Position numbers and translations under genes: made by a program. From Pararhodobacter zhoushanensis (lineage in GTDB: Bacteria; Pseudomonadota; Alphaproteobacteria; Rhodobacterales; Rhodobacteraceae), in assembly GCF_003990445.1 (NCBI RefSeq), contig NZ_REEZ01000006.1, forward strand, positions 124,001-188,000: a stretch of 64,000 nt of DNA, given 5' to 3'. The notes under the pieces are model-generated. The model worked only from the letters and a program-made list of their open reading frames with translations. It did no database searches and had not been told where the DNA came from. Positions 1 to 64,000 of the stretch are shown one piece after another. Position 1 is the first letter of the stretch. Each line of letters starts with the position of its first letter.

Positions 1-112
1 GCGTCTTGAGGACGATTTCAAGGCCCAGCACGCCAGCGTAAAACGCCTCGGCGGTGTCGAGGTCATCGACATAGACCGCCGTCTCCAGCACCCTGTCCAG
101 CGTCGGGCGCAT
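1..112 (-). CDS. VOC (glyoxalase-fold) family protein, partial
   Basis: Only the first 37 codons are inside the window; the rest lies beyond base 1. The visible N-terminus contains VYVDDLDTAEAFYAGVLGL, the first beta-alpha unit typical of the vicinal-oxygen-chelate fold (glyoxalase, ring-cleavage dioxygenase, bleomycin-binding proteins). The ATG overlaps the stop of the dihydropyrimidinase gene by one base (TGATG), so it is probably the last or a later gene of the pyrimidine operon and translationally coupled to it. Substrate cannot be assigned from this fragment. Confidence 0.75.
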   Translation of the reverse strand, partial: MRPTLDRVLETAVYVDDLDTAEAFYAGVLGLEIVLKT

Positions 113-1566
113 CACACCCCCGTCGCCGGAATGCCCGCGCGCTGCACCGGGCGCGGCGCGGTCAGTTCTTTCCAGCTGGACAGCGCCTGACTGACCGAGC
201 TGTTGGGATCGCGCTTGACGAATTTGCCATGGCCCTCTTCGGTGCGGATCTCACCGTCATGCACGGCTACCTTGCCCCGCGTCAGGGTAAAGCGCGGCAG
301 GCCCTTGACCGAATGCCCCTCGAACACGTTGTAATCAATCGCAGATTGCTGGTTGCCCGCGCTGATCGTCTTTTCCTTGGCCGGGTCCCAGACCACCAGA
401 TCGGCATCGGCACCGACCAGAACCGCACCCTTTTTGGGGTACATGTTCATGATCTTGGCAATGTTGGTCGAGGTCACGGCGACAAACTCGTTCATCGTCA
501 ACCGCCCGGTGTTGACGCCGTAGGTCCACAGCATCGGCAGCCGGTCCTCAAGGCCGCCAGTGCCGTTGGGGATCTTCGAGAAGTCACCGACGCCATAGCG
601 TTTCTGTTCGGTGGTAAAGGCACAATGGTCGGTCGCCACGCAGCTCAGGCTGCCTGACTGAAGCCCCGCCCACAGGCTGTCCTGATGCTGTTTGTTGCGG
701 AACGGCGGGCTCATCACCCGGCGGGCTGCATGGTCCCAGTCGGGGTTGAAATACTCACTCTCGTCCAGCGTCAGGTGCTGGATCAGCGGCTCACCCCAGA
801 CGCGCTTACCGGCCTGCTTGGCACGGCGGATGGCCTCGTGGCTCTCCTCGCAGCTGGTGTGCACGACATAGAGCGGGACGCCGGCCATATCGGCGATCAT
901 GATCGCGCGGTTGGTCGCCTCGCCCTCAACCTGCGGCGGGCGGGAATAGGCATGGCCCTCGGGCCCGGTGTTGCCTTGGGCCAGCAGCTTGGTGGTCAGC
1001 TCGGCCACCACATCGCCGTTCTCGGCATGCACCATCGCGATCGCGCCCAGCTCGGCCAGCCGCTGGAACGAGGCGAACATCTCGTCGTCGTTCACCATCA
1101 GCGAGCCCTTATAGGCCATGAAATGCTTGAACGTGTTGATGCCGCGGTCCTGCACCACCGTCTTCATCTCATCAAAGACCTGCTCACCCCACCATGTCAC
1201 CGCCATGTGGAAACTGTAGTCGCAATTGGCCCGCGTCGATTTGTTGTCCCACATCTGCAGCGCATCCAGCAGCCCCTGCCCCGGACTGGGCAGCGCAAAA
1301 TCGACCACCATCGTGGTGCCCCCGGCCAATGCCGCTCGCGTGCCGCTTTCGAAATCATCGGTGGAATAGGTGCCCATGAAGGGCATCTCCAGATGCGTGT
1401 GCGGATCAATGCCGCCGGGCATCACGTAACACCCCGTCGCGTCCAGCTCGGTGTCACCCGTCAGGCCCTGCCCGATCTGGGTGATCACGCCGCCCTCGAC
1501 CACCACGTCGGCCTTATAGGTCAGATCCGCTGTTACGATGGTGCCGTTCTTGATGACCGTGCTCAT
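112..1566 (-). CDS. hydA: dihydropyrimidinase / D-hydantoinase
   Basis: 484 aa amidohydrolase-superfamily enzyme that hydrolyses dihydrouracil or dihydrothymine to the N-carbamoyl beta-amino acid, step two of reductive pyrimidine catabolism in the cytoplasm. Metal ligands are visible: DPHTH (His56, His58), the lysine expected to be carboxylated (Lys147 in FKHFMAY, with Tyr152 contacting substrate) and His180 in MVHAENGD. The start at 1566 was chosen because AGGGGAG lies just upstream and homologues begin at this point; 32 further in-frame codons upstream do not look coded. It sits 20 bases after a small conserved gene and shortly downstream of the N-carbamoyl amidohydrolase that uses its product. 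Confidence 0.95.
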   Translation of the reverse strand: MSTVIKNGTIVTADLTYKADVVVEGGVITQIGQGLTGDTELDATGCYVMPGGIDPHTHLEMPFMGTYSTDDFESGTRAALAGGTTMVVDFALPSPGQGLLDALQMWDNKSTRANCDYSFHMAVTWWGEQVFDEMKTVVQDRGINTFKHFMAYKGSLMVNDDEMFASFQRLAELGAIAMVHAENGDVVAELTTKLLAQGNTGPEGHAYSRPPQVEGEATNRAIMIADMAGVPLYVVHTSCEESHEAIRRAKQAGKRVWGEPLIQHLTLDESEYFNPDWDHAARRVMSPPFRNKQHQDSLWAGLQSGSLSCVATDHCAFTTEQKRYGVGDFSKIPNGTGGLEDRLPMLWTYGVNTGRLTMNEFVAVTSTNIAKIMNMYPKKGAVLVGADADLVVWDPAKEKTISAGNQQSAIDYNVFEGHSVKGLPRFTLTRGKVAVHDGEIRTEEGHGKFVKRDPNSSVSQALSSWKELTAPRPVQRAGIPATGV

Positions 1567-1586
1567 TGTCGCTCCCCTGTTCTTCG

Positions 1587-1916
1587 TCAAACCGATGCAA
1601 AACAGCCCAAGGCCGCGCCATGCACCCCAATGTCCAGCGGACCGAAATCGCTGTCCACGCACAGCGAGAAATAGCCCGCGTCGGGCAGAAAAATCACGCT
1701 GTAGCAGCCATCCGACCGGATCACCGTCCAGCAGGTCTGCGTGATCCCGCCCGAGAAATTCACCGTAATCGCCCGGTGCCGCTTCACCCGGCGTCGCTGG
1801 AACGCTTCCAGCGTCAGCACCGCAACCGCTGAGGACGCATCGAACGTCGCGATCTCGGCGGCCAAGAGCCGCCCGATCCGCCGTTCCATCCCGTCACTCA
1901 CCGCCTGCTGCGCCAT
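1587..1916 (-). CDS. small conserved protein of unknown function in pyrimidine operon
   Basis: 109 aa, no signal peptide or membrane segment. I do not recognise a named domain. The C-terminal half has a compact conserved-looking segment (GYFSLCVDSDFGPLDIGVHG) and a region of alternating hydrophobic residues suggesting a small beta-rich fold; the N-terminus (MERRIGRLLAAEIATFD) looks like a helix. It lies between the amidohydrolase and dihydropyrimidinase genes on the same strand, 20 bases before the latter, so co-expression in pyrimidine degradation is likely. A role as a small accessory or regulatory protein is only inferred from position. Confidence 0.6.
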   Translation of the reverse strand: MAQQAVSDGMERRIGRLLAAEIATFDASSAVAVLTLEAFQRRRVKRHRAITVNFSGGITQTCWTVIRSDGCYSVIFLPDAGYFSLCVDSDFGPLDIGVHGAALGCFASV

Positions 1917-2043
1917 CTTTGCTCTTCAAATATCCTCCAGGAGGGTCCGGGAGGATGGAAAATCCTCCCGGCGGGGGTGTGGGGGCCTGCGCCCCCACCG
2001 GCGCGGCGAGGGGCCATCCGGCCCCGAGCCGCGCCGCACCCGC
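1917..2043. repeat. intergenic GC-rich hairpins with half copy of the AAATATCC element
   Basis: The gap starts with TTTGCTC and AAATATCC (1928-1935), the right-hand arm of the palindromic element seen intact near 6954 and 21806, followed by GGGAGG/CCTCCC and GGGGGC/GCCCCC inverted repeats. The left arm is absent, so this looks like a decayed or truncated copy lying between two genes of one operon. Confidence 0.5.
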
Positions 2044-3294
2044 TCACCCGACAACCACCGCCGTCTCCAGCACCGCGTGCAACAACACATCCGTGCCCGC
2101 CGCCGCCCAGTCCTTGGAAATCTCCTCGGCCTCGTTATGCGACAGCCCATCGACACACGGACACATGATCATCGCCGTGGGTGCCACGTCATTGATCCAG
2201 CAGGCGTCGTGCCCGGCGCCCGAGACAATATCCATATGGCTGTACCCCAGCCGCTCCGCCGCCCGCCGCACCGCAGACACACAGCCCTCGTCAAACGCGG
2301 GCGGATCGAACTGCCCGACGATCTCGGCCGAGAATTCCACACCGATATCCGCGCAAAGCTGCGGCGCGCGGGCCATCAGCTCGTCAACCATACCGTTGAG
2401 TTTGCTCAGGATATGCGTGCGCATGTCGATGGTGAACACCACCTTGCCGGGGATGATGTTGCGCGAGTTCGGATAGACGTCGATATGCCCGATCGCCCCC
2501 ACCGCGTTCGGCTGGTTCTTCATCGCGATCTCGTGCACCAGCTCGGTGACCAGCGCCAGGCCGCGCCCGGCGTTCTTGCGCATCGCCATGGGCGTCGAGC
2601 CGGTGTGGCTTTCCTTGCCGGTTACCGTGCATTCGATCCAGCGCAGGCCCTGCCCATGGGTCACCACGCCGATATCCTTGCCCTCGGCCTCCAGAATCGG
2701 CCCCTGCTCGATGTGCAGCTCGAACAGCGCGTGCATCTTGCGGTCGCCGACTGTCTCGGTGCCCTTCCAGCCGATCCGTTCCAGCTCGTCGCCAAAGCGC
2801 TTGCCCTTGGCATCCACCCGGTCATTGGCCCAGTCCAGCGTGTGCCGCCCCGAAAACACCCCCGAGGCCAGCATCGCCGGGGCAAAGCGCGTGCCTTCTT
2901 CATTGGTCCAGTTGACGATGACGATGGGATGCTTGGTCCGGATGCCAAGATCTTCCATCGTGCGCACCGCTTCCAGTGCGCCCAGCACCCCCAGCACGCC
3001 GTCGTATTTGCCGCCCGTGGGCTGGGTGTCCAGATGGCTGCCCATATAGACCGGCAGCGCGTCGGGGTCGGTGCCCGGGCGGGTGGCAAACATGTTGCCG
3101 ATCTGGTCGACCCCCATGGTCATTCCCGCCGCCTCGCACCAGCGCTGGAACAGCGCGCGGCCCTCACCGTCTTCATCGGTCAGCGTCTGGCGGTTGTTGC
3201 CGCCGGCAATACCGGGGCCGATCTTGGCCATGTCCATCAGGCTGTCCCACAGCCGGTCAGGGTTAATGCGCAGGTTTGCGGCGGGGGCGGTCAT
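2044..3294 (-). CDS. Zn-dependent N-carbamoyl amidohydrolase (beta-ureidopropionase type, M20 family)
   Basis: 416 aa cytosolic hydrolase of the allantoate/N-carbamoyl-amino-acid amidohydrolase group; in this context it should convert N-carbamoyl-beta-alanine to beta-alanine, CO2 and ammonia, the third reductive pyrimidine step. Visible family motifs are GSHLDTQPTGGKYDG (metal ligand His and Asp), NEEGTRF, HIEQGP and the dimerisation-domain segment KESHTGSTPM. The start at 3294 follows AAGGAA; the 29 codons upstream are not typical. It is the first gene of the minus-strand operon and divergent from two TetR genes across a region with a RutR-like operator. Allantoate as substrate is an alternative, but the neighbouring hydA favours pyrimidines. 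Confidence 0.88.
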   Translation of the reverse strand: MTAPAANLRINPDRLWDSLMDMAKIGPGIAGGNNRQTLTDEDGEGRALFQRWCEAAGMTMGVDQIGNMFATRPGTDPDALPVYMGSHLDTQPTGGKYDGVLGVLGALEAVRTMEDLGIRTKHPIVIVNWTNEEGTRFAPAMLASGVFSGRHTLDWANDRVDAKGKRFGDELERIGWKGTETVGDRKMHALFELHIEQGPILEAEGKDIGVVTHGQGLRWIECTVTGKESHTGSTPMAMRKNAGRGLALVTELVHEIAMKNQPNAVGAIGHIDVYPNSRNIIPGKVVFTIDMRTHILSKLNGMVDELMARAPQLCADIGVEFSAEIVGQFDPPAFDEGCVSAVRRAAERLGYSHMDIVSGAGHDACWINDVAPTAMIMCPCVDGLSHNEAEEISKDWAAAGTDVLLHAVLETAVVVG

Positions 3295-3515
3295 GGCGTT
3301 TCCTTCTTTGCTACGTCTCGCGGACCCTCTGTCAGCGTATCCGCTGGCCTCTGGCGCTAAATTGAGCAGCGCGCGCGGCACACGCCGGGGGATGATCGAG
3401 GCGCATCATTCTCTCCAAAGCACCGCGGCAGGCCGGGTTGTCACGGCGCACGCCCGGGCCTATTCTCAACAAAACTCAGGCATAAAAGGCCGGGTATGGG
3501 ACGACGCTAGCAGAC

Positions 3516-3531
3516 CTGACCAACCAGTCAA
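3516..3531. promoter_or_regulatory. candidate RutR-type operator
   Basis: CTGACCAACCAGTCAA matches the known RutR pattern TTGACCA-NN-TGGTCAA at 11 of 14 fixed positions and keeps the TGAC-N6-GTCA spacing exactly. It lies 42 bases before the first TetR gene and in the divergent control region of the pyrimidine operon. Binding by one of the adjacent TetR proteins is inferred. Confidence 0.55.
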
Positions 3532-3572
3532 GGTCGTTTAGGGGCGGCGGAAAAACGAGGAGCAGAGCGCGC

Positions 3573-4226
3573 ATGGCTCAGACCGAGGGCGCTGAAAAAT
3601 CGGGCACCCGCGCCGAAATGCGCGAAGAAACCGAACGGGCTATCCTCGACGCAGCCGAGGGTATTTTCGCCGAGGCCGGGTTCGGCGGGGCCACGATGCA
3701 GGCCATCGCCGATTCCTGCGGGCTGCCCAAGGCCAACCTGCATTACTACTTCTCGTCCAAGGAAAAGCTCTACCGCCGCGTGGTTGAGCGGATCTTCACC
3801 GTCTGGCTCGAGGCTGCCGACAGCTTCGATACCGACGCCACGCCCGAAGTCGCCCTGCGCCGCTACATCGAGCGCAAGATGCAGCTGTCGCGCGACTACC
3901 GCTATGGCTCGAAGGTCTGGGCGAACGAGGTGCTGCACGGCGCGCCGATCATTCAGGACTATCTGGAAACCACGCTTCGCAGTTGGACAGAGACTCGCGT
4001 CGCGGTCATCCGCCGCTGGATCGCCCAAGGCGCGATCCGGCCGGTCGAGCCGCGCTGGCTGCTGTACATGATCTGGGCCACGACCCAGCATTACGCCGAT
4101 TTCGCCCATCAGATCGAAACGCTGAACCATGGCCCGCTTGAGGCCGACCAGTGGGACGATGCCACCGAGACCGTGTGCAGCATCATCCTGCGCGGAATCG
4201 GCATCGACCCCGGCGCGCCCGCATGA
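3573..4226 (+). CDS. TetR-family regulator, RutR-like (first of tandem pair)
   Basis: 217 aa DNA-binding repressor. The N-terminal helix-turn-helix occupies about residues 18-64 (ILDAAEGIFAEAGFGGATMQ then LPKANLHYYFSSKEKLYRRV). The C-terminal ligand domain contains QLSRDYRYGSKVWANEVLHG and WATTQHYADF, which resemble RutR, the uracil/thymine-responsive TetR protein. GAGGAG precedes the ATG. The gene is divergent from the pyrimidine catabolic genes and its stop overlaps the next TetR start (ATGA). Its N-terminal extension of about 15 residues is longer than in the second copy. Confidence 0.88.
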   Translation: MAQTEGAEKSGTRAEMREETERAILDAAEGIFAEAGFGGATMQAIADSCGLPKANLHYYFSSKEKLYRRVVERIFTVWLEAADSFDTDATPEVALRRYIERKMQLSRDYRYGSKVWANEVLHGAPIIQDYLETTLRSWTETRVAVIRRWIAQGAIRPVEPRWLLYMIWATTQHYADFAHQIETLNHGPLEADQWDDATETVCSIILRGIGIDPGAPA

Positions 4227-4816
4227 CGACCCGCATTCAGCGCCGCAACCGGCGCAAGATCCTCGACGCGGCGCTCGAAGTCTTCTCTGCACAGGGGTTT
4301 CGCGGCGCGACACTGGACCAGATCGCGGGCGTGGCGGGTCTGTCGAAACCCAACCTGCTCTATTACTTCGACAGCAAGGAAGCGATGCACCGCGCCCTGC
4401 TGGACGAACTCCTCGATATCTGGCTCGCCCCTCTGCGTGCGATGAACCCCCAAGGCGATCCGCGCGGCGAGATCATGGGCTACATGCGCCGCAAGCTGCA
4501 GCTGTCGCGCGACTATCCGCGCGAAAGCCGCCTCTTTGCCAATGAAGTGCTGCAAGGGGCACCGCGGCTGTCCGATGAAATAGCGGGCGATCTGAAAGAC
4601 CTTGTCGATGACCGCGCCGCGCTGATCCGCCGATGGATCGCCGACGGACAACTGGCCGCCGTTGACCCCTATCACCTGATCTTCTCGATCTGGGCCCTGA
4701 CCCAGCATTACGCCGATTTCGATGCCCAGATCCGCCTGATCCGCGGCGACAAGGACCCGATGGACGGCGCCGAGGGTTTCCTGGACTCGCTGTTTGACCG
4801 CCTGCTGCATCCCTGA
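4223..4816 (+). CDS. TetR-family regulator, RutR-like (second of tandem pair)
   Basis: 197 aa paralogue of the preceding gene. HTH about residues 10-55 (ILDAALEVFSAQGFRGATLD, LSKPNLLYYFDSKEAMHRAL); ligand domain shares KLQLSRDYPRESRLFANEVL and WALTQHYADFDAQI with its neighbour. The start at 4223 uses the ATGA overlap with the first TetR stop, so the two are translationally coupled. Two adjacent RutR-like proteins could form hetero-oligomers or answer to different pyrimidines; the sequence does not say which binds the operator at 3516. Confidence 0.88.
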   Translation: MTTRIQRRNRRKILDAALEVFSAQGFRGATLDQIAGVAGLSKPNLLYYFDSKEAMHRALLDELLDIWLAPLRAMNPQGDPRGEIMGYMRRKLQLSRDYPRESRLFANEVLQGAPRLSDEIAGDLKDLVDDRAALIRRWIADGQLAAVDPYHLIFSIWALTQHYADFDAQIRLIRGDKDPMDGAEGFLDSLFDRLLHP

Positions 4817-5018
4817 GAGCAGGTGGCGGCGCTCGCCCCCATCGAGGGGGCTCGCGCCGCGCGGGGGGCGCTGCCCCCCGACCCGGGCCGTTCCGGCCCG
4901 CCCCCCGGGATAGTTCAGGCATAAAGTTGGTTAACAGAACCCTAACGCCCAACTTTATGCTGCAAATATCCTCGGGGGGTGAATTCGCGACAAGCGAAGA
5001 GGGGGGCTGAAAGCCCCC
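4817..5018. repeat. composite palindromic intergenic element with TTAA-type apex
   Basis: Perfect 12-base arms GCATAAAGTTGG (4919-4930) and CCAACTTTATGC (4949-4960) enclose TTAACAGAACCCTAA, a one-mismatch TTAA-N7-TTAA box. Outer arms are GGATAGTT (4908) and AAATATCC (about 4964). Next come TGAATTCG and a hairpin GGGGGGCT/AGCCCCCC (5001-5019), whose end touches the rlmJ stop codon. Upstream are further GC-rich inverted repeats around 4850-4905. It lies between convergent genes, so a bidirectional terminator role is plausible. Confidence 0.75.
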
Positions 5019-5801
5019 CTACTTTTTAACTGAACCGAAAACAGCCGCCACGCGCGCCGCTTCTTCGCTCAGCCCCCAGGGAGGGTTGATCACGAAGAGA
5101 CCCGAGCCGATCATGCCGTGTCCCTCGCGCGCTGGTGGAAAGCGCACTTCGTGACGCAGCGCGCCCTGATGCGCTTCGACCAGCGCCGACAACATCGGCT
5201 TGTGCCGCCCGTCCTGCAAGATCGGATACCACAGCGCGATAATCCCGACGTTCCATTTGCGGGCCACCAGTCCGATATAGCGCGCCATGCCGTCGTAATC
5301 GGCCGCCGTCTCAAAGCTGGGATCGATCAGCAGCATCCCGCGCCGGGGCGTCGGCGGCGTCAGTTCCTGCACTTTGGTGAACCCGTCCGCCGCGTGCACC
5401 CGCACCGCATAGGGCATCATCGCCTCGGACAGCGCGGCGAATTCCTGCGGGTGACGCTCGGCCAGATGCACCGAATCCGTGCTGCGCAACAGCTGCGCCG
5501 CGATCATCGGCGAGCCGGGATAGGCATCCGGGCCGTTTTCCGCCCGCACTGCCGCCAGAACGCGCCGGTAGGGGTGATCGGGGTCAAAGGCCCGTTCGAG
5601 CCGACCGATCCCTTGTGCCGCCTCGCCGGTTTTCAGCGCTTCGGGCGCACCAAGGTCATACAGGCCCCGGCCGGCGTGGCTTTCGAGATAGGTGAGCGGT
5701 TTATCCTTGGCCGCCAGATAGGCCAGCGTCCAGGCCAGCAAGGCGTGCTTATGCACATCCGCCAGGTTACCGGCGTGATACAGGTGCTGGTAGGACAGCA
5801 T
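5019..5801 (-). CDS. rlmJ: 23S rRNA (adenine(2030)-N6)-methyltransferase
   Basis: 260 aa SAM-dependent methyltransferase that modifies 23S rRNA. The N-terminal signature YQHLYHAGNLADVHKHALL and the SAM/ribose loop YLESHAGRGLYDLG are typical of RlmJ (YhiR). The catalytic aspartate sits in LLIDPSFE (Asp160); most RlmJ proteins read DPPYE, so this is a conservative variant. The ATG directly abuts the irr stop codon with no gap, placing it second in an irr-rlmJ transcript. It ends against a GGGGGG hairpin repeat. Confidence 0.9.
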   Translation of the reverse strand: MLSYQHLYHAGNLADVHKHALLAWTLAYLAAKDKPLTYLESHAGRGLYDLGAPEALKTGEAAQGIGRLERAFDPDHPYRRVLAAVRAENGPDAYPGSPMIAAQLLRSTDSVHLAERHPQEFAALSEAMMPYAVRVHAADGFTKVQELTPPTPRRGMLLIDPSFETAADYDGMARYIGLVARKWNVGIIALWYPILQDGRHKPMLSALVEAHQGALRHEVRFPPAREGHGMIGSGLFVINPPWGLSEEAARVAAVFGSVKK

Positions 5802-6242
5802 TCAGGTGCTGCGACGCAGGCGGATCACCACATCAACGCGCGAGACCTCGCAGCCCTCGGGCGCTTCGGGCAGGCGCAGGATTTCCAGCTGGTCAGAGGG
5901 CGCATCGGTCAGCAATTGCGTGTCTTCCCAGAAATAATGCGGATGGTCGTCAATCCGCGTGTCGAAATAGCTGCGCGAGGCATCGACGGTGATCTCGTTC
6001 AAAAGCCCGGCCGCGCAGAACGCCCGCAAGGTGTTGTAGACCGTCGCCAGCGACACCTTCTCATCCGCGTCGAGCGCAGCGGCATAAAGGCTCTCGGCTG
6101 TGACATGCCGGTTCTGGCCATCACCGATCAGCAACGCGGCAAGCGTCTGGCGTTGACGGGTCGGTCGCAGACCCGCAGCGGTCAGCCAATCGGCAGCGCG
6201 GTCCTGGGCCTGGGCGGTCTGGGGAGCGAATTCACGGATCAT
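5802..6242 (-). CDS. irr: Fur-family iron response regulator Irr
   Basis: 146 aa. Fur-type winged helix at residues 20-85 (GLRPTRQRQTLAALL, VSLATVYNTLRAFCAAGLL) with the Irr-like dimerisation segment RSYFDTRIDDHPHYFWED. Irr is the haem/iron-status repressor of alphaproteobacteria and controls iron storage, export and haem genes. The N-terminal Cys-Pro haem regulatory motif of Bradyrhizobium Irr is missing, and the histidine cluster is HPH rather than HHH, as in other Rhodobacterales Irr. It is divergent from fabA, and a matching Irr box is found before mbfA at 10024. Confidence 0.9.
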   Translation of the reverse strand: MIREFAPQTAQAQDRAADWLTAAGLRPTRQRQTLAALLIGDGQNRHVTAESLYAAALDADEKVSLATVYNTLRAFCAAGLLNEITVDASRSYFDTRIDDHPHYFWEDTQLLTDAPSDQLEILRLPEAPEGCEVSRVDVVIRLRRST

Positions 6243-6387
6243 CCCTTCTTATAAGGCCTACAGACATATAACTTCAATGCCTGAGGCGCGCGCGCCCTTC
6301 CCCGGCGTCCTGCGCGCGCCGCGAGCCTTGTCACGCCGGAAACTTGGGTGCTAGAGGGGTTGAAACAGACCCGGAGGATCCCGATCA

Positions 6388-6897
6388 ATGTCGCAATACC
6401 CCAGCCAGTTCGACAAAGAGGCCCTGCTGGCCTGCGCGCGCGGCGAGTTGTTCGGCCCCGGCAATGCCCAGTTGCCCGCCCCGCCGATGCTGATGATGGA
6501 CCGCATCACCGAGATTTCGGGCGATGGCGGGCTGCACGGCAAGGGGCATGTGGTCGCCGAGTTCGACATCACCCCTGATCTGTGGTTTTTCGAGTGCCAC
6601 TTTCCCGGCAACCCGATCATGCCCGGTTGCCTTGGCCTCGATGGCCTGTGGCAGCTGACCGGCTTCAACCTGGGCTGGCGCGGCTGGCTGGGGCGTGGCT
6701 ATGCGCTGGGTGTCGGTGAGGTCAAACTGACCGGCATGGTGCGCCCGGATCGCAAGATGCTGACCTACAAGGTGGATTTCACCAAGGCGATCCAGACCCG
6801 GCGGCTGACGATGGGCGTCGCGGATGGCATCGTCGAGGCGGATGGCGAAGTGATCTATATCGTCAAGGACATGAAGGTCGCCCTGTCCGAGAGCTGA
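6388..6897 (+). CDS. fabA: 3-hydroxydecanoyl-ACP dehydratase/isomerase
   Basis: 169 aa, full length for FabA. It dehydrates 3-hydroxydecanoyl-ACP and isomerises the trans-2 to the cis-3 bond, starting unsaturated fatty acid synthesis. The active-site histidine is His71 in [13 protein letters not shown] and the catalytic Asp is Asp85 in [13 protein letters not shown]-like bases lie before the ATG. It heads a fabA-fabB-fabI run, divergent from irr; a repeat-rich gap of about 280 bases separates it from fabB. Confidence 0.97.
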
Positions 6898-6910
6898 GAG
6901 CAGACAGAAG

Positions 6911-6930
6911 CGAGGGGGCTAGCCCCCTCG
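6911..6930. terminator. perfect GC palindrome downstream of fabA
   Basis: CGAGGGGGCTAGCCCCCTCG is a perfect 20-base inverted repeat starting 13 bases after the fabA stop. It lacks a strong T-run, so termination efficiency is uncertain. It may instead protect the fabA transcript 3' end. Confidence 0.45.
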
Positions 6931-6953
6931 GGCCGTACCGGCCCTCACCCCCA

Positions 6954-7024
6954 GGATATTTAGGGAGCAAAGAGGCGCATGGTTAACCCTTTATTAACGC
7001 GCCCTCTTTGCTCTGCAAATATCC
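6954..7024. repeat. palindromic element with TTAA-N7-TTAA apex (type GAGCAAAGAGG)
   Basis: Outer arms GGATATTT (6954-6961) and AAATATCC (7017-7024). Inner arms GAGCAAAGAGGCGC (6965-6978) and GCGCCCTCTTTGCTC (6999-7013) pair with one bulged base. The apex holds TTAACCCTTTATTAA (6983-6997), an exact TTAA-N7-TTAA, the alphaproteobacterial CtrA half-site spacing. It sits between fabA and fabB. The rest of the gap (7025-7178) has GC-rich inverted repeats and the fabB ribosome site AGGGAG. Confidence 0.75.
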
Positions 7025-7178
7025 CGGGGGAGTCGGGCAAGGCCCGTCCGGGGGCAGCGCCCCCGTCCGCAGCCGCACCCTCTGGCACCGACCGGCGCTA
7101 GGCGCGCCCGCAATAAAGCGGTAGCGTTTTCGGCGCAGGGTTTGTAAACACCCGATGCTAGGAAAACAGGGAGTTCCC

Positions 7179-8405
7179 ATGCGCCGTGTCGTCATTACCG
7201 GTATCGGTATCATCTCGCCCATCGGCAACACTGCTGCCGAAGTTGAAGCCAGCCTGCGCGCTGGCCGTTCGGGCATTGTCGCGGCACCGGACTATGTCGA
7301 GCACGGGTTCCGCAGTCAGATCCACGGCATGCCGCAGATCGATCTGGCCGCCCATATCGACAAGCGCGACCTGCGTTTCATGGGGCCGGGTGCGGCCTAT
7401 AACTTTCTGGCGATGCAGCAGGCGATCACCGATTCCGGCCTGACCGAGGCTGAAGTGTCGAACGAGCGTTCGGGTCTGGTCATGGGCTCGGGCGGGCCGT
7501 CGACCTCGAACCTGTTCGTGGCGCATAACATCGTCGTCGAGAAAGGCGCGCCCAAGCGCATGGGCCCCTTCATGGTCACGCGCGGCATGTCCTCGACCAA
7601 TTCGGCCTGTCTGGCCACGCCGTTCAAGATCAAGGGCGTCAACTATTCCATCACCTCGGCCTGCTCGACCTCGGCGCATTGCATCGGCAATGGCACCGAG
7701 CTGATCCAGATGGGCAAGCAGGACATCGTCTTTGCTGGCGGCGGCGAGGAACTGGACTGGACGCTGTCGTGCCTGTTCGACGCGATGGGCGCCATGTCGT
7801 CGAAATACAACGACGCGCCGACCACGGCCTCGCGCCCCTTCGACGCCTCGCGCGACGGGTTCGTCATTGCCGGCGGCGGCGGCGTTGTGGTGCTGGAAGA
7901 GCTGAACCACGCGCTCGCCCGCGGTGCCAAGATCTATGCCGAAGTCACCGGCTACGGCGCCACCTCGGATGGGCATGACATGGTCGCCCCCTCCGGTGAG
8001 GGCGGCGAACGCTCAATGAAGCTGGCGATCGACACGCTGCCCGAAGGCCGCAAGATCACCTATGTCAACGCGCATGGCACCTCGACCCCGGCGGGCGATG
8101 TCACCGAGGTCATGGCCCTGCGCCGCGTCTTCGGCGAAGGCAAGGTGCCGCCGATCTCGTCGACCAAGTCGATGACCGGCCACAGCCTTGGCGCGACCGG
8201 CGTGCACGAAGCGATCTATTCGCTGCTGATGATGCAGGGCGGCTTCATCGCGCCGTCGATCAACGTCACGACGCTGGATCCGGCGATCAACCCCGGTGAG
8301 ATCTGCACCGAGTTCCGCGAAGTCGAGCATGATTCGGTGCTGTCCAACAGCTTTGGCTTCGGCGGCACCAACGCCACCCTCGTCATGTCGAAATTCCAGG
8401 AGTAA
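7179..8405 (+). CDS. fabB: 3-oxoacyl-ACP synthase I (beta-ketoacyl-ACP synthase)
   Basis: 408 aa condensing enzyme that elongates acyl-ACP with malonyl-ACP, needed for unsaturated fatty acids. The catalytic triad is complete: Cys162 in [11 protein letters not shown], then His in [11 protein letters not shown] and His in [12 protein letters not shown]. The start at 7179 follows AGGGAG; eight in-frame residues upstream are not conserved. Only five bases separate it from fabI, so the two are co-transcribed. Confidence 0.96.
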
Positions 8406-8410
8406 ACGGC

Positions 8411-9199
8411 ATGGCCGATCTGATGAAGGGCAAGCGCGGGCTGGTGATGGGCGTCGCGAACGAACGGTCGATCGCCTGGGGCATCGCCTCGGCCCTGCAT
8501 GCCGAGGGGGCCGAGCTGGCCTTCAGCTATCAGGGTGAGGCCTTTGGCAAGCGGGTCGAACCGCTGGCAACCTCGGTCGGGTCGGATTTCCTGATCGACG
8601 TCGATGTGACCAATGACGACAGCCTCGACGGGGCTTTCGCCCAGCTCAAGGACCGCTGGGGCAGCATCGACTTCCTGATCCACGCCATTGCTTTTTCGGA
8701 TAAATCCGAACTTGCAGGCCGCTTCATCAACACCTCGCGCGCCAATTTCAAGCATTCGCTGGATATCTCCTGCTATTCGCTGATCGACGTGTCGCGCCGC
8801 GCGTCCGAGCTGATGCCTGAGGGCGGCTCGATCGTCACGCTGACCTATGGCGGCTCGAACCGGGTGACGCCGTTCTACAACGTCATGGGCGTCGCCAAGG
8901 CCGCGCTTGAGGCTTCGGTGCGCTATCTGGCCAATGACCTCGGCCCGCAGGCAATTCGCGTCAACGCCGTCTCGCCCGGCCCGATGAAAACGCTGGCAGG
9001 CGCGGCCATCGGCGGCGCGCGCAAGACCTTCCGTCACACCGAGGCCAACGCGCCCCTGCGCCACAACGCAACGCTGGACTCGGTCGGGGGTGCTGCGGTC
9101 TTCCTGTGCTCGGACTATGGCAACTGCACCACCGGCGACATCATCATGGTTGACAGCGGCTATCACGTGCTGGGCATGCCCCAGCCCGAGAACATCTGA
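8411..9199 (+). CDS. fabI: enoyl-ACP reductase (NADH)
   Basis: 262 aa SDR-type reductase that completes each elongation cycle by reducing trans-2-enoyl-ACP. Catalytic residues match the numbering of E. coli FabI: Tyr146, Tyr156 and Lys163 in FYNVMGVAK. The N-terminal dinucleotide loop is VMGVANERSIAWGIA. Its Shine-Dalgarno AGGAG overlaps the end of fabB. Triclosan and isoniazid-type inhibitors target this family. Confidence 0.96.
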   Translation: MADLMKGKRGLVMGVANERSIAWGIASALHAEGAELAFSYQGEAFGKRVEPLATSVGSDFLIDVDVTNDDSLDGAFAQLKDRWGSIDFLIHAIAFSDKSELAGRFINTSRANFKHSLDISCYSLIDVSRRASELMPEGGSIVTLTYGGSNRVTPFYNVMGVAKAALEASVRYLANDLGPQAIRVNAVSPGPMKTLAGAAIGGARKTFRHTEANAPLRHNATLDSVGGAAVFLCSDYGNCTTGDIIMVDSGYHVLGMPQPENI

Positions 9200-9202
9200 C
9201 CC

Positions 9203-9913
9203 ATGCCGCCGCGGTTTCTGCTGCGGCGGGTTCTGGCCTTTGTCGTCGACCACACGCTGGCGTTGATCCTGGTGATGGTGGCGTTCCTGCCCCTTGCCGA
9301 CAACGGGTGGCGGCTGCCGGATCCGCTGATCGCACACAGGACCATTGCGTGCCAAGCCTTGGATCTCCCGCCTGACTGGCTGCCCGCCGATGCCAGCGGG
9401 GCGCAGTTTTCCGCCCTGCGCATCTGCCGGAACCGGCTCTTCGGCCTGCCCAACGGGCGCGATCTGGTCGCGGTCTATACCATGTCACAGCCCGACAACG
9501 GCCTGCGCATCACGCGCAATCTGCGTATTGCCCTCACCGCAGACAATCAGCCGTCGGATTTCCCTGATCTGGCCGACCTTCTGGTCATCGTCGTTCTGGG
9601 CGTCGGCACGGGGTTGCTGACGCTGTGCGGTTTTCCCAGCCCCGGTAAGGCGCTGCTGGGTTTGCGGCTGGTGGGGCCGCCTCGGCGCGGGTTCCTGCGC
9701 GAAGCGCTGCGTCTCGGGCCCATGGTCTTGATCAGCGCCAGCCCCGTGATCGCGCCCGCACAGCTGGTTTTCGCGCCGCTTCCGGTGATCGCGGGCTTGG
9801 TCGCGGTGATCCTCGCGGCACTGCTCTGGTTCTACCTGTGGCCGCTGTTTCGCTGGACTGGACAAATGCGGTATGACCGCGTCGCCGGATACCACGTTTG
9901 GCTGAAAGCGTAA
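9203..9913 (+). CDS. RDD-family membrane protein
   Basis: 236 aa integral membrane protein. Signs of the RDD family are RRVLAFVVDH at the N-terminus (first helix with the arginine/aspartate pattern), SPGKALLGLRLV after the second helix, and a final YDRVAGYHVW. A soluble, probably periplasmic segment of about 90 residues lies between helices one and two. It begins three bases after the fabI stop, so it is probably an operon passenger of the fatty acid genes. Function unknown; RDD proteins are sometimes proposed as ion antiporters. Confidence 0.75.
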   Translation: MPPRFLLRRVLAFVVDHTLALILVMVAFLPLADNGWRLPDPLIAHRTIACQALDLPPDWLPADASGAQFSALRICRNRLFGLPNGRDLVAVYTMSQPDNGLRITRNLRIALTADNQPSDFPDLADLLVIVVLGVGTGLLTLCGFPSPGKALLGLRLVGPPRRGFLREALRLGPMVLISASPVIAPAQLVFAPLPVIAGLVAVILAALLWFYLWPLFRWTGQMRYDRVAGYHVWLKA

Positions 9914-10023
9914 GCGCGCGGCCTGAAGCGCGCGCAAGTCGCTGAAATTGTGACGGCGTTTCCCCCTTTCGACCATGCGTTGCGATTGCCGTTCGTCAGC
10001 CCCCTTGCCGCTACCTTCCGGCC

Positions 10024-10044
10024 AGTTTAGAGTCATTCCAAACT
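10024..10044. promoter_or_regulatory. Irr box (iron control element) upstream of mbfA
   Basis: AGTTTAGAGTCATTCCAAACT is a 21-base palindrome with 8 of 10 pairs matched. It fits the TTTAGA-N5-TCTAAA pattern of Irr operators known upstream of mbfA in other alphaproteobacteria. It ends 19 bases before the mbfA ATG, where bound repressor would block transcription. Confidence 0.75.
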
Positions 10045-10063
10045 CCAGACGCGCAGGCCCCTC

Positions 10064-11041
10064 ATGCTTCTCAACTACGGCTCCCGCCGCCGGTTTCGCG
10101 ATCTTTCCGAACAGGAGATCCTCGCGCTGGCGATCTCGTCCGAAGAGGATGACGCCCGCATCTATCGCACCTATGCCGAGCGCCTGCGCGTCGAATACCC
10201 GGCCTCGGCCGCCGTGTTTGACGGCATGGCCGAAGAGGAAGACCGTCACCGCCAGCGTCTGATCGCGCTGCACCGTATCCGCTTTGGGGACGTCATCCCG
10301 CTGCTGCGCCGCGAGCATGTCGCGGGCTATTACGCGCGCAAGCCGGTCTGGCTGATGGAAACCATGTCGCTGGACCAGATCCGTGCCGAGGCCGAGGCGA
10401 TGGAGCGTCAGGCCCAGCGGTTCTACGAGGCCGCTGTGCAGCGCACCTCGGATGCCGCCACGCGCAAGCTGCTGGGTGATCTCGCCGCTGCCGAAGCGGC
10501 GCATGAAGAGGCCGCGCATGTCCTTGAGGGCCAGTTGCTCGACGGCGAGACGCGCTCGACCGAGGATGACACCGCGCATCGCCAGTTCATCCTGACCTGG
10601 GTGCAACCGGGGCTGGCGGGCTTGATGGATGGTTCAGTGTCGACCCTTGCGCCGATCTTCGCCACCGCTTTCGCCACCGAGAATACCCACACCACCTTCC
10701 TCGTCGGCCTTGCCGCCTCGATCGGCGCCGGGATCTCGATGGGCTTCACCGAAGCCGCCAGCGATGACGGCCAGCTCTCGGGGCGCGGCTCGCCCTACAA
10801 GCGCGGCATCGCCGCCGGGGTGATGACCACGCTCGGCGGGCTGGGCCACGCCCTGCCCTACCTGATCCCGCATTTCTGGACCGCCACGGTGATCGCCATG
10901 GTCGTGGTGTTCATCGAACTCTGGGTGATCGCCTGGATCCAGAACCGCTATATGGAAACGCCCTTCGTCCGTGCGGCGCTGCAGGTGGTTCTTGGCGGCG
11001 CTCTGGTCTTTGCCGCCGGTGCAATCATCGGCGGCGGCTGA
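10064..11041 (+). CDS. mbfA: membrane-bound ferritin-like iron exporter MbfA (ferritin domain + VIT1/CCC1 domain)
   Basis: 325 aa. The N-terminal ferritin-like di-iron domain is about residues 10-165 (EEDDARIY, AEEEDRHRQR, AEAAHEEAAH supply the Glu and His ligands). The C-terminal VIT1/CCC1-type membrane domain has PGLAGLMDGSVSTLAP and IGAGISMGFTEAASDD plus several helices. MbfA exports Fe2+ and protects against iron and peroxide stress. An Irr box sits just before the gene and irr itself lies 4 kb away. Convergent with potI. Confidence 0.92.
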   Translation: MLLNYGSRRRFRDLSEQEILALAISSEEDDARIYRTYAERLRVEYPASAAVFDGMAEEEDRHRQRLIALHRIRFGDVIPLLRREHVAGYYARKPVWLMETMSLDQIRAEAEAMERQAQRFYEAAVQRTSDAATRKLLGDLAAAEAAHEEAAHVLEGQLLDGETRSTEDDTAHRQFILTWVQPGLAGLMDGSVSTLAPIFATAFATENTHTTFLVGLAASIGAGISMGFTEAASDDGQLSGRGSPYKRGIAAGVMTTLGGLGHALPYLIPHFWTATVIAMVVVFIELWVIAWIQNRYMETPFVRAALQVVLGGALVFAAGAIIGGG

Positions 11042-11129
11042 CCGCGCCACATCATCTGTCCGAAAATATCCTCGGGGGGTGAATTTGGCGTCAGCCAAAG
11101 AGGGGGGCTGACAGCCCCCCTTCTTCCTT
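11042..11129. repeat. AAATATCC element with bidirectional terminator-like hairpin
   Basis: AAATATCC (11064-11071) is followed by TTTGGCG..AGCCAAA and a strong hairpin GGGGGGCT (11102-11109)/AGCCCCCC (11113-11120) with a T-rich tail on the + strand. The palindromic TTAA apex is missing. Between the 3' ends of mbfA and potI this should stop transcription from at least the mbfA side. Confidence 0.7.
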
Positions 11130-11933
11130 TTACCGCGCCGTCTTCGACTGGCGCATCAGCAACACCCCCGCGATGGTCACCGCCACCGCCACGATCACGA
11201 TGATGATCGTTGCCAGCGCGTTCACGTCCGGGCTGACCCCCAGCCGCACCTTCGAGAAGATCACCATCGGCAGGGTCGAGGCCCCGGGGCCGGAAACAAA
11301 GCTCGCCACCACCAGATCGTCCAGCGACAGAGTGAAGGCCAGCAGCCAGCCCGAGATCAGCGCCGGGGTGATCACCGGCAGGGTGATGTCAAAGAACACC
11401 CGCACCGGCCCTGCCCCCAGATCGCGGGCCGCTTCCTCAAGGCTCTCATCCATATCACGCAGCCGCGACTGGGCGATCACCGCGACATAGGCCGCGCAGA
11501 ACGTGGCATGGGCGATGACCACCGTGGTCAACCCGCGCCCGGCGGGCCAGCCCAGCAGCATTTCCATCGACACGAACAGCAAGAGCAGAGACAGGCCGGT
11601 GATCACCTCGGGCATCACCAGCGGCGCGGTGATCATCCCGGTCATCAACAGCTTGCCCCGAAACTTGCCGAACCGGGTCAGCACAAAGGCCGCCAGTGTA
11701 CCGATCACCGTGGCCAGTGTCGCCGCGATGGTGGCCACCTTCAGGCTGATCCACGCCGCGGCCAGCATCTGCCCGTCGTTGAGCAACTCGCCGTACCAGC
11801 GGGTCGAGAAGCCGCCCCAGACCGTCACCAGCCGGCTCTCGTTGAACGAGAAGACGATCAGCGACACAATCGGCGCATAGAGAAAGCCAAAGCCCAGCGT
11901 TGCCACAATCGGCAGGAACCATCCGCGTTTCAT
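11130..11933 (-). CDS. potI: putrescine/spermidine ABC transporter permease
   Basis: 267 aa inner-membrane permease with about six helices and the cytoplasmic EAA loop (ESLEEAARDLGAGPVRVFF) that docks on the ATPase. Start 11933 overlaps the potH stop by four bases (ATGA); the longer open frame upstream lies inside potH and is not used. Last gene of potFGHI. Confidence 0.93.
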   Translation of the reverse strand: MKRGWFLPIVATLGFGFLYAPIVSLIVFSFNESRLVTVWGGFSTRWYGELLNDGQMLAAAWISLKVATIAATLATVIGTLAAFVLTRFGKFRGKLLMTGMITAPLVMPEVITGLSLLLLFVSMEMLLGWPAGRGLTTVVIAHATFCAAYVAVIAQSRLRDMDESLEEAARDLGAGPVRVFFDITLPVITPALISGWLLAFTLSLDDLVVASFVSGPGASTLPMVIFSKVRLGVSPDVNALATIIIVIVAVAVTIAGVLLMRQSKTAR

Positions 11934-12988
11934 GCGTTTTTCTCCTGCCGGTTCTGCACCGCTTGCAGCCACATGATCGGCACCACCACCAGGATCAGCA
12001 TGACAATCGCCACCGCCGAGGCCACGGGCCAGTCGCGCGACGAGAAGAACTCGTCCCACAGCACCCGTCCGATCATCAGCGTATCAGGTCCACCCAGCAG
12101 CGTCGGGATAACGTATTCCCCGATCGCCGGAATAAACACCAGCATCGAGCCCGCGATGATCCCCGGCAGCGACAGCGGCAGGGTCACGGTCAGGAAGGTC
12201 ACCGTCGGCGTGGCGCCCAGATCACTGGCCGCTTCCAGCAGCGCGTCGTCCAGCTTCACCAGCGTCGCATAGAGCGGCAGGATCATGAACGGCAGGTAGG
12301 TGTAGACGATGCCGATATAGACCGCGAAATCGGTCTGCATCATCACCAGCGGCTCGTCGATCACGCCCAGCCAGCTGAGGATGTTGTTGATCACCCCGTC
12401 GCGGCGCAGAAACCCGATCCACGCATAGACGCGCAGCAGGAACGAGGTCCAGAACGGCAGGATCACCATCAACAGCAGGATCGAGCGGCGCGGCTCGGGC
12501 GAGCGGGCGATGTAATAGGCGATGGGATAGCCCAGCAGCAGTGCCAGCACGGTCGAAATCGCGGCGATCTTGATCGACGACAGATAGGCGCTGACGTAGA
12601 GCGAATCGCTGAGCAGGAACAAATAGTTGTCAAAGCTGGCGATGATCTCCAGCGTGCCGTCGGGGGCGCGTTCCCACAGCGATGTATAGGGCGGGATGGC
12701 AATCGCCACCTCGGACAGCGAAATCCGGCCCAGCACGAAGAACGGCACAAGAAAGAAGGTGACGAACCAGACCAGCGGGATGGCGATGACCATCCAGCGG
12801 TCGGACCAGCCCATGAAGCGCGTGAAGGCCAGACAGGCCAGCGCCACGGCGACAAGACTGGTGAGCAGCACGGCGATATTGGCCGGCAGCGCCAGCCAGC
12901 CGATCAGCGCCACGGCGACAAGGCCCGCCAGCCCCATGAGCACCGGGCGCAGCAAGCTGGCTTGCGGGGGGGCGTCCAGAGCGCTCAT
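11930..12988 (-). CDS. potH: putrescine/spermidine ABC transporter permease
   Basis: 352 aa permease. The N-terminus has two extra hydrophobic segments (about residues 15-55) before the usual six-helix core, so it is longer than E. coli PotH. The EAA-type loop reads ALLEAASDLGATPTVTFL. It overlaps potG upstream and potI downstream by four bases each, giving tight translational coupling. Confidence 0.93.
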   Translation of the reverse strand: MSALDAPPQASLLRPVLMGLAGLVAVALIGWLALPANIAVLLTSLVAVALACLAFTRFMGWSDRWMVIAIPLVWFVTFFLVPFFVLGRISLSEVAIAIPPYTSLWERAPDGTLEIIASFDNYLFLLSDSLYVSAYLSSIKIAAISTVLALLLGYPIAYYIARSPEPRRSILLLMVILPFWTSFLLRVYAWIGFLRRDGVINNILSWLGVIDEPLVMMQTDFAVYIGIVYTYLPFMILPLYATLVKLDDALLEAASDLGATPTVTFLTVTLPLSLPGIIAGSMLVFIPAIGEYVIPTLLGGPDTLMIGRVLWDEFFSSRDWPVASAVAIVMLILVVVPIMWLQAVQNRQEKNA

Positions 12989-14121
12989 TCGGTCAGCACC
13001 CGGATGTCGGCGGGCTCGAAGCTGACGGTGACCTGCTCGTCCCAGCTGATCGGGTTCTCGCGGCGGCCCTCATTGGCCTGCGTCACGCGCACCAGCCGGC
13101 CATTGGCCAGCCGCACGACGTAAGACGACATATGCCCGACATAGCCCATATCGCGCACCACGCCGGGGACCGAGTTGATCGCCTCGGGCGGGCGGGTGCG
13201 GGTCAGCCAGGCGCGTTCGGGGCGGATCGCAAGCCAGACGGTCTGGCCCTGCGTCAGACCCGGCACCGGCAGCACGTTCAGCGGTCCCAGATCTTCGGTC
13301 TCGACCCGCATGAAGTCGGGGGCGGCGGGGCCGACCTTGCCTTCGAACAGGTTCACCGAGCCAATGAAATCAGCGACAAACCGCGATTTCGGAGTCTCGT
13401 AAATATCACGCGGCTCGCCGATCTGGGTGATGATACCCTCGCTCATCACGCCGATGCGGGTGGCGAGTGTCATCGCCTCGTCCTGATCGTGGGTCACCAC
13501 GATAAAGGTCACGCCCAGCGTTTCCTGAATGTTGATCAGCTCGAACTGGGTCTCTTCGCGCAGCTTCTTGTCCAGCGCGCCCAAGGGCTCGTCCAGCAAC
13601 AACAGCTTTGGTTGCTTGATCAGCGCGCGGGCCAGCGCCACGCGCTGGCGCTGGCCGCCCGACAGTTGGTGCGGCTTGCGGCGGCCAAAGGCTTCCAGCT
13701 TGACCAGCTTGAGCATCTCGGCGACGCGGGCATAGGCCTCGGCCTTGGATTTCCCTTCGCGCAGAAGGCCATACGCGACGTTCTTCTCGACGCTCATATG
13801 CGGGAACAGCGCGTAGGACTGGAACATCATGTTGGTGGGCCGCTTGTCGGCAGGCACGCGCGCCATGTCCTGACCGTCGATCAGGATCTTGCCCGCCGTC
13901 GGCGTCTCAAACCCGGCGAGCATGCGCAGCAGGGTGGACTTTCCGCAGCCCGACCCGCCCAGCAGGCAGAACAGCTCGCCCTGATAGATGTCCAGACTGA
14001 CATCGTTCACAGCGGTGAAATCGCCAAAGCGCTTGGTAATATTCTGGATGGAAATAAAGGGCTTGGCAGCTGGATTGGTCCAGGGCCGGGTATTCGCTGC
14101 AATCGCCGGATTGCTGGTCAT
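12985..14121 (-). CDS. potG: polyamine ABC transporter ATP-binding protein
   Basis: 378 aa ATPase. Walker A GGSGCGKST, signature LSGGQRQRVALARAL, Walker B LLLLDEPLGALD and the switch histidine in VVTHDQDEAM are all intact. The C-terminal TOBE-type domain (about residues 290-378) fits the PotA/PotG group. It powers uptake of polyamines bound by PotF. Confidence 0.94.
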   Translation of the reverse strand: MTSNPAIAANTRPWTNPAAKPFISIQNITKRFGDFTAVNDVSLDIYQGELFCLLGGSGCGKSTLLRMLAGFETPTAGKILIDGQDMARVPADKRPTNMMFQSYALFPHMSVEKNVAYGLLREGKSKAEAYARVAEMLKLVKLEAFGRRKPHQLSGGQRQRVALARALIKQPKLLLLDEPLGALDKKLREETQFELINIQETLGVTFIVVTHDQDEAMTLATRIGVMSEGIITQIGEPRDIYETPKSRFVADFIGSVNLFEGKVGPAAPDFMRVETEDLGPLNVLPVPGLTQGQTVWLAIRPERAWLTRTRPPEAINSVPGVVRDMGYVGHMSSYVVRLANGRLVRVTQANEGRRENPISWDEQVTVSFEPADIRVLTE

Positions 14122-14145
14122 CGCGTCGCCTCCACCGAAAGGGAA

Positions 14146-14175
14146 ACCCCGCCCGCACCTGGGTGCGGACGGGGT
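14146..14175 (-). promoter_or_regulatory. stem-loop between potF and potG
   Basis: ACCCCGCCCGCACC pairs with GGTGCGGACGGGGT, one mismatch, in the 61-base gap after the potF stop. Such intercistronic hairpins usually stabilise the binding-protein message or attenuate read-through, giving more PotF than transporter subunits. The exact effect is inferred. Confidence 0.6.
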
Positions 14176-14182
14176 GCAGGAC

Positions 14183-15274
14183 TTATTGGCCGGTGCGCAG
14201 CCGCGTCCAAAGACGCGAGATCAGCCGGTCGGTGCGCGCGTTATGCGGTTGCAGGGTCCAGAAATTGGCCTGCGCAGCCGCCGAGGGATAGATCGACGGG
14301 TTGCCGAGCACTTCGGCGTCGATCATCGGCGTCGAGGCCGCGTTGGCGTTGGGGTATTGCACGTAGTTGGTGTTGGCGGCAGCGACTTCGGCGTCCATCA
14401 TGTAGTTGATGAAGGCATGCGCGGCTTCGGGGTGCGGCGCATCGGCGGGGATCGCCATCATGTCGAACCACAGGTTCGCACCTTCATCGGGGATCGCATA
14501 GCCGATCTCGATGCCATTGCCCGCTTCTTCAGCGCGCGCGGCAGCTTGCAGAATGTCGCCCGACCAGCCCACGGCGACGCAGATCTCACCATTGGCAAGG
14601 TCCGAAATATACTGCGACGAGTGGAAATAGCGCAGGTTCGGGCGGACCGTTTCCAGCATCGCCACCGCCGCTTCCAGATCGTCCGGATCGGTGCTCAGCG
14701 GATCGAGGCCCAGATAGCGCAGCGCGGGCGGCAGGATCTCGGTGTGGTCATCAAGGAACGAAATGCCGCAATCGGCCAGTTTCGAGGCGATCTCAGGATC
14801 AAAGACCATGGACCAGCTGTTGACGACGTAATCATCGCCCAGACGCTCGCGCACGGCGGCAAGGTTATAACCGATGCCCGTGGTGCCCCACAGATAGACC
14901 ACCGCATGTTCATTGCCCGGATCGAAGGCTGCGGACAGCTCCATCAGATGCGGGTCCATGTTGGCGAGATTCGGCAGCAGGTCGCGGTTCAGCGGCTGAT
15001 AGACACCTGCCGCGATCTGGCGTTGCAGGTAGTTGCCGGTCGGCACCACCACATCAAAGCCCGACGAGCCCGCCAGCATCCGCGCTTCCAGCGTGTCATT
15101 CGAATCATAGACGTCATAGTTGACCTGAATGCCGGTCTCGGCTGTGAAACCTGCCAGCGTCTCTTCGGCGATGTAGTCGGACCAGTTGTAGACGTTCACA
15201 ACCTCTTGCGCCTGGGCAATGCCAACGGTCGCAGTCAGGGCGACCACAGCGGTCGTCGTCAGAAGTTTGGTCAT
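14183..15274 (-). CDS. potF: periplasmic putrescine/spermidine-binding protein
   Basis: 363 aa. Signal peptide about residues 1-22 (MTKLLTTTAVVALTATVGIA, cut near AQA). The mature protein starts EVVNVYNWSDYIAEETL, the typical PotD/PotF opening. It delivers polyamines to PotGHI. Start 15274 was chosen for the signal peptide; the longer frame adds 23 non-signal residues. First gene of the operon; the promoter should lie in 15275-15438. Confidence 0.93.
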   Translation of the reverse strand: MTKLLTTTAVVALTATVGIAQAQEVVNVYNWSDYIAEETLAGFTAETGIQVNYDVYDSNDTLEARMLAGSSGFDVVVPTGNYLQRQIAAGVYQPLNRDLLPNLANMDPHLMELSAAFDPGNEHAVVYLWGTTGIGYNLAAVRERLGDDYVVNSWSMVFDPEIASKLADCGISFLDDHTEILPPALRYLGLDPLSTDPDDLEAAVAMLETVRPNLRYFHSSQYISDLANGEICVAVGWSGDILQAAARAEEAGNGIEIGYAIPDEGANLWFDMMAIPADAPHPEAAHAFINYMMDAEVAAANTNYVQYPNANAASTPMIDAEVLGNPSIYPSAAAQANFWTLQPHNARTDRLISRLWTRLRTGQ

Positions 15275-15438
15275 CCGTTTACTCTCTGTTGGGCCCCTTG
15301 CGGGGGAGCGGGGTGCGGACTCTGAAGGTCCCTGCCAAAACACTGCGAAAATGTGATCAAAAGCTCAAGTACGGATTTTCAAACAGGCACTTCTTTGCGG
15401 CCCGAACCGGCTGCCGAACACGCGCCACCCCGTGCAGC

Positions 15439-16749
15439 CTAGACAGCGCCCGATGCCGCGACAAGCATCTCGCGCCGCAGCCGCACGCCGGTCAGGGATT
15501 CGTCCAGTTCCACGTCGTCCATGCTCAAAATCTGGCCGATTGGAATATCCCGACGCAGACGCACCTTATGCGCCAGCCCGATGGGCAGCAGCGCCTTTCG
15601 GGCCGAGTGGCTGGCCGGGCAGGCCTTGCCCCAGACGGTATAGCCGCCCTCGCCATCCAGCATCTCACCGGCCTTGAGGTCTTTCTTGGCTACTGCCACC
15701 GCGTCCCCACGCCATGCGCGCGTGGCGCCGGTGGGTTCGCCGCGCAGGGCTGCCGACAAGACGCTGATCGACAGCTCCATGCCGATCAGGTGGAAGGGCT
15801 TGTACATTGCGGCGTATTGCCCGGTCTCGTCGGTCGGCAGCCCGTATTGCTTGAAACACGCTGCTGCATAGTCGTTCTGCGCCTTGAGGATCACATAGAC
15901 GCCCCAGCGCAGATCGCGGAACACCGGTCGCCCGTCGCGCTCCAGCGACGAGACCACCTCGACCAGACCCTCGCCGTCCAGTTGCCCACCGACAGAACGG
16001 GGCCGCAGCACCTGCGCCAGATCATCAACGCCACAGGGCGGGAACTGCAGACCCGAGGCCGGGACATCCAGCCCGCAGGCATTGGCGATCGCCGACATCT
16101 CGATCGCGGATTTGGTGCCATCGAGGAAAGAGTTGAACATCTGCGGGTTCATCCCCGCCGCCGCGGCTTCCTCGGGCGTCAAGCCGTAATGCGGCCAGAC
16201 GCCGTCCGGGGTGACGTGGTGATAGGCGGGCAGGTATTTCGTCCCCTTCCCCGCCGCCGCCACGCTGAACCCGGCAGCGCGGGCCCAGTCGACCATCTCG
16301 GCCACCAGCGCGGGCTGATCGCCGTAGGCCATGGAATAGACCAGCCCCGCTGCGCGCGCCTGCGCGGCCAGCACGGGACCGGCCAGCACGTCAGCCTCAA
16401 CATTCACCATCACCACATGCTGCCCGGCATCGAGCGCGGCGCGGGCGTGGTTCAGACCGGCCTCGGGCACGCCGGTCGCCTCGATCACCACCTCGGCGCC
16501 GCTTTGCGCCACGGCCAGCCCGTCATCAACGAACACCGTCGCAGCGATCCGCTCTTGCGACCAACCCACGGCGCGGCAGGCGGCGCGGGCGCGGTCGGGG
16601 TTCAGATCGGCGATATGAGTAACCTGCAGCCCCGCGATATGCGGCACCTGCGCCAGAAACATCGAGCCGAACTTGCCCGCGCCGATCAGCGCCGTGCGGA
16701 CAGGGCGGCCCGCGTCGGCGCGTGCAAGGGCGAGAGAGGACAGATTCAT
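15439..16749 (-). CDS. NAD(P)-dependent oxidoreductase with C-terminal SAF domain
   Basis: 436 aa. The N-terminal Rossmann fold begins RTALIGAGKFGSMFLAQV (residues 18-35), followed by a homoserine-dehydrogenase-like core (MVNVEADVLAGP, GKGTKYLP). The last 80-90 residues (HKVRLRRDIPIGQILSMDDV) form a SAF domain, as in AFP/FlgA/sialate synthase proteins. This fusion is seen in sugar-acid or polyol catabolic dehydrogenases; the substrate here is unknown. Its start overlaps the MFS gene stop (ATGA), and a PcaD-like hydrolase heads the same operon. Confidence 0.75.
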   Translation of the reverse strand: MNLSSLALARADAGRPVRTALIGAGKFGSMFLAQVPHIAGLQVTHIADLNPDRARAACRAVGWSQERIAATVFVDDGLAVAQSGAEVVIEATGVPEAGLNHARAALDAGQHVVMVNVEADVLAGPVLAAQARAAGLVYSMAYGDQPALVAEMVDWARAAGFSVAAAGKGTKYLPAYHHVTPDGVWPHYGLTPEEAAAAGMNPQMFNSFLDGTKSAIEMSAIANACGLDVPASGLQFPPCGVDDLAQVLRPRSVGGQLDGEGLVEVVSSLERDGRPVFRDLRWGVYVILKAQNDYAAACFKQYGLPTDETGQYAAMYKPFHLIGMELSISVLSAALRGEPTGATRAWRGDAVAVAKKDLKAGEMLDGEGGYTVWGKACPASHSARKALLPIGLAHKVRLRRDIPIGQILSMDDVELDESLTGVRLRREMLVAASGAV

Positions 16750-17978
16750 ACCGGGCTCCGTTCTTGGGCGGGGCGCAGCAAGAGCAGCGCCAGCAGGCTG
16801 AGCAGTGCCGGTATGATGAACACCATGCCCGGCAGGTCAAGGATCGCCTGATCCCCGCTGAAGCGCGCAAAGACCTGTGTATAGACCAGCGGCGCGCCGA
16901 TCATGCCAATGGCGTGTAACGAAGCCAGCGCGCCTTGCAACTCGCCCTGCTGGTTGGCCGCGACCCGGTCCGACATCTCGGCCCGCAGCGCGGGGGACAC
17001 CAGCCCGGCCAGCGACGACAGCGGGATCAACATCATCGCCACGGTGCCATTGTCGATCACCGCCAGTGCGCTGAACGACACCAGAGCGGCCAGCGTACCG
17101 ACAAGCATTGCGCCCCTGCGGCCCAGCAACCGGATGGCAACGCGGATCAGTACCCCCTGCACCAGCACCATGCCCAGCCCGTAAAGCGCCAGAGACCCGC
17201 CGACCTGACCCGGCGTCCAGCCAAACCGGGCGATGGCGAAATAGGTCCAGATGACGGGATAGACGATGAAGGCGAACTCGAACGCGGCGTAGATCGTCAG
17301 AAAACGCCCCAGCCCCGGCAGCTTGCCGATGGATTTGAACGCGCCGAACGGGTTGGCCCTGCGCCACGAAAACGGACGGCGGTTGATCGGCGTCAGGGAT
17401 TCGCGCATCACCAAAGCACCGAAACCCAGATTGAGGGCAGCCACGGCGGCGGCGGCATAGAACGGCGCGCGGGTGCCGAGCTCGGCCAGTATCCCGCCAA
17501 GCGCCGGGCCCATGATGAACCCCGCGCCAAAAGCCGCGCCGATCAACCCGAAGCGCTGCGCCTTTTGCTCGGGCGTCGAGATGTCAGCGATATAGGCCGT
17601 CGCCGTGCCATAGGTGGCCGATGTCACGCCATTGATCAGCCGGGCCAGAAACACCAGCCAGATGGTCCCGGCCAGCGCCAGCACCAGATAATCCGCCGAC
17701 AGCACGGCCAGCGACAGCAGGAGCACCGGCTTGCGCCCGAAACGGTCGCTCAGATTACCGATCATCGGACCGCACAGCACCTGCATCACCGCGAACCCGC
17801 CGGTAAGCACCCCGCCCCACAGCGCAGCATGGGCCAGATCCTCGCCCGTCACTTCGCGCAGCAGATCCGGCATCACCGGCATGATCAGGCCAAAGCCGAT
17901 GGCATCCAGCGCCAGCGTGATCAGAATGAACAGAACAGGCAGGGTCTGGCCCGCGGGGCGCTCAGGCTGGGCGGACAT
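16746..17978 (-). CDS. MFS transporter, TCR/Tet type
   Basis: 410 aa, 12 predicted helices. Motif A is intact (GNLSDRFGRKPVLLLSL) and the N-terminal FILITLALDAIGFGLIMPV is typical of the TetA-like DHA1 family. This group is common in Rhodobacterales and need not confer tetracycline resistance. The start at 17978 lies within the upstream hydrolase gene (17-base overlap), and its end overlaps the SAF oxidoreductase, so uptake or export of that enzyme's substrate or product is a reasonable guess. Confidence 0.8.
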   Translation of the reverse strand: MSAQPERPAGQTLPVLFILITLALDAIGFGLIMPVMPDLLREVTGEDLAHAALWGGVLTGGFAVMQVLCGPMIGNLSDRFGRKPVLLLSLAVLSADYLVLALAGTIWLVFLARLINGVTSATYGTATAYIADISTPEQKAQRFGLIGAAFGAGFIMGPALGGILAELGTRAPFYAAAAVAALNLGFGALVMRESLTPINRRPFSWRRANPFGAFKSIGKLPGLGRFLTIYAAFEFAFIVYPVIWTYFAIARFGWTPGQVGGSLALYGLGMVLVQGVLIRVAIRLLGRRGAMLVGTLAALVSFSALAVIDNGTVAMMLIPLSSLAGLVSPALRAEMSDRVAANQQGELQGALASLHAIGMIGAPLVYTQVFARFSGDQAILDLPGMVFIIPALLSLLALLLLRPAQERSPV

Positions 17979-18759
17979 GCCCGGTCTCGTGCAGGAACTG
18001 GGTGAGGGTTTCCGCATAGGCCTGCGGCTGGTCCACACAGGGCAGATGCCCCGCGCCCCGGATCAGCGCAAAGCGCGAGCCGGGCACCAGATCGGCGGTC
18101 TCGCGCACCAGATCGGGCGGGGTCGAGCCATCCTCAGAACCCGCAATGGCCAGAAGGGGCAAGCGCAGGCCCGAGGTCGGCGTGTAAAAATCCGTTCCCG
18201 CAATCGCCGCCGCACAGCCGCAATACCCGTCAACCGGCGTGCTGATCAGCCGCTCGCGGCAGGCCAGCGCCTGAGGCGTCTGGCGGAAACTGCGGGCGAA
18301 CCAGCGTTCCAGCGTGGCGTCGGCGATGCTGTCCAGACCCTCGGCCCTGATCCCCTCGATCCGTTGCTGCCACATCCCGGCCGTGCCGATCTTGGCGGCG
18401 GTGTTCGACAGCACCGCCGCACGCACCAGATCCAGCCGCTTGACCGCCAGCCCTTGCGCGATCAGCCCGCCGATGGACAGCCCGACCACCAGCGCATCGC
18501 GCATGCCGACATGGTCCATCATCCGCTCGGCATCACGCACCAGCGCGCCCATGGAATAGGGCGCGGGCGGCACGCTCGACTCGCCATGGCCGCGCAGCGA
18601 ATAGCGCAGGATCAGCAGGCCCGGCGGCAACAGGGGCACCAGTGCATCCCACAGGTGCAGGTCGGTTCCCAGCGCGTGGATCAGCACCACAGGCGCGCCT
18701 TTGGGGTCGCCATCCAGTCGGTAGTTCAGGCGCACATCGCCCAGATCGGCCATCACCAT
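17962..18759 (-). CDS. pcaD: alpha/beta hydrolase, 3-oxoadipate enol-lactonase-like
   Basis: 265 aa alpha/beta hydrolase. Nucleophile Ser95 in VGLSIGGLIAQG, oxyanion region VLIHALGTDLHLWD, acid in AGSEDGSTPP and His in GAGHLPCVDQP. These fit PcaD, which opens 3-oxoadipate enol-lactone in the beta-ketoadipate pathway. No other pca gene is nearby, so a related lactone or ester is also possible. GGAGGG lies seven bases before the chosen ATG. First gene of a three-gene overlapping operon. Confidence 0.72.
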   Translation of the reverse strand: MVMADLGDVRLNYRLDGDPKGAPVVLIHALGTDLHLWDALVPLLPPGLLILRYSLRGHGESSVPPAPYSMGALVRDAERMMDHVGMRDALVVGLSIGGLIAQGLAVKRLDLVRAAVLSNTAAKIGTAGMWQQRIEGIRAEGLDSIADATLERWFARSFRQTPQALACRERLISTPVDGYCGCAAAIAGTDFYTPTSGLRLPLLAIAGSEDGSTPPDLVRETADLVPGSRFALIRGAGHLPCVDQPQAYAETLTQFLHETGHVRPA

Positions 18760-18865
18760 GCGGCACCCTCCCTGTTACCCGACACCATCCCCAGTTTCGC
18801 CCGGCTCGGCAAGCGGCCTTGAACTTGCGGGCGTTAGTTGCGATCTGAGAGCCCGGAGGTGCTTT

Positions 18866-19441
18866 ATGAGCCAAACGAACCCCGTGATGGAATTTCTGCT
18901 GACGCGCCGGTCGCGCCCGGCAGCCGCGCTCAAGGCCCCCGCGCCTGAGGGCGCTGAGCTTGATCTGCTGCTGACCGCCGCCTCGCGCGTGCCCGATCAC
19001 GGGGCGCTGGTGCCGTGGCGGTTCCTGATCCTTGAGGACGCGGCCCGCCTTCGCCTTGCCGGACTGATCCGCGAGCGTGGTCCGGTGCTGGGCATCGACC
19101 CCGCCAAGATCGAGAAATCCGCCAAAAGCTGGGAGAATGCGCCGCTGATCGTGGGCGTCGTCTCCTCGCCGGTGCCGTCGGAGAAAGCGCCTGAGCTGGA
19201 GCAACTGCTGACCGCCGGGGCGGTGTGCACCTCGCTGGTCAACGCGGCGCTGTCGTCGGGCTGGGGGGCGGCGTGGATTACCGGTTGGGCGGCGTTTGAC
19301 CGGGTGTTCATGGAAGCCGGCCTTGGGCTGAAAGCGCATGAAAAGATTGCCGGGTTTGTGCATCTGGGCAGCTGCGAGACCCCGCCATCCGAGCGGGCGC
19401 GCCCGGATCTGTCGGCCCTCATCACCCGGGTTGCGCGATGA
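18866..19441 (+). CDS. nitroreductase family protein (YdjA-like)
   Basis: 191 aa FMN-dependent oxidoreductase. The conserved opening FLLTRRSRPA, the FMN-binding ASRVPDHGALVPWRFLIL and GWGAAWITGW match the single-domain YdjA subgroup. It would reduce nitroaromatics or related electrophiles with NAD(P)H. GGAGG precedes the ATG at 18866. Its stop overlaps the next gene by four bases. Confidence 0.85.
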   Translation: MSQTNPVMEFLLTRRSRPAAALKAPAPEGAELDLLLTAASRVPDHGALVPWRFLILEDAARLRLAGLIRERGPVLGIDPAKIEKSAKSWENAPLIVGVVSSPVPSEKAPELEQLLTAGAVCTSLVNAALSSGWGAAWITGWAAFDRVFMEAGLGLKAHEKIAGFVHLGSCETPPSERARPDLSALITRVAR

Positions 19442-20127
19442 TCTTTACCGCCTTTTACCGGGCACTGACGCAAATGGCCGACCCGCGGTTTCGGCGGGTG
19501 ATCTGGTTCGGGCTGGCTCTGGCGGTGGCGTTGCTGTTTGCGATGTACGCCGCGGTGCTGATGGTGGTGCAGGTCTTCACCCCCGACGCGATCACCTTGC
19601 CATGGGTCGGTGAGGTCAGCGGGCTTTCAACCCTGCTCTCGATCGGTTCGATCGCGGTGATGCTGGTGCTGTCGGTGTTCCTGATGGTGCCGGTCGCCTC
19701 GGCGTTTACCGGGCTTTTCCTTGACGACGTCGCCGACGCGGTCGAGGACCGCTATTACCCCAACCTGCCCGACACGCCGCGCACCCCCTTCTGGCCCGCC
19801 CTGCTCGACAGCCTGCGGTACTTCTGGCTGCTGGTCGTGCTGAACCTGCTGGGGCTGGTCGTGGTGATCTTCAGCGCCGGACTGGGGATGGTCGTGCTCT
19901 GGGCGATCAACGGTTATCTGTTGTCGCGCGAATATTTCGTGATGGTCGCCCTGCGCCGCATGCCGCCCAAAGACGCGCATGCCATGCGGCGGGCAAATTT
20001 CATCCGTCTGTGGATCGCGGGGGTGCTGATGGCGATCCCGCTCAGCATCCCGCTGGTCAATTTGCTGGTGCCGGTCGTCGGCGCAGCTGTCTTTACGCAT
20101 CTCTTTCACCGCATCGCGCTGCGGTGA
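19438..20127 (+). CDS. EI24-domain (CysZ-like) membrane protein
   Basis: 229 aa, about four to five hydrophobic segments. The pattern FTGLFLDDVADAVEDRYYP and the later SREYFVMVALRRM is the EI24/CysZ signature. CysZ imports sulfate in enterobacteria; whether this member does so is not shown by context. It overlaps the nitroreductase stop (ATGA), so they share a transcript. Confidence 0.8.
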   Translation: MIFTAFYRALTQMADPRFRRVIWFGLALAVALLFAMYAAVLMVVQVFTPDAITLPWVGEVSGLSTLLSIGSIAVMLVLSVFLMVPVASAFTGLFLDDVADAVEDRYYPNLPDTPRTPFWPALLDSLRYFWLLVVLNLLGLVVVIFSAGLGMVVLWAINGYLLSREYFVMVALRRMPPKDAHAMRRANFIRLWIAGVLMAIPLSIPLVNLLVPVVGAAVFTHLFHRIALR

Positions 20128-20137
20128 AAGCGACGCC

Positions 20138-20422
20138 TCAGGGGGCGCCGTAAACCATCCGGTGAGTCAGGTCATCCAGCGCCTGCACGGTGACGAAACC
20201 CGAGATGATCACATAAGCCAGAACCGCCCAGATACAGACGGCGGCGATGGTCGTGGTGATCATCTTGCGCTTGAGGTTCAGGTTCGCCGGGGCGGATTCA
20301 GGCGTACCGTTGACCACCTGCCCGACGTCGCCCTGAGTTTTCAGGCGCAGCGGCAGCACGACCAGCAAGGTCAGAAACCACACAAAGGCAAAGAGCACGA
20401 AGCCGGAAACAGGGTTCATCAT
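20138..20422 (-). CDS. DUF1467 family membrane protein
   Basis: 94 aa with two membrane helices (VLFAFVWFLTLLVVLPLRL and ITTTIAAVCIWAVLAYVII). Short Rhodobacterales/Rhizobiales family of unknown function that regularly follows the methylmalonyl-CoA epimerase gene. The ATG overlaps the epimerase stop by one base (TGATG). Confidence 0.82.
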   Translation of the reverse strand: MMNPVSGFVLFAFVWFLTLLVVLPLRLKTQGDVGQVVNGTPESAPANLNLKRKMITTTIAAVCIWAVLAYVIISGFVTVQALDDLTHRMVYGAP

Positions 20423-20826
20423 CAGACTTGCTCCAGTTCGACCAGACAGCCGTTGAAATCCTTGGGATGCAAAAAGAGCACCGGCTTGCCATGCGCCCCG
20501 ATGCGCGGCTCGCCCGAGCCCAGAACCCGCGCACCCTTGGCCAGCAGCTGATCGCGGGCGGCGAGGATATCGTCGACCTCGTAGCAGATATGGTGAATGC
20601 CACCCGCCGGGTTCTTGTCCAGAAAGCCCTGAATCGGGCTGGCGTCGCCGAGCGGATACAAAAGCTCGATCTTGGTGTTGGGCAGCGTGATGAAGACCAC
20701 CGTGACGCCGTGATCGGGCTCATCCTGCGGCGCGCCGACGTCTGCGCCCAACGTGTCGCGGTATTGGGCGGCGGCGGCCTGCAAGTCAGGCACGGCGATG
20801 GCGACGTGATTCAGGCGTCCGATCAT
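20422..20826 (-). CDS. mce: methylmalonyl-CoA epimerase
   Basis: 134 aa VOC-fold enzyme interconverting (R)- and (S)-methylmalonyl-CoA in propionate and ethylmalonyl-CoA metabolism. It opens with IGRLNHVAIAVPDLQAAAAQ, and metal ligands appear as the His in LNHVA, the His in GGIHHICYEVDD and a Glu near the C-terminus (LVELEQV). The start at 20826 is where homologues begin. Coupled to the DUF1467 gene. Confidence 0.9.
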   Translation of the reverse strand: MIGRLNHVAIAVPDLQAAAAQYRDTLGADVGAPQDEPDHGVTVVFITLPNTKIELLYPLGDASPIQGFLDKNPAGGIHHICYEVDDILAARDQLLAKGARVLGSGEPRIGAHGKPVLFLHPKDFNGCLVELEQV

Positions 20827-20961
20827 GACGATCCTCCTTGGAGTGTTGGGGGCATTCCATAGACCAGAGCGCGCAGAAAGCAAGCGACGCGAGGCCGCAG
20901 GGGATTAACCGCGCCTTAGTCTTCCTGCGCCACAGTCAGAAGGTGAATGAGGGAGACGCCG

Positions 20962-21663
20962 ATGCCCAACCCTGTCGAGCCTGACTTTGCCACCCGACCG
21001 TCTGCCGCGATTGTCCCGGGATGCGCCCTGCCGCCGCGCACCTTGCTGCTGGTCGAGGACAGCCGCTTCGCCGCGGAAGCCGTCCGTCTGATCTGCCGAC
21101 GCGCGGGGATCAGGCTCAGGCGGGCAGAGTCGCTCACCGCCGCGCGGTTGCATTTGCGCGTGTACCGCCCCGATATCGTGCTGGTCGATCTGGGATTGCC
21201 TGACGGGTCGGGACTGGATCTGATCGCCGGACTGGCGACCGCCGGACCGCGCCCGCAACGACTGATCGCGGTCAGTGGCGACGCGACACTGGAAGGCGCG
21301 GCGCGCGCGGCGGGGGCGGATGCGTTCCTGCTCAAGCCGGTCACGCTGACACAGCATCTGTCGCTGATGACCGGCGATGCCGATTTGCGCCCGGCATCAG
21401 CTGAGGATTGCGAGGCACGCAGCCGCAACGCCGGGGCAGACCCCCTGGCGCTGCGGGATGATCTGCGTCTGGTCCATGATCTGCTGAGCGGGACGGGCGC
21501 ACCGGAGCGGTTGCATTATGCCGGCCAGTTTCTGGCCTCAGTGGGTCATGCGCTGCACGACAGCCCACTCGCCACTGCCGCAGAAGCCGCGACCCGTGCC
21601 GGGGATCGCCGCTCGCTGATGGCACTCGCGCAGGCAAAATCGGCGCAGGTGCCGATGATCTGA
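20962..21663 (+). CDS. stand-alone response regulator receiver protein
   Basis: 233 aa. Receiver domain about residues 25-145: acidic pair in LLLVEDSRFAAEAV, phospho-acceptor Asp in VLVDLGLPDGSG, and the conserved lysine in FLLKPV. There is no recognised output domain; the last 90 residues are helical and may bind a partner. The start at 20962 is preferred over 20947 because GAGGGAG sits just before it. No kinase lies next to it. Confidence 0.8.
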   Translation: MPNPVEPDFATRPSAAIVPGCALPPRTLLLVEDSRFAAEAVRLICRRAGIRLRRAESLTAARLHLRVYRPDIVLVDLGLPDGSGLDLIAGLATAGPRPQRLIAVSGDATLEGAARAAGADAFLLKPVTLTQHLSLMTGDADLRPASAEDCEARSRNAGADPLALRDDLRLVHDLLSGTGAPERLHYAGQFLASVGHALHDSPLATAAEAATRAGDRRSLMALAQAKSAQVPMI

Positions 21664-21958
21664 GCAGGCACCGGCGGGGTTTCGCCCTCGGTTAAGGCGG
21701 CTGACGCCGCCTCGCCCTCACGCGACCCGGTGCGCCGCTAGCGCGGCGCGCAAGAAGGGGGGCTTTCCGCCCCCCTCTTCGGCTAACGCCGAATTCACCC
21801 CCCGAGGATATTTTCAGAGCAAAGACAGCGCGGTTAACGACTTCTTAACGCGCCTTCTTTGCTCGCTAAATATCCCGGGGGCGGGCCGGAACGGCCCGGT
21901 GGGGGCAGCGCCCCCAAGCGGCGCGAGCCCCCTCGATGGGGGCTCGCGCCGCTGCTCC
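21664..21958. repeat. composite palindromic intergenic element
   Basis: Contains, in order: a GC-rich hairpin, GGGGGGC..GCCCCCC (about 21757-21775), CTTCGGC/GCCGAA(TTC), CACCCCCCGA, then the TTAA element: GGATATTT (21806-21813), GAGCAAAGA (21817-21825), TTAACGACTTCTTAA (21834-21848), TTCTTTGCTC (about 21855-21864) and AAATATCC (21868-21875), followed by GC palindromes. It is the most complete copy, between two convergent genes. No gene is seen in this stretch. Confidence 0.78.
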
Positions 21959-24505
21959 CTACAGGCGCATCCGCGATCCGCTCGGGTCAAAGGGTGGCTC
22001 CAGCGCAATCACCGCCGGGCGGCGTTCGCCCATGATCTCGACCTCGAACATGCCCGCACTGCCGTCCTCAGCCAGTGCCGCCGGGACATAGCCCTGCGCC
22101 ATGGATTTCTCGACGTAATGCGCGTAGCCGCCCGAGGTGACCCAGCCGACCACGCGCCAGTCGCCATCGCGCGACGGGTTGGGGCTGGGCATCGCGGTCC
22201 CCGAGGCGTCAAAGCGCGGCGCGCCGTAGCCATGGGGGGCGCTGATCGTGCCATAATCGGTGTCCCCGACACGCGCCCAGATCGGCTCGTCGCCCAGCAC
22301 ATCCGCCGTGCCCGCGTCGACGATCAGCGAGATGCGGCGCAGTTTGGGGCCGTCGTCGCGCTCTTTCACCGCCGCCTCGCGCCCGATGAAATCGGGTTTC
22401 TGCAGCTTCACGAAACGGTCCATCGCCCCCTCGAACGGGCCATAAATCGGGCGCAGCTCGGCGAACCAGGTCGGGAAGTTCTTTTCCAGCCGCATCGACA
22501 AGAGCGCGCGCATGCCGAAATCGACGATGCCGAACTCGGCCCCTGCCGCCTTGATCGCCAGATACACCCGCCGCTGAGCCGCCGGTTTCATCCAGATCTC
22601 ATACCCAAGATCGCCGGAATAGGTGATCCGGTTGACCATGCAGGGCGCGCCTGCGACGTCCATCTCGCGGAAGTCCATGAAGCGGAAGCCCTCGGCCGAG
22701 ACATCCTCATCGACCAGCTGCGTGAGCACTTCGCGTGCCTTGGGTCCGCAGACCGACAGACCGACCAGATCCATGTGGAAGCGTTTCACCGCGACCGAGC
22801 CGTCAGCGGGTAGATGCTGCTCGAACCAGCGCATGTGATACTTCGATGCCCCCAGCGAGCCCCAGATCACGAAGCGCCCCTCGGCGGCCTTGGCGATGGT
22901 GAAATCGCCGATCAGCTTGCCGTTGTCGTTCAGCATTGGTGTCAGCACCAGACGCCCCACCTTGGGCATGGTGTTGGTCATCAGGTGATCCAGCCAGGCC
23001 TCGGCCCCTGCCCCGGTCACCTCGTATTTGGCGAAGTTGGCGATCTCGGTGACACCGACGCTCTCGCGCGTCGCTTTCACCTCACGCGCGATATGCGCAA
23101 AGTCGTTCGAGCGGTGGAAGCTGGGCACATCATGCGCCTCATCCGCCGAGGGGGCGAACCACAGCGGCGTTTCCAGCCCCCAGCTGTCGCCCATCACCGC
23201 GTTCTGCGCGACCATCAGGTCATAAAGCGGCGTGGTCTCGGCCGGGCGGGCGGCGGGCAGTTCCTCGTTCGGAAAGCGGATCGAGAAGCGACGCGAGTAG
23301 TTTTCGCGCACTTTGGCGTTGGTATAGCGCAGCGTCGCCCATTCACCGTAGCGCGACACATCCATGCCGAACACGTCGTGGCCCGGATCGCCCTGCGTCA
23401 TCCAGTTGGCCAGCACCAGACCGACACCGCCGCCCTGTGAAAAGCCCGCCATCACCGCGCAGGCTGACCAGTAGTTCGTCAGCCCCTGCACCGGCCCGAC
23501 CAGCGGGTTGCCATCCGGAGCGAAGGTAAACGGCCCGTTGATGATCTGCTTGATCCCGGCCTGCTCGACCGCCGGGAAATGGCGGAAGCCAACCTCAAGC
23601 GAGGGGGCGATGCGGTCCAGATCCGGCGCCAGCAGCTCGTGCCCGAAATCCCACGGCGTATTGACCGGCGACCACGGTTTGCAGGCTTTCTCATAGGTGC
23701 CCAGCAGGATGCCCTGCCGTTCCTGTCGCGTGTAAATCTCGCCCTTGAAGTCGATGACGCCGACCAGCTCGCGGCCCGTCGACTGGTTGAACTCGATCAC
23801 CTCGGGCATGGCGTCGGTGAGCAGGTACATATGCTCCATCGCCAGCACCGGCAGTTCCAGCCCGACCATGCGCCCGACTTCGCGCGCCCACAGGCCCCCG
23901 GCATTCACCACATGCTCGCAACGGATGGTGCCGTTGACGGTGTGCAGCGTCCACATGCCGTCGGGGTCTTGCGTGATGTCCTTGACCGGGTTGCGCAATT
24001 CGATCTCGGCGCCCAGCACCTTGGCCGCCTTGGCGTAAGCGTGCGTGGTGCCCGAGGGGTCGAGGTGGCCCTCGACCGGATCCCACAAAGCGCCGACGAA
24101 CTGCGTCTCGTCCATCAGCGGGAACATCGCCTTGGCCTCGGACGGGGTGATCAGCTCGGTCTCCATCCCCAGCGCGCGGCCGCGCGCGTGGGTCATGCGC
24201 AGGAAGTTCATCCGTTCCGGACTGTCGGCCATCATCACGCCGCCGGTCAGGTGCAGCCCGCAGGACTGGCCGCTGATGCGCTCAAGCTCTTCGTACAGTG
24301 ACACCGTGTAGGCCTGCAGCCGCGCCACATTGGGATCGCCGTTCAGCGTGTGAAACCCGCCCGCCGCGTGCCAGCTGGAGCCCGAGGTCAGTTCCGAGCG
24401 CTCGATCAGCAGTACGTCCTTCCAGCCGGCCTTGGCCAGATGGAACAGCACCGAGCAGCCGACGACGCCGCCCCCGATCACTACGGCCCGATAGGTTCGC
24501 GTCAT
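21959..24505 (-). CDS. FAD-dependent oxidoreductase with GcvT-type folate domain (dimethylglycine/sarcosine dehydrogenase-like)
   Basis: 848 aa. The N-terminal DAO domain has VVIGGGVVGCSVLFHLAKAG and the histidine used for covalent FAD in SSWHAAGGFH. The C-terminal half (from about residue 430) is the aminomethyltransferase-like folate domain (SYSGDLGYEIWMKP region). This architecture oxidatively demethylates dimethylglycine, sarcosine or related N-methyl compounds and passes formaldehyde to tetrahydrofolate. The start at 24505 overlaps the upstream PhnD-like gene. Several paralogues usually occur per roseobacter genome, so the precise substrate is uncertain. Confidence 0.87.
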   Translation of the reverse strand: MTRTYRAVVIGGGVVGCSVLFHLAKAGWKDVLLIERSELTSGSSWHAAGGFHTLNGDPNVARLQAYTVSLYEELERISGQSCGLHLTGGVMMADSPERMNFLRMTHARGRALGMETELITPSEAKAMFPLMDETQFVGALWDPVEGHLDPSGTTHAYAKAAKVLGAEIELRNPVKDITQDPDGMWTLHTVNGTIRCEHVVNAGGLWAREVGRMVGLELPVLAMEHMYLLTDAMPEVIEFNQSTGRELVGVIDFKGEIYTRQERQGILLGTYEKACKPWSPVNTPWDFGHELLAPDLDRIAPSLEVGFRHFPAVEQAGIKQIINGPFTFAPDGNPLVGPVQGLTNYWSACAVMAGFSQGGGVGLVLANWMTQGDPGHDVFGMDVSRYGEWATLRYTNAKVRENYSRRFSIRFPNEELPAARPAETTPLYDLMVAQNAVMGDSWGLETPLWFAPSADEAHDVPSFHRSNDFAHIAREVKATRESVGVTEIANFAKYEVTGAGAEAWLDHLMTNTMPKVGRLVLTPMLNDNGKLIGDFTIAKAAEGRFVIWGSLGASKYHMRWFEQHLPADGSVAVKRFHMDLVGLSVCGPKAREVLTQLVDEDVSAEGFRFMDFREMDVAGAPCMVNRITYSGDLGYEIWMKPAAQRRVYLAIKAAGAEFGIVDFGMRALLSMRLEKNFPTWFAELRPIYGPFEGAMDRFVKLQKPDFIGREAAVKERDDGPKLRRISLIVDAGTADVLGDEPIWARVGDTDYGTISAPHGYGAPRFDASGTAMPSPNPSRDGDWRVVGWVTSGGYAHYVEKSMAQGYVPAALAEDGSAGMFEVEIMGERRPAVIALEPPFDPSGSRMRL

Positions 24506-25266
24506 GCGTCTCTCCCTGCGGCTACCGGGTGGCAGCCCATGCTGATAAGGTGTTGGGTCAGAATGTCCGCCGTCTGCGGATCGGTCGCGCGGCTGGTTAC
24601 ATAGGGCAGACCCGGGCGCTCGGCTGTCCAGCCGACGACGCGTAGACCGATCGCGTTGATCTCGACCCGGCGCGCCAGATCCCATGAACGGCAATCGACG
24701 GCGGCAATATCGGCGCGCCCCTTTGCGACGGCGATGACCGAGCCGCGATGACCGCCGGTGTCGAGGACATCCTCAGCCAGCTCCAGCGGGTCCGCGCCCA
24801 GATCCGCCTTGAGCGCCAAATAGCCCGAGAGCGACTCGCGCCCGTTGAGGCCAAAGCGCTGCCCATCGAGCAGGCCATCGGGCAGATCAGCGCCGGGATG
24901 GTCGGGCACGGGCACATCGGCGCTCAGGCCGAGATCAAGCGCCGTCTCTGCCCGCGCGATCACGGCTGAGCGATAGAACGGCCCCCTGCCCCCCAGAAAG
25001 GCCGAATAATCCGGCTGCGCCAGCGGCAGCAGATGCGCGATCAGCCCCAGCCCCAGCGGCCCCCAGCAGGTCTGGCTGAACACCAGCGCCGGGTCGCGCC
25101 AATAAGCGTCAATATCGCCCCAGTCGGGCGCGGTGATCTCGTCGGGCAACGCAAGGCCGCGCGCACGCGCGCCGTCGCGGATCTGCGCCCACAGGCCAAG
25201 GGTCTCATCGCGAACCTCGGGCCAGTCGTACATCGGCAGGCTGGCGTGCAGGGCCTTCTCGCTCAT
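24502..25266 (-). CDS. PhnD-like periplasmic-binding-fold protein without signal peptide
   Basis: 254 aa member of the PhnD/SsuA/transferrin-like ligand-binding fold (QTCWGPLGLGLIAHL, GHRGSVIAVAKGRADIAAVDC). Such proteins usually bind phosphonates or similar oxyanions for an ABC importer, but this one has no signal peptide or lipobox and no transporter gene beside it, so it is probably cytosolic. It overlaps the desaturase-like gene and the FAD/GcvT gene by four bases each. A ligand-sensing or substrate-carrying role in that operon is inferred. Confidence 0.75.
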   Translation of the reverse strand: MSEKALHASLPMYDWPEVRDETLGLWAQIRDGARARGLALPDEITAPDWGDIDAYWRDPALVFSQTCWGPLGLGLIAHLLPLAQPDYSAFLGGRGPFYRSAVIARAETALDLGLSADVPVPDHPGADLPDGLLDGQRFGLNGRESLSGYLALKADLGADPLELAEDVLDTGGHRGSVIAVAKGRADIAAVDCRSWDLARRVEINAIGLRVVGWTAERPGLPYVTSRATDPQTADILTQHLISMGCHPVAAGRDA

Positions 25267-26156
25267 ACCTGCCCCGGGTCGCGGCGCAGCGTGGGATGGG
25301 CGACGGGCTCTTTCGCCGTCAGACCCCAGCGACGCCAGAGCGCCAGATAATTGGGAAACACATAGCCTCCGTTGAGCTGCTGCCATTCCTCGCGCCGCTC
25401 GGCGTAGAGCCGGGGCAAGGCATACCACGGGGCCGAGGGCAGTTTATGGTGCACGATATGCAGGTTGTTGTGCAAGTAGAGCCAGGCCAGCGGCGAGCGC
25501 TCGACGATGATCGTGCGGCCCTCGGGGGTTTCATGCCAGCGGTGCTCAGCAAAGCTGCGCAGGGCGATCAGGCCCAGACCCGGCCAGCAGACAGCGACAA
25601 CATAAAGCCAGAGCGGTATGCCCATCGCCCAGACCAGCGCGAGGATCAGCGCAGCGGCAGGCAGATGGATCGCCCAGGCCAGCCGCACGCCATGAGCGTC
25701 GGCGCGGATCTGGCGCAGTTCATCGGCGTAGAAACCGATGGCCACCAGCCACGGCCCCAGCGTGACACGGCCCAGCAGGGTGTTGTTCAGGCCCAGCAGG
25801 TATTTCAGCCAGCCCGGCAAGGCATCGTATTGCCAGTGAGCCCGGTAATAGGTCTCGGGGTCGTCGAACGGATCGGTCAGCCGTGTGTCGTGATGATGCG
25901 CCAGATGCGAAGCCTTGTAGCGCCGGTACGGATAGGCCAGCGAGACCGGCAGCGTGACCAGCGCCTCGTTGACCAGACGTTTGCGGGTGGGATGGCCGTG
26001 CAGGCATTCGTGGACCAGCGAGGAATGCAGCGCCGCACAGAGCGCCATCAGGGCCAGCGCGAGGATGGGCACCAAGGGCCAAAGCCAGAACCCGGCAAAC
26101 AGCCAGCCGCCATAACACAGGGCGATTAACCCTAAAGTGGGCCATTCCAGACGCAT
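25263..26156 (-). CDS. fatty acid desaturase-family membrane protein
   Basis: 297 aa with four or so membrane helices and the three histidine boxes of the membrane di-iron family: HECLHGH, HLAHHHD and HIVHHKLP. These bind a non-haem di-iron centre for desaturation or hydroxylation with O2. Three ATGs compete (26177, 26168, 26156); 26156 is preferred because GTGGACA-N10-TGTCCAC overlaps the first one and a weak GAGAG lies before the last. Being fused by overlaps to demethylation-type genes hints at a substrate other than a bulk lipid. Confidence 0.78.
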   Translation of the reverse strand: MRLEWPTLGLIALCYGGWLFAGFWLWPLVPILALALMALCAALHSSLVHECLHGHPTRKRLVNEALVTLPVSLAYPYRRYKASHLAHHHDTRLTDPFDDPETYYRAHWQYDALPGWLKYLLGLNNTLLGRVTLGPWLVAIGFYADELRQIRADAHGVRLAWAIHLPAAALILALVWAMGIPLWLYVVAVCWPGLGLIALRSFAEHRWHETPEGRTIIVERSPLAWLYLHNNLHIVHHKLPSAPWYALPRLYAERREEWQQLNGGYVFPNYLALWRRWGLTAKEPVAHPTLRRDPGQV

Positions 26157-26169
26157 CACGACTCTCATT

Positions 26170-26193
26170 GTGGACATGGACAGGAGTGTCCAC
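26170..26193. promoter_or_regulatory. inverted repeat, candidate operator
   Basis: GTGGACA (26170-26176) and TGTCCAC (26187-26193) form perfect seven-base arms around a ten-base spacer, just before the desaturase-like gene and about 100 bases upstream of the divergent XRE gene. Arm centres are 17 bases apart. Binding by the neighbouring XRE protein is a guess. Confidence 0.5.
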
Positions 26194-26243
26194 CTTCGCC
26201 GCCCATGGAACAAGGCGCGTTTGCGCGTCACCTCCGACCCCGA

Positions 26244-26279
26244 TTGACGTTTGCAGTCACGTTTGTTTACTAAAGACAA
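26244..26279 (+). promoter_or_regulatory. promoter with TTTACTAAA palindrome upstream of XRE gene
   Basis: TTGACG (26244-26249) and TTACTA (26267-26272) are spaced 17 bases and resemble a sigma-70 type promoter. The -10 region overlaps TTTACTAAA (26266-26274), a perfect nine-base palindrome within TTGTTTACTAAAGACAA. This arrangement suggests autoregulation. Confidence 0.45.
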
Positions 26280-26296
26280 CAGATCAGGACCGTATC

Positions 26297-27133
26297 ATGG
26301 GTAAACGAGAGACCGCCGCGCTGTTCCGCACCCGCCTGTCCCAGTTGCAAACGCAGTCGGGGATGACGCAATCGGGCTTCGCCGAAGAGATCGGCATCGA
26401 CCGCTCGGCGCTGTCGCAGCTGACCTCGGGCCAGAACCCCCGCCTGCCCCGCGCCGAAACGCTGTTGGCGCTGGCGGCGCGGTTTCAGGTCTCGGCGGAC
26501 TGGCTGCTGGGGCTGACCGATGATCGCGGGATCGCGACGCAGGTGCTCAACACGGTGGAAACCGAACAGGCGCTGGACGAGGAAAACCGCACCGCCATGG
26601 AACGCTGGCACACCGATGCGACCGGCCAAAAGGTGCGCTACGTGCCGGCCTGGCTGCCCGACCTGATGCGCACGCCGGCGGTGATCGCGTTCCAGGCGGC
26701 CAGTTCCGAGCAGGAGCGCCGCCGTCTGCAACGCCAGACCGACCGACGGCTGATGGTGTCCCGGATGCCGGAAAGCGACATCGAGATGTGCATGCCGCTG
26801 CAATCCCTGGAGGTTTTCGCACAAGGGCGCGGCAACTGGACCGGCATCAGCGCCGACGCCCGGGCCGAGCAACTGACCCACATTGCCAGCACGCTGGACG
26901 AACTCTACCCCGCGTTCCGCATGTATCTCTTCGACGGCCGCAAACGCTTTGCACCGCCGATGACCATCTTCGGCTACCAGCGCGCTGCGGTCTATGCCGG
27001 CGAGACGTACCTGCTGGTGCGCTCGAAACCGCTGGTGCGCGATCTGGCACAGGGATTTGACGCGCATATCCGCCATGCCGAGGTGCATGCGCATGAAGCC
27101 GCCAATTGGGTCCGGGCGCTGCGCGTGACATGA
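26297..27133 (+). CDS. XRE-family transcriptional regulator with C-terminal sensor-like domain
   Basis: 278 aa. Helix-turn-helix about residues 10-70 (GMTQSGFAEEIGIDRSALSQ) with an adjacent SADWLLGLTDD segment. The C-terminal 200 residues have no motif I can name; they include a helical stretch (SEQERRRLQRQTDRR) and a mixed domain ending in HAEVHAHEAANW. It is divergent from the desaturase/PhnD-like/GcvT operon, which it may control. Confidence 0.82.
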   Translation: MGKRETAALFRTRLSQLQTQSGMTQSGFAEEIGIDRSALSQLTSGQNPRLPRAETLLALAARFQVSADWLLGLTDDRGIATQVLNTVETEQALDEENRTAMERWHTDATGQKVRYVPAWLPDLMRTPAVIAFQAASSEQERRRLQRQTDRRLMVSRMPESDIEMCMPLQSLEVFAQGRGNWTGISADARAEQLTHIASTLDELYPAFRMYLFDGRKRFAPPMTIFGYQRAAVYAGETYLLVRSKPLVRDLAQGFDAHIRHAEVHAHEAANWVRALRVT

Positions 27134-27300
27134 GCGCCGCAAGGGGGGCTTTCTGCCCCCCTCTTTGGCTAAAGCCAAATTCACCCCCCGAGGATATTTG
27201 AGGCATAAAGTTGCAGGGTTAATGAAACGTTAAGCCCCAACTTTATGCCTTAAATATCCACAAGGGGGTCAGGGGGACGCGTGCGTCCCCCGGGGCTTGC
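27134..27300. repeat. composite palindromic intergenic element (type GCATAAAGTTG)
   Basis: GGGGGGCT..GCCCCCC hairpin (27143-27161), TTTGGCT/AGCCAAA, CACCCCCCGA, then GGATATTT (27192-27199), GGCATAAAGTTG (27202-27213), TTAATGAAACGTTAA (27219-27233, exact TTAA-N7-TTAA), CAACTTTATGCC (27238-27249) and AAATATCC (27252-27259). Inner arms match perfectly over 12 bases. The remainder to 27424 is GC-rich leader for the next gene with no further motif seen. Confidence 0.78.
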
Positions 27301-27424
27301 CGCCCCGCGCGGCGTCAACAGTCTTTTTGCCCTGCGATTTTGCGCAACGCCCATGCTCACAAGACTGCGCTTGCCCGGTGCCGCGGCGCGGCACTAGGCT
27401 GCGCCAGAGGCAGCGGAGATGGCC

Positions 27425-28984
27425 ATGACGGATCAGAGCGCAGGACGAAAGAAGCGCAGCGGCGGGCGTGAGGGCAATGCCCGGCGCAGCCACGGGTTTC
27501 AGCTGGACCAGATGCCCTGGCGCATCCCCAAGAACCCAGACCGTCCGACTGAACCCGTTGACGAGGCCGGGGTTCTGGCAATCCACAAGGGCGCTATGCG
27601 CATCCTGTCGGAAATCGGCATCGAGTTCCTGAACGACGAGGCGCTGGCGCTGTTTCGCGAAGCGGGCTGCAAGGTGACCGGCCAGAACGTCCGCATGGAT
27701 GAAGACTTTGTCATGGAAATGGTGCGCCGTGCGCCTGCCAGCTTCACCATCACCCCGCGCAACCCCGACCGTCAGGTCATCCTCGGCGACGGGCACATGG
27801 TCTTTGTCAACGTCTCCAGCCCGCCCAATTCATGGGATCTGGTGCGCGGCAAGCGTTCAGGTGATTTCGAGACATTTCGCGATTTCATGAAACTTACGCA
27901 GGCCTTCAATTGCATCCATATTGCAGGCGGTTACCCTGTCGAGCCGATCGACATTCACCCGTCCATTCGCCATCTCGATTGCCTGTATGAAAAGCTCACG
28001 CTGACCGACAAGGTCTGTCACGCCTATTCTCTGGGCCGTGAGCGGGTCGAGGATGTGATGGAGATGGTGCGCATCGCGGGCGGCCTGACCCATGAGGAAT
28101 TCGACGCCACCCCTCGGATGTATTCCAACATCAACTCGGTCAGCCCTCTGAAGCACGATTTTCCGATGATCGATGGCGCGCTGCGTCTGGCACGGCGCCG
28201 TCAGCCGGTGGTGGTCACGCCCTTCACGCTGGCCGGGGCCATGGCACCGGTGACGATGTCGGGCGCTGTCACCCTGTCGATTGCCGAAGGGCTGGCGGCG
28301 GTCGCGCTGCTGCAATACGTCTCGCCCGGCTGTCCGGTCGCGATCGGCACCTTCACCTCGAACGTCGATATGCGCAGCGGCGCGCCCGCCTTTGGCACGC
28401 CTGAATACATGCGCGCGACGCAGATCACCGGCCAGTTGGCGCGGTTCTACGGCCTGCCGCTGCGCTCGTCCGGGGTCTGTACCGCGAACGTGCCCGACGG
28501 ACAGGCCATGTGGGAGACCTCGAACTCCCTGTGGGCCGCCGTGCAATCGGGCAGCAACATGGTGTATCACGCCGCCGGGTGGCTGGAGGGCGGCTTGATC
28601 GCCAGCCCTGAGAAATTCGTGATGGATTGCGAAGTGTTGCAGATGATCCAGCGCTATTTCGAGCCGGCGACCTTTGCCACCGACCCCGATTCCATCGCCT
28701 TTGACGCGGTGAAGGAAGTCGGCCCCGGCGGCCATTACTTTGGCTGTGCGCACACGCAGGCGCGCTACACCGATGCGTTCTACAACCCCATCGCCAGCGA
28801 CTGGCGCAACTTCGAGGCCTGGGAACAGGACGGTGCGGTCGAGGCACCCGAGCGCGCCCACAAGATCGCGCGCGGCGTCATCGACAGTTTCGAGGCCCCG
28901 CCGATGGACGAGGCGATCCGCGAAGAACTTGCCGCCTTTGTCGCCCGCCGCAAGGAAGAGGGCGGCGCGCCGACGGATTTCTGA
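27425..28984 (+). CDS. trimethylamine methyltransferase (MttB) family protein, non-pyrrolysine type
   Basis: 519 aa TIM-barrel methyltransferase of the MttB superfamily. These enzymes move a methyl group from a quaternary or methylated amine to a corrinoid protein. The frame has no internal amber codon, so this is the pyrrolysine-free branch that includes glycine betaine (MtgB-like) methyltransferases. The start at 27425 has GCGGAG at suitable spacing; 27419 would touch it. No corrinoid protein gene is nearby. It follows the GcvT/FAD operon region, which fits a role in methylated amine use. Confidence 0.85.
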   Translation: MTDQSAGRKKRSGGREGNARRSHGFQLDQMPWRIPKNPDRPTEPVDEAGVLAIHKGAMRILSEIGIEFLNDEALALFREAGCKVTGQNVRMDEDFVMEMVRRAPASFTITPRNPDRQVILGDGHMVFVNVSSPPNSWDLVRGKRSGDFETFRDFMKLTQAFNCIHIAGGYPVEPIDIHPSIRHLDCLYEKLTLTDKVCHAYSLGRERVEDVMEMVRIAGGLTHEEFDATPRMYSNINSVSPLKHDFPMIDGALRLARRRQPVVVTPFTLAGAMAPVTMSGAVTLSIAEGLAAVALLQYVSPGCPVAIGTFTSNVDMRSGAPAFGTPEYMRATQITGQLARFYGLPLRSSGVCTANVPDGQAMWETSNSLWAAVQSGSNMVYHAAGWLEGGLIASPEKFVMDCEVLQMIQRYFEPATFATDPDSIAFDAVKEVGPGGHYFGCAHTQARYTDAFYNPIASDWRNFEAWEQDGAVEAPERAHKIARGVIDSFEAPPMDEAIREELAAFVARRKEEGGAPTDF

Positions 28985-29008
28985 GGTCGCGTCGGTCCGC
29001 CTGCGGTT

Positions 29009-30142
29009 TCAACCGCCGGACGGACGGCCAAAGGCGTTGAGCAATTCCTCATCGCATTTGATGTCTTCGTCGCTCAGCTGAGGCGCGGCACCATCCGGCG
29101 GTGCCCGCCGTGGGGCCGGTCGTGGCGCGTCAGCGGGCGACTGCGCCGCGGCAGGATCGGCGGCGGGCAGCGGCAGGGCGAGCGCGGGTTTCTCGCCCGG
29201 CACATGCTCGGCCAGAAAATGGCGCATGACATAGTCCACGCCTTCGGCGGTGACTTCACGCATGCCGGGCTTATAGAAACTGCCCCGCGCGGCGGGTCCG
29301 GTGACCATGTCATACGAGGGAAAGTAGTCAATGTTCTCATGCGCATCGAACAATTCCCCGGCCACGGCACGCAGGACGGATTTTGTATAGACCGTCGCCA
29401 CTGACACCTGCCGCGGCGTTGCCGTTGCCATCATCGACACCGGTGACACCGTCAGCAGGATTTCCAGCCTGGGATTAATCGCGCGCACCTTGGCGAGGAA
29501 TTCTTCCATATCGGCGCGAACATCACCCGAGCCGAGATTATGCAGCCGGTGCAGGCTGTCGTCATAGGTGCCCCCTGCGGTGCCCGGACAGAGCGGGTAA
29601 CAGGCACCGTCACGCTTTGACAGCCACGCTTCGGTCAGGCCCATGGTAAAGACCAGCACATCGGCGGTGGTGAACACTTCGGACACGGCCTCGAGATGCT
29701 CTTTGCGCAGTGCCCGCATCTCGTCGACCGAGCCGAAGGGCTCGGGTTCGATGGTCGGGCGGAAGGGATCGACGATGCCGCCGTCCTTTTCCCACCAATC
29801 CTCGACCGGTGAAAACCGCCCCTCGGCGCGGTCGATCAGCTGGACCAGCTGGCGCGAGGTATAGATGTTGCCATAGCGCGCCGAATACATCGAATAGCCC
29901 CAGTCGAGGTGCTCTTCGGCGGGCAAACCGGCCGGCGGCGGCTCTTTGTCGACATAGGCGAAACCGGCATCGCGCAGCTGGCGGCCGATGTGTTGGGCAA
30001 AGCAGCTGCCTGCCGTCGCGATGACCTTGCCATCGAGCGCGAAGCGCTTGGTGTACCAGCCGCCGATCTCTTCCGGTGCGCGGTCGCCAATGGCGCGCCG
30101 CCAGAAGGCGCTGTCGGGCTGGCTGTTGTAGGGATGATCCAT
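29009..30142 (-). CDS. GSCFA-domain protein
   Basis: 377 aa cytosolic-looking protein with the name-giving motif TAGSCFAQHIGRQL at residues 43-56, and LVFTMGLTEAWLS and SPVSMMAT further on. GSCFA proteins are SGNH-related and often sit near polysaccharide genes. The C-terminal 60 residues are Pro/Ala-rich and look disordered. It follows an SGNH-like gene on the same strand by ten bases, suggesting a shared pathway on cell-surface glycans or acyl groups. Confidence 0.82.
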   Translation of the reverse strand: MDHPYNSQPDSAFWRRAIGDRAPEEIGGWYTKRFALDGKVIATAGSCFAQHIGRQLRDAGFAYVDKEPPPAGLPAEEHLDWGYSMYSARYGNIYTSRQLVQLIDRAEGRFSPVEDWWEKDGGIVDPFRPTIEPEPFGSVDEMRALRKEHLEAVSEVFTTADVLVFTMGLTEAWLSKRDGACYPLCPGTAGGTYDDSLHRLHNLGSGDVRADMEEFLAKVRAINPRLEILLTVSPVSMMATATPRQVSVATVYTKSVLRAVAGELFDAHENIDYFPSYDMVTGPAARGSFYKPGMREVTAEGVDYVMRHFLAEHVPGEKPALALPLPAADPAAAQSPADAPRPAPRRAPPDGAAPQLSDEDIKCDEELLNAFGRPSGG

Positions 30143-30152
30143 GCTGGTCTCC

Positions 30153-30893
30153 TCAGCCCGCGACCGGGGTTTTTGCGCCCTGCCCCATCAGGCTTTGCGC
30201 CATCGGGACACACTGGTGCAGCATGCGAATGCCAAACGCGGCATTGGCGTGATGGGTATCGGCGGGGTCTTCGTGACCGTAAGCGTCGATTAGATACCCC
30301 GCGTCGTCAGTCGCATCCTTTGGCATCCAGACAACCGGTATCCCTGCCTCGGTCAGCGCTTCCAGCTGGACCTCGCGGATCTCTGCCAGCAACGCCAGCG
30401 TGGTGGGCGCACCCAGCAGCGCAGCCATCCGGTAAGAACGGCGCAGGGTTGGCGGCTCGATGGCAAAGACCGGCAGGCCACGCTCTTTGAGGAAAGTGCC
30501 AAGACCCAGCGTATAGCGCATGTCGGCGCGGATCATATGACGCCAGAGCTTGGGCGACAGGCGTCGCCCCGGGCCGTCATAGCCATAGGGGAGCACGTCG
30601 TGTTCCAGCAGCCCTCGGATCAGCCGCCCCCACCAGAGCGGCATTTGCAAGCCGACGACATCGGTTTGCCCCACCACCGGCGGAATTCTGGCAAGGCGCT
30701 GGCGAAATCTGGGGTCGAGCACCCGCGCGCGGCCGTCGACGATATCCCAGAACGGCGCGTTCATCGCCGCCCCCATCCCCAGCGGCGCGATGCGCCACGA
30801 GACACCCTTGGGCAGCCCGCCGTCGCGCTTGAGCTGAACGCGACCACGTTCAAGCGCGCCGGTATGGGAGTCGCCGATGATCAGGATGTTCAT
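30153..30893 (-). CDS. SGNH-hydrolase-like protein
   Basis: 246 aa. NILIIGDSHTGALERG near the N-terminus is the GDS(H) block of SGNH/GDSL-like esterases; a late DTHHANAAFG may provide the Asp-X-X-His catalytic pair (DTHH). No signal peptide is visible. AAAGGCGG precedes the ATG at 30893. It probably acts with the GSCFA protein downstream; substrate unknown. Confidence 0.68.
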   Translation of the reverse strand: MNILIIGDSHTGALERGRVQLKRDGGLPKGVSWRIAPLGMGAAMNAPFWDIVDGRARVLDPRFRQRLARIPPVVGQTDVVGLQMPLWWGRLIRGLLEHDVLPYGYDGPGRRLSPKLWRHMIRADMRYTLGLGTFLKERGLPVFAIEPPTLRRSYRMAALLGAPTTLALLAEIREVQLEALTEAGIPVVWMPKDATDDAGYLIDAYGHEDPADTHHANAAFGIRMLHQCVPMAQSLMGQGAKTPVAG

Positions 30894-30941
30894 ACACACC
30901 GCCTTTGTGACGCCCAACTATCCCAAGGCGGGCTCGCGGGG

Positions 30942-31802
30942 TCAAGGCGATGGCGCGCCGAATGCTGCACCTGCGAAATCGGTGATCAGCGGCCCAAGCC
31001 GGTCGTCATCCGCGCCCAGAAACAGCGCGGGCGAGACGTGATTGTGCCCGGCCAGCCAGTGCAGCCGGGGCAAGCGCCCGTGGCGGGCCATCATCGCCTC
31101 GACCAGAGAGGCGGCCTGTTGCTGGAACTGCGGCGGATCGAGCTCGGAAATTGTGAACATCAGCGGCAGGTCACAGTCCACCAGCGCGCTCAGCGTCGAT
31201 TGCGGGCCGGGGTTGTCGCCCTGATAGGCGCTTTCGTACCCCATGCGATCCTCACGGGTGAAATCATAGCGTCCCGACATCAGCACCGCGCCCTTGAGCT
31301 GCGGTGAGACCGCCCCCGCGCGCCCGGCCAGATAATCCGCGACATGCACCGCCCCCGCCGATTGCCCGACCAGCAGGATCTGCGGTGCGTTCAGCACGCC
31401 CCCTGCCCCCGCCGCCAGCCAGTCCACCGCCTTGGCGACGTCCTCGGCCCCTGAGGGCCAGCGCGCCTCGGGCACCAGCCGGTAGGTCATCGCCGCCCCG
31501 GCCCAGCCCTGCGTCAGCGCGAAGGCCCCGGTGTTGGCGTAAAACGGCGATCCGGGTTTGCCCTTGTCACCGGCAACAAAGCCGCCGCCATGGACATAGA
31601 CCATCACCCGGTCCGGCGAGCCCCCGGGCGGCAGGAACAGGTTGAGCCCCTGACGCGGGTTGTCGCCATATGCCAGATCCCACAGCGCGCGGGCGGTGTC
31701 GGGCAGACGCAGACGGTGCTCGGTCAGGGCAGCATAGGTGCCCTCGATCATCGCGGGGTTCAGAACGGGCCCGAGTGGGCGAAGGGCGTCGAGAGGGGAC
31801 AT
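30942..31802 (-). CDS. alpha/beta hydrolase (esterase/lipase, HSL-like)
   Basis: 286 aa. Oxyanion motif VYVHGGGFVAGDKG, nucleophile Ser in LLVGQSAGAVHVAD, acid in ISELDPPQFQ and His in LAGHNHVSPA. The layout resembles carboxylesterases and bacterial kynurenine formamidase-like enzymes. Its start overlaps the LLM oxidoreductase stop by one base, so they are co-transcribed. Confidence 0.82.
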   Translation of the reverse strand: MSPLDALRPLGPVLNPAMIEGTYAALTEHRLRLPDTARALWDLAYGDNPRQGLNLFLPPGGSPDRVMVYVHGGGFVAGDKGKPGSPFYANTGAFALTQGWAGAAMTYRLVPEARWPSGAEDVAKAVDWLAAGAGGVLNAPQILLVGQSAGAVHVADYLAGRAGAVSPQLKGAVLMSGRYDFTREDRMGYESAYQGDNPGPQSTLSALVDCDLPLMFTISELDPPQFQQQAASLVEAMMARHGRLPRLHWLAGHNHVSPALFLGADDDRLGPLITDFAGAAFGAPSP

Positions 31803-32812
31803 CAGCGAAACTCCGGCATGACGTGTTGGGCGAAAAGCTCGACCGAGCGGATGGTTTCATCGGCGCTCAGATCGCCGAACGCGAACCATGAGAGCAGGTA
31901 ATTCACCCCGCAACGCGCGGCCTGATTTCGGGTGAAGGCCAGCACCGTCTCGGGCGATCCGGCGCAGGCGTTGCCGATGGCTTCCAGATCGGCCCAGCTC
32001 TCGGGATAGAAATCGGCCAGCGGCGTACCAAGCCCGCGATCCACCCAGAGCTTACGAAAACTGGCCAGCCAGCGCGCATAGGCCCGCTCGGCCAGCGCAC
32101 GGGCTTCGGCGTCGGTCTCGGCGACAACGATGTGGCGGCTGACACCGATCAGCGGCAGATCGGCCAGATCCTTGCCCTGCGCCACCCATGTTTCGCGGTA
32201 GATGTCGGTCAGCGCGCGGACCTCATCGCCCAAGGCGAGCGTGACGGTATTTGCCCCGGCCTGCGCGGCCCAGACAAAGCTCTCGGGCGTGCGGCTGGCG
32301 TACCAGAGCTCTGGCATCGGTTGCTGGACCGGACGCACGACCATCGGCACCTTGTCGAACTGATAGAACGCGCCGTGATGATCAAGCGTGTCGTTCTGAA
32401 GCGCCTTCATCAAAACCTCGGTCGCCTCGAAATAGCGCGGCTGCATGTCGGGGCCGGGCACGCCAAAGAACCCCGCCTCGATCGGCGAGGCCCCGCGCCC
32501 GATGCCCAGCATCAGCCGCCCCTGCGACAGCGCGTCGAGCAGGCAGACCTCCTCGGCCAGACGCAGCGGGTGGTAGAGCGGCAGGATGTAGATCAGCGGC
32601 CCCAGCCGGATGCGCTGCGTGTGCTGCGCCACCGCTGCCAGCCAGACCGAAGGCGCGCCCGCCACACCCAGCGGCGTCGCGTGGTGTTCGGCGACGTGGT
32701 AGCCGCGAAAGCCCAGACGGTCGTAGGCCGCAACGACCCGCAGCCGGTCGGCCAGCTGCTGCGCCAAAGGCTGCCCCGAGGCATCCATATGATCGAAAAC
32801 GCCAAATTCCAC
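31802..32812 (-). CDS. LLM-class flavin-dependent oxidoreductase
   Basis: 336 aa luciferase-like monooxygenase (TIM barrel, FMNH2-dependent). Motifs include FGVFDHMDASGQ at the start, YHVAEHHATPLG, IRLGPLIYILPLYHP and LMLGIGRGASPIE. Substrate unknown. It is the first gene of a pair with an esterase, as if one enzyme oxidises and the other hydrolyses a compound. Confidence 0.85.
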   Translation of the reverse strand: MEFGVFDHMDASGQPLAQQLADRLRVVAAYDRLGFRGYHVAEHHATPLGVAGAPSVWLAAVAQHTQRIRLGPLIYILPLYHPLRLAEEVCLLDALSQGRLMLGIGRGASPIEAGFFGVPGPDMQPRYFEATEVLMKALQNDTLDHHGAFYQFDKVPMVVRPVQQPMPELWYASRTPESFVWAAQAGANTVTLALGDEVRALTDIYRETWVAQGKDLADLPLIGVSRHIVVAETDAEARALAERAYARWLASFRKLWVDRGLGTPLADFYPESWADLEAIGNACAGSPETVLAFTRNQAARCGVNYLLSWFAFGDLSADETIRSVELFAQHVMPEFR

Positions 32813-32901
32813 AGGCTCCTCCCCAGGCCACCTTGCAGGGCGAAGGTGGCGGAAATCCGGGGAGGGTGCAACATATATCAGGGAGCCATACTTATGGTCC
32901 C

Positions 32902-33237
32902 TCAGGCGGCCAGCTGATCCCAGACCTCAAGCGCGCGCCCGGCGTTCATCACTACCGGACCACCGCCCATCTGCAGGCACATGCCCAGCACCTCGCAGAA
33001 CTCCTCACGCGTCGCGCCCAGCTTCATCAACACCTCGACATGGAAATTCACGCAATCATCGCAGCCCTGCGTTACGGCGATGCCGACGGCGATGTATTCC
33101 TTTTCCTTGGTCGACAGCGCGCCCGGCTCCTTGACCGCCGCGCTCAGCTGGCCGAAGCCCTTCATCGGCGCGTTGACCGCCTTGATCAGCGCGCGTGAGC
33201 GGTCCTTGATGGCGGCGAGTTCGGCTTTGGCATCCAT
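32902..33237 (-). CDS. carboxymuconolactone decarboxylase/AhpD-family protein
   Basis: 111 aa all-helical protein. CDDCVNFH (Cys59, Cys62, His66) is the AhpD-like redox centre. Members act as alkylhydroperoxidases or, without the cysteines, as lactone decarboxylases; the CXXC here favours a peroxidatic role. Stands alone between the LLM gene and a methyltransferase. Confidence 0.85.
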   Translation of the reverse strand: MDAKAELAAIKDRSRALIKAVNAPMKGFGQLSAAVKEPGALSTKEKEYIAVGIAVTQGCDDCVNFHVEVLMKLGATREEFCEVLGMCLQMGGGPVVMNAGRALEVWDQLAA

Positions 33238-33327
33238 GATATTCTCCTTGGTGAATATTTGGATCGTGATGCCATGGCTGCCGCCCTTGCACCTTGATGC
33301 AGGTCAATCGCCCTGACCTCGCCAGAC

Positions 33328-33984
33328 CTACGGGCGCCGCGTCACCAGAAGCAGATTGCCCGCTGGCATCTCGACCAGCCGGTCGCTCACCAGCCCTGCA
33401 GCGTGCAGCCGCCCCTCGACCCAGCCGATGTCCTTGTACCCGATGGCGGGGTCTTGCCCCTTGAGCCGCGCCTCAAAGGCGACGTCCCCCTCGGTGACCA
33501 GCGCGCCGTCGCGGCGAAACGGGCCATAAAGACAAAACACCCCGCCCGGCGCCAGCGCCTGCGCAGCCTCGGCCAGCAGCAGCTCGGCCTCGGGCGTCGA
33601 GATCAGGTGCAGCAAATTGGCCAGCAGCACCGCGTCCTGCCCCGCATGCGCCCTGCCCCAGCCCTTCGCACAGGCGTTCAGCACCACGGGCGGCAGGATG
33701 TTCGCCACCCCCTCGGCCCAGTCGGCAATCGAAGCTAGGTTGTCACCGTTGCCATCCGTCGGCTGCCAAGTCAGCGCAGGCCACAGCCGCGCAAAGGCCG
33801 CAACATGCTGGCCCGAGCCGCTGGCCAGTTCCAGCACGCGCCCCGCCTGCGGCAAGACATCCGACAACGCCTCGGCAATCGGTTCGACATTGCGCGCCGC
33901 CGAGGGCGAGAAGCGGCGACCGTTCTGCTCATGGCTCCACGAGGACGGCAGCGCGGCGGGGCGCAGATCAGGCTTGTGGGTCAT
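33328..33984 (-). CDS. DUF938 class I SAM-dependent methyltransferase
   Basis: 218 aa. FSPSAARNVEPI is followed by the SAM loop VLELASGSGQHVAAFA and LANLLHLIS, the DUF938 (METTL26-like) pattern. Target unknown. ATG at 33984 is preferred over a GTG at 33993 because GAGG lies at good distance from it. Confidence 0.82.
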   Translation of the reverse strand: MTHKPDLRPAALPSSWSHEQNGRRFSPSAARNVEPIAEALSDVLPQAGRVLELASGSGQHVAAFARLWPALTWQPTDGNGDNLASIADWAEGVANILPPVVLNACAKGWGRAHAGQDAVLLANLLHLISTPEAELLLAEAAQALAPGGVFCLYGPFRRDGALVTEGDVAFEARLKGQDPAIGYKDIGWVEGRLHAAGLVSDRLVEMPAGNLLLVTRRP

Positions 33985-34017
33985 CGGTGGCACCTCACGA
34001 GGGACAGGCAGGCACGT

Positions 34018-35733
34018 CTAGCGCACCAGACGCGGCAGGTCACTGCCGCAGACCACCTCTAGCAGCTCCAGATCCGCCCGCGCCAGTTGCAGCCCGATGA
34101 GATCAGCCAGCAACGCGTTGGTCAGGGTTCCGTCGGCCCCCAAGCCGTTGGCGATATTGACCGATGTGACCAGAACCGAGGACGCGATTGAGCTCAATAA
34201 TGCCCCGACAGCGTCGACCACATTGCCCAAACACCCCAGAAGCGACGTGCATTGCTGCACCGAGTGTGCGTTCTGGATGGTCTCGGCGGTCTGGTCGAGC
34301 ATGCTGGACAAACGATTGGTCAGCAGATCGACTGCCGCCTCTTCCGCCGCGATACCCGTCGGCCCAAACCGCACCACCGGATCGTCAAGATACTGCTGGC
34401 GGGTGAAGGAAACCCGCCGCGTTTCGCGCGTGCTTTCTGTCTCGGCATGCATACCCAGCGCCTGACTGCCCACCGGCAGCCCGGTTACCTGCGTCATCAG
34501 GTCCAGATCGATCAGACTGGCATCGACCGGATCGAAAACGGCAATCTCGGCACCTCCGTCCATCGCGCAGGTGTCACCCTCATCGCTGAGCGTGGCGCGA
34601 GCATTGGCCAGACGCAGGTTCAGGCGCAGGGTGAAGATCCCCAGAATAGACAAGCGATCCAGTTCGACGCGAATCTGCGAGGTCTGAGCATAGGCCTCGG
34701 GCGATCCGGGGAGAACGTTCATCACGATGCGGCGCGGCTCGCTGACGCGCACGGCCGCCTGAACATTGGCAAAAGGGCCCAGTGTGAGCGTGGTGTCGAC
34801 ACTGACAACGTTCATCGCCAGCAGTTCGGCCGAGGCCAGCACCAGATCGCCGGCCTGCACCTGTGCGGCGTGAACCGGCGTATCGACACGCACGTCCCGC
34901 AGGTCGGCGGGCACGACCAGCACGTCGCCCAAACGGATCGCGCGGCCCTGCGCCGGGGGGACCGGAATGCCGGTCAGCGCGGTCAGGATCGAGGCGACGG
35001 GGAGGTCTGCATCCAGAACCTCGCCATACGTCACCGGATCGCCCGAGGGGGTCAGCAGGTTGGCCGACACCGCCAGATCGCTCAGCATCGGAAACAGATC
35101 CACCCGTGTATCCAAGCCGCGCCCGCTGCACAGCGCATCCACCGCAACACCGATCAACGGACGCAGGATCGGGTCCAAAAGGCGCAAGGTGGCCAGACAG
35201 TTGGACAGCGAGAAACTGACACGGGGCGGCTCGACAGCGGCAACGGCGCTGCGCTCGACGATCAGCGCGTCTTCCGACATGAAAAGATTGAGCAGATAAA
35301 GCCGCGCAGGCGCGCGGATCTGCACCTGCACCGCCGTGACGCCAACGGTCGAGGTCTGGTCGGCGGCGGGCACAAAGCGGCCCCGTTGCGGACTGCTGCC
35401 AAAGACAATATCAGCGTCGGTTATCTGATATGTGGGATAGACCGCATTCGCCGCCACGGTACGCCGGGCGGCGGAACGCGCGTCCTCGGCACTGGTCAAA
35501 TGATGCGCTGCGGACAGAGCCGCCAAATCAGCGCCGGACTGAACATAGCGCCGCTCGGCGTTAATCTGGGCAAGATCAATTGCAGCGCCGGCTGCGACCA
35601 GCAAAACCGGCAGGATCACAATAAAAAGAACGGCAACCGCGCCAGAGGTCTCGGCGCGCATCTGCAGTATTGTCTGAAAGAGGCCCCGCCTTAAACCGGC
35701 TACCACTGCGGATCTGATCCTTTGTCTCACCAC
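34018..35733 (-). CDS. TadG-like pilus-assembly protein
   Basis: 571 aa. A short cytoplasmic N-terminus with one membrane helix (VAVLFIVILPVLLVAAGAA) is followed by the TadE/TadG consensus AIDLAQINAERRYVQSGADL, then a long exported domain without a named fold. TadG-like proteins serve Flp/Tad pilus assembly. Here only a TadE-like gene accompanies it, with no TadA ATPase, TadB/C or pilin in the window. It overlaps the TadE-like gene by seven bases. Confidence 0.75.
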   Translation of the reverse strand: MVRQRIRSAVVAGLRRGLFQTILQMRAETSGAVAVLFIVILPVLLVAAGAAIDLAQINAERRYVQSGADLAALSAAHHLTSAEDARSAARRTVAANAVYPTYQITDADIVFGSSPQRGRFVPAADQTSTVGVTAVQVQIRAPARLYLLNLFMSEDALIVERSAVAAVEPPRVSFSLSNCLATLRLLDPILRPLIGVAVDALCSGRGLDTRVDLFPMLSDLAVSANLLTPSGDPVTYGEVLDADLPVASILTALTGIPVPPAQGRAIRLGDVLVVPADLRDVRVDTPVHAAQVQAGDLVLASAELLAMNVVSVDTTLTLGPFANVQAAVRVSEPRRIVMNVLPGSPEAYAQTSQIRVELDRLSILGIFTLRLNLRLANARATLSDEGDTCAMDGGAEIAVFDPVDASLIDLDLMTQVTGLPVGSQALGMHAETESTRETRRVSFTRQQYLDDPVVRFGPTGIAAEEAAVDLLTNRLSSMLDQTAETIQNAHSVQQCTSLLGCLGNVVDAVGALLSSIASSVLVTSVNIANGLGADGTLTNALLADLIGLQLARADLELLEVVCGSDLPRLVR

Positions 35734-36167
35734 TGAATAAACGACGACCGCTGGAACGAATCGAACTGCAATCCGATCGCCGATCCCAAGATCTCACCCA
35801 GCGTGCCGCGCGTATCGTAGAGCACCGTAACGCGCAAAAGGCCCGACGCCTGATCGCGGGCACAATCGACGGCGGAAACGCGCTCGGGGTTCAGCGTTGG
35901 CAGGTTTTCCGCCAAGGCTGTCGCCCTTGTGGTGCGCAGATCGTCGCACCAGTTTCCGTCATCGACGACCGACAAAGACGCGCGTGCCAGTTCATGAGCC
36001 AGTTGCTGGACATCGCTGGAAACTGCGAAATAGAGACTTGCCGACCCGATCAGTCCCAACATGCCAACGAGAAACGGCAACAAGACGACAAACTCGACAG
36101 TCGACGCCCCGTTTTCGTCACGGGCCCAGGCTTTAAAGCCAATGCCTTGTGATATCTGACGTTTCAT
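35727..36167 (-). CDS. TadE-like pseudopilin
   Basis: 146 aa. DENGASTVEFVVLLPFLVGM is the TadE-type processing site and helix (cleavage before or near the conserved Glu). Pseudopilins of this class are needed for Flp pilus formation. AAGGTGG precedes the ATG at 36167. First gene of a two-gene unit with TadG. Confidence 0.8.
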   Translation of the reverse strand: MKRQISQGIGFKAWARDENGASTVEFVVLLPFLVGMLGLIGSASLYFAVSSDVQQLAHELARASLSVVDDGNWCDDLRTTRATALAENLPTLNPERVSAVDCARDQASGLLRVTVLYDTRGTLGEILGSAIGLQFDSFQRSSFIQW

Positions 36168-36559
36168 GGTCCACCTTCTGATCGACACCGTCTGTTAAGA
36201 AGTACTCCACAAGGGGCACCGCTCAAGGGGCATTGTATTTCAAGCATAAAATTTGAAGATACCCCGCGAGAGGCGGGTTATTGGCATTTTAACAGTCAGG
36301 TAGATCCTCAGGGTTCGTTAACGATTTGAATTTGATAAGAATGCTTGCTTTTTCGCAGCATGCAGCCGAGGATTTTTCCAAGGCGACCCTCAATTTCGCG
36401 AAAAGACAATGCGACCATAGTCTAGAGTCTGACCCTGGATAAAGTTGCGCGACGTCGACGTCCGCAAACTGGACAGAGCCTGCCAAGCCGCTTCGCCGGA
36501 CCGGTACTCGCCCTTCGGCGCGGCACCGGGCACTGTGGCGCGATCAACCGGAGAGCCTG
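36168..36559. other. intergenic control region between tadE-like and lysoplasmalogenase genes
   Basis: A 392-base AT-richer gap with no convincing gene. It holds a small hairpin CCCGC-GAGA-GCGGG near 36270 and, at 36445-36467, TTGCG-CGACGTCGACGTC-CGCAA whose core GACGTCGACGTC is a perfect palindrome. Promoters for both divergent genes must lie here. Confidence 0.5.
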
Positions 36560-37198
36560 ATGCAAACCCTGTTCCTGCTTGCCGCCGTCCTCAGCGCGGG
36601 CGTTTTCTGGCTGCGATACGCGGGCGATGATGCATCCTCGGCGGGGGGCACAACCGTCAAAACCCTGTCCACCGCTTTGCTCGCACTGATCGCGCTGCAG
36701 AGCGGGGCACCCGGCTGGGTCGTGGCCGGGTTGGCCTTGGGATCCTTGGGCGATTTCGCGCTGGCGCGGCCCGGGACAGCGGCGTTTCTGGCCGGAATGC
36801 TGGCCTTTGCGCTGGGGCATCTGGCCTATGCCGGCGGGTTTGCGTCACAGGTGACGGTACTGCCGGGAGCAGTGTGGCCCATACTGGCGGCCATGCTGGG
36901 ACTGGTGGCGGTGACCGCGCTGTGGATTGCCCCAAAGGCTGGCGCTTTGGCGTGGCCTGTGCGGCTTTACGCGGTGATCATCGGCGCGATGGTCATCGCG
37001 GCGGCGGCACTGCCCAACATCGCCGGACGCGGGGCGATCCTGACCGGCGTGGCGCTGTTCGCCGCGTCGGATTTCATTCTGGCGATCCGCCTGTTCATCC
37101 TGAACGACCCTAGGCTTCGGCTTATCGGCGCAAAGGTGCTCTGGCCGCTCTATTGGCTGGGTCAGGCGCTGATCCTGTGGGGCGCGATGGCTGCTTAG
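36560..37198 (+). CDS. lysoplasmalogenase (YhhN family) membrane protein
   Basis: 212 aa with about eight hydrophobic helices. The YhhN/TMEM86 features LGSLGDFALA and LFAASDFILAIRLF carry the conserved acidic residues expected at the active site. The family hydrolyses the vinyl-ether bond of lysoplasmalogens; many bacteria that encode it lack plasmalogens, so the true substrate may differ. Convergent with the ArsR fusion gene, overlapping its end by four bases. Confidence 0.82.
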   Translation: MQTLFLLAAVLSAGVFWLRYAGDDASSAGGTTVKTLSTALLALIALQSGAPGWVVAGLALGSLGDFALARPGTAAFLAGMLAFALGHLAYAGGFASQVTVLPGAVWPILAAMLGLVAVTALWIAPKAGALAWPVRLYAVIIGAMVIAAAALPNIAGRGAILTGVALFAASDFILAIRLFILNDPRLRLIGAKVLWPLYWLGQALILWGAMAA

Positions 37199-37965
37199 CC
37201 GATCACTGGCTCGGCCGCCTCATCGAGCACCCGCTGCACCCGCGCCGCAGGCGTGACCGCCAGATCCATCGCCACAAGCGGGGACAGCCGGGCGGAAAGA
37301 TCCAGCTGCAATGCGTCCAGCGACAGCGCCGGTGCCAACCGCCATGCGGCGCGGTGCGGGCCGCCGGGCCAGTCCGGCGCAAGGGCCGCTGCCCGGTCGC
37401 CCAATGTCACCACGATATCCATCTGCGGCGCACCCTCGCCCTGCCATGTGCCCAAGGGTTTGGACCACAGTAGGCCCGTGTCATGATCGCCTTGCGCCAA
37501 AAACGTCATCACCTCGGGGGCCGGTTCGTCGACAGACTCGATCCCGGCTGAGAAGACCTCGAACGCCTCACCCGCGTGCCGCCGCAGCAAGGCTTCAGCG
37601 ATCAGGCTGGGACCGGTGTTGCCCACGCCGATGAACAGCAGGTTGCGCACGCGGGCACCGGGCGAGCCTGTCTCGGGCCATCCACGCCCGCCGCAGACAT
37701 CCCCCATCCACGCGGCGTTGAGCAGACTGACCCCCTCGACCGAGGCTGCATAGAGCAACGAGGTCGCGCGGCGTTCCTGCGTGATCAGCCCCGCCTCCAT
37801 CAGCTGCGCCAGATAACCCGACAGCGTGCTGGGCCGCAGTGCCAGCACCGCGCCGATCTCTCCGGCCGGAATGCGGCGCGGATAGTGGCGCATCAGCAGG
37901 CGCATCACCTGCAAACGGTGGGGATGGGCAAGGGCGGCGAAGCCAAGGACAGGGTCATGTTCCAT
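37195..37965 (-). CDS. ArsR-type HTH regulator fused to degenerate low-MW phosphatase/arsenate reductase domain
   Basis: 256 aa. Winged helix about residues 5-85 (LAHPHRLQVMRLLMRH, LRPSTLSGYLAQLMEAGLI), then an ArsC/LMW-PTP-like domain from about 107. The catalytic loop, normally CX5R, reads GVGNTGPS: Cys is replaced by Gly113 and Arg by Pro119. The distal general-acid Asp region also appears lost (AAWRLAPA). The C-terminal domain is therefore likely a sensor or structural module, not an enzyme. The start at 37965 has GGGAC upstream and leaves a palindrome at 38012 outside the gene. Confidence 0.8.
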   Translation of the reverse strand: MEHDPVLGFAALAHPHRLQVMRLLMRHYPRRIPAGEIGAVLALRPSTLSGYLAQLMEAGLITQERRATSLLYAASVEGVSLLNAAWMGDVCGGRGWPETGSPGARVRNLLFIGVGNTGPSLIAEALLRRHAGEAFEVFSAGIESVDEPAPEVMTFLAQGDHDTGLLWSKPLGTWQGEGAPQMDIVVTLGDRAAALAPDWPGGPHRAAWRLAPALSLDALQLDLSARLSPLVAMDLAVTPAARVQRVLDEAAEPVIG

Positions 37966-38011
37966 CCTGTCCCAAATACTGCGCCGCAGCATGCGCCACA
38001 AGCGACGCGTG

Positions 38012-38026
38012 TGTCCGGCCCGGACA
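38012..38026. promoter_or_regulatory. perfect palindrome, probable operator of the ArsR-like fusion protein
   Basis: TGTCCGGCCCGGACA is a perfect 7-1-7 inverted repeat between the divergent ArsR-fusion gene (starts 37965) and the metallo-hydrolase gene (starts 38094). Position and symmetry fit a dimeric winged-helix repressor controlling both. Confidence 0.6.
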
Positions 38027-38093
38027 TGGTGGGACATGGTTGCCCGAAGGACACGACGTGCTAGCTTTGCGCGATCCAAGAGGGAGGACCCAT

Positions 38094-38927
38094 ATGACCC
38101 GCATCGCGACCCGCGCCATCGGTGACGCTACCGTCACCATCCTGACCGACGGCGGCACGGAATTCGGCGCCGAGATGTTTCCGAGCACGCCGGAAGCCCA
38201 CATCACCAAGCTGCTTGCGACGCATGACGCAACCAAAGCCGCGACCAATTTCAACGCGGTCCTGATCCGCAACGGCGGGCGCACGGTGCTGTGCGACGCC
38301 GGGCCGCGCGACCTGTTCGGCCCGACCTGCGGGTTCCTGCCGCAGGCGATGGAGGAAGCCGGCGTCGGCGCCGCCGGGATCGACACGCTGTTTGCCACGC
38401 ACCTGCATCCCGACCACATCGCCGGGATGATCACCGCCGAGGGCGCGGCGGTGTTCGGGCAGGCCGAACTGGTGGTGACGCGCGACGAGGTCAACTTCTG
38501 GTCGGACGAGGCGCTGACCGACTCGCTGCCCGAGCCCCTGCCCGGCTGGGCCGGACTGGCCCGCGCGGTTCTGGCCGCCTACAACGACCGGCTGCGGATC
38601 ATCGAGGCAAACGGCGAGATCGCGCCGGGCCTGACGGCGATGGCGCTGCCCGGTCACACGCCGGGGCACGGTGGCTGGCGGCTGTCGAGCGGGGCGGGCC
38701 ATCTGATCCATGGCGGCGACATCATCCACGCGCCAGAGCTACAGGCGGCGGACCCCAACATCGCCATTGTCTTCGACATCGACGCCGACACCGCCCGTGC
38801 CACGCGCAAGCGGTTGCTTGATGAGCTGGCAACGGATGGCGTGCTGTTCACCGGCGGGCATTTCCTGCACCCGGCGTTTCATATCGCGGTGCGGGATGGC
38901 GAAGGATATCGTCTGGAGCGGCCCTGA
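38094..38927 (+). CDS. MBL-fold metallo-hydrolase
   Basis: 277 aa. The metal motif THLHPDHIAG (HxHxDH) is intact, with later His in LPGHTPGHGGW, Asp in HGGDIIH and a final GGHFLHPAF. It resembles quorum-quenching lactonases and related beta-lactamase-fold hydrolases; no signal peptide, so cytosolic. GGGAGGACC precedes the ATG. Control by the divergent ArsR-fusion protein is likely. Confidence 0.86.
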   Translation: MTRIATRAIGDATVTILTDGGTEFGAEMFPSTPEAHITKLLATHDATKAATNFNAVLIRNGGRTVLCDAGPRDLFGPTCGFLPQAMEEAGVGAAGIDTLFATHLHPDHIAGMITAEGAAVFGQAELVVTRDEVNFWSDEALTDSLPEPLPGWAGLARAVLAAYNDRLRIIEANGEIAPGLTAMALPGHTPGHGGWRLSSGAGHLIHGGDIIHAPELQAADPNIAIVFDIDADTARATRKRLLDELATDGVLFTGGHFLHPAFHIAVRDGEGYRLERP

Positions 38928-39018
38928 AAGCGGGGGGCTGCGCGCCCCCCGCACCCCTGCGCCAAAGGGGGGCACGCCCCCCTTTGGAAACCCCGTGGAT
39001 ATTTAGGGACAGAAAATG
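38928..39018. repeat. GC hairpins and half copy of the GGATATTT element
   Basis: GGGGGGC..GCGCCCCCC, AAAGGGGGGC/GCCCCCCTTT (about 38965-38986) and GGATATTT (38997-39004) fill the gap between the convergent hydrolase and hemE genes. The AAAGGGGGGC/GCCCCCCTTT pair resembles a bidirectional terminator. Confidence 0.6.
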
Positions 39019-40059
39019 TCAGGAGCGGATGGCGTCGATCATCCGTTGCACATTGTCAGGGTCGGCATCGGGCGTGATGCCGTGGCCGAGATTGAAGATA
39101 TGCGGGCCCTTTGAGAAGGCTTTGACGATACGCTTGGTCTCGCTGACCAGCGCCTCGCCGCCGGTAACCATGTGGCTGGAGGCAAGGTTGCCCTGCACGC
39201 AGCCATCGGGCTGGACATGCTGCGCCGCCCAGTCGGCGCTGACCGAGTTGTCGAGGGCGACGCAATCGGCACCGGTGGCTTTGGCGAAGCCGATATAGCG
39301 CGCGCCTGCCTCACGCGGGAAGGCGATGATCGGCGTATCGGGGTGGCGTGCCTTGAGGGCGGCGATGATCCGCGCGGTGGGCTTGAGGGCGAAATCGTCG
39401 AAATCGGCGCCTTTCAGGCTGCCCGCCCAGCTGTCGAAGAGTTTGACCACCTCGGCCCCGGCCTCGATCTGGGCGGAAAGGTATTCGACCGTGGCGTCGC
39501 TCAGCGTGTCAATAAGTGCGGCAAACCCGGCCCGGTCACGGGCGATGAACGCATGGGCCGGGGCCTGATCCTTGGTGCCACGACCGGCGACCATATAGGT
39601 AGCGACGGTCCAGGGCGCGCCGGCGAAGCCGATCAGCGTAGTCTCGCGCGGCAGGGCGCGGCTGAGCAGGCGCACCGTCGCATAGATCGGCGAGAGGGTC
39701 TCGTGGATGTCGGCCACCGGGCGCAGGGCGGCGACCTGCGCGGCATCGGTGACGGTGTGCATGCGCGGGCCTTCGCCCTCGGCGAACCACAGTTTGAGCC
39801 CCAAAGCCTGCGCAATCAGCAAGATGTCGGCAAAGAGGATGGCAGCGTCAAAGCCATAGCGGCGGATCGGCTGCAGGGTGACCTCGGCCGCCAGCTCGGG
39901 GTTGTAGCACAGCGACAGAAAGTCGCCGGCCTGCGCGCGGGTGGCGCGGTATTCGGGCAGGTAGCGCCCCGCCTGCCGCATCATCCAGACGGGTGGAATG
40001 GCCTGAACCTCGCCGGCCAGAGCGCGCAGGATGGTCTTTTGGGGGGCGGATTGGGTCAC
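39019..40059 (-). CDS. hemE: uroporphyrinogen decarboxylase
   Basis: 346 aa cytosolic enzyme converting uroporphyrinogen III to coproporphyrinogen III for haem and, in phototrophs, bacteriochlorophyll. The substrate-binding signature [17 protein letters not shown] is complete and the family motif [13 protein letters not shown] is present. Divergent from dusA across about 200 bases. Confidence 0.96.
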
Positions 40060-40262
40060 GGCGGCGTCCTTTTTCAGCTGCGAGACTCGATGCGGTGCGG
40101 GGCCCGGGATGTCAAGAACTGCCGCCGTGGCAGGCCGTCACACCCCGGCCCGATCACGCGCCGCTCACGGATGCGCGATCCTTCGCGCGCCTCGCCCGCG
40201 CTTTATGGACGCTTGAGCGCCCCTCGTTTATAGTCACACGCATCCTTAGGACGAGACCCCGC

Positions 40263-41249
40263 GTGAACACGACCCCGCCCGACTGGCGCCTTTCGGTGGC
40301 GCCGATGCTTGATTGGACGGACTCGTCCTGCCGCCAGTTCCACAGGCTGCTGTCGCGGCATGCGCTGCTGTACACGGAAATGGTAACCTCGGCAGCGCTG
40401 GTGCGCGGCGGGGCACGGCATTTGCTGCGCTTCGATCCTTGCGAGCATCCGGTCGCCCTGCAGCTGGGCGGGTCTGATCCGGTCGAGCTGGCGCAGGCGG
40501 CGCGGATGGGCGCGGATGAGGGCTACCGTGAGATTAACCTTAACGTCGGCTGCCCCTCGGACCGGGTGCAATCCGGATGCTTTGGCGCGGTGCTGATGAA
40601 GACGCCGCTGCTGGTGGGCGAGTGTCTGGCGGCGATGAAAGCCGCCTGTGACGCGGAAATCACCGTGAAATGCCGCATCGGCGTGGACGATCAGGACGCC
40701 GAACAGGCGTTGCCCGCGTTTCTGGAAGCGACGCGGGATGCCGGGATCACCCGGGTGATCGTGCATGCGCGCAAGGCATGGCTCAAGGGCCTGTCGCCCA
40801 AAGAGAATCGCGAGGTGCCGCCGCTGGACTATGATCTGGTCGCGCGGATGCTGACCGCCTTCCCCGACCTGACCATCAGCTTGAACGGCGGCGTCGGAAC
40901 GCTGGACGAGGCCGAAGCGCTGCTCGACCGCGGGTTCCACGGTGTGATGATCGGGCGCGCAGCCTATCACCGCCCGGCCGAGATCCTCGCCGCTGCCGAT
41001 CGCCGCCTGTATGGCGCGACGCGGCCCGATGCGCTGGCCGAGGACATCGCCCGCCAGGTCGAGCCGATCATCGCCGCGCATCTGGAACGCGGCGGGCGGC
41101 TGATCGGCATCACGCGGCATTTGTTGGGCCTTTTCGCCGGACAACCCGGCGCGCGGCACTGGCGACGGGCTTTGTCCGAGCTACCTAACGGCACGTTGAG
41201 CGATTACCGCGCGGTCGTCGCAGGGTTGAATGAAAGGCGGGCGGCATGA
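40263..41249 (+). CDS. dusA: tRNA-dihydrouridine(20/20a) synthase
   Basis: 328 aa FMN enzyme that reduces U20/U20a in tRNA. SVAPMLDWTDSSCRQF near the start and the catalytic Cys in INLNVGCPSDRVQSGCFGA are diagnostic of DusA. The GTG at 40263 is chosen as start: the first in-frame ATG lies inside the conserved APMLDWTD motif, and AGGACGAG precedes the GTG. Overlaps the next gene by four bases. Confidence 0.92.
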   Translation: MNTTPPDWRLSVAPMLDWTDSSCRQFHRLLSRHALLYTEMVTSAALVRGGARHLLRFDPCEHPVALQLGGSDPVELAQAARMGADEGYREINLNVGCPSDRVQSGCFGAVLMKTPLLVGECLAAMKAACDAEITVKCRIGVDDQDAEQALPAFLEATRDAGITRVIVHARKAWLKGLSPKENREVPPLDYDLVARMLTAFPDLTISLNGGVGTLDEAEALLDRGFHGVMIGRAAYHRPAEILAAADRRLYGATRPDALAEDIARQVEPIIAAHLERGGRLIGITRHLLGLFAGQPGARHWRRALSELPNGTLSDYRAVVAGLNERRAA

Positions 41250-42625
41250 AGTCGCATCTTCTGGCGCTGTCGCTGGTGGCTCTGGCCGCCTGCACGCCGA
41301 CGAGCGAGGTTGCGCGTCTGCAGGCTGTGCCGCCCGCGACCACGGCGCTGGCGGTCTATCGCCCCGGTGCCGCGCACCCCCTGCCCCCGCGTCGCCCCAA
41401 CGCCGAAATGGCGCGCGATTTCATCGAGTTGGGCTTTGCGATGGAGAGCGGGCGGGCGATCCCGGCGTTCTCGCGCTTTGAGGGGCCGGTGACGATCGTC
41501 ACGCGCGGCGCGGTGCCCGCGACGGCGATCGCCGATCTGGACCACCTGATTGCGCGCCTGCAGGGCGAGGCTGGCATCGACGTCAGCCGCGCGGCTGAGG
41601 CCGCTGACGGTGCGAACCTGATCACCGTCGAATTCCTGCCGCGCCGCCAGATGCAGGCCGTGGTTCCCGCCGCCGCCTGCTTTGTGGTGCCCAATGTCTC
41701 GACATGGCAGGATTTTGTCGCCAACCGGCGCAGCGCTGCGATCGACTGGACGCGGGTCGTCACGCGCACGCGCGCGGCGGTGTTCATTCCCGATGACACC
41801 ACCCCGCAAGAGATCCGCGATTGTCTGCACGAAGAAATCGGGCAGGCTTTCGGGCCGCTCAACGACCTGTTTCGGCTGTCGGACAGCATCTTCAACGACG
41901 ACAATTTCCAGACCACGCTGACCGGCTTCGACATGCTGCTGCTGCGCGTCTGGTACGCGCCTGAACTTCAGCCGGGCATGACCCGCGATCAGGTCGCCGC
42001 GCGCCTGCCGACGCTGTTCAATCGCCTGAACCCCGCCGGGCGCGGCAGCGCCGGGGCCGTCGCCGGGATTACGCCGCGTGCCTGGCAGCTGGCGGTGGAA
42101 CAGGCACTGTCGTCGGACGGCGGGCTGGGCCAGCGCCGCGCGGGCGCCGAACGCGCGCTGGAGATGGCGCGCGCGCAGGGCTGGACCGATGCACGCTATG
42201 CGCTCAGCCTGATGCTGAACGCCCGTCTTGCCCCCCGCACGCAGGGCGAAAGCGCGCTCGACTCGCTGCTGGATGCCGCCTCGATCTACCGCCGTTCGCC
42301 GGGCGGAGAAGTCCACGCCGCCCATATCGACATGCATCTGGCGGTGCAGGCGCTGGCCACCGGCCAAACGCAGCTGGCCCTGGATCTGACCGCGCAGGCG
42401 ATGCCGCTGGCCGAGCGGACCGAGAACGCCGCCTTCCTTGCCTCACTCGGATTTATCCGGGCTGAGGCGCTGGCGCAGGCCGGGCGCGAGAATGAGGCTG
42501 AGCGCCTGAGGCTCGACTCGATGCCCGCCGCGCGCTATGGCTTCGGCTCCGAGGACGCGGCGCGCGCCCGGATGGAAGAAATCGCCCGGATCGGCGGCGC
42601 GGCCCAGCGGCTCGCGCGCCTGTAG
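41246..42625 (+). CDS. DUF2927 lipoprotein
   Basis: 459 aa. The N-terminus MKSHLLALSLVALAACTPTS has a lipobox with Cys16 as the lipidated residue. The DUF2927 domain spans about residues 55-230 (VTIVTRGAVPATAIADLDHL). The C-terminal 180 residues are helical and look TPR-like. Found mainly in Rhodobacterales; function unknown. Coupled to dusA by ATGA overlap, an association without an obvious functional reason. Confidence 0.78.
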   Translation: MKSHLLALSLVALAACTPTSEVARLQAVPPATTALAVYRPGAAHPLPPRRPNAEMARDFIELGFAMESGRAIPAFSRFEGPVTIVTRGAVPATAIADLDHLIARLQGEAGIDVSRAAEAADGANLITVEFLPRRQMQAVVPAAACFVVPNVSTWQDFVANRRSAAIDWTRVVTRTRAAVFIPDDTTPQEIRDCLHEEIGQAFGPLNDLFRLSDSIFNDDNFQTTLTGFDMLLLRVWYAPELQPGMTRDQVAARLPTLFNRLNPAGRGSAGAVAGITPRAWQLAVEQALSSDGGLGQRRAGAERALEMARAQGWTDARYALSLMLNARLAPRTQGESALDSLLDAASIYRRSPGGEVHAAHIDMHLAVQALATGQTQLALDLTAQAMPLAERTENAAFLASLGFIRAEALAQAGRENEAERLRLDSMPAARYGFGSEDAARARMEEIARIGGAAQRLARL

Positions 42626-42645
42626 GGCAGGACGCAGGGGCAATC

Positions 42646-42810
42646 ATGGTCATTCTCGCAGGGATTCTGCTGGGCGCAGTCTGGGGCGGGTTTTATGCCC
42701 GCCGCAAAGGCGGTTCCGGCCCGGACATGGCGCAATACGCCGGAGTCTGGGGCATCATCGGTGGACTGCTGTTTACCTTCATCGCCGTGGGCCTCGACAG
42801 GTTTATCTGA
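42646..42810 (+). CDS. 54-residue membrane protein
   Basis: Small gene: MVILAGILLGAVWGGFYARR then a polar loop and a second helix (GVWGIIGGLLFTFIAVGL). Two transmembrane segments with a short loop, likely a hairpin in the inner membrane. GCAGGGG precedes the ATG. Its TGA overlaps the ATG of the VWA gene (TGATG), so the pair is translationally coupled. Function unknown. Confidence 0.72.
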   Translation: MVILAGILLGAVWGGFYARRKGGSGPDMAQYAGVWGIIGGLLFTFIAVGLDRFI

Positions 42811-43994
42811 TGTTCCTGCCCTTCCTCGAACAGCTCCGCCAGCACAGCGTCCCGGTGACGCTGCGCGAATACCTCGGGTTCCTTGAGGCGCTCAAGGTCG
42901 GGCTGGCGCAGTTCGACGCGGAAGGGTTCTACTATCTCGCCCGCACCACGATGGTGAAGGACGAAAAGCACATCGACCGCTTTGACCGTGCCTTTGCGGC
43001 GACGTTCAAAGGGCTTGAGTCGATCACGCCCGAGTCGATGCTTCAAGCCATCGACCTGCCCGCCGACTGGCTGGAAAAGCTGGCCGAAAAGCACCTGACC
43101 GAAGAGCAGCGCGCCGAGATTGAGGCGATGGGCGGCTTTGACAAGCTCATGGAGACGCTGAAAAAGCGGCTTGAAGAGCAAAAAGAACGCCATCAGGGTG
43201 GGTCGAAATGGATCGGCACGGCCGGCACCTCGCCCTTCGGGGCCTATGGCTATAACCCCGAAGGCGTGCGCATCGGCCAGAAAGAGGGCCGCCATGGCCG
43301 CGCCGTCAAGGTCTGGGACAAGCGCGAGTTCAAGAACCTCGACGATTCGGTGGAATTGGGCACCCGCAACATCAAGGTGGCGCTCAAACGGCTGCGCCGC
43401 TGGGCGCGGGACGGCGCGCATGAAGAGCTGGATCTGGACGGCACGATCCGCGCCACCGCCGAACAGGGCTGGCTGGACGTCAAAACCCGGCCTGAGCGGC
43501 GCAACGCGGTCAAGGTGCTGCTGTTCTTTGACGTTGGCGGCTCGATGGACCCCTATGTCAAGGTGATGGAGGAGCTGTTCAGCGCCGCGCGGGTCGAGTT
43601 CAAGCATCTCGAACACTTCTACTTCCACAATTGCCTTTATGAATTCCTGTGGAAGGACAACGCCCGCCGCTGGAACGCCCGCACCCCCACCTGGGAAGTG
43701 CTGCGCACCTATGGCGCTGATTACAAATGCATTTTCGTCGGCGATGCGAACATGTCGCCCTATGAGGTCGCGCATGCGGGCGGAGCGAATGAGCATTGGA
43801 ACGACGAAAGCGGCGCAACCTGGCTGAGCCGCGCGCGCGAACACTGGCCGCAGAACCTGTGGATCAATCCGACGCCCAAGCAATACTGGCACCACTCGCA
43901 TTCGATCCGCATGATCAACGAGATCTTCGAGGAACGCATGGTGCCGATGTCGCTGGAAGGGCTGACCGAAGGTATGAAAATGCTGGGCAGATAA
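42810..43994 (+). CDS. CoxE-like VWA-domain protein
   Basis: 394 aa. The N-terminal half (LREYLGFLEALKVGLAQ) is the CoxE-like helical region, followed by a VWA domain with a MIDAS-type LLFFDVGGSMDPYVKV; Gly replaces the first Ser of DXSXS, as is usual in this branch. Members often pair with a MoxR AAA ATPase as metal-insertion chaperones. No MoxR is adjacent here; the nearest is 10 kb away at 54092 beside a second VWA gene. The start was fixed by the TGATG overlap with the small membrane protein. Confidence 0.83.
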   Translation: MFLPFLEQLRQHSVPVTLREYLGFLEALKVGLAQFDAEGFYYLARTTMVKDEKHIDRFDRAFAATFKGLESITPESMLQAIDLPADWLEKLAEKHLTEEQRAEIEAMGGFDKLMETLKKRLEEQKERHQGGSKWIGTAGTSPFGAYGYNPEGVRIGQKEGRHGRAVKVWDKREFKNLDDSVELGTRNIKVALKRLRRWARDGAHEELDLDGTIRATAEQGWLDVKTRPERRNAVKVLLFFDVGGSMDPYVKVMEELFSAARVEFKHLEHFYFHNCLYEFLWKDNARRWNARTPTWEVLRTYGADYKCIFVGDANMSPYEVAHAGGANEHWNDESGATWLSRAREHWPQNLWINPTPKQYWHHSHSIRMINEIFEERMVPMSLEGLTEGMKMLGR

Positions 43995-44193
43995 GCCCGG
44001 CCCGGCCCGGGCTGCCGATTTCGCTGGCAGCGCACTGGGACCAAGCGCCGCAGCGCGGCAATCGGCCAATTTGCGGTTGCATCATCACTTGGAATGATTC
44101 TAGACCGTGGCCAAGGACGCGACTCGCCAGCCGCCCTTGCGGGCCCTCGCCAATCGCGCCGCGTCCGAGACATGTCTCAAGGATATCAAGATC

Positions 44194-44742
<549 letters not shown>

Positions 44743-44749
44743 GTTTTGA

Positions 44750-44777
44750 GGGCTGGCCTTGCGGGGCCAGCCCTTTT
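44750..44777 (+). terminator. intrinsic terminator after peroxiredoxin gene
   Basis: GGGCTGGCC (44750-44758) and GGCCAGCCC (44765-44773) form a nine-base stem with a six-base loop and a TTTT tail. Confidence 0.88.
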
Positions 44778-44876
44778 GCCATGCAGTTGATGCATGGCGC
44801 CAAGGCGCAGCAATTGTTGCCTTTGCGGGGGCCTCGGCCTATGTAAAAGGGACCGAAACGCCTGGGGAGGAACCCG

Positions 44877-45830
44877 ATGCGCGATCTCAAGCTGCCCGAC
44901 CAGCGCCACCCGGAAAAGGCGCATCGTCCTGACAATGCGCAGCCGAAAAAGCCGTCGTGGATTCGCGTCAAGGCACCGGGCGGTGAGGGCTACAACCAGA
45001 CCCGCCAGATCATCCGCGAGCACAAGCTGAGCACCGTCTGCGAAGAGGCGGGTTGCCCCAATGTCGGCGAATGCTGGAGCCAGGGCCACGCGACCATGAT
45101 GATCATGGGCGAGGTCTGCACCCGCGCCTGCACCTTCTGCAACATCGCCACCGGCAAACCGCCCGAGGCGCTGGATGCCTTTGAGCCGGGCCGCGTTGCC
45201 GATGCGGTCAAGAAGCTGGGGCTGAACCATGTGGTGATCACCTCGGTCGACCGCGACGATATCGAGGATGGCGGCGCCGAGCATTTCGCCCAGACCATCC
45301 GCGCGATCCGCCGTCAGGCGCCCGGCACCACGATCGAGATCCTCACCCCGGACTTCATCCGCTGCGACCCTGCGGTGCTGGAGATCGTGGTCAAGGCAAA
45401 GCCCGACGTCTTTAACCACAACCTCGAAACCGTGCCGGGCCTTTACCCAGAGGTCCGCCCCGGCGCGCGCTATTTCCATTCGCTGCGGCTGTTGCAGCGG
45501 GTCAAGGAAATGGATCCGAGCATCTTTACGAAATCCGGCATCATGGTCGGTCTGGGTGAGAACCGGCAGGCGGTCCTGCAGGTGATGGAAGACATGCGCG
45601 CCGCCGACATCGATTTTCTGACGATCGGCCAGTATTTGCAACCGACGCCCAAGCACCATGCCGTCGACCGCTTTGTCACGCCCGAGGAATTCGCCAGCTA
45701 CGAAAAATCGGCCTATGGCAAGGGCTTCCTGATGGTTTCGGCCACACCGCTGACCCGCTCGTCCTATCATGCGGGCGATGATTTCGCCCGGCTGCGGGAC
45801 GCACGTCAGGCCAGGCTCGCGCGCGGCTGA
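44877..45830 (+). CDS. lipA: lipoyl synthase
   Basis: 317 aa radical-SAM enzyme inserting two sulfurs into octanoyl groups on E2 and H proteins. The auxiliary cluster motif is [12 protein letters not shown] and the radical-SAM motif CTRACTFC; both are intact, and the final RSSYHAGD supplies the conserved Arg-Ser-Ser. GGGGAGGAA precedes the ATG. Confidence 0.97.
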
Positions 45831-45861
45831 CGCGCGTGAGGTTGCAGCGCGTGAGGCGGCG

Positions 45862-46380
45862 TCAGTAAATATAGCGGATCTGATCGGTCCAGTAGCGCTC
45901 CATCCGTTTGAGCGTGGCGTTGATACCGTCGAGATCGGCATCGCTAATCACCGCCTTGCGTAACAACCCGTCGGCATGCCGCGCAAAGAGATCCGACACC
46001 ACGGCGCGAACGTCATGCCCTTGCGGCGTCAACCGGACCCGGACGCTGCGCCGATCAATCGCGCAGCGAGCGTGGTGCATATAGCCGTTTTCCACCAGTT
46101 TCTTGAGATTATACGACACGTTCGAGCCCTGATAATACCCGCGCGTTTTCAGCTCCCCCGCTGTCACCTCATTATCGCCGATGTTGAACAACAACAGTGC
46201 CTGCACGGCGTTGATATCCAGAATGGCGAGCCGTTCAAATTCATCCTTGATGACATCCAGAAGCAGCCGGTGCAGCCGTTCGACCAGCGAAAGGCTGTCC
46301 AGATACCGGGCCAACAGATCGGCGTTGGCGCCTGCATCACCGCGGGCTGCGGGGGTTCTGACGGGGCTGTGAAAGCTCAT
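45862..46380 (-). CDS. MarR-family winged-helix regulator (LdtR-like)
   Basis: 172 aa. Winged helix about residues 50-115: VTAGELKTRGYYQGSNVSYN, LKKLVENGYMHHARCAID, RRSVRVRLTPQG. This pattern resembles the LdtR group of alphaproteobacteria, which controls L,D-transpeptidase and osmotic stress genes. GAGGT precedes the ATG at 46380. Divergent from the secreted-protein gene at 46595, which it might control. Confidence 0.82.
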   Translation of the reverse strand: MSFHSPVRTPAARGDAGANADLLARYLDSLSLVERLHRLLLDVIKDEFERLAILDINAVQALLLFNIGDNEVTAGELKTRGYYQGSNVSYNLKKLVENGYMHHARCAIDRRSVRVRLTPQGHDVRAVVSDLFARHADGLLRKAVISDADLDGINATLKRMERYWTDQIRYIY

Positions 46381-46594
46381 GCGTGACCTCGGCAATCAAT
46401 TCCGGCCTTTAGCATGCAATGCAAAAAGCAAAGACGAGGTTAAGCTGCGGGATATTTTCTGCAGACACTGACACCTGTTTCACCAATTCACGCCGTCTCC
46501 TGAATTTTTCACAAAAAAGTCAGACGCTTGAAACCGCATTGACCGATTTATAGGGGTATGGTCTCTGTCGCCCTGTTCCTAAAGGAGTTTTCCC

Positions 46595-47059
46595 ATGAAC
46601 GCGTTTTCCAAAGCGGCAGTGGCCGGTCTTTTCGCCCTTATTGCTCCCGCCGCGGCCTCGGCTGCCTGCCCGACTTACGCCCAACACGGCGCGCCGCTCT
46701 CCTACACCGCTGAAACGGTCTGGACCCCGCAATCCACGACCGTCATCGCGGGCGGGGACCAGGATCTGAGCACCTGCGCCGAAGTTCCCGGCGCTGGCTA
46801 TGTGATCGAGAACCCGGACTTCACCCTGACCTATGATGCCCTCAACATGGGCCGTGCGCTGGAATTCCGTGTCACCGGCTCGTGCGACACCGTGCTTTTG
46901 GTGAACAGCGCCACGGGCGAGTGGCTGTTCAATGATGACACCAACGAGATGCACCCGGTCGTGCGCCTCAACAACGCGCCCAGCGGTCAATATGACCTGT
47001 GGGTCGGCACTTATGGCCCGGAAACCTGCGAAGCAACGCTGACCGTCGAATCGTTCTGA
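46595..47059 (+). CDS. secreted protein with one PPC-like beta domain
   Basis: 154 aa. Signal peptide about residues 1-23 (LFALIAPAAASA, cut before ACPTY). The mature part has one domain with paired cysteines and the core pattern CDTVLLVNSATGEWLFNDD, then GQYDLWVGTYG and a closing C..TLTV. It is homologous to both halves of the next gene. The pattern resembles bacterial pre-peptidase C-terminal (PPC) beta-sandwich domains. AAAGGAG lies before the ATG. Function unknown. Confidence 0.8.
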   Translation: MNAFSKAAVAGLFALIAPAAASAACPTYAQHGAPLSYTAETVWTPQSTTVIAGGDQDLSTCAEVPGAGYVIENPDFTLTYDALNMGRALEFRVTGSCDTVLLVNSATGEWLFNDDTNEMHPVVRLNNAPSGQYDLWVGTYGPETCEATLTVESF

Positions 47060-47306
47060 TCCGACGTCACGGCTGAGACAGAGGGCGGCGCCACAACGGG
47101 TGCCGCTCGCGATCGCCCCCGAACTACCGCCTGGATGCGCGTTCGATTTGGAGCGCGCCGCCAGGCACCCGACCGACACGATGATCGGCGGCAATTTATT
47201 ACAAGACTGTCACCAAAAGCTGAGAGTTCGGCGCACTTCTAGGCTCTTGACTGACATCTCATATCGTTCCACGCTCGCGCCGCATCTTATTTTCAAGGAG
47301 GATTCC

Positions 47307-48269
47307 ATGACGTTTTTCACCCATTTCAAAACCGGTTTTCTGATTGCCGCCACCGGGGCCGCCGTCAGCGTTGCCGCCTCGGGTTCGGCGATGGCGCAAA
47401 GCTGCCCGGACTGGCAGCTGGGCGGCGTTCCGATCACCACCGACGCCGAGACGGCCTGGGCACCGCAACAATACGCGATGTTCGCCGGCGGTGGCGTCGA
47501 TCTCAGCCAGTGCTCGGCGTTTCAGGCCTATGGCCGCGTGACCGCCCAGCCGTCTTTCAGCATCAGCTATGATGCCCGCTCGATGGGCCGCGATCTGGAA
47601 TTCCGCGTGCAGTCCGAATGCGACACGACGCTGCTGATCAATGATTCCACCGCCCAGTGGCATTACAACGACGACGAAGACGGCACCCTGTCGCCGCGCC
47701 TGCGTCTGTCCGCCGCCGCGACCGGTCGCTATGACGTCTGGGTCGGCACCTACGGCGAGCAGGCCTGTCAGGCCACGCTGGTTCTGGAAACCTTCCCGCC
47801 CTCAGGCGGCATGCCCACCACGCCGACCCAGCCAGCAACGCCGGTCTGCCCCGATTGGCAGCTGGGTGGTGCAGAAGTGAACCTGACTGCCGGTAGTTCG
47901 GACACCCGTTCGGTCGTCGCCGGTGGCTCGATCAACCTGCGCGAAAGCCAGTGCAACGTGCCGGGCGGTGGCTATGTCGCTCAGGCCCCCGACTTCACGC
48001 TGTACTATGACCCGCAAGGCACGGATGCCACGCTCAACGTCAGTGTTGACGGCACCTGCGACACCACGCTGCTGATCAACGACCAGTCGGCGCAGTGGCT
48101 GTTTGACGACGACACCAACGCCCTGCAACCGGCGCTGTCGATCGCCAGCGCCCCGGCTGGCCGCTATGACATCTGGGTTGGCACCTATGGTGCGTCGACC
48201 TGCCAGTCGAACATCTCGTTCTCGGCTGCTGCGCCGACGCCGGTGCAACCGACCTCGCCCAGCAAGTAA
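47307..48269 (+). CDS. secreted protein with two PPC-like beta domains
   Basis: 320 aa. Signal peptide about 1-30 (SGSAMAQ cleavage). Two tandem domains (about residues 32-155 and 170-300), each beginning SCPDWQLGG or VCPDWQLGG and containing CDTTLLIND, a DD-rich turn, GRYD(V/I)WVGTYG and a final Cys, separated by a Thr/Pro linker. The protein ends in a Thr/Pro tail. AAGGAGG precedes the ATG at 47307. With the preceding gene this gives three copies of one domain in 1.7 kb, suggesting duplication. Periplasmic or extracellular binding role inferred. Confidence 0.8.
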   Translation: MTFFTHFKTGFLIAATGAAVSVAASGSAMAQSCPDWQLGGVPITTDAETAWAPQQYAMFAGGGVDLSQCSAFQAYGRVTAQPSFSISYDARSMGRDLEFRVQSECDTTLLINDSTAQWHYNDDEDGTLSPRLRLSAAATGRYDVWVGTYGEQACQATLVLETFPPSGGMPTTPTQPATPVCPDWQLGGAEVNLTAGSSDTRSVVAGGSINLRESQCNVPGGGYVAQAPDFTLYYDPQGTDATLNVSVDGTCDTTLLINDQSAQWLFDDDTNALQPALSIASAPAGRYDIWVGTYGASTCQSNISFSAAAPTPVQPTSPSK

Positions 48270-48292
48270 GCACGGCGGATCAGCCCCAAAGG

Positions 48293-48321
48293 AAAGGCCG
48301 GGTCATCTGACCCGGCCTTTT
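48293..48321. terminator. bidirectional terminator between secreted protein and sdhE genes
   Basis: AAAGGCCGGGTCA (48293-48305) and TGACCCGGCCTTT (48308-48320) are a perfect 13-base inverted repeat with T-runs on both strands, between convergent genes. Confidence 0.9.
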
Positions 48322-48359
48322 CCATTCAGCCCCGTAAGGCTCGTGCACCGTGGTGCCGC

Positions 48360-48636
48360 TCAGCGCTCCAGCCGGGCCGCAGCATGCACCGCGATCCGGT
48401 CGAGCAGCCCCGCATAGGCCCCCGGCCCCACCGGTTGAGCATTGCCCTTGCCGATCCGGGCGGTGACCCACTGATAGAGGTCGTGGTCATTCTCGCCCAG
48501 AAGCGCCTCATAGACGTCCAGCGCCTCGTCATCCAGCGTAACCGCCTGTTCATCCGCCCAGGGGCCAAGGATGAGGTCCATCTCCTTGATCCCGCGCCGC
48601 CAGGATCGCATCTTCAGGCGCTTCAGCCGGTTTTCG

Positions 48637-48644
<8 letters not shown>
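48360..48644 (-). CDS. sdhE: succinate dehydrogenase assembly factor (FAD assembly)
   Basis: 94 aa. MRSWRRGIKEMDLILG carries the RGxxE motif needed to attach FAD covalently to SdhA, and DLYQWVTAR is typical of the C-terminus. Overlaps the XRE gene upstream by eight bases. Confidence 0.93.
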
Positions 48645-50353
<1,709 letters not shown>

Positions 50354-50387
50354 CACACCGCGCGACTCAACCCAAACACAAGCCCAA

Positions 50388-50420
50388 ACGCCCGCCCCCT
50401 CCGGCGGGCGTCTTTCGTTT
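50388..50420 (+). terminator. terminator after aspartate aminotransferase
   Basis: ACGCCCGCC (50388-50396) and GGCGGGCGT (50403-50411) form a nine-base stem followed by CTTTCGTTT. The rest of the gap to 50636 holds variant CAAATACTC elements (near 50443 and 50473) and GC-rich inverted repeats, but no gene. Confidence 0.8.
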
Positions 50421-50636
50421 CGCCCCCCTTCATCTTGCCCTAAATACGCCCCCTTCCCCTCACCTTGTCCCAAATACTCACGCCAACGACTCCACCCAGC
50501 ACGCGCTCTCCAACGAGGCACCGCGCGGGGGAACCCCGCGCCGGCGCGAGGGGGCTCGATGCCCCCGAGCGCCGGCCCCCGCTGGACAAGCCCACCCCTG
50601 CACCCTAGCCTGACAGCGCATCACCGGGAGGGCAGG

Positions 50637-51782
50637 ATGCCGACAGAGGTTCTGCACGTTGCCGAATGTCCGGCCGACGACCCGCGCGCGGCACAAACTC
50701 TCGTGCGTGCCCTGCACCCTTCCGGCTTCGCGCTGGTCGTGGTCTTCGTCTCCCCCCTCGCCCCCGACCCTGCCGCGCTCATCCGCGATCTCTCGCAACG
50801 CCTCGCCCCCGCGCCGGTGATCGGCTGCACCACCGCCGGTGAGATCGGCGCGCAAGGCTATGCCGAGGGGCTGATCGTCGCCATCGGCTTTCCCGCCGCG
50901 CATTTCGCCGCCGAAACGCTTCTGATCCCCGACCTTGCCCGCCTTGATGCCCAAGCCGCCATCGGCGATCTGATCCGCCTGCGCGGTGCGCTGGCGCAAG
51001 CCAACCCGGACCGCGAGCATGAATTTGCCTTTCTGCTGGTCGATGGTCTGTCCGCCAAAGAGGATGAACTCGCCTCGGCCCTCGCCCCCGGTCTTGGCGC
51101 CACCCAGCTCTTCGGCGGCTCGGCGGCGGACGGGGTGCGGTTTCTTGAGACTTTCGTCTTCCACAACGGCGAAGCCCTGCGCAACGCCGCCGTCGTCACC
51201 GCCCTGCGCACCGATTGCCCGGTCCGCGTCTTCCGCTTCGACCATTTCCAGCCCAGCAACACGCGCATGGTGGTCACCAGCGCCGATCCCTCGCGCCGCC
51301 GCGTGCAAAGCATCAACGCCGCCCCCGCCGCGCAGGAATACGCGCGCCTTCTGGGCAAAGACCCCCACCAGCTGACCCCCTTCACCTTCGCCGCGCATCC
51401 CGTCGTCGTGCGGGTCGGCGGGCGGCATCATGTGCGCTCGATCCGGCAGATGGACGAAAACGGCGATCTGATCTTTTTCTCGGCCATCGACGAGGGGCTG
51501 GTGCTGACCCTCGCCGAACCGATGGACATGGTCGAGCACCTGTCGCGCTCGCTGGGTAGCCTGACCACCCACGCCCCGCCCCGCGCGATCCTCGGCTGCG
51601 ACTGCATCCTGCGGCGGATCGAGGCGCAGGAGAAGCAGCTTTCGGGCCAGATCTCGACCCTGCTCCGCCTGCATAACGTCACCGGCTTTTCGACCTACGG
51701 CGAACAGCTCAACGCCATGCATGTGAACCAGACGCTCACCGGCGTCGCCCTCTACGCCCCGCCCGCCAAAGCCCGACCATGA
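50637..51782 (+). CDS. FIST-domain sensory protein (NosP-like)
   Basis: 381 aa with FIST_N (about residues 30-200, VIGCTTAGEIGAQGY, LFGGSAADGV) and FIST_C (about 215-360). FIST proteins sense small ligands; NosP in this family is a haem protein that binds NO and inhibits a PAS hybrid kinase encoded next to it. The same arrangement holds here: the stop overlaps the start of a NahK-like kinase by four bases. Haem binding itself cannot be read from the sequence. Confidence 0.85.
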   Translation: MPTEVLHVAECPADDPRAAQTLVRALHPSGFALVVVFVSPLAPDPAALIRDLSQRLAPAPVIGCTTAGEIGAQGYAEGLIVAIGFPAAHFAAETLLIPDLARLDAQAAIGDLIRLRGALAQANPDREHEFAFLLVDGLSAKEDELASALAPGLGATQLFGGSAADGVRFLETFVFHNGEALRNAAVVTALRTDCPVRVFRFDHFQPSNTRMVVTSADPSRRRVQSINAAPAAQEYARLLGKDPHQLTPFTFAAHPVVVRVGGRHHVRSIRQMDENGDLIFFSAIDEGLVLTLAEPMDMVEHLSRSLGSLTTHAPPRAILGCDCILRRIEAQEKQLSGQISTLLRLHNVTGFSTYGEQLNAMHVNQTLTGVALYAPPAKARP

Positions 51783-53998
51783 GTCCCACCCGCACCGCCC
51801 AGACCCTGCTCAACCCCGCCGACTCGGCCGAGCGTCAGAATGAAAAGCTTCTGCGCATCGTCGAGGTGCTGATGCGCCGTGTCGAGCAGGGCACCGACCT
51901 TTCCGGCGCCGCTTATGCCCAGTTCGAGCGCGCCGCGATGCTCGAAGATCAGGTCCGCGCCCGCACGCGTGAGCTGGAAGCAGCGCTCGATCTGCTCAAC
52001 GAATCGAACGCCCGCCTCGCCTCGGCCAGCCGCGAAGCCGAAGCGACCCGCCGCAACCTTTCGGACGCCATCGAGACCGTGCAGGAAGGCTTCGGCCTTT
52101 TCGGTCCCGACGACATCCTCGTAATGAGCAATTCGCGCTTTGGCCTGCAATTGCAGGACATCCGGCCCGGTCTGGTCCCCGGTCTCAGCTTCGCCGGCTA
52201 TGTCGATCTGGTCAGCAGCTCGGGCCAGCTGTCGCTGCCCGAGGGCATCACCCAGCAAGACTGGGTGCTCCACCGCCTGCAACGCCACCGTGAGAACAGC
52301 ACCGTGTTCATCGTCGCGCTCAAGGGCGACCGCTGGCTGCAGGTGTCCGAGCATCGCACCGGCGACGGCGGCACGGTAATCTTGCAGACCGACGTCACCG
52401 ACATCATCCGCGCCGAGCGCAAGGCGCGTGGTCAGCTGCTCGATGATCAGGCCCGCGTCATCCGCGCCACGCTGGACCATATCACCCAAGGCGTGTGCAT
52501 TTTTGATCCCGAGGCCCGGCTGATCGGCTGGAACGCCCGCGCCGCCGAGTTGCTTGCTGTCAGCCGCACCCGGTTCCGCCCCGGTCTGGCCTTTGACGAC
52601 CTTGTCGAGCGCCTCAACGAACGCCTGCGCCCCGGAGAGGAAACCCGCATCATTGGTCTGCGCGACTGGGTGGCCAGCCCCTCGCCCCGCGCGGCGCTGC
52701 GGTTCGAGGTCACGCGCAGCGGTGATGTGGTGCTGGATGCCTTCGCGCAGGAAATGCCCGACCGGGGGTTCGTCATCTCCTTCACCGACATCACCACCGA
52801 GCGCCGTGCTATCGCCGCCCTGAGCCGCGCCAATGAAACGCTGGAGGTCCGCGTCGCGGGCCGCACGCTGGAGCTGCGCGACGCGCTGGCACAGGCCGAG
52901 CGCGCCAATGCCGCCCGCTCGCGCTTCGTGGCCGCTGCCAGCCACGACCTGTTGCAACCGCTGTCTGCCGCCAAGCTGTTTCTGGCGTCGATGGAGGATG
53001 AATCCCTCAACCCCCGCGCCCTGGACGCGCTGTGCAAGACCCGCTCGGCGCTGCAATCGGTCGAAACCCTGCTCGACGCCCTCCTCGACATCTCGCGCCT
53101 CGAAAGCGGTCGCCTCAGCGTCTCGCCTCAGCCGGTGAGGCTCGCCACGCTGCTGGCCCGTCTGGGCGAGGAGTTCGCCCCTATCGCCCAGGAGCGCGGC
53201 CTCTCCCTGCGGCTGCGTCCGACCGATAGCGTGGTGATCTCGGACCCCACCTGGTTGCGCCGCATCCTGCAAAACCTGATCGGCAACGCCCTGCGCTACA
53301 CCGCGCGCGGCGGCGTGCTTGTCGGTGTTCGGCAGGGCGCGGCAGGCCTGCGGGTCGAGGTGACGGACACCGGCCCCGGCATCCCCGAATCCGAACGCGA
53401 GGCGATCTTCCGCGAGTTTCACCGCCTCAACGCCCGCGCCTCGGCCTCCGAGGGCATGGGCCTTGGCCTCGCCATCGTCGAGCGCGCCGCCGCCCTGCTC
53501 GGCCATGCCGTCACGCTGGATTCTCACGTCGGCCAAGGGTCGCGCTTCGTGCTCCACCTTGGCCCGACCGCCGACTGCACCCCGCCCGGCCCCGTCGCCG
53601 ACGCGCCCCCCCGCCCCGATCTGCCGCAGGATCTGATCGGCCTTCTGGTCGCCGAAGACGCCGACATGCGCCGCGCGCTGGCGCATCTGCTCGAAGGCTG
53701 GGGCGTCAATGTCTTCGATGTCCCCGACGGGGCAGAGGCCCTGTCCCTGCTCGACGAAACCGGCCTCGCCCCCGATTTCGTGCTGATCGACACCCGCCCC
53801 GGGGCCGAGGACGCGGGCCTCGCCCTGATCCGCGACCTGACCGCCCGCTACGGCCCGCTGCACGCCCGGATGCTCGCCACCGCGCGCGCCGAACCCCTGC
53901 GACTGCGCGCTATCCGCGCCGGTGCGCCGCTGCTCTACAAACCCGTCGATACCGGCCTTCTGCAGCGCTTCATCGCCGGGGCGCGCCGGTCCGGCTGA
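51779..53998 (+). CDS. PAS-domain hybrid histidine kinase (NahK-like)
   Basis: 739 aa, apparently cytosolic. N-terminal coiled coil (about 1-95), two PAS domains (about 95-210 and 220-345), second coiled coil, HisKA with His389 in AAASHDLLQPLSAA, a full ATPase domain (NLIGNALRYTARGG, DTGPGIPESER, GMGLGLAIVERAA), and a C-terminal receiver with Asp671 in FVLIDTRPG. The H-box SHDLLQPL is that of NahK/ErcS'-type kinases that feed an HptB pathway. Paired with the FIST protein. Confidence 0.9.
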   Translation: MSPTRTAQTLLNPADSAERQNEKLLRIVEVLMRRVEQGTDLSGAAYAQFERAAMLEDQVRARTRELEAALDLLNESNARLASASREAEATRRNLSDAIETVQEGFGLFGPDDILVMSNSRFGLQLQDIRPGLVPGLSFAGYVDLVSSSGQLSLPEGITQQDWVLHRLQRHRENSTVFIVALKGDRWLQVSEHRTGDGGTVILQTDVTDIIRAERKARGQLLDDQARVIRATLDHITQGVCIFDPEARLIGWNARAAELLAVSRTRFRPGLAFDDLVERLNERLRPGEETRIIGLRDWVASPSPRAALRFEVTRSGDVVLDAFAQEMPDRGFVISFTDITTERRAIAALSRANETLEVRVAGRTLELRDALAQAERANAARSRFVAAASHDLLQPLSAAKLFLASMEDESLNPRALDALCKTRSALQSVETLLDALLDISRLESGRLSVSPQPVRLATLLARLGEEFAPIAQERGLSLRLRPTDSVVISDPTWLRRILQNLIGNALRYTARGGVLVGVRQGAAGLRVEVTDTGPGIPESEREAIFREFHRLNARASASEGMGLGLAIVERAAALLGHAVTLDSHVGQGSRFVLHLGPTADCTPPGPVADAPPRPDLPQDLIGLLVAEDADMRRALAHLLEGWGVNVFDVPDGAEALSLLDETGLAPDFVLIDTRPGAEDAGLALIRDLTARYGPLHARMLATARAEPLRLRAIRAGAPLLYKPVDTGLLQRFIAGARRSG

Positions 53999-54091
53999 CC
54001 CTGTGCTTTGGTCGCACCCGCCGCTCACAGCGCTTGACCTTGCCCCGTTGCCCACCCAGCATGCCCCCGGATCAGCCAGGGAGGAACCGGC

Positions 54092-55006
54092 GTGAGCCAG
54101 ACCACGATTGCCAGCATCGACGATGTGCAAGCCCTTCTCGCCTCGCAGAACTACGTCTGCGGTCGCCCGCTGGCGACGGTGGGGTTTCTGGCGCTCAAAC
54201 TGGGCCGTCCGCTGTTTCTTGAGGGCGAGGCAGGCACCGGCAAGACCGAGATCGCCAAGGCCATCGCCACCGGTCTGGGCCGCCGCCTGATCCGGCTGCA
54301 ATGCTATGAAGGCCTCGACGCCTCCAGCGCAGTCTATGAATGGAACTTCGCTGCGCAAATGGTCGCCATCCGCACCGCCGAAGCCAGTGCCGCCACCGAC
54401 CGCGCCGCGCTCAAGGATGAACTCTTCGGCCCCGACTACCTGATCGAGCGCCCGCTCCTGCAAGCCATGCGCCCGCAACCCGGCGGCGCGCCGGTGCTGC
54501 TGATCGACGAGATCGACCGCACGGATGAGCCGTTCGAGGCTTTCCTGCTCGAAGCCCTCAGCGATTTTCAGGTCACCATCCCCGAACTCGGCACCATCAC
54601 CGCGCCCGAACCGCCCATCGTCATCCTCACCTCGAACCGCACGCGCGAGGTCCATGACGCCCTCAAACGCCGCTGCCTCTATCATTGGGTCGACTACCCC
54701 GATTTCGCCCGCGAGATCGAGATCCTGCGCGCCCGTGTGCCGCAGGCCGCCGACAGCCTGAGCCGGGAAATCGTCGCCTTCGTCCAACGCCTGCGCGGCG
54801 AGGATCTGTTCAAGAAACCCGGCGTGGCCGAGACGATCGACTGGGCCAAATGCCTGCTGGCGCTCGACGTGATCAGCCTCAGCCCCGAGGTCATCGCCGA
54901 CACCCTTGGCGCGATCCTAAAATATCAGGACGACATCGCCCGCATTCAGGGCTCCGAGGCAAAGAAAATCCTCGACGAGGCGCGCAAATCTCTGGCCCCG
55001 ACGTGA
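54092..55006 (+). CDS. MoxR/CoxD-family AAA ATPase
   Basis: 304 aa. Walker A EGEAGTGKTEIAKA, Walker B VLLIDEIDRTDEP and sensor-1 ILTSNRTREVHDALKRRC are intact. MoxR ATPases work with a VWA partner in metalloenzyme maturation; CoxD serves the molybdenum-copper centre of CO dehydrogenase. Starts with GTG after GGGAGGAA. A VWA gene follows, and XdhC and molybdopterin genes lie 4 kb on. Confidence 0.9.
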   Translation: MSQTTIASIDDVQALLASQNYVCGRPLATVGFLALKLGRPLFLEGEAGTGKTEIAKAIATGLGRRLIRLQCYEGLDASSAVYEWNFAAQMVAIRTAEASAATDRAALKDELFGPDYLIERPLLQAMRPQPGGAPVLLIDEIDRTDEPFEAFLLEALSDFQVTIPELGTITAPEPPIVILTSNRTREVHDALKRRCLYHWVDYPDFAREIEILRARVPQAADSLSREIVAFVQRLRGEDLFKKPGVAETIDWAKCLLALDVISLSPEVIADTLGAILKYQDDIARIQGSEAKKILDEARKSLAPT

Positions 55007-55014
55007 CCCCCGCC

Positions 55015-55080
55015 TCATCATCTTGTCACAAATACTCGACGGGGGTCCGGGGGTGTCAAACCCCCGGCGCGCGCCACGGG
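55015..55080. repeat. variant intergenic element (CAAATACTC type)
   Basis: CTTGTCACAAATACTCGACGGGGG followed by CGGGGG/CCCCCG inverted repeats in the gap between the MoxR and VWA genes. It matches variants near 50435-50480 and is probably a diverged relative of the AAATATCC element. Confidence 0.45.
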
Positions 55081-55094
55081 CGGGCGGCCCGCTG

Positions 55095-56348
55095 ATGCAG
55101 TACCCAGACCTCCCCCTGCCCGAAAACCCCAAGCTGGTCGAAAACCTCACCCATTTCGCCCGCGCCCTGCGCAAGGCCGGGCTGCCGGTGGGACCGGGCC
55201 GGGTGATGACGGCGATCGAGGCGGTCGAGGTCGCCGGGTTCACCTCCAAGCCTGATTTCTACTGGACCCTGCACGCCGTCTTCGTGTCCCGCCCCGAGGA
55301 ACGGCAGGTCTTCAACCAGATCTTCCGCCTCTTCTGGCGCGACCCGCGTTACATGGAGCACATGATGGCGCTCTTGCTGCCCACGGTGCAGGGCGCGCAG
55401 GATGACACACCCGCCGCGCCGGGGACCAAACGCGCGGCGCAGGCGCTGCTGGACGGGGTGATCGAGCCGCCGCCCCCACCGCCCGAGGATGAGGAAACGA
55501 CCGAGATAGAGATCGACTCGACGCAAACCGCCTCGACCGAGGAACGCCTGCGCCGGCTCGATTTCGAGCAGATGTCAGCCGAGGAAGTCGCGCAGGCCAA
55601 GCGGATGCTGGCGCGGCTCTCGCTGCCGGTCAAACCCCTGAAAACCCGCCGCCTTTCCCACGATCCCACCGGCCAACGCGCCGACTGGCGGCGCACGCTG
55701 CGCGCCTCGATCCGCACGGGTGGCGAGATCAACGCCATCGCCCGGCGCAGCCCCGGCACGCGCTGGCCCGCCCTGGTGGTGCTGTGCGATATCTCCGGCT
55801 CGATGTCGGATTATTCCCGCATGGTCCTGCATTTCGTCCATGCCGTCGCCAACCGGCAGGGTCAGGGCTGGGCCCGCGTGCACGCGTTTACCTTCGGCAC
55901 CCGCCTGACCAACATCACCCGCCACCTGCGCGCCAAGGATGCCGACGCTGCGCTCAACGCGGCGGGGCACGAGGCACAGGACTGGCAGGGCGGCACGCGG
56001 ATCGGCGCCTGCCTGCACGACTTCAACCGCGACTGGTCACGCCGGGTGCTGGGTCAGGGCGCGGTGGTGTTGCTGATCACCGACGGGCTGGAACGCGATG
56101 ACCCCGCGCTGCTGGCGCATGAGATGGAGCGCCTGCATCTGTCGGCCAAGCGGTTGATCTGGCTCAATCCGCTCTTGCGCTGGGACGGGTTCGCGCCGCG
56201 CGCCCAAGGCATCCGCGCCATGCTGCCCCATGTCGACACCTTCCGCGCCAGCCATTCGGTTGAGTCGTTGCAGGCGCTGGCGCAGGCGCTGTCCGACCCG
56301 CGCGACCACGGCGAAAAAGCGCGCCTGATGGCCCTGTTGGCCCGCTAG
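55095..56348 (+). CDS. CoxE-like VWA-domain protein
   Basis: 417 aa. N-terminal helical region (VENLTHFARALRKAGLPVGP), an acidic Pro/Glu-rich linker at about residues 120-145, and a C-terminal VWA domain with a standard MIDAS (LCDISGSMSDYSRM) and LLITDGLERDD. Together with the preceding MoxR gene it forms the CoxDE-type chaperone pair. The ATG at 55095 is taken as start; a TTG farther upstream lies in repeat sequence. Confidence 0.87.
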   Translation: MQYPDLPLPENPKLVENLTHFARALRKAGLPVGPGRVMTAIEAVEVAGFTSKPDFYWTLHAVFVSRPEERQVFNQIFRLFWRDPRYMEHMMALLLPTVQGAQDDTPAAPGTKRAAQALLDGVIEPPPPPPEDEETTEIEIDSTQTASTEERLRRLDFEQMSAEEVAQAKRMLARLSLPVKPLKTRRLSHDPTGQRADWRRTLRASIRTGGEINAIARRSPGTRWPALVVLCDISGSMSDYSRMVLHFVHAVANRQGQGWARVHAFTFGTRLTNITRHLRAKDADAALNAAGHEAQDWQGGTRIGACLHDFNRDWSRRVLGQGAVVLLITDGLERDDPALLAHEMERLHLSAKRLIWLNPLLRWDGFAPRAQGIRAMLPHVDTFRASHSVESLQALAQALSDPRDHGEKARLMALLAR

Positions 56349-56484
56349 GTTTTCGAGCTGCGCCTAATTTGCGCGCAACAGACCGGCAATCTTAAGGGAA
56401 AATTCAGACGTTGCGCTAAAGATGTGACGGATTGACACATATTCGTGCGCAGATCTTGGACTTCGCCAGTGAAGCGCATAGGTG

Positions 56485-56590
56485 AGCGTCAGAGCCGGGA
56501 TCCTCCCTCCCTGGCTCTCCCCGGGCCCTCCCCCGGGTGGTAGAGTGGCCGCCGCGCATCCTCCCCGTCGCGGCGGCCCCAAACCCCCAA
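56485..56590 (+). ncRNA. candidate small RNA with three CCUCC-loop hairpins
   Basis: Three successive hairpins: AGAGCCGGG/CCTGGCTCT (56491-56518, loop ATCCTCCCTC), CCCGGG/CCCGGG (56520-56537, loop CCCTCC) and GGCCGCCGCG/CGCGGCGGCC (56547-56578, loop CATCCTCCCCGT). Each loop exposes CCUCC, complementary to Shine-Dalgarno sequences, as in Rhodobacter CcsR and rhizobial CUCCUCCC RNAs. CTTG (56455) and CATAGGT (56477) form a possible RpoH-like promoter; TTGACA occurs at 56432. No U-run follows, so the 3' end is uncertain. Confidence 0.6.
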
Positions 56591-56772
56591 CCACTCCTGT
56601 TTCAGCCCCGGTGCAGCGCGGTCACGTTAAGATGACCTCGCAATAAAGCGTCATCATTTCAGCCTGTTAGCCCCTGTTCAGCTCGATCACTGACGGCCTG
56701 ACAGACGAAACGGCGGAACGTTTCCGGCGCATGGGCCGTTTCCTCTCCAACACAGGATGAGTCGGAGTCCCT

Positions 56773-58614
56773 ATGAAACGCAGTCTGTCCACCACCACCG
56801 CCCTCGTCACCAGCTTCGCGCTGGCCGTCCCCATCACCTTTCCGCTGAGCGCGCAGGAAGTCTCTGGCAGTGCCGAGGCCTCCGGCTTTGTGTGCGACGA
56901 CTCGTTGAGCGCCGAGGAGTGCGCAGCGGCCGAAGCCGAAGCGCAGGCGCAAGGAGGTCAGGACGAGGACGAGGGTGTGCTCGACTCGATCGGTGAGGCG
57001 GCAAATGGCGCGCTCGAAAGCGCCAGCGAAGCCATTGGTGGGCTGTTGGGCGGCGCTGAAGAAACCGCCGATGACGCGGCGGATTCGACCGGCGAGGCCG
57101 TCGGCAACGCCGCAGAGGCCACGGGCGATGCCATCGATTCCGCCGCTGAAGTCACGCAAGACGCCGCTGAAGCGACCGGTGAAGCGGTTGACGAGGCTGC
57201 CACAGCCACCGGCGACGCGGTTGAGCCCGCGCTCGACGCGACCGAAAACGCTGCCGAGGGTGCTGTCACCACCGCCGAAGATCTGGCCCAGCAGCTTGAA
57301 AGCCAGTCGGAAACCGGCGGCGCAGACGCAACCGTAGAGGCCGATGTCACGACCCAGACTGAGGCGCAGTCCGAACCCGCCCCCGCCAGCGGCGATGACA
57401 CCGTTGTCTCGGCCCAAGGCGATGAAGCTCCGGCCACAGCCCCCGCTGAAACGCAAGAGCAAGCCCAGACCGAAACGCCCCCCGCAGCCGACCCTTCCGC
57501 TGAAGCCCAAGGCGATCTGATCGTCGAAGGTCCGTCCGAGGCTGCGATGGAAGCCGCGACCGGACAGGCCGACGAGAGCATGGCCACCTCGGGCGATGCC
57601 ACCGTGGTTGACGAAGTGACCGAAACCGTCACCGAAGAAAACGCCCGCAGCTCGGATCAGGATTTCGCCCCGGCGCAATCCAACGCCCAGGCCGATGCGC
57701 AGGCGAATGCTGAAGACGACAACGACACCCGCTTCCTGCAAGGCGCGCTGCTGGGCGCTGCCGGTGCTCTCGTTGTCGGCGCACTGCTGAACGGCAACCG
57801 TGAGGTCGTCAGCACTGCCCCCGACCGCGTTGTCGTGCGTGACCAGAACGGCAACCTGCAGGTGCTGCGCGACGATGACGCGATCCTGCGCCAGCCCGGT
57901 GCCGAGGTTGTCACGCGCAATTACTCGGACGGCTCGGCCCAGACCATTGTCACACAGCGGGACGGCAGCCAGATCATCACCGTCCGCAGTGCCGAAGGCC
58001 GCGTGATCAAGCGTGTGGTGGTCGCGACCAACGGCACCGAAACCGTGCTGTTCGACGATACCGTGCAATATGACCCGGTCGACGTGGCCACCCTGCCCGA
58101 GCCAGTGCGCAACACCGCGCCGCAGGTTGACCCCACCAACGAGGACGCTCTGCGCTCCGCGCTGATGCAGCAAAGCGCCGTGGGTCGCCGCTTCTCGCTG
58201 AACCAGGTGCGCCAGATCGACCGCGTTCGCTATCTGGCCCCGTCGGTGCAGGTTGAGAACATCACCTTCGCCACCGGCTCGGCGGCCATCTCGCCGACCG
58301 AAGCACAGGATCTTCTGGCGCTGGGTGAGCTGATGACCGGCCTCATTCAGGACAACCCCAACGAGGTCTTCCTGATCGAGGGTCACACCGACGCCATCGG
58401 CAGCGCCGTGTCGAACCTGACGCTGAGCGACCGCCGCGCGGAATCGGTGGCGCGGGCGCTGACGGAATATTTCGGCGTGTCCCCGGCCAATATGGTGCCG
58501 CAGGGTTACGGCGAAAGCGATCTGCGCGTCTCGACGCAGGAAGCCGAACGCGCCAACCGCCGTGTGGTTGTGCGCCGTATCACGCCGCTGCTGCAGGTCA
58601 CTCAGGCCAACTGA
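56773..58614 (+). CDS. OmpA-family outer-membrane-associated protein with Ala/Glu repeat region
   Basis: 613 aa. Signal peptide about 1-27 (cut near LSAQ). Residues 95-165 are Ala/Glu/Asp-rich with TG(E/D)A recurring at roughly 11-residue spacing, followed by a disordered acidic stretch to about 310, a hydrophobic segment (GALLGAAGALVVGALL), a beta-rich domain, and a C-terminal OmpA peptidoglycan-binding domain (ITFATGSAAIS, IEGHTDAIGSAVSNLTLSDR). It probably tethers the outer membrane or an exported partner to peptidoglycan. Confidence 0.88.
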   Translation: MKRSLSTTTALVTSFALAVPITFPLSAQEVSGSAEASGFVCDDSLSAEECAAAEAEAQAQGGQDEDEGVLDSIGEAANGALESASEAIGGLLGGAEETADDAADSTGEAVGNAAEATGDAIDSAAEVTQDAAEATGEAVDEAATATGDAVEPALDATENAAEGAVTTAEDLAQQLESQSETGGADATVEADVTTQTEAQSEPAPASGDDTVVSAQGDEAPATAPAETQEQAQTETPPAADPSAEAQGDLIVEGPSEAAMEAATGQADESMATSGDATVVDEVTETVTEENARSSDQDFAPAQSNAQADAQANAEDDNDTRFLQGALLGAAGALVVGALLNGNREVVSTAPDRVVVRDQNGNLQVLRDDDAILRQPGAEVVTRNYSDGSAQTIVTQRDGSQIITVRSAEGRVIKRVVVATNGTETVLFDDTVQYDPVDVATLPEPVRNTAPQVDPTNEDALRSALMQQSAVGRRFSLNQVRQIDRVRYLAPSVQVENITFATGSAAISPTEAQDLLALGELMTGLIQDNPNEVFLIEGHTDAIGSAVSNLTLSDRRAESVARALTEYFGVSPANMVPQGYGESDLRVSTQEAERANRRVVVRRITPLLQVTQAN

Positions 58615-58630
58615 ACCGCCTGAGACAACC

Positions 58631-58662
58631 GCCCCGGCACCCAAGCGGTGCCGGGGCTTTTT
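58631..58662 (+). terminator. intrinsic terminator after OmpA-family gene
   Basis: GCCCCGGCACC (58631-58641) and GGTGCCGGGGC (58647-58657) form an 11-base stem with a five-base loop and TTTTT tail. Confidence 0.93.
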
Positions 58663-58734
58663 GCTGCGCGCGTCAATGTCCCATCAGGGGACAGCGGCAT
58701 GGATCGTTTATTTTCAGCGGCTTGCCCCCCGCCG

Positions 58735-58749
58735 TTAACCCTTTCTTAA
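58735..58749. promoter_or_regulatory. TTAA-N7-TTAA (CtrA-like) box upstream of xdhC-type gene
   Basis: TTAACCCTTTCTTAA has the exact CtrA spacing and lies 85 bases before the XdhC gene. Unlike the copies in intergenic palindromes it has no matching flanking arms, so it could be a true operator. Confidence 0.45.
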
Positions 58750-58833
58750 CCCCGCTTGCCGTCTTGTGCCCGGCGAACGTCGCACTGGCATTCTGCTGCC
58801 CGTGGCCTCATATTACCCGCGGGAGGACCCGCC

Positions 58834-59795
<962 letters not shown>

Positions 59796-59796
<1 letters not shown>

Positions 59797-60785
59797 TGGA
59801 GTTCGGTCCGGTCCCGCTGGATCAGGCCTTGGGCGCGGTGCTGGCCCATTCGGTGCCGCTGGCGCGCGGACGGCTGAAAAAGGGCAAGGTGCTGGAAGCG
59901 GCTGATCTGGCCGCGCTGGCCGACACCGGGCGCGACAGCGTGATCGCCGCGCGGCTTTCGCCCGCCGACATGGGCGAGGACGCCGCAGCACTGGCGGTGG
60001 CTCAGGCGCTGGTGACGGGGGCTGAGGGGCTGAGCCTGCAGATCGTCGGCACCGGGCGGGTGAATGTGCTGGCGACCGGGCCGGGACTGGCGCGCATCGC
60101 CGCCGATCAGGTCCACGCGGTCAACGCCGCCGACCCGGCGATCACGCTGGCCACGGTGCCGGAATGGCAGCGTATGGAGCCGGGCGGCATGGTCGCCACC
60201 GTTAAGATCATCGCTTACGGCCTTGATAAAGCGTCGGTTTCCAAGGCTTGTGTGGCCGGAAAATCAGCGCTGTCGCTCGCAGGCCCGGTACTGACAAACG
60301 CCGTGATGATCGAGACCACGGTCGGCAAGGGTCTGGGCGACAAGGGGCACCGCGTGACCGAGGCACGCCTCGCGCGGCTGGGTGTCAGCCTCGCGCCCGA
60401 ATGCCTCGTCGCCCATGAAGAAAGCGCGCTGGCGCAGGCGCTCACGCAGGCCACGGGCGATCTGATCCTGATCCTCACCGCCTCGGCCACCTCGGACATC
60501 CGCGATGTCGCCCCCTCGGCCCTGCGCCGTGCGGGGGGGACGGTGGCGCATTTCGGCATGCCGGTCGATCCGGGCAACCTTTTGTTCATCGGCATGCTGG
60601 GCGCGCGCCCGGTTGTCGGCCTGCCCGGCTGCGCGCGCTCCCCGGCGCTGAACGGCGCGGACTGGGTGCTGGAACGGCTGATCTGTGGCGTCGCCATCAC
60701 CGCCTCGGACATCCGCCGCATGGGCGTCGGCGGTCTGCTCAAGGACATCCCGACCCGCCCGCGCCCCCGCAGCGATCCCGGTTAA
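59796..60785 (+). CDS. molybdopterin-binding protein (MoCF_biosynth/MoeA-like)
   Basis: 329 aa. The N-terminal part (VPLDQALGAVLAHSVPL, LKKGKVLEAADL) resembles the MoeA entry domain; the C-terminal part (LILTASATSDIRDVAPSAL, GARPVVGLPGCARSPALNGA) is the MoCF-binding fold. Related Rhodobacterales proteins are often fused to a MobA-like nucleotidyltransferase, which is absent here. Its TAA stop lies within the TTAA box of a repeat element, suggesting the repeat abuts or truncates the gene's end. Confidence 0.82.
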
Positions 60786-60880
60786 CAAACCCTTAACGCC
60801 CAACTTTATGCCTCAAATATCCTGGGGGGTGAATGCGCGGCACGCGCAGAGGGGGGCTAGCCCCCCTCCACCTCGTTTCA
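60782..60880. repeat. right half of palindromic TTAA element plus GGGGGG palindrome
   Basis: TTAACAAACCCTTAA (60782-60796, exact N7 spacing) is followed by CAACTTTATGCC (60801-60812), AAATATCC (60815-60822), GGGGGGTGAATGCGCG and the perfect palindrome GAGGGGGGCTAGCCCCCCTC (60849-60868). The left arm is missing because the preceding coding region ends in the first TTAA. Confidence 0.75.
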
Positions 60881-60939
60881 TCCCGATGCCGGTAGGCTGC
60901 AGGCGCAAAGCCGCGCACCTGCAACCCTTTCCACCCCCC

Positions 60940-61437
60940 CTAGCCTGCCGCGACCGCTTCCCGGTTCGCGCCATCCTCGGCGATGCCTGTCAGGGTCTTG
61001 TCGGCCTTCATCTCTTCGGCCAGCGTTTCGTCGAAAAGCGCCACAACCGCGCTGGGGTACAATTCGACCGCCCATTGGCGCAGGGCACCGTAGCGCGCGA
61101 TCTCGTAATGCTCGACCGCCTGCGCTGCCGCGATGAGCCCAGCGTCCATGGCGGGCGAGTCCTTGTAGGACGACAGGTGCTCCTCGCCTTCCTCGATGAT
61201 CCCGTCGATCGCCGGACAGGTCTTGCCGCGTGCCGCCTTGCCAAGATGCTCGAACACCTTTTGCAAGCGCTCGACATGGGTTTCGGTCTCTTCGCGGTGG
61301 TCTTCGAACGCCGTGCGAAGTTCGGGCGACTGCGCCCCGCGCGCCATCTTGGGCAGCGCTTTCAGGATGCGTCGCTCTGCATAGTAGATGTCGCGCAGCG
61401 TGTCGTAAAAAAGGGTTTCAAGGGTCTTGTCAGCCAT
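60940..61437 (-). CDS. DUF892 ferritin-like protein (YciE family)
   Basis: 165 aa four-helix bundle. LETLFYDTLRDIYYAERRIL opens the family pattern, and Glu/His residues in EDHREETETHVERLQKVFE and AVEHYEIARYG are candidate di-iron ligands. Members are stress-induced in many bacteria. AAGGAGAC precedes the ATG. Confidence 0.9.
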   Translation of the reverse strand: MADKTLETLFYDTLRDIYYAERRILKALPKMARGAQSPELRTAFEDHREETETHVERLQKVFEHLGKAARGKTCPAIDGIIEEGEEHLSSYKDSPAMDAGLIAAAQAVEHYEIARYGALRQWAVELYPSAVVALFDETLAEEMKADKTLTGIAEDGANREAVAAG

Positions 61438-61662
61438 GGGAAGTCTCCTTGGTGAAACGTCTGCTCAGGGGGCCATCGGGCCCGCGCTGTCACAACAGGG
61501 TTGGTGCCCGGATGTTCCCGGCGGCACGATCATCCGGATGCTGTCAGGGTTTTGAGACCCTGCTGCGCCGCGGCGTGCGCCCTGAGGGCCGCTGTCGGGA
61601 ACATTGCGCGCGGCGGGTTGGTTGAACCTGTATCACCCCCACTTTGTCACAAGGAGCCAGCC

Positions 61663-61851
61663 ATGCCCGCCCAGTCAAAAGCCCAGCAGAAAGCCGCCGG
61701 AATGGCGTTGTCGGCCAAGCGCGGCGAGACGCCGAAAAGCGATTTGAAGGGTGCCGCGAAGGAGATGCTCGACTCGATGACCGAAGCCGAGCTTGAAGAC
61801 TTCGCCACCGGCTCGCGCAAGGGAAAGCCCGAGCACAAAGCTACGTCGTAG
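61663..61851 (+). CDS. DUF3008 family small protein
   Basis: 62 aa, lysine-rich and probably disordered: SKAQQKAAGMALSAKRGE is the DUF3008 pattern, then a short helical tail. Function unknown; commonly found with stress genes such as the divergent DUF892 gene. AAGGAG precedes the ATG at 61663. Confidence 0.83.
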   Translation: MPAQSKAQQKAAGMALSAKRGETPKSDLKGAAKEMLDSMTEAELEDFATGSRKGKPEHKATS

Positions 61852-62247
61852 CACGCCATCGGAAGCCGTGCATGACACCCCCGGACAACACTCCGCGAGC
61901 GTCGGGACCGGCGACAACGTCGCGGTCAGCGATCCCTGCTGGGAACCGATGACGAGGCGGTGAGCACCCCGCCGACGCCGCTGCAGGTCCGCACGGCGCG
62001 TTCGCACGAAGCCGGGCGCGCGCCAGCCCATTGCCCACAAACCGACACCCGCCGAGATCAACGGTGGCGTGCGGTGGTGGACGGCAGCCGTGGTTATCCA
62101 CATCGCGTCGGCGGTTTTGGGAGCCGCGTGGGCGCTGATCGGCTGACACCGCCCCTTTCGCATCCCGGCCGCAAGCGCGCCCGACAAGGGAACATTCCCC
62201 AGCCTGAGCTGTTGCCCCTTGTATGGAATTCGCAACAGGAGCACCCG
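61852..62247. other. intergenic region with possible remnant of a small membrane protein
   Basis: No complete gene is evident in this 396-base gap. One frame open from 61964 to the stop at 62146 encodes PTPAEINGGVRWW followed by a helix TAAVVIHIASAVLGAAWALI, which looks like real protein. The only start in reach is a GTG at 62069 giving 25 residues, so it may be a decayed gene end or a tiny membrane peptide. Confidence 0.4.
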
Positions 62248-62286
62248 ATGCCCTTAGCCACCCTCAGCCCCGCGCCGCAGCCATGA
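62248..62286 (+). CDS. 12-residue leader ORF coupled to the 2Fe-2S subunit gene
   Basis: ATG at 62248 preceded by AGGAG encodes [12 protein letters not shown] and stops at 62286, overlapping the ATG of the next gene (ATGA). The ferredoxin-subunit gene has no good ribosome site of its own, so this short ORF may deliver ribosomes to it. It could also be chance. Confidence 0.4.
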   Translation: MPLATLSPAPQP

Positions 62287-62798
62287 AGCTGTCGTTCAGT
62301 GTGAATGGAACCCCCCGGACGCTGGATCTGGACCCGCGCGTCACCTTGCTGGACGCGCTGCGCGAGCATTTGCAGCTGACGGGCAGCAAGAAAGGCTGCG
62401 ACCATGGGCAATGCGGCGCCTGTACGGTGATCGTTGGCGGGCGGCGGATCAACGCCTGCCTGAGCCTTGCAATGATGCATGAGGGCGACGAGATCACCAC
62501 CGTTGAGGGGCTGTCTGGCGAGGGGCTTTCCGTTCTGCAACAAGCGTTCATCGAGCATGACGGCTTTCAATGTGGCTATTGCACGCCGGGGCAGCTGTGC
62601 TCGGCGCAGGCGATGCTGGACGAAGTGGCCGAAGGGTGGCCCAGCCACGTGACCGAGGATCTCAATGCCCCCGCCCAACTGACCCAAGCAGAACTGGCGG
62701 AACGGATGAGCGGCAACCTGTGCCGCTGCTCCTGCTACCCCGGCATCAATGCGGCGATCCTGCAGGCGGCGGGCACAAAAGCGGCGGACCCGGCATGA
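62283..62798 (+). CDS. 2Fe-2S subunit of PaoABC-like aldehyde/xanthine dehydrogenase
   Basis: 171 aa. Plant-type 2Fe-2S cluster Cys39, Cys44, Cys47, Cys59 (CDHGQCGAC) and the second cluster Cys97, Cys100, Cys147, Cys149 (CGYC, CRC). It transfers electrons from the molybdenum centre to FAD. No Tat signal is visible on the chosen start, unlike E. coli PaoA, so the complex may be cytosolic; an ATG at 62223 in frame would add 20 residues that also lack a Tat motif. Overlaps the next gene by four bases. Confidence 0.9.
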
Positions 62799-63769
62799 GA
62801 CCCTTCGACTACAGCCGCGCCGCCGATGCCGACACCGCCTGCACTGCGGCCTGCGCGCCGGATGCGGCGTTTATCGCGGGCGGTACCAACCTGATAGATC
62901 TGATGAAGCTTGAGGTGCTTGCGCCCAGCGCGCTGATCGACATCGGTCATCTGGGGCTGGATCAGATCGAGGAGCAGGGTGACGACCTGCGCATCGGGGC
63001 GACGCTGACCAATGCAGAACTGGCAGCGGATCACCGCGTGCGTCGGCGCTGGCCGGTGTTGTCGCGTGCCCTGCTTGCCGGAGCCTCGGGCCAGCTGCGC
63101 AACAAGGCCACCACCGGGGGCAACCTGCTGCAACGCACACGCTGTCCGTATTTCTACGATACCGACACCGCCTGCAACAAACGCAACCCCGGGACGGGGT
63201 GCAGCGCCATCGGCGGCGAGCAGCGCAATCATGCCATTCTGGGCACGTCCGAGGATTGCATTGCCCTACACGCCAGCGACATGGCGGTCGCGCTGCGCGC
63301 CTTGGATGCGAAGGTCGAGGTGCGCACCGCCGGGGGTAGCCAGCGCCGGATCGACCTTGCCGATCTCTACCGCCTTCCGGGCGACACGCCGCATATAGAG
63401 ACCTGTCTCGCGCCCGGAGATCTGATCACGGCGGTGCATCTGCCCGCCGCGCGCGGTGATCGGCAGCAGTATCGCAAGGTGCGCGACCGGGCCTCGTACG
63501 CCTTTGCGCTGGTCTCGGTCGCGGCGGTTGTCGGCATGAAAAATGGACGCATCGACCATATCGCGCTGGCCTTTGGCGGGCTTGGCACGCTGCCGTGGCG
63601 CGACCCCGACATCGAGGCGCTGCTGACCGGAGAAGTCCCCAGAACGGCCCTGTTCGAGCGGGCGGCCGACACGTTGATGCGCGACGCCGAGCCGCAGGAC
63701 GGGACTGCCTTCAAGGTGGCTCTGGGAAAACGGGTGCTCAAAGCGGTGCTGACGGAGGTGACGGCATGA
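62795..63769 (+). CDS. FAD-binding subunit with 4Fe-4S insert (PaoB-like)
   Basis: 324 aa. FAD motifs [13 protein letters not shown] and [17 protein letters not shown]; the insert with Cys in TRCPYF, TACNK, GTGCSA and EDC matches the extra 4Fe-4S cluster of PaoB/YagS, which ordinary xanthine dehydrogenase medium subunits lack. It oxidises the enzyme and passes electrons to an acceptor. Coupled on both sides by ATGA overlaps. Confidence 0.9.
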
Positions 63770-64000
63770 GTGTCGAGATGAAGATTGACGGCCCCGAGCA
63801 GGCCCAAGGCGATCAAACCGGCGCGCAAGCGGTGCTGGGGTACGCGGCTGACCGTCCCGAGGGTGGCCTGAAGGTTACCGGTGCCGCCCCCTACGCCGCC
63901 GAACCCTGCCCTGCGAACATGGCGCATGGCTTTCTGGTGCGCGCACCCGGTTTGGGAAAGGTGCGCTTGACGAACCTTGAGGTCGTGCAGGGCATGGCCG
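63766..64000 (+). CDS. molybdenum-binding large subunit (PaoC-like), partial
   Basis: Only 78 codons are inside the window. [20 protein letters not shown] and AHGFLVRAP are the usual opening of xanthine/aldehyde oxidase large subunits. The catalytic residues lie beyond the window. Start at 63766 overlaps the FAD subunit stop. Confidence 0.88.

Follow-up and report, generated by a model that had tools for sequence, protein, structure and literature searches.

The stretch of DNA analysed here, called the window (64,000 nt from Pararhodobacter zhoushanensis), probably carries at positions 56487-56581 of the + strand a stand-alone gene for a trans-acting anti-Shine-Dalgarno small RNA (sRNA), whose expression would be stress-driven. 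Comparison of related genomes shows, at the level of sequence, a conserved + strand RNA under selection, which can be arranged as three hairpins, the first and third with CCUCC in the loop. On our best reading, made by analogy, this RNA would work like NfeR1/alpha-r14 and CcsR, yet it is not strictly a member. The features of the locus are as follows.

55023..56348, + strand: VWA/CoxE-like gene, upstream neighbour (PF05762, E 2.8e-67)
56455..56459, + strand: CTTGG, presumed RpoH-like -35 element (invariant alignment columns)
56477..56482, + strand: CATAGG, possible -10 element that varies among relatives (sequence reading, weakly conserved)
56487..56581, + strand: predicted sRNA gene of ~95 nt, ends approximate (covariance model R1; 94/95 identical in the nearest relative)
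56491..56518, + strand: hairpin 1, AGAGCCGGG-atcctccctc-CCTGGCTCT, loop AUCCUCCCUC (sequence, fold, hairpin scan)
56520..56537, + strand: hairpin 2, CCCGGG-ccctcc-CCCGGG, loop CCCUCC (sequence, fold, hairpin scan)
56547..56578, + strand: hairpin 3, GGCCGCCGCG-catcctccccgt-CGCGGCGGCC, loop CAUCCUCCCCGU, GC-rich, the last of the three (sequence, hairpin scan)
56715..56740, + strand: GGAAC-N17-CGTT, EcfG-type promoter-like site before ompA and outside the RNA (pattern match)
56773..58614, + strand: OmpA-family gene, downstream neighbour (PF00691, E 2.4e-19)

A cluster of three hairpins with CCUCC loops

The VWA gene stops at 56348 and ompA starts at 56773, which leaves a gap of 424 bases, and the hairpin cluster begins ~140 nt 3' of the VWA stop, on the same strand. 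The first-pass annotation had described three adjacent hairpins with CCUCC loops in this gap, and direct reading of positions 56491-56578 (+) bears this out. Hairpin 3 is not followed by a U-run in the window sequence, and there is no clear terminator there. When the ORFs of 25 aa or more within the gap were compared by eye, none proved common to the loci beyond the near-identical pair formed by the window's genome and its nearest relative.

The predicted fold of positions 56440-56620 is more stable than those of most shuffled sequences (z -2.51), with equally stable shuffles in 2 cases out of 200. A 97-nt RNA beginning just 5' of hairpin 1 has the three hairpins as its minimum-energy fold, with mean unpaired fractions of 0.91, 0.56, 1.00 and 0.98 for its four CCUCC sites. 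We then defined CCTCC hairpins as at least 6 unbroken pairs enclosing a loop with CCTCC, using 200 dinucleotide shuffles of the window as the control. The window contains eight of them (seven on the + and one on the - strand), compared with a shuffle mean of 23. Nevertheless, it has one cluster of three within 110 nt, which none of the 200 shuffles produced (151 reached one hairpin in that span and 49 reached two). CCTCC itself is much rarer in the window than dinucleotide shuffles predict (51 matches on both strands versus 175 expected), and 4 of those 51 matches are packed into 63 bases at the hairpin cluster, which thus stands out.

Conservation of the RNA in the genus

We compared 19 genomes of the genus, including that of the window (G000) and its nearest relative (G018). 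Of 61 genomes, that of the window among them, 40 have a VWA match. An ortholog-like VWA locus is present in 17 of the 19 genus genomes, and seven of these loci have the order VWA - RNA - OmpA. Those seven copies served to train the covariance model R1; the window copy, as one of the training rows, scores 54.9 bits (E 1e-7). A covariance search in related genomes had been suggested as a check in the first-pass annotation. The R1 scan of the 19 genomes returned the seven training copies as the only convincing ones, one per genome and all at the same VWA/OmpA site. As R1 was built from these copies, the scan shows uniqueness and absence elsewhere rather than an independent discovery. No convincing match was found in 148 other genomes of the family, under stricter filters with which weak matches are lost; at E 0.1, the genomes passing among the 149 of the family (own included) were the window's own and G022, the latter with a match devoid of CCTCC. 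This 31-bit match (L159) and an extra 29.8-bit match in the window's own genome (L158) contain no CCTCC and were therefore taken as chance. A DNA search among 101 genomes yielded matches in two genomes besides the window's own. The match to hairpin 2 in one locus (L004, genome G042) was rejected; it is a lone hairpin on the strand opposite to the start of an adjoining SDR-like gene identified by eye. In the tree of VWA proteins (24 rows), the seven RNA-bearing loci form a single clade with support values of 96/91.

Between the window's genome and its nearest relative, the RNA has 1 mismatch in 95 positions (98.9% identity), whereas the third codon positions of the VWA gene are 87.8% identical (12.2% differing). 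The binomial probability of so few changes in the RNA at the VWA third-position rate is 6e-5. The stretch directly 3' of the VWA stop is 83.6% identical, and the two halves of the gap 3' of the RNA are 73.7 and 83.7% identical, with 21.5% of positions differing overall. The putative promoter stretch (56454-56486) is 90.9% identical, below the value of the RNA, with CTTGG and CATAGG unchanged. Separately, the block at 56401-56453, just 5' of that stretch, is 98.1% identical and contains TTGACA; it might perhaps be an operator or a second promoter.

Covariation in the stems and choice of strand

The seven sequences were aligned to the three-hairpin structure by padding by hand, and the rows were verified to be exact. 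Standard pairs occupy 98.7% of the 159 pair cells, and 12 of the 24 pairs are altered on both sides in a compensatory manner; 11 of these 12 belong to hairpin 1 or 2. All cells of the hairpin 2 stem are paired in the seven sequences, and the hairpin 3 stem is nearly fixed, with 8 of 12 pairs invariant. When the partners were slid by one to three columns as a control, pairing dropped to 40-50%. A fit by hand favours the structure, and conservation of the loops and spacing thus counts as much as pairing. Six of the sequences (all except G018) were also folded freely, and in five cases the minimum-energy fold consists of the three hairpins. In the sixth, that of G009, a different pairing takes the place of hairpin 1, whose CCUCC is 0.44 unpaired. 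The + strand has seven G-U cells and no A-C cells, and the minus strand would pair 150 of the 159 cells versus 157; the + strand is thus favoured.

These data bear on the possibility that the hairpins are chance palindromes or a mobile repeat. Although the GC-rich nature of the intergenic sequence and the weak extra R1 match of 29.8 bits in the window's own genome are compatible with that view, it is contradicted by the absence of such a cluster from the 200 shuffles, by the single convincing copy per genome, the extra match being devoid of CCTCC, and by the covariation in the stems. We therefore regard it as extremely improbable.

Loop motifs

The window loops read CCUCCCUCC, CCCUCC and UCCUCCCC, and loops 1 and 3 have AUCCUCCC in common. 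The expectation that the loops would be conserved in relatives holds for loops 1 and 3, which keep CCUCC in all seven genomes; it does not hold for loop 2, where CCUCC is found in only two, the window's genome and G018. In the other five, hairpin 2 has the loop GUCAGCC(A/C)AU or a short loop, the former being common to G016, G010 and G017 (loci L007, L010 and L011). This difference between loop 2 and the other two represents a natural experiment on loop redundancy.

The 9-mer typical of the family, CCUCCUCCC (DNA CCTCCTCCC), is present in none of the three window loops. Among the seven genomes, it occurs in hairpin 3 alone and in three of them (G016, G009 and G006). A looser search for a triple CCTCC pattern in the 19 genus genomes was uninformative, as all 19 match between 1 and 41 times each and the reversed control is an identical pattern.

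A putative promoter upstream of the hairpins

RpoH promoters have the consensus CTTG...CCAT. A CTTGG motif is found 36-39 nt 5' of the base of hairpin 1 in all seven loci, with a background frequency in the window of ~1 per kb per strand, and a variable CAT or CAAT box can be discerned by eye ~6-11 nt 5' of hairpin 1. From these sequences we infer that the two elements together resemble an RpoH promoter. In Rhodobacter sphaeroides, an RpoHI/HII promoter with TTG at -35 and TAT at -12 has been described (PMC10673084), and CcsR RNAs are controlled by stress sigma factors including RpoHI/HII (PMC10253847; PMC8307010). Of the four rpoH-model matches in the window's genome, one exceeds the cut-off and two reach 259 and 274 bits; the fourth, in a 684-aa frame, is probably RpoD.

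The position of the hairpins raises the question of whether they might be cut by RNase E from the 3'-UTR of the VWA mRNA, with a function that would still be anti-Shine-Dalgarno. They are co-directional with the VWA gene and start ~140 nt after its stop, there is a precedent in CcsR, which is cut from the ccaF1 transcript (PMC10253847), and hairpins in Gemmobacter are likewise located 3' of a VWA gene (see below). Nevertheless, both the promoter-like CTTGG at near-constant spacing in the seven loci and the highly similar block 56401-56453 on its 5' side argue against this processing origin, which we consider unlikely. Transcription of the sRNA gene from its own promoter is our preferred reading.

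Relationship to known anti-Shine-Dalgarno RNAs

The Rfam scan of the window detected nothing at gathering thresholds. In a lax scan, ar14 (RF02344) spans all three hairpins with 17.7 bits versus a gathering threshold of 58.8, and CcsR1 (RF02791) reaches 15.8 bits versus 65.3; the other seven of the nine lax matches, to microRNA, lncRNA and snoRNA families, look like chance. Among five Pararhodobacter-type relatives scanned, the best ar14 score is 30.1 bits (L075; gathering 58.8).

Rhodobacter sphaeroides belongs to the same bacterial family as the host of the window, and the CcsR1-4/RSs0680 RNAs resemble the window RNA in their CCUCC hairpin loops and in their occurrence in that family; an RpoH promoter would be a further point in common, the one of the window RNA being putative, with its variable -10 element. 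Cuckoo RNA family/CIN1 loci, as reportedly defined by Reinkensmeier and Giegerich in 2015, consist of 2-4 adjacent hairpins with anti-Shine-Dalgarno loops and variable stems, and by this definition the window RNA is similar to them. In contrast, it has neither the exact CCUCCUCCC motif nor a DUF1127 neighbour, and the CIN1-like array of the genome is located elsewhere (L067, see below). In R. sphaeroides, the ccaF1-CcsR locus is transcribed from an RpoHI/HII promoter, with CcsR located 3' of the DUF1127 gene ccaF1 and cut from the joint transcript (PMC10253847), and RS0680a has two stem loops with an anti-Shine-Dalgarno motif in each (PMC3927594). Relative to these descriptions, the window locus has three hairpins instead of two, lacks a DUF1127 gene and has no CCUCCUCCC in its three loops.

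The alpha-r14 sRNAs are described, in the portions of the literature available, as having three hairpins with variable stems and an unpaired anti-Shine-Dalgarno motif in the loops (PMC10746234, PMC7143759). The window RNA shares with them the three adjacent, variable-stem hairpins with anti-Shine-Dalgarno loops. The same portions of these two sources name no DUF1127 link for alpha-r14, and there is none at the window locus. However, in those accounts the alpha-r14 loops are all identical, CCUCCUCCC, whereas the window loops differ, and the NfeR1 promoter is of the RpoD type, unlike the RpoH-like element that we propose for the window RNA. Among published architectures, the three-hairpin one of alpha-r14/NfeR1 is as close as that of CcsR, if not closer.

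The first-pass annotation had taken the CCUCC loops as the hallmark of alphaproteobacterial sRNAs such as CcsR and suggested that this RNA may be a separate member. The comparison supports an RNA gene separate from the DUF1127-linked locus, but the family hallmark is CCUCCUCCC, and with that motif in none of the three loops, strict membership fails. In the partially accessible literature on CcsR, cuckoo RNA, NfeR1 and DUF1127, we saw no stand-alone RNA of this kind in Rhodobacteraceae, the key family papers being outside the search, and a literature search for Pararhodobacter together with sRNA found nothing. With the window RNA, this kind of RNA would include a locus of Rhodobacteraceae that is free of DUF1127 and has a looser loop motif.

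A second, DUF1127-linked locus in the same genome

In agreement with the initial claim that no DUF1127 gene precedes the hairpins, their neighbours code for VWA_CoxE and OmpA proteins, and the six DUF1127 matches of the genome are on other contigs. Locus L067 of the same genome (C1:693006-696107) has, at positions 1366-2030, a DUF1127 gene (PF06568, E 9.7e-12) with an array of CCTCCTCCC hairpins behind it. Based on these sequence features, L067 is a locus of the ccaF1-CcsR/CIN1 type, and the window RNA is thus additional to it. Arrays resembling that of L067 are present in at least six genus genomes among the matches listed (G002, G003, G007, G009, G010 and G016). L067 scores 44.5 bits with ar14 (E 5.7e-5) and 40.6 bits with CcsR1 (E 1.6e-6), both under gathering. 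Given that a locus with both a DUF1127 gene and CCUCCUCCC loops stays below them, a score under the Rfam threshold is not fair evidence against a locus in this group. Neither the window RNA nor L067 reaches Rfam gathering, and such RNAs may thus be under-counted.

A rather unlikely scenario is that a unit of the DUF1127-CcsR-type array became an independent, motif-relaxed gene, giving Pararhodobacter two parallel RpoH-driven translation brakes. If true, the brakes with and without a DUF1127 RNA-binding protein would be a natural test of what the protein adds.

CCUCC hairpins in Gemmobacter and the link with ompA

A hairpin scan of 80 loci flagged nine, five of the Pararhodobacter type, two from Gemmobacter and two (L127 and L145) that were dropped because each has just one hairpin, a weaker one, at 550-710 nt downstream. 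The Gemmobacter sp. E21 locus (L080) has four CCTCC hairpins at positions 2970-3140, 3' of the VWA gene. In that of G. aestuarii (L103, positions 4870-4965), one strong CCTCC hairpin is followed by TTATCTTTTTT. On its 5' side, inspection by eye shows one hairpin lacking CCTCC and a weak one of four pairs that contains it. XdhC is encoded next at both loci (74 and 71% identical, respectively). No OmpA match was detected in the two stretches, that of L080 ending inside XdhC. R1 scores 24.0 bits (E 0.12) for L080 and yields just a 13.9-bit piece on that strand for L103, and both loci are placed outside the seven-locus clade on the VWA tree; their hairpins may be orthologs of the window RNA or independent placements. 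L080 also has a sub-threshold match to the Burkholderia anti-hemB RNA (27.6 versus 49.5 bits).

The location before an OmpA-family gene, pointed out in the first-pass annotation, is correct as regards position, but the association looks incidental in view of the two Gemmobacter loci with XdhC instead. This matters for another explanation, in which the hairpins belong to the ompA mRNA as a 5' leader acting in cis, their loops sequestering or responding to the ompA ribosome site or acting as an attenuator. Consistent with a leader, the RNA precedes a co-directional ompA gene at each of the seven genus loci, the window has no clear terminator, and the predicted pairing of the hairpin 1 loop with the ompA start region (-14.7 kcal/mol) is about equal to that with a consensus Shine-Dalgarno sequence (-13.2). 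However, the spacing between the RNA and ompA ranges from 109 to 272 nt across the seven loci, and CCUCC hairpins precede XdhC, not OmpA, in Gemmobacter, which speaks against a leader. Furthermore, a promoter-like site is located between the RNA and ompA. GGAAC-N16/17-CGTT is the pattern of EcfG-type (general stress) promoters; it has a single match in the window and precedes ompA in six of the seven loci, the exception being G016. As NepR was also detected in the genome of the window, ompA may have its own general-stress promoter. We thus regard the leader hypothesis as quite unlikely and favour a separate sRNA gene.

Proposed function and candidate targets

We propose that the RpoH-type promoter would drive the sRNA under heat or oxidative stress and that the transcript would begin at the base of hairpin 1. 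The CCUCC of loops 1 and 3, and here also of loop 2, would pair with the Shine-Dalgarno sequences of many mRNAs, and this pairing could block 30S binding and be followed by decay, on the model of NfeR1 in Sinorhizobium. The sRNA would act beside the DUF1127-CcsR-type array of the genome. NfeR1 blocks the ntrB start region through its anti-Shine-Dalgarno loops, as shown with loop mutants (PMC10746234), and transport genes make up most of its predicted targets (PMC7143759). The loops might instead serve as a decoy, binding a protein such as CcaF1/DUF1127 or Hfq, or another RNA, rather than the ribosome sites of mRNAs. The participation of CcaF1 in CcsR maturation (PMC10253847) and the six DUF1127 matches of the genome would fit such a role. 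In contrast, the motif in the loops is complementary to ribosome sites, and we consider a decoy very unlikely relative to trans-acting pairing with mRNAs.

GGGAGGAU, the complement of AUCCUCCC, is found 2-9 nt before an ATG at 24 sites in the genome, compared with one site for the reversed-pattern control. Candidate targets were scanned for the 19 sites with frames of at least 150 aa, leaving out five with frames of 8-52 aa. For the plain Shine-Dalgarno control, AAGGAGG, 30 of the 46 sites were taken in listing order, and the scan covered the 16 among them whose frames reach 150 aa. Solute-binding proteins are encoded by 7 of the 19 GGGAGGAU genes versus 1 of the 16 control genes (Fisher p 0.047), an enrichment that is suggestive only, as solute-binding genes may simply favour that ribosome site. 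Solute-binding-protein mRNAs would be candidate targets, near the class named for NfeR1. The seven candidates comprise one SBP_bac_1, two SBP_bac_5, two TctC, one DctP and one NMT1_3 protein.
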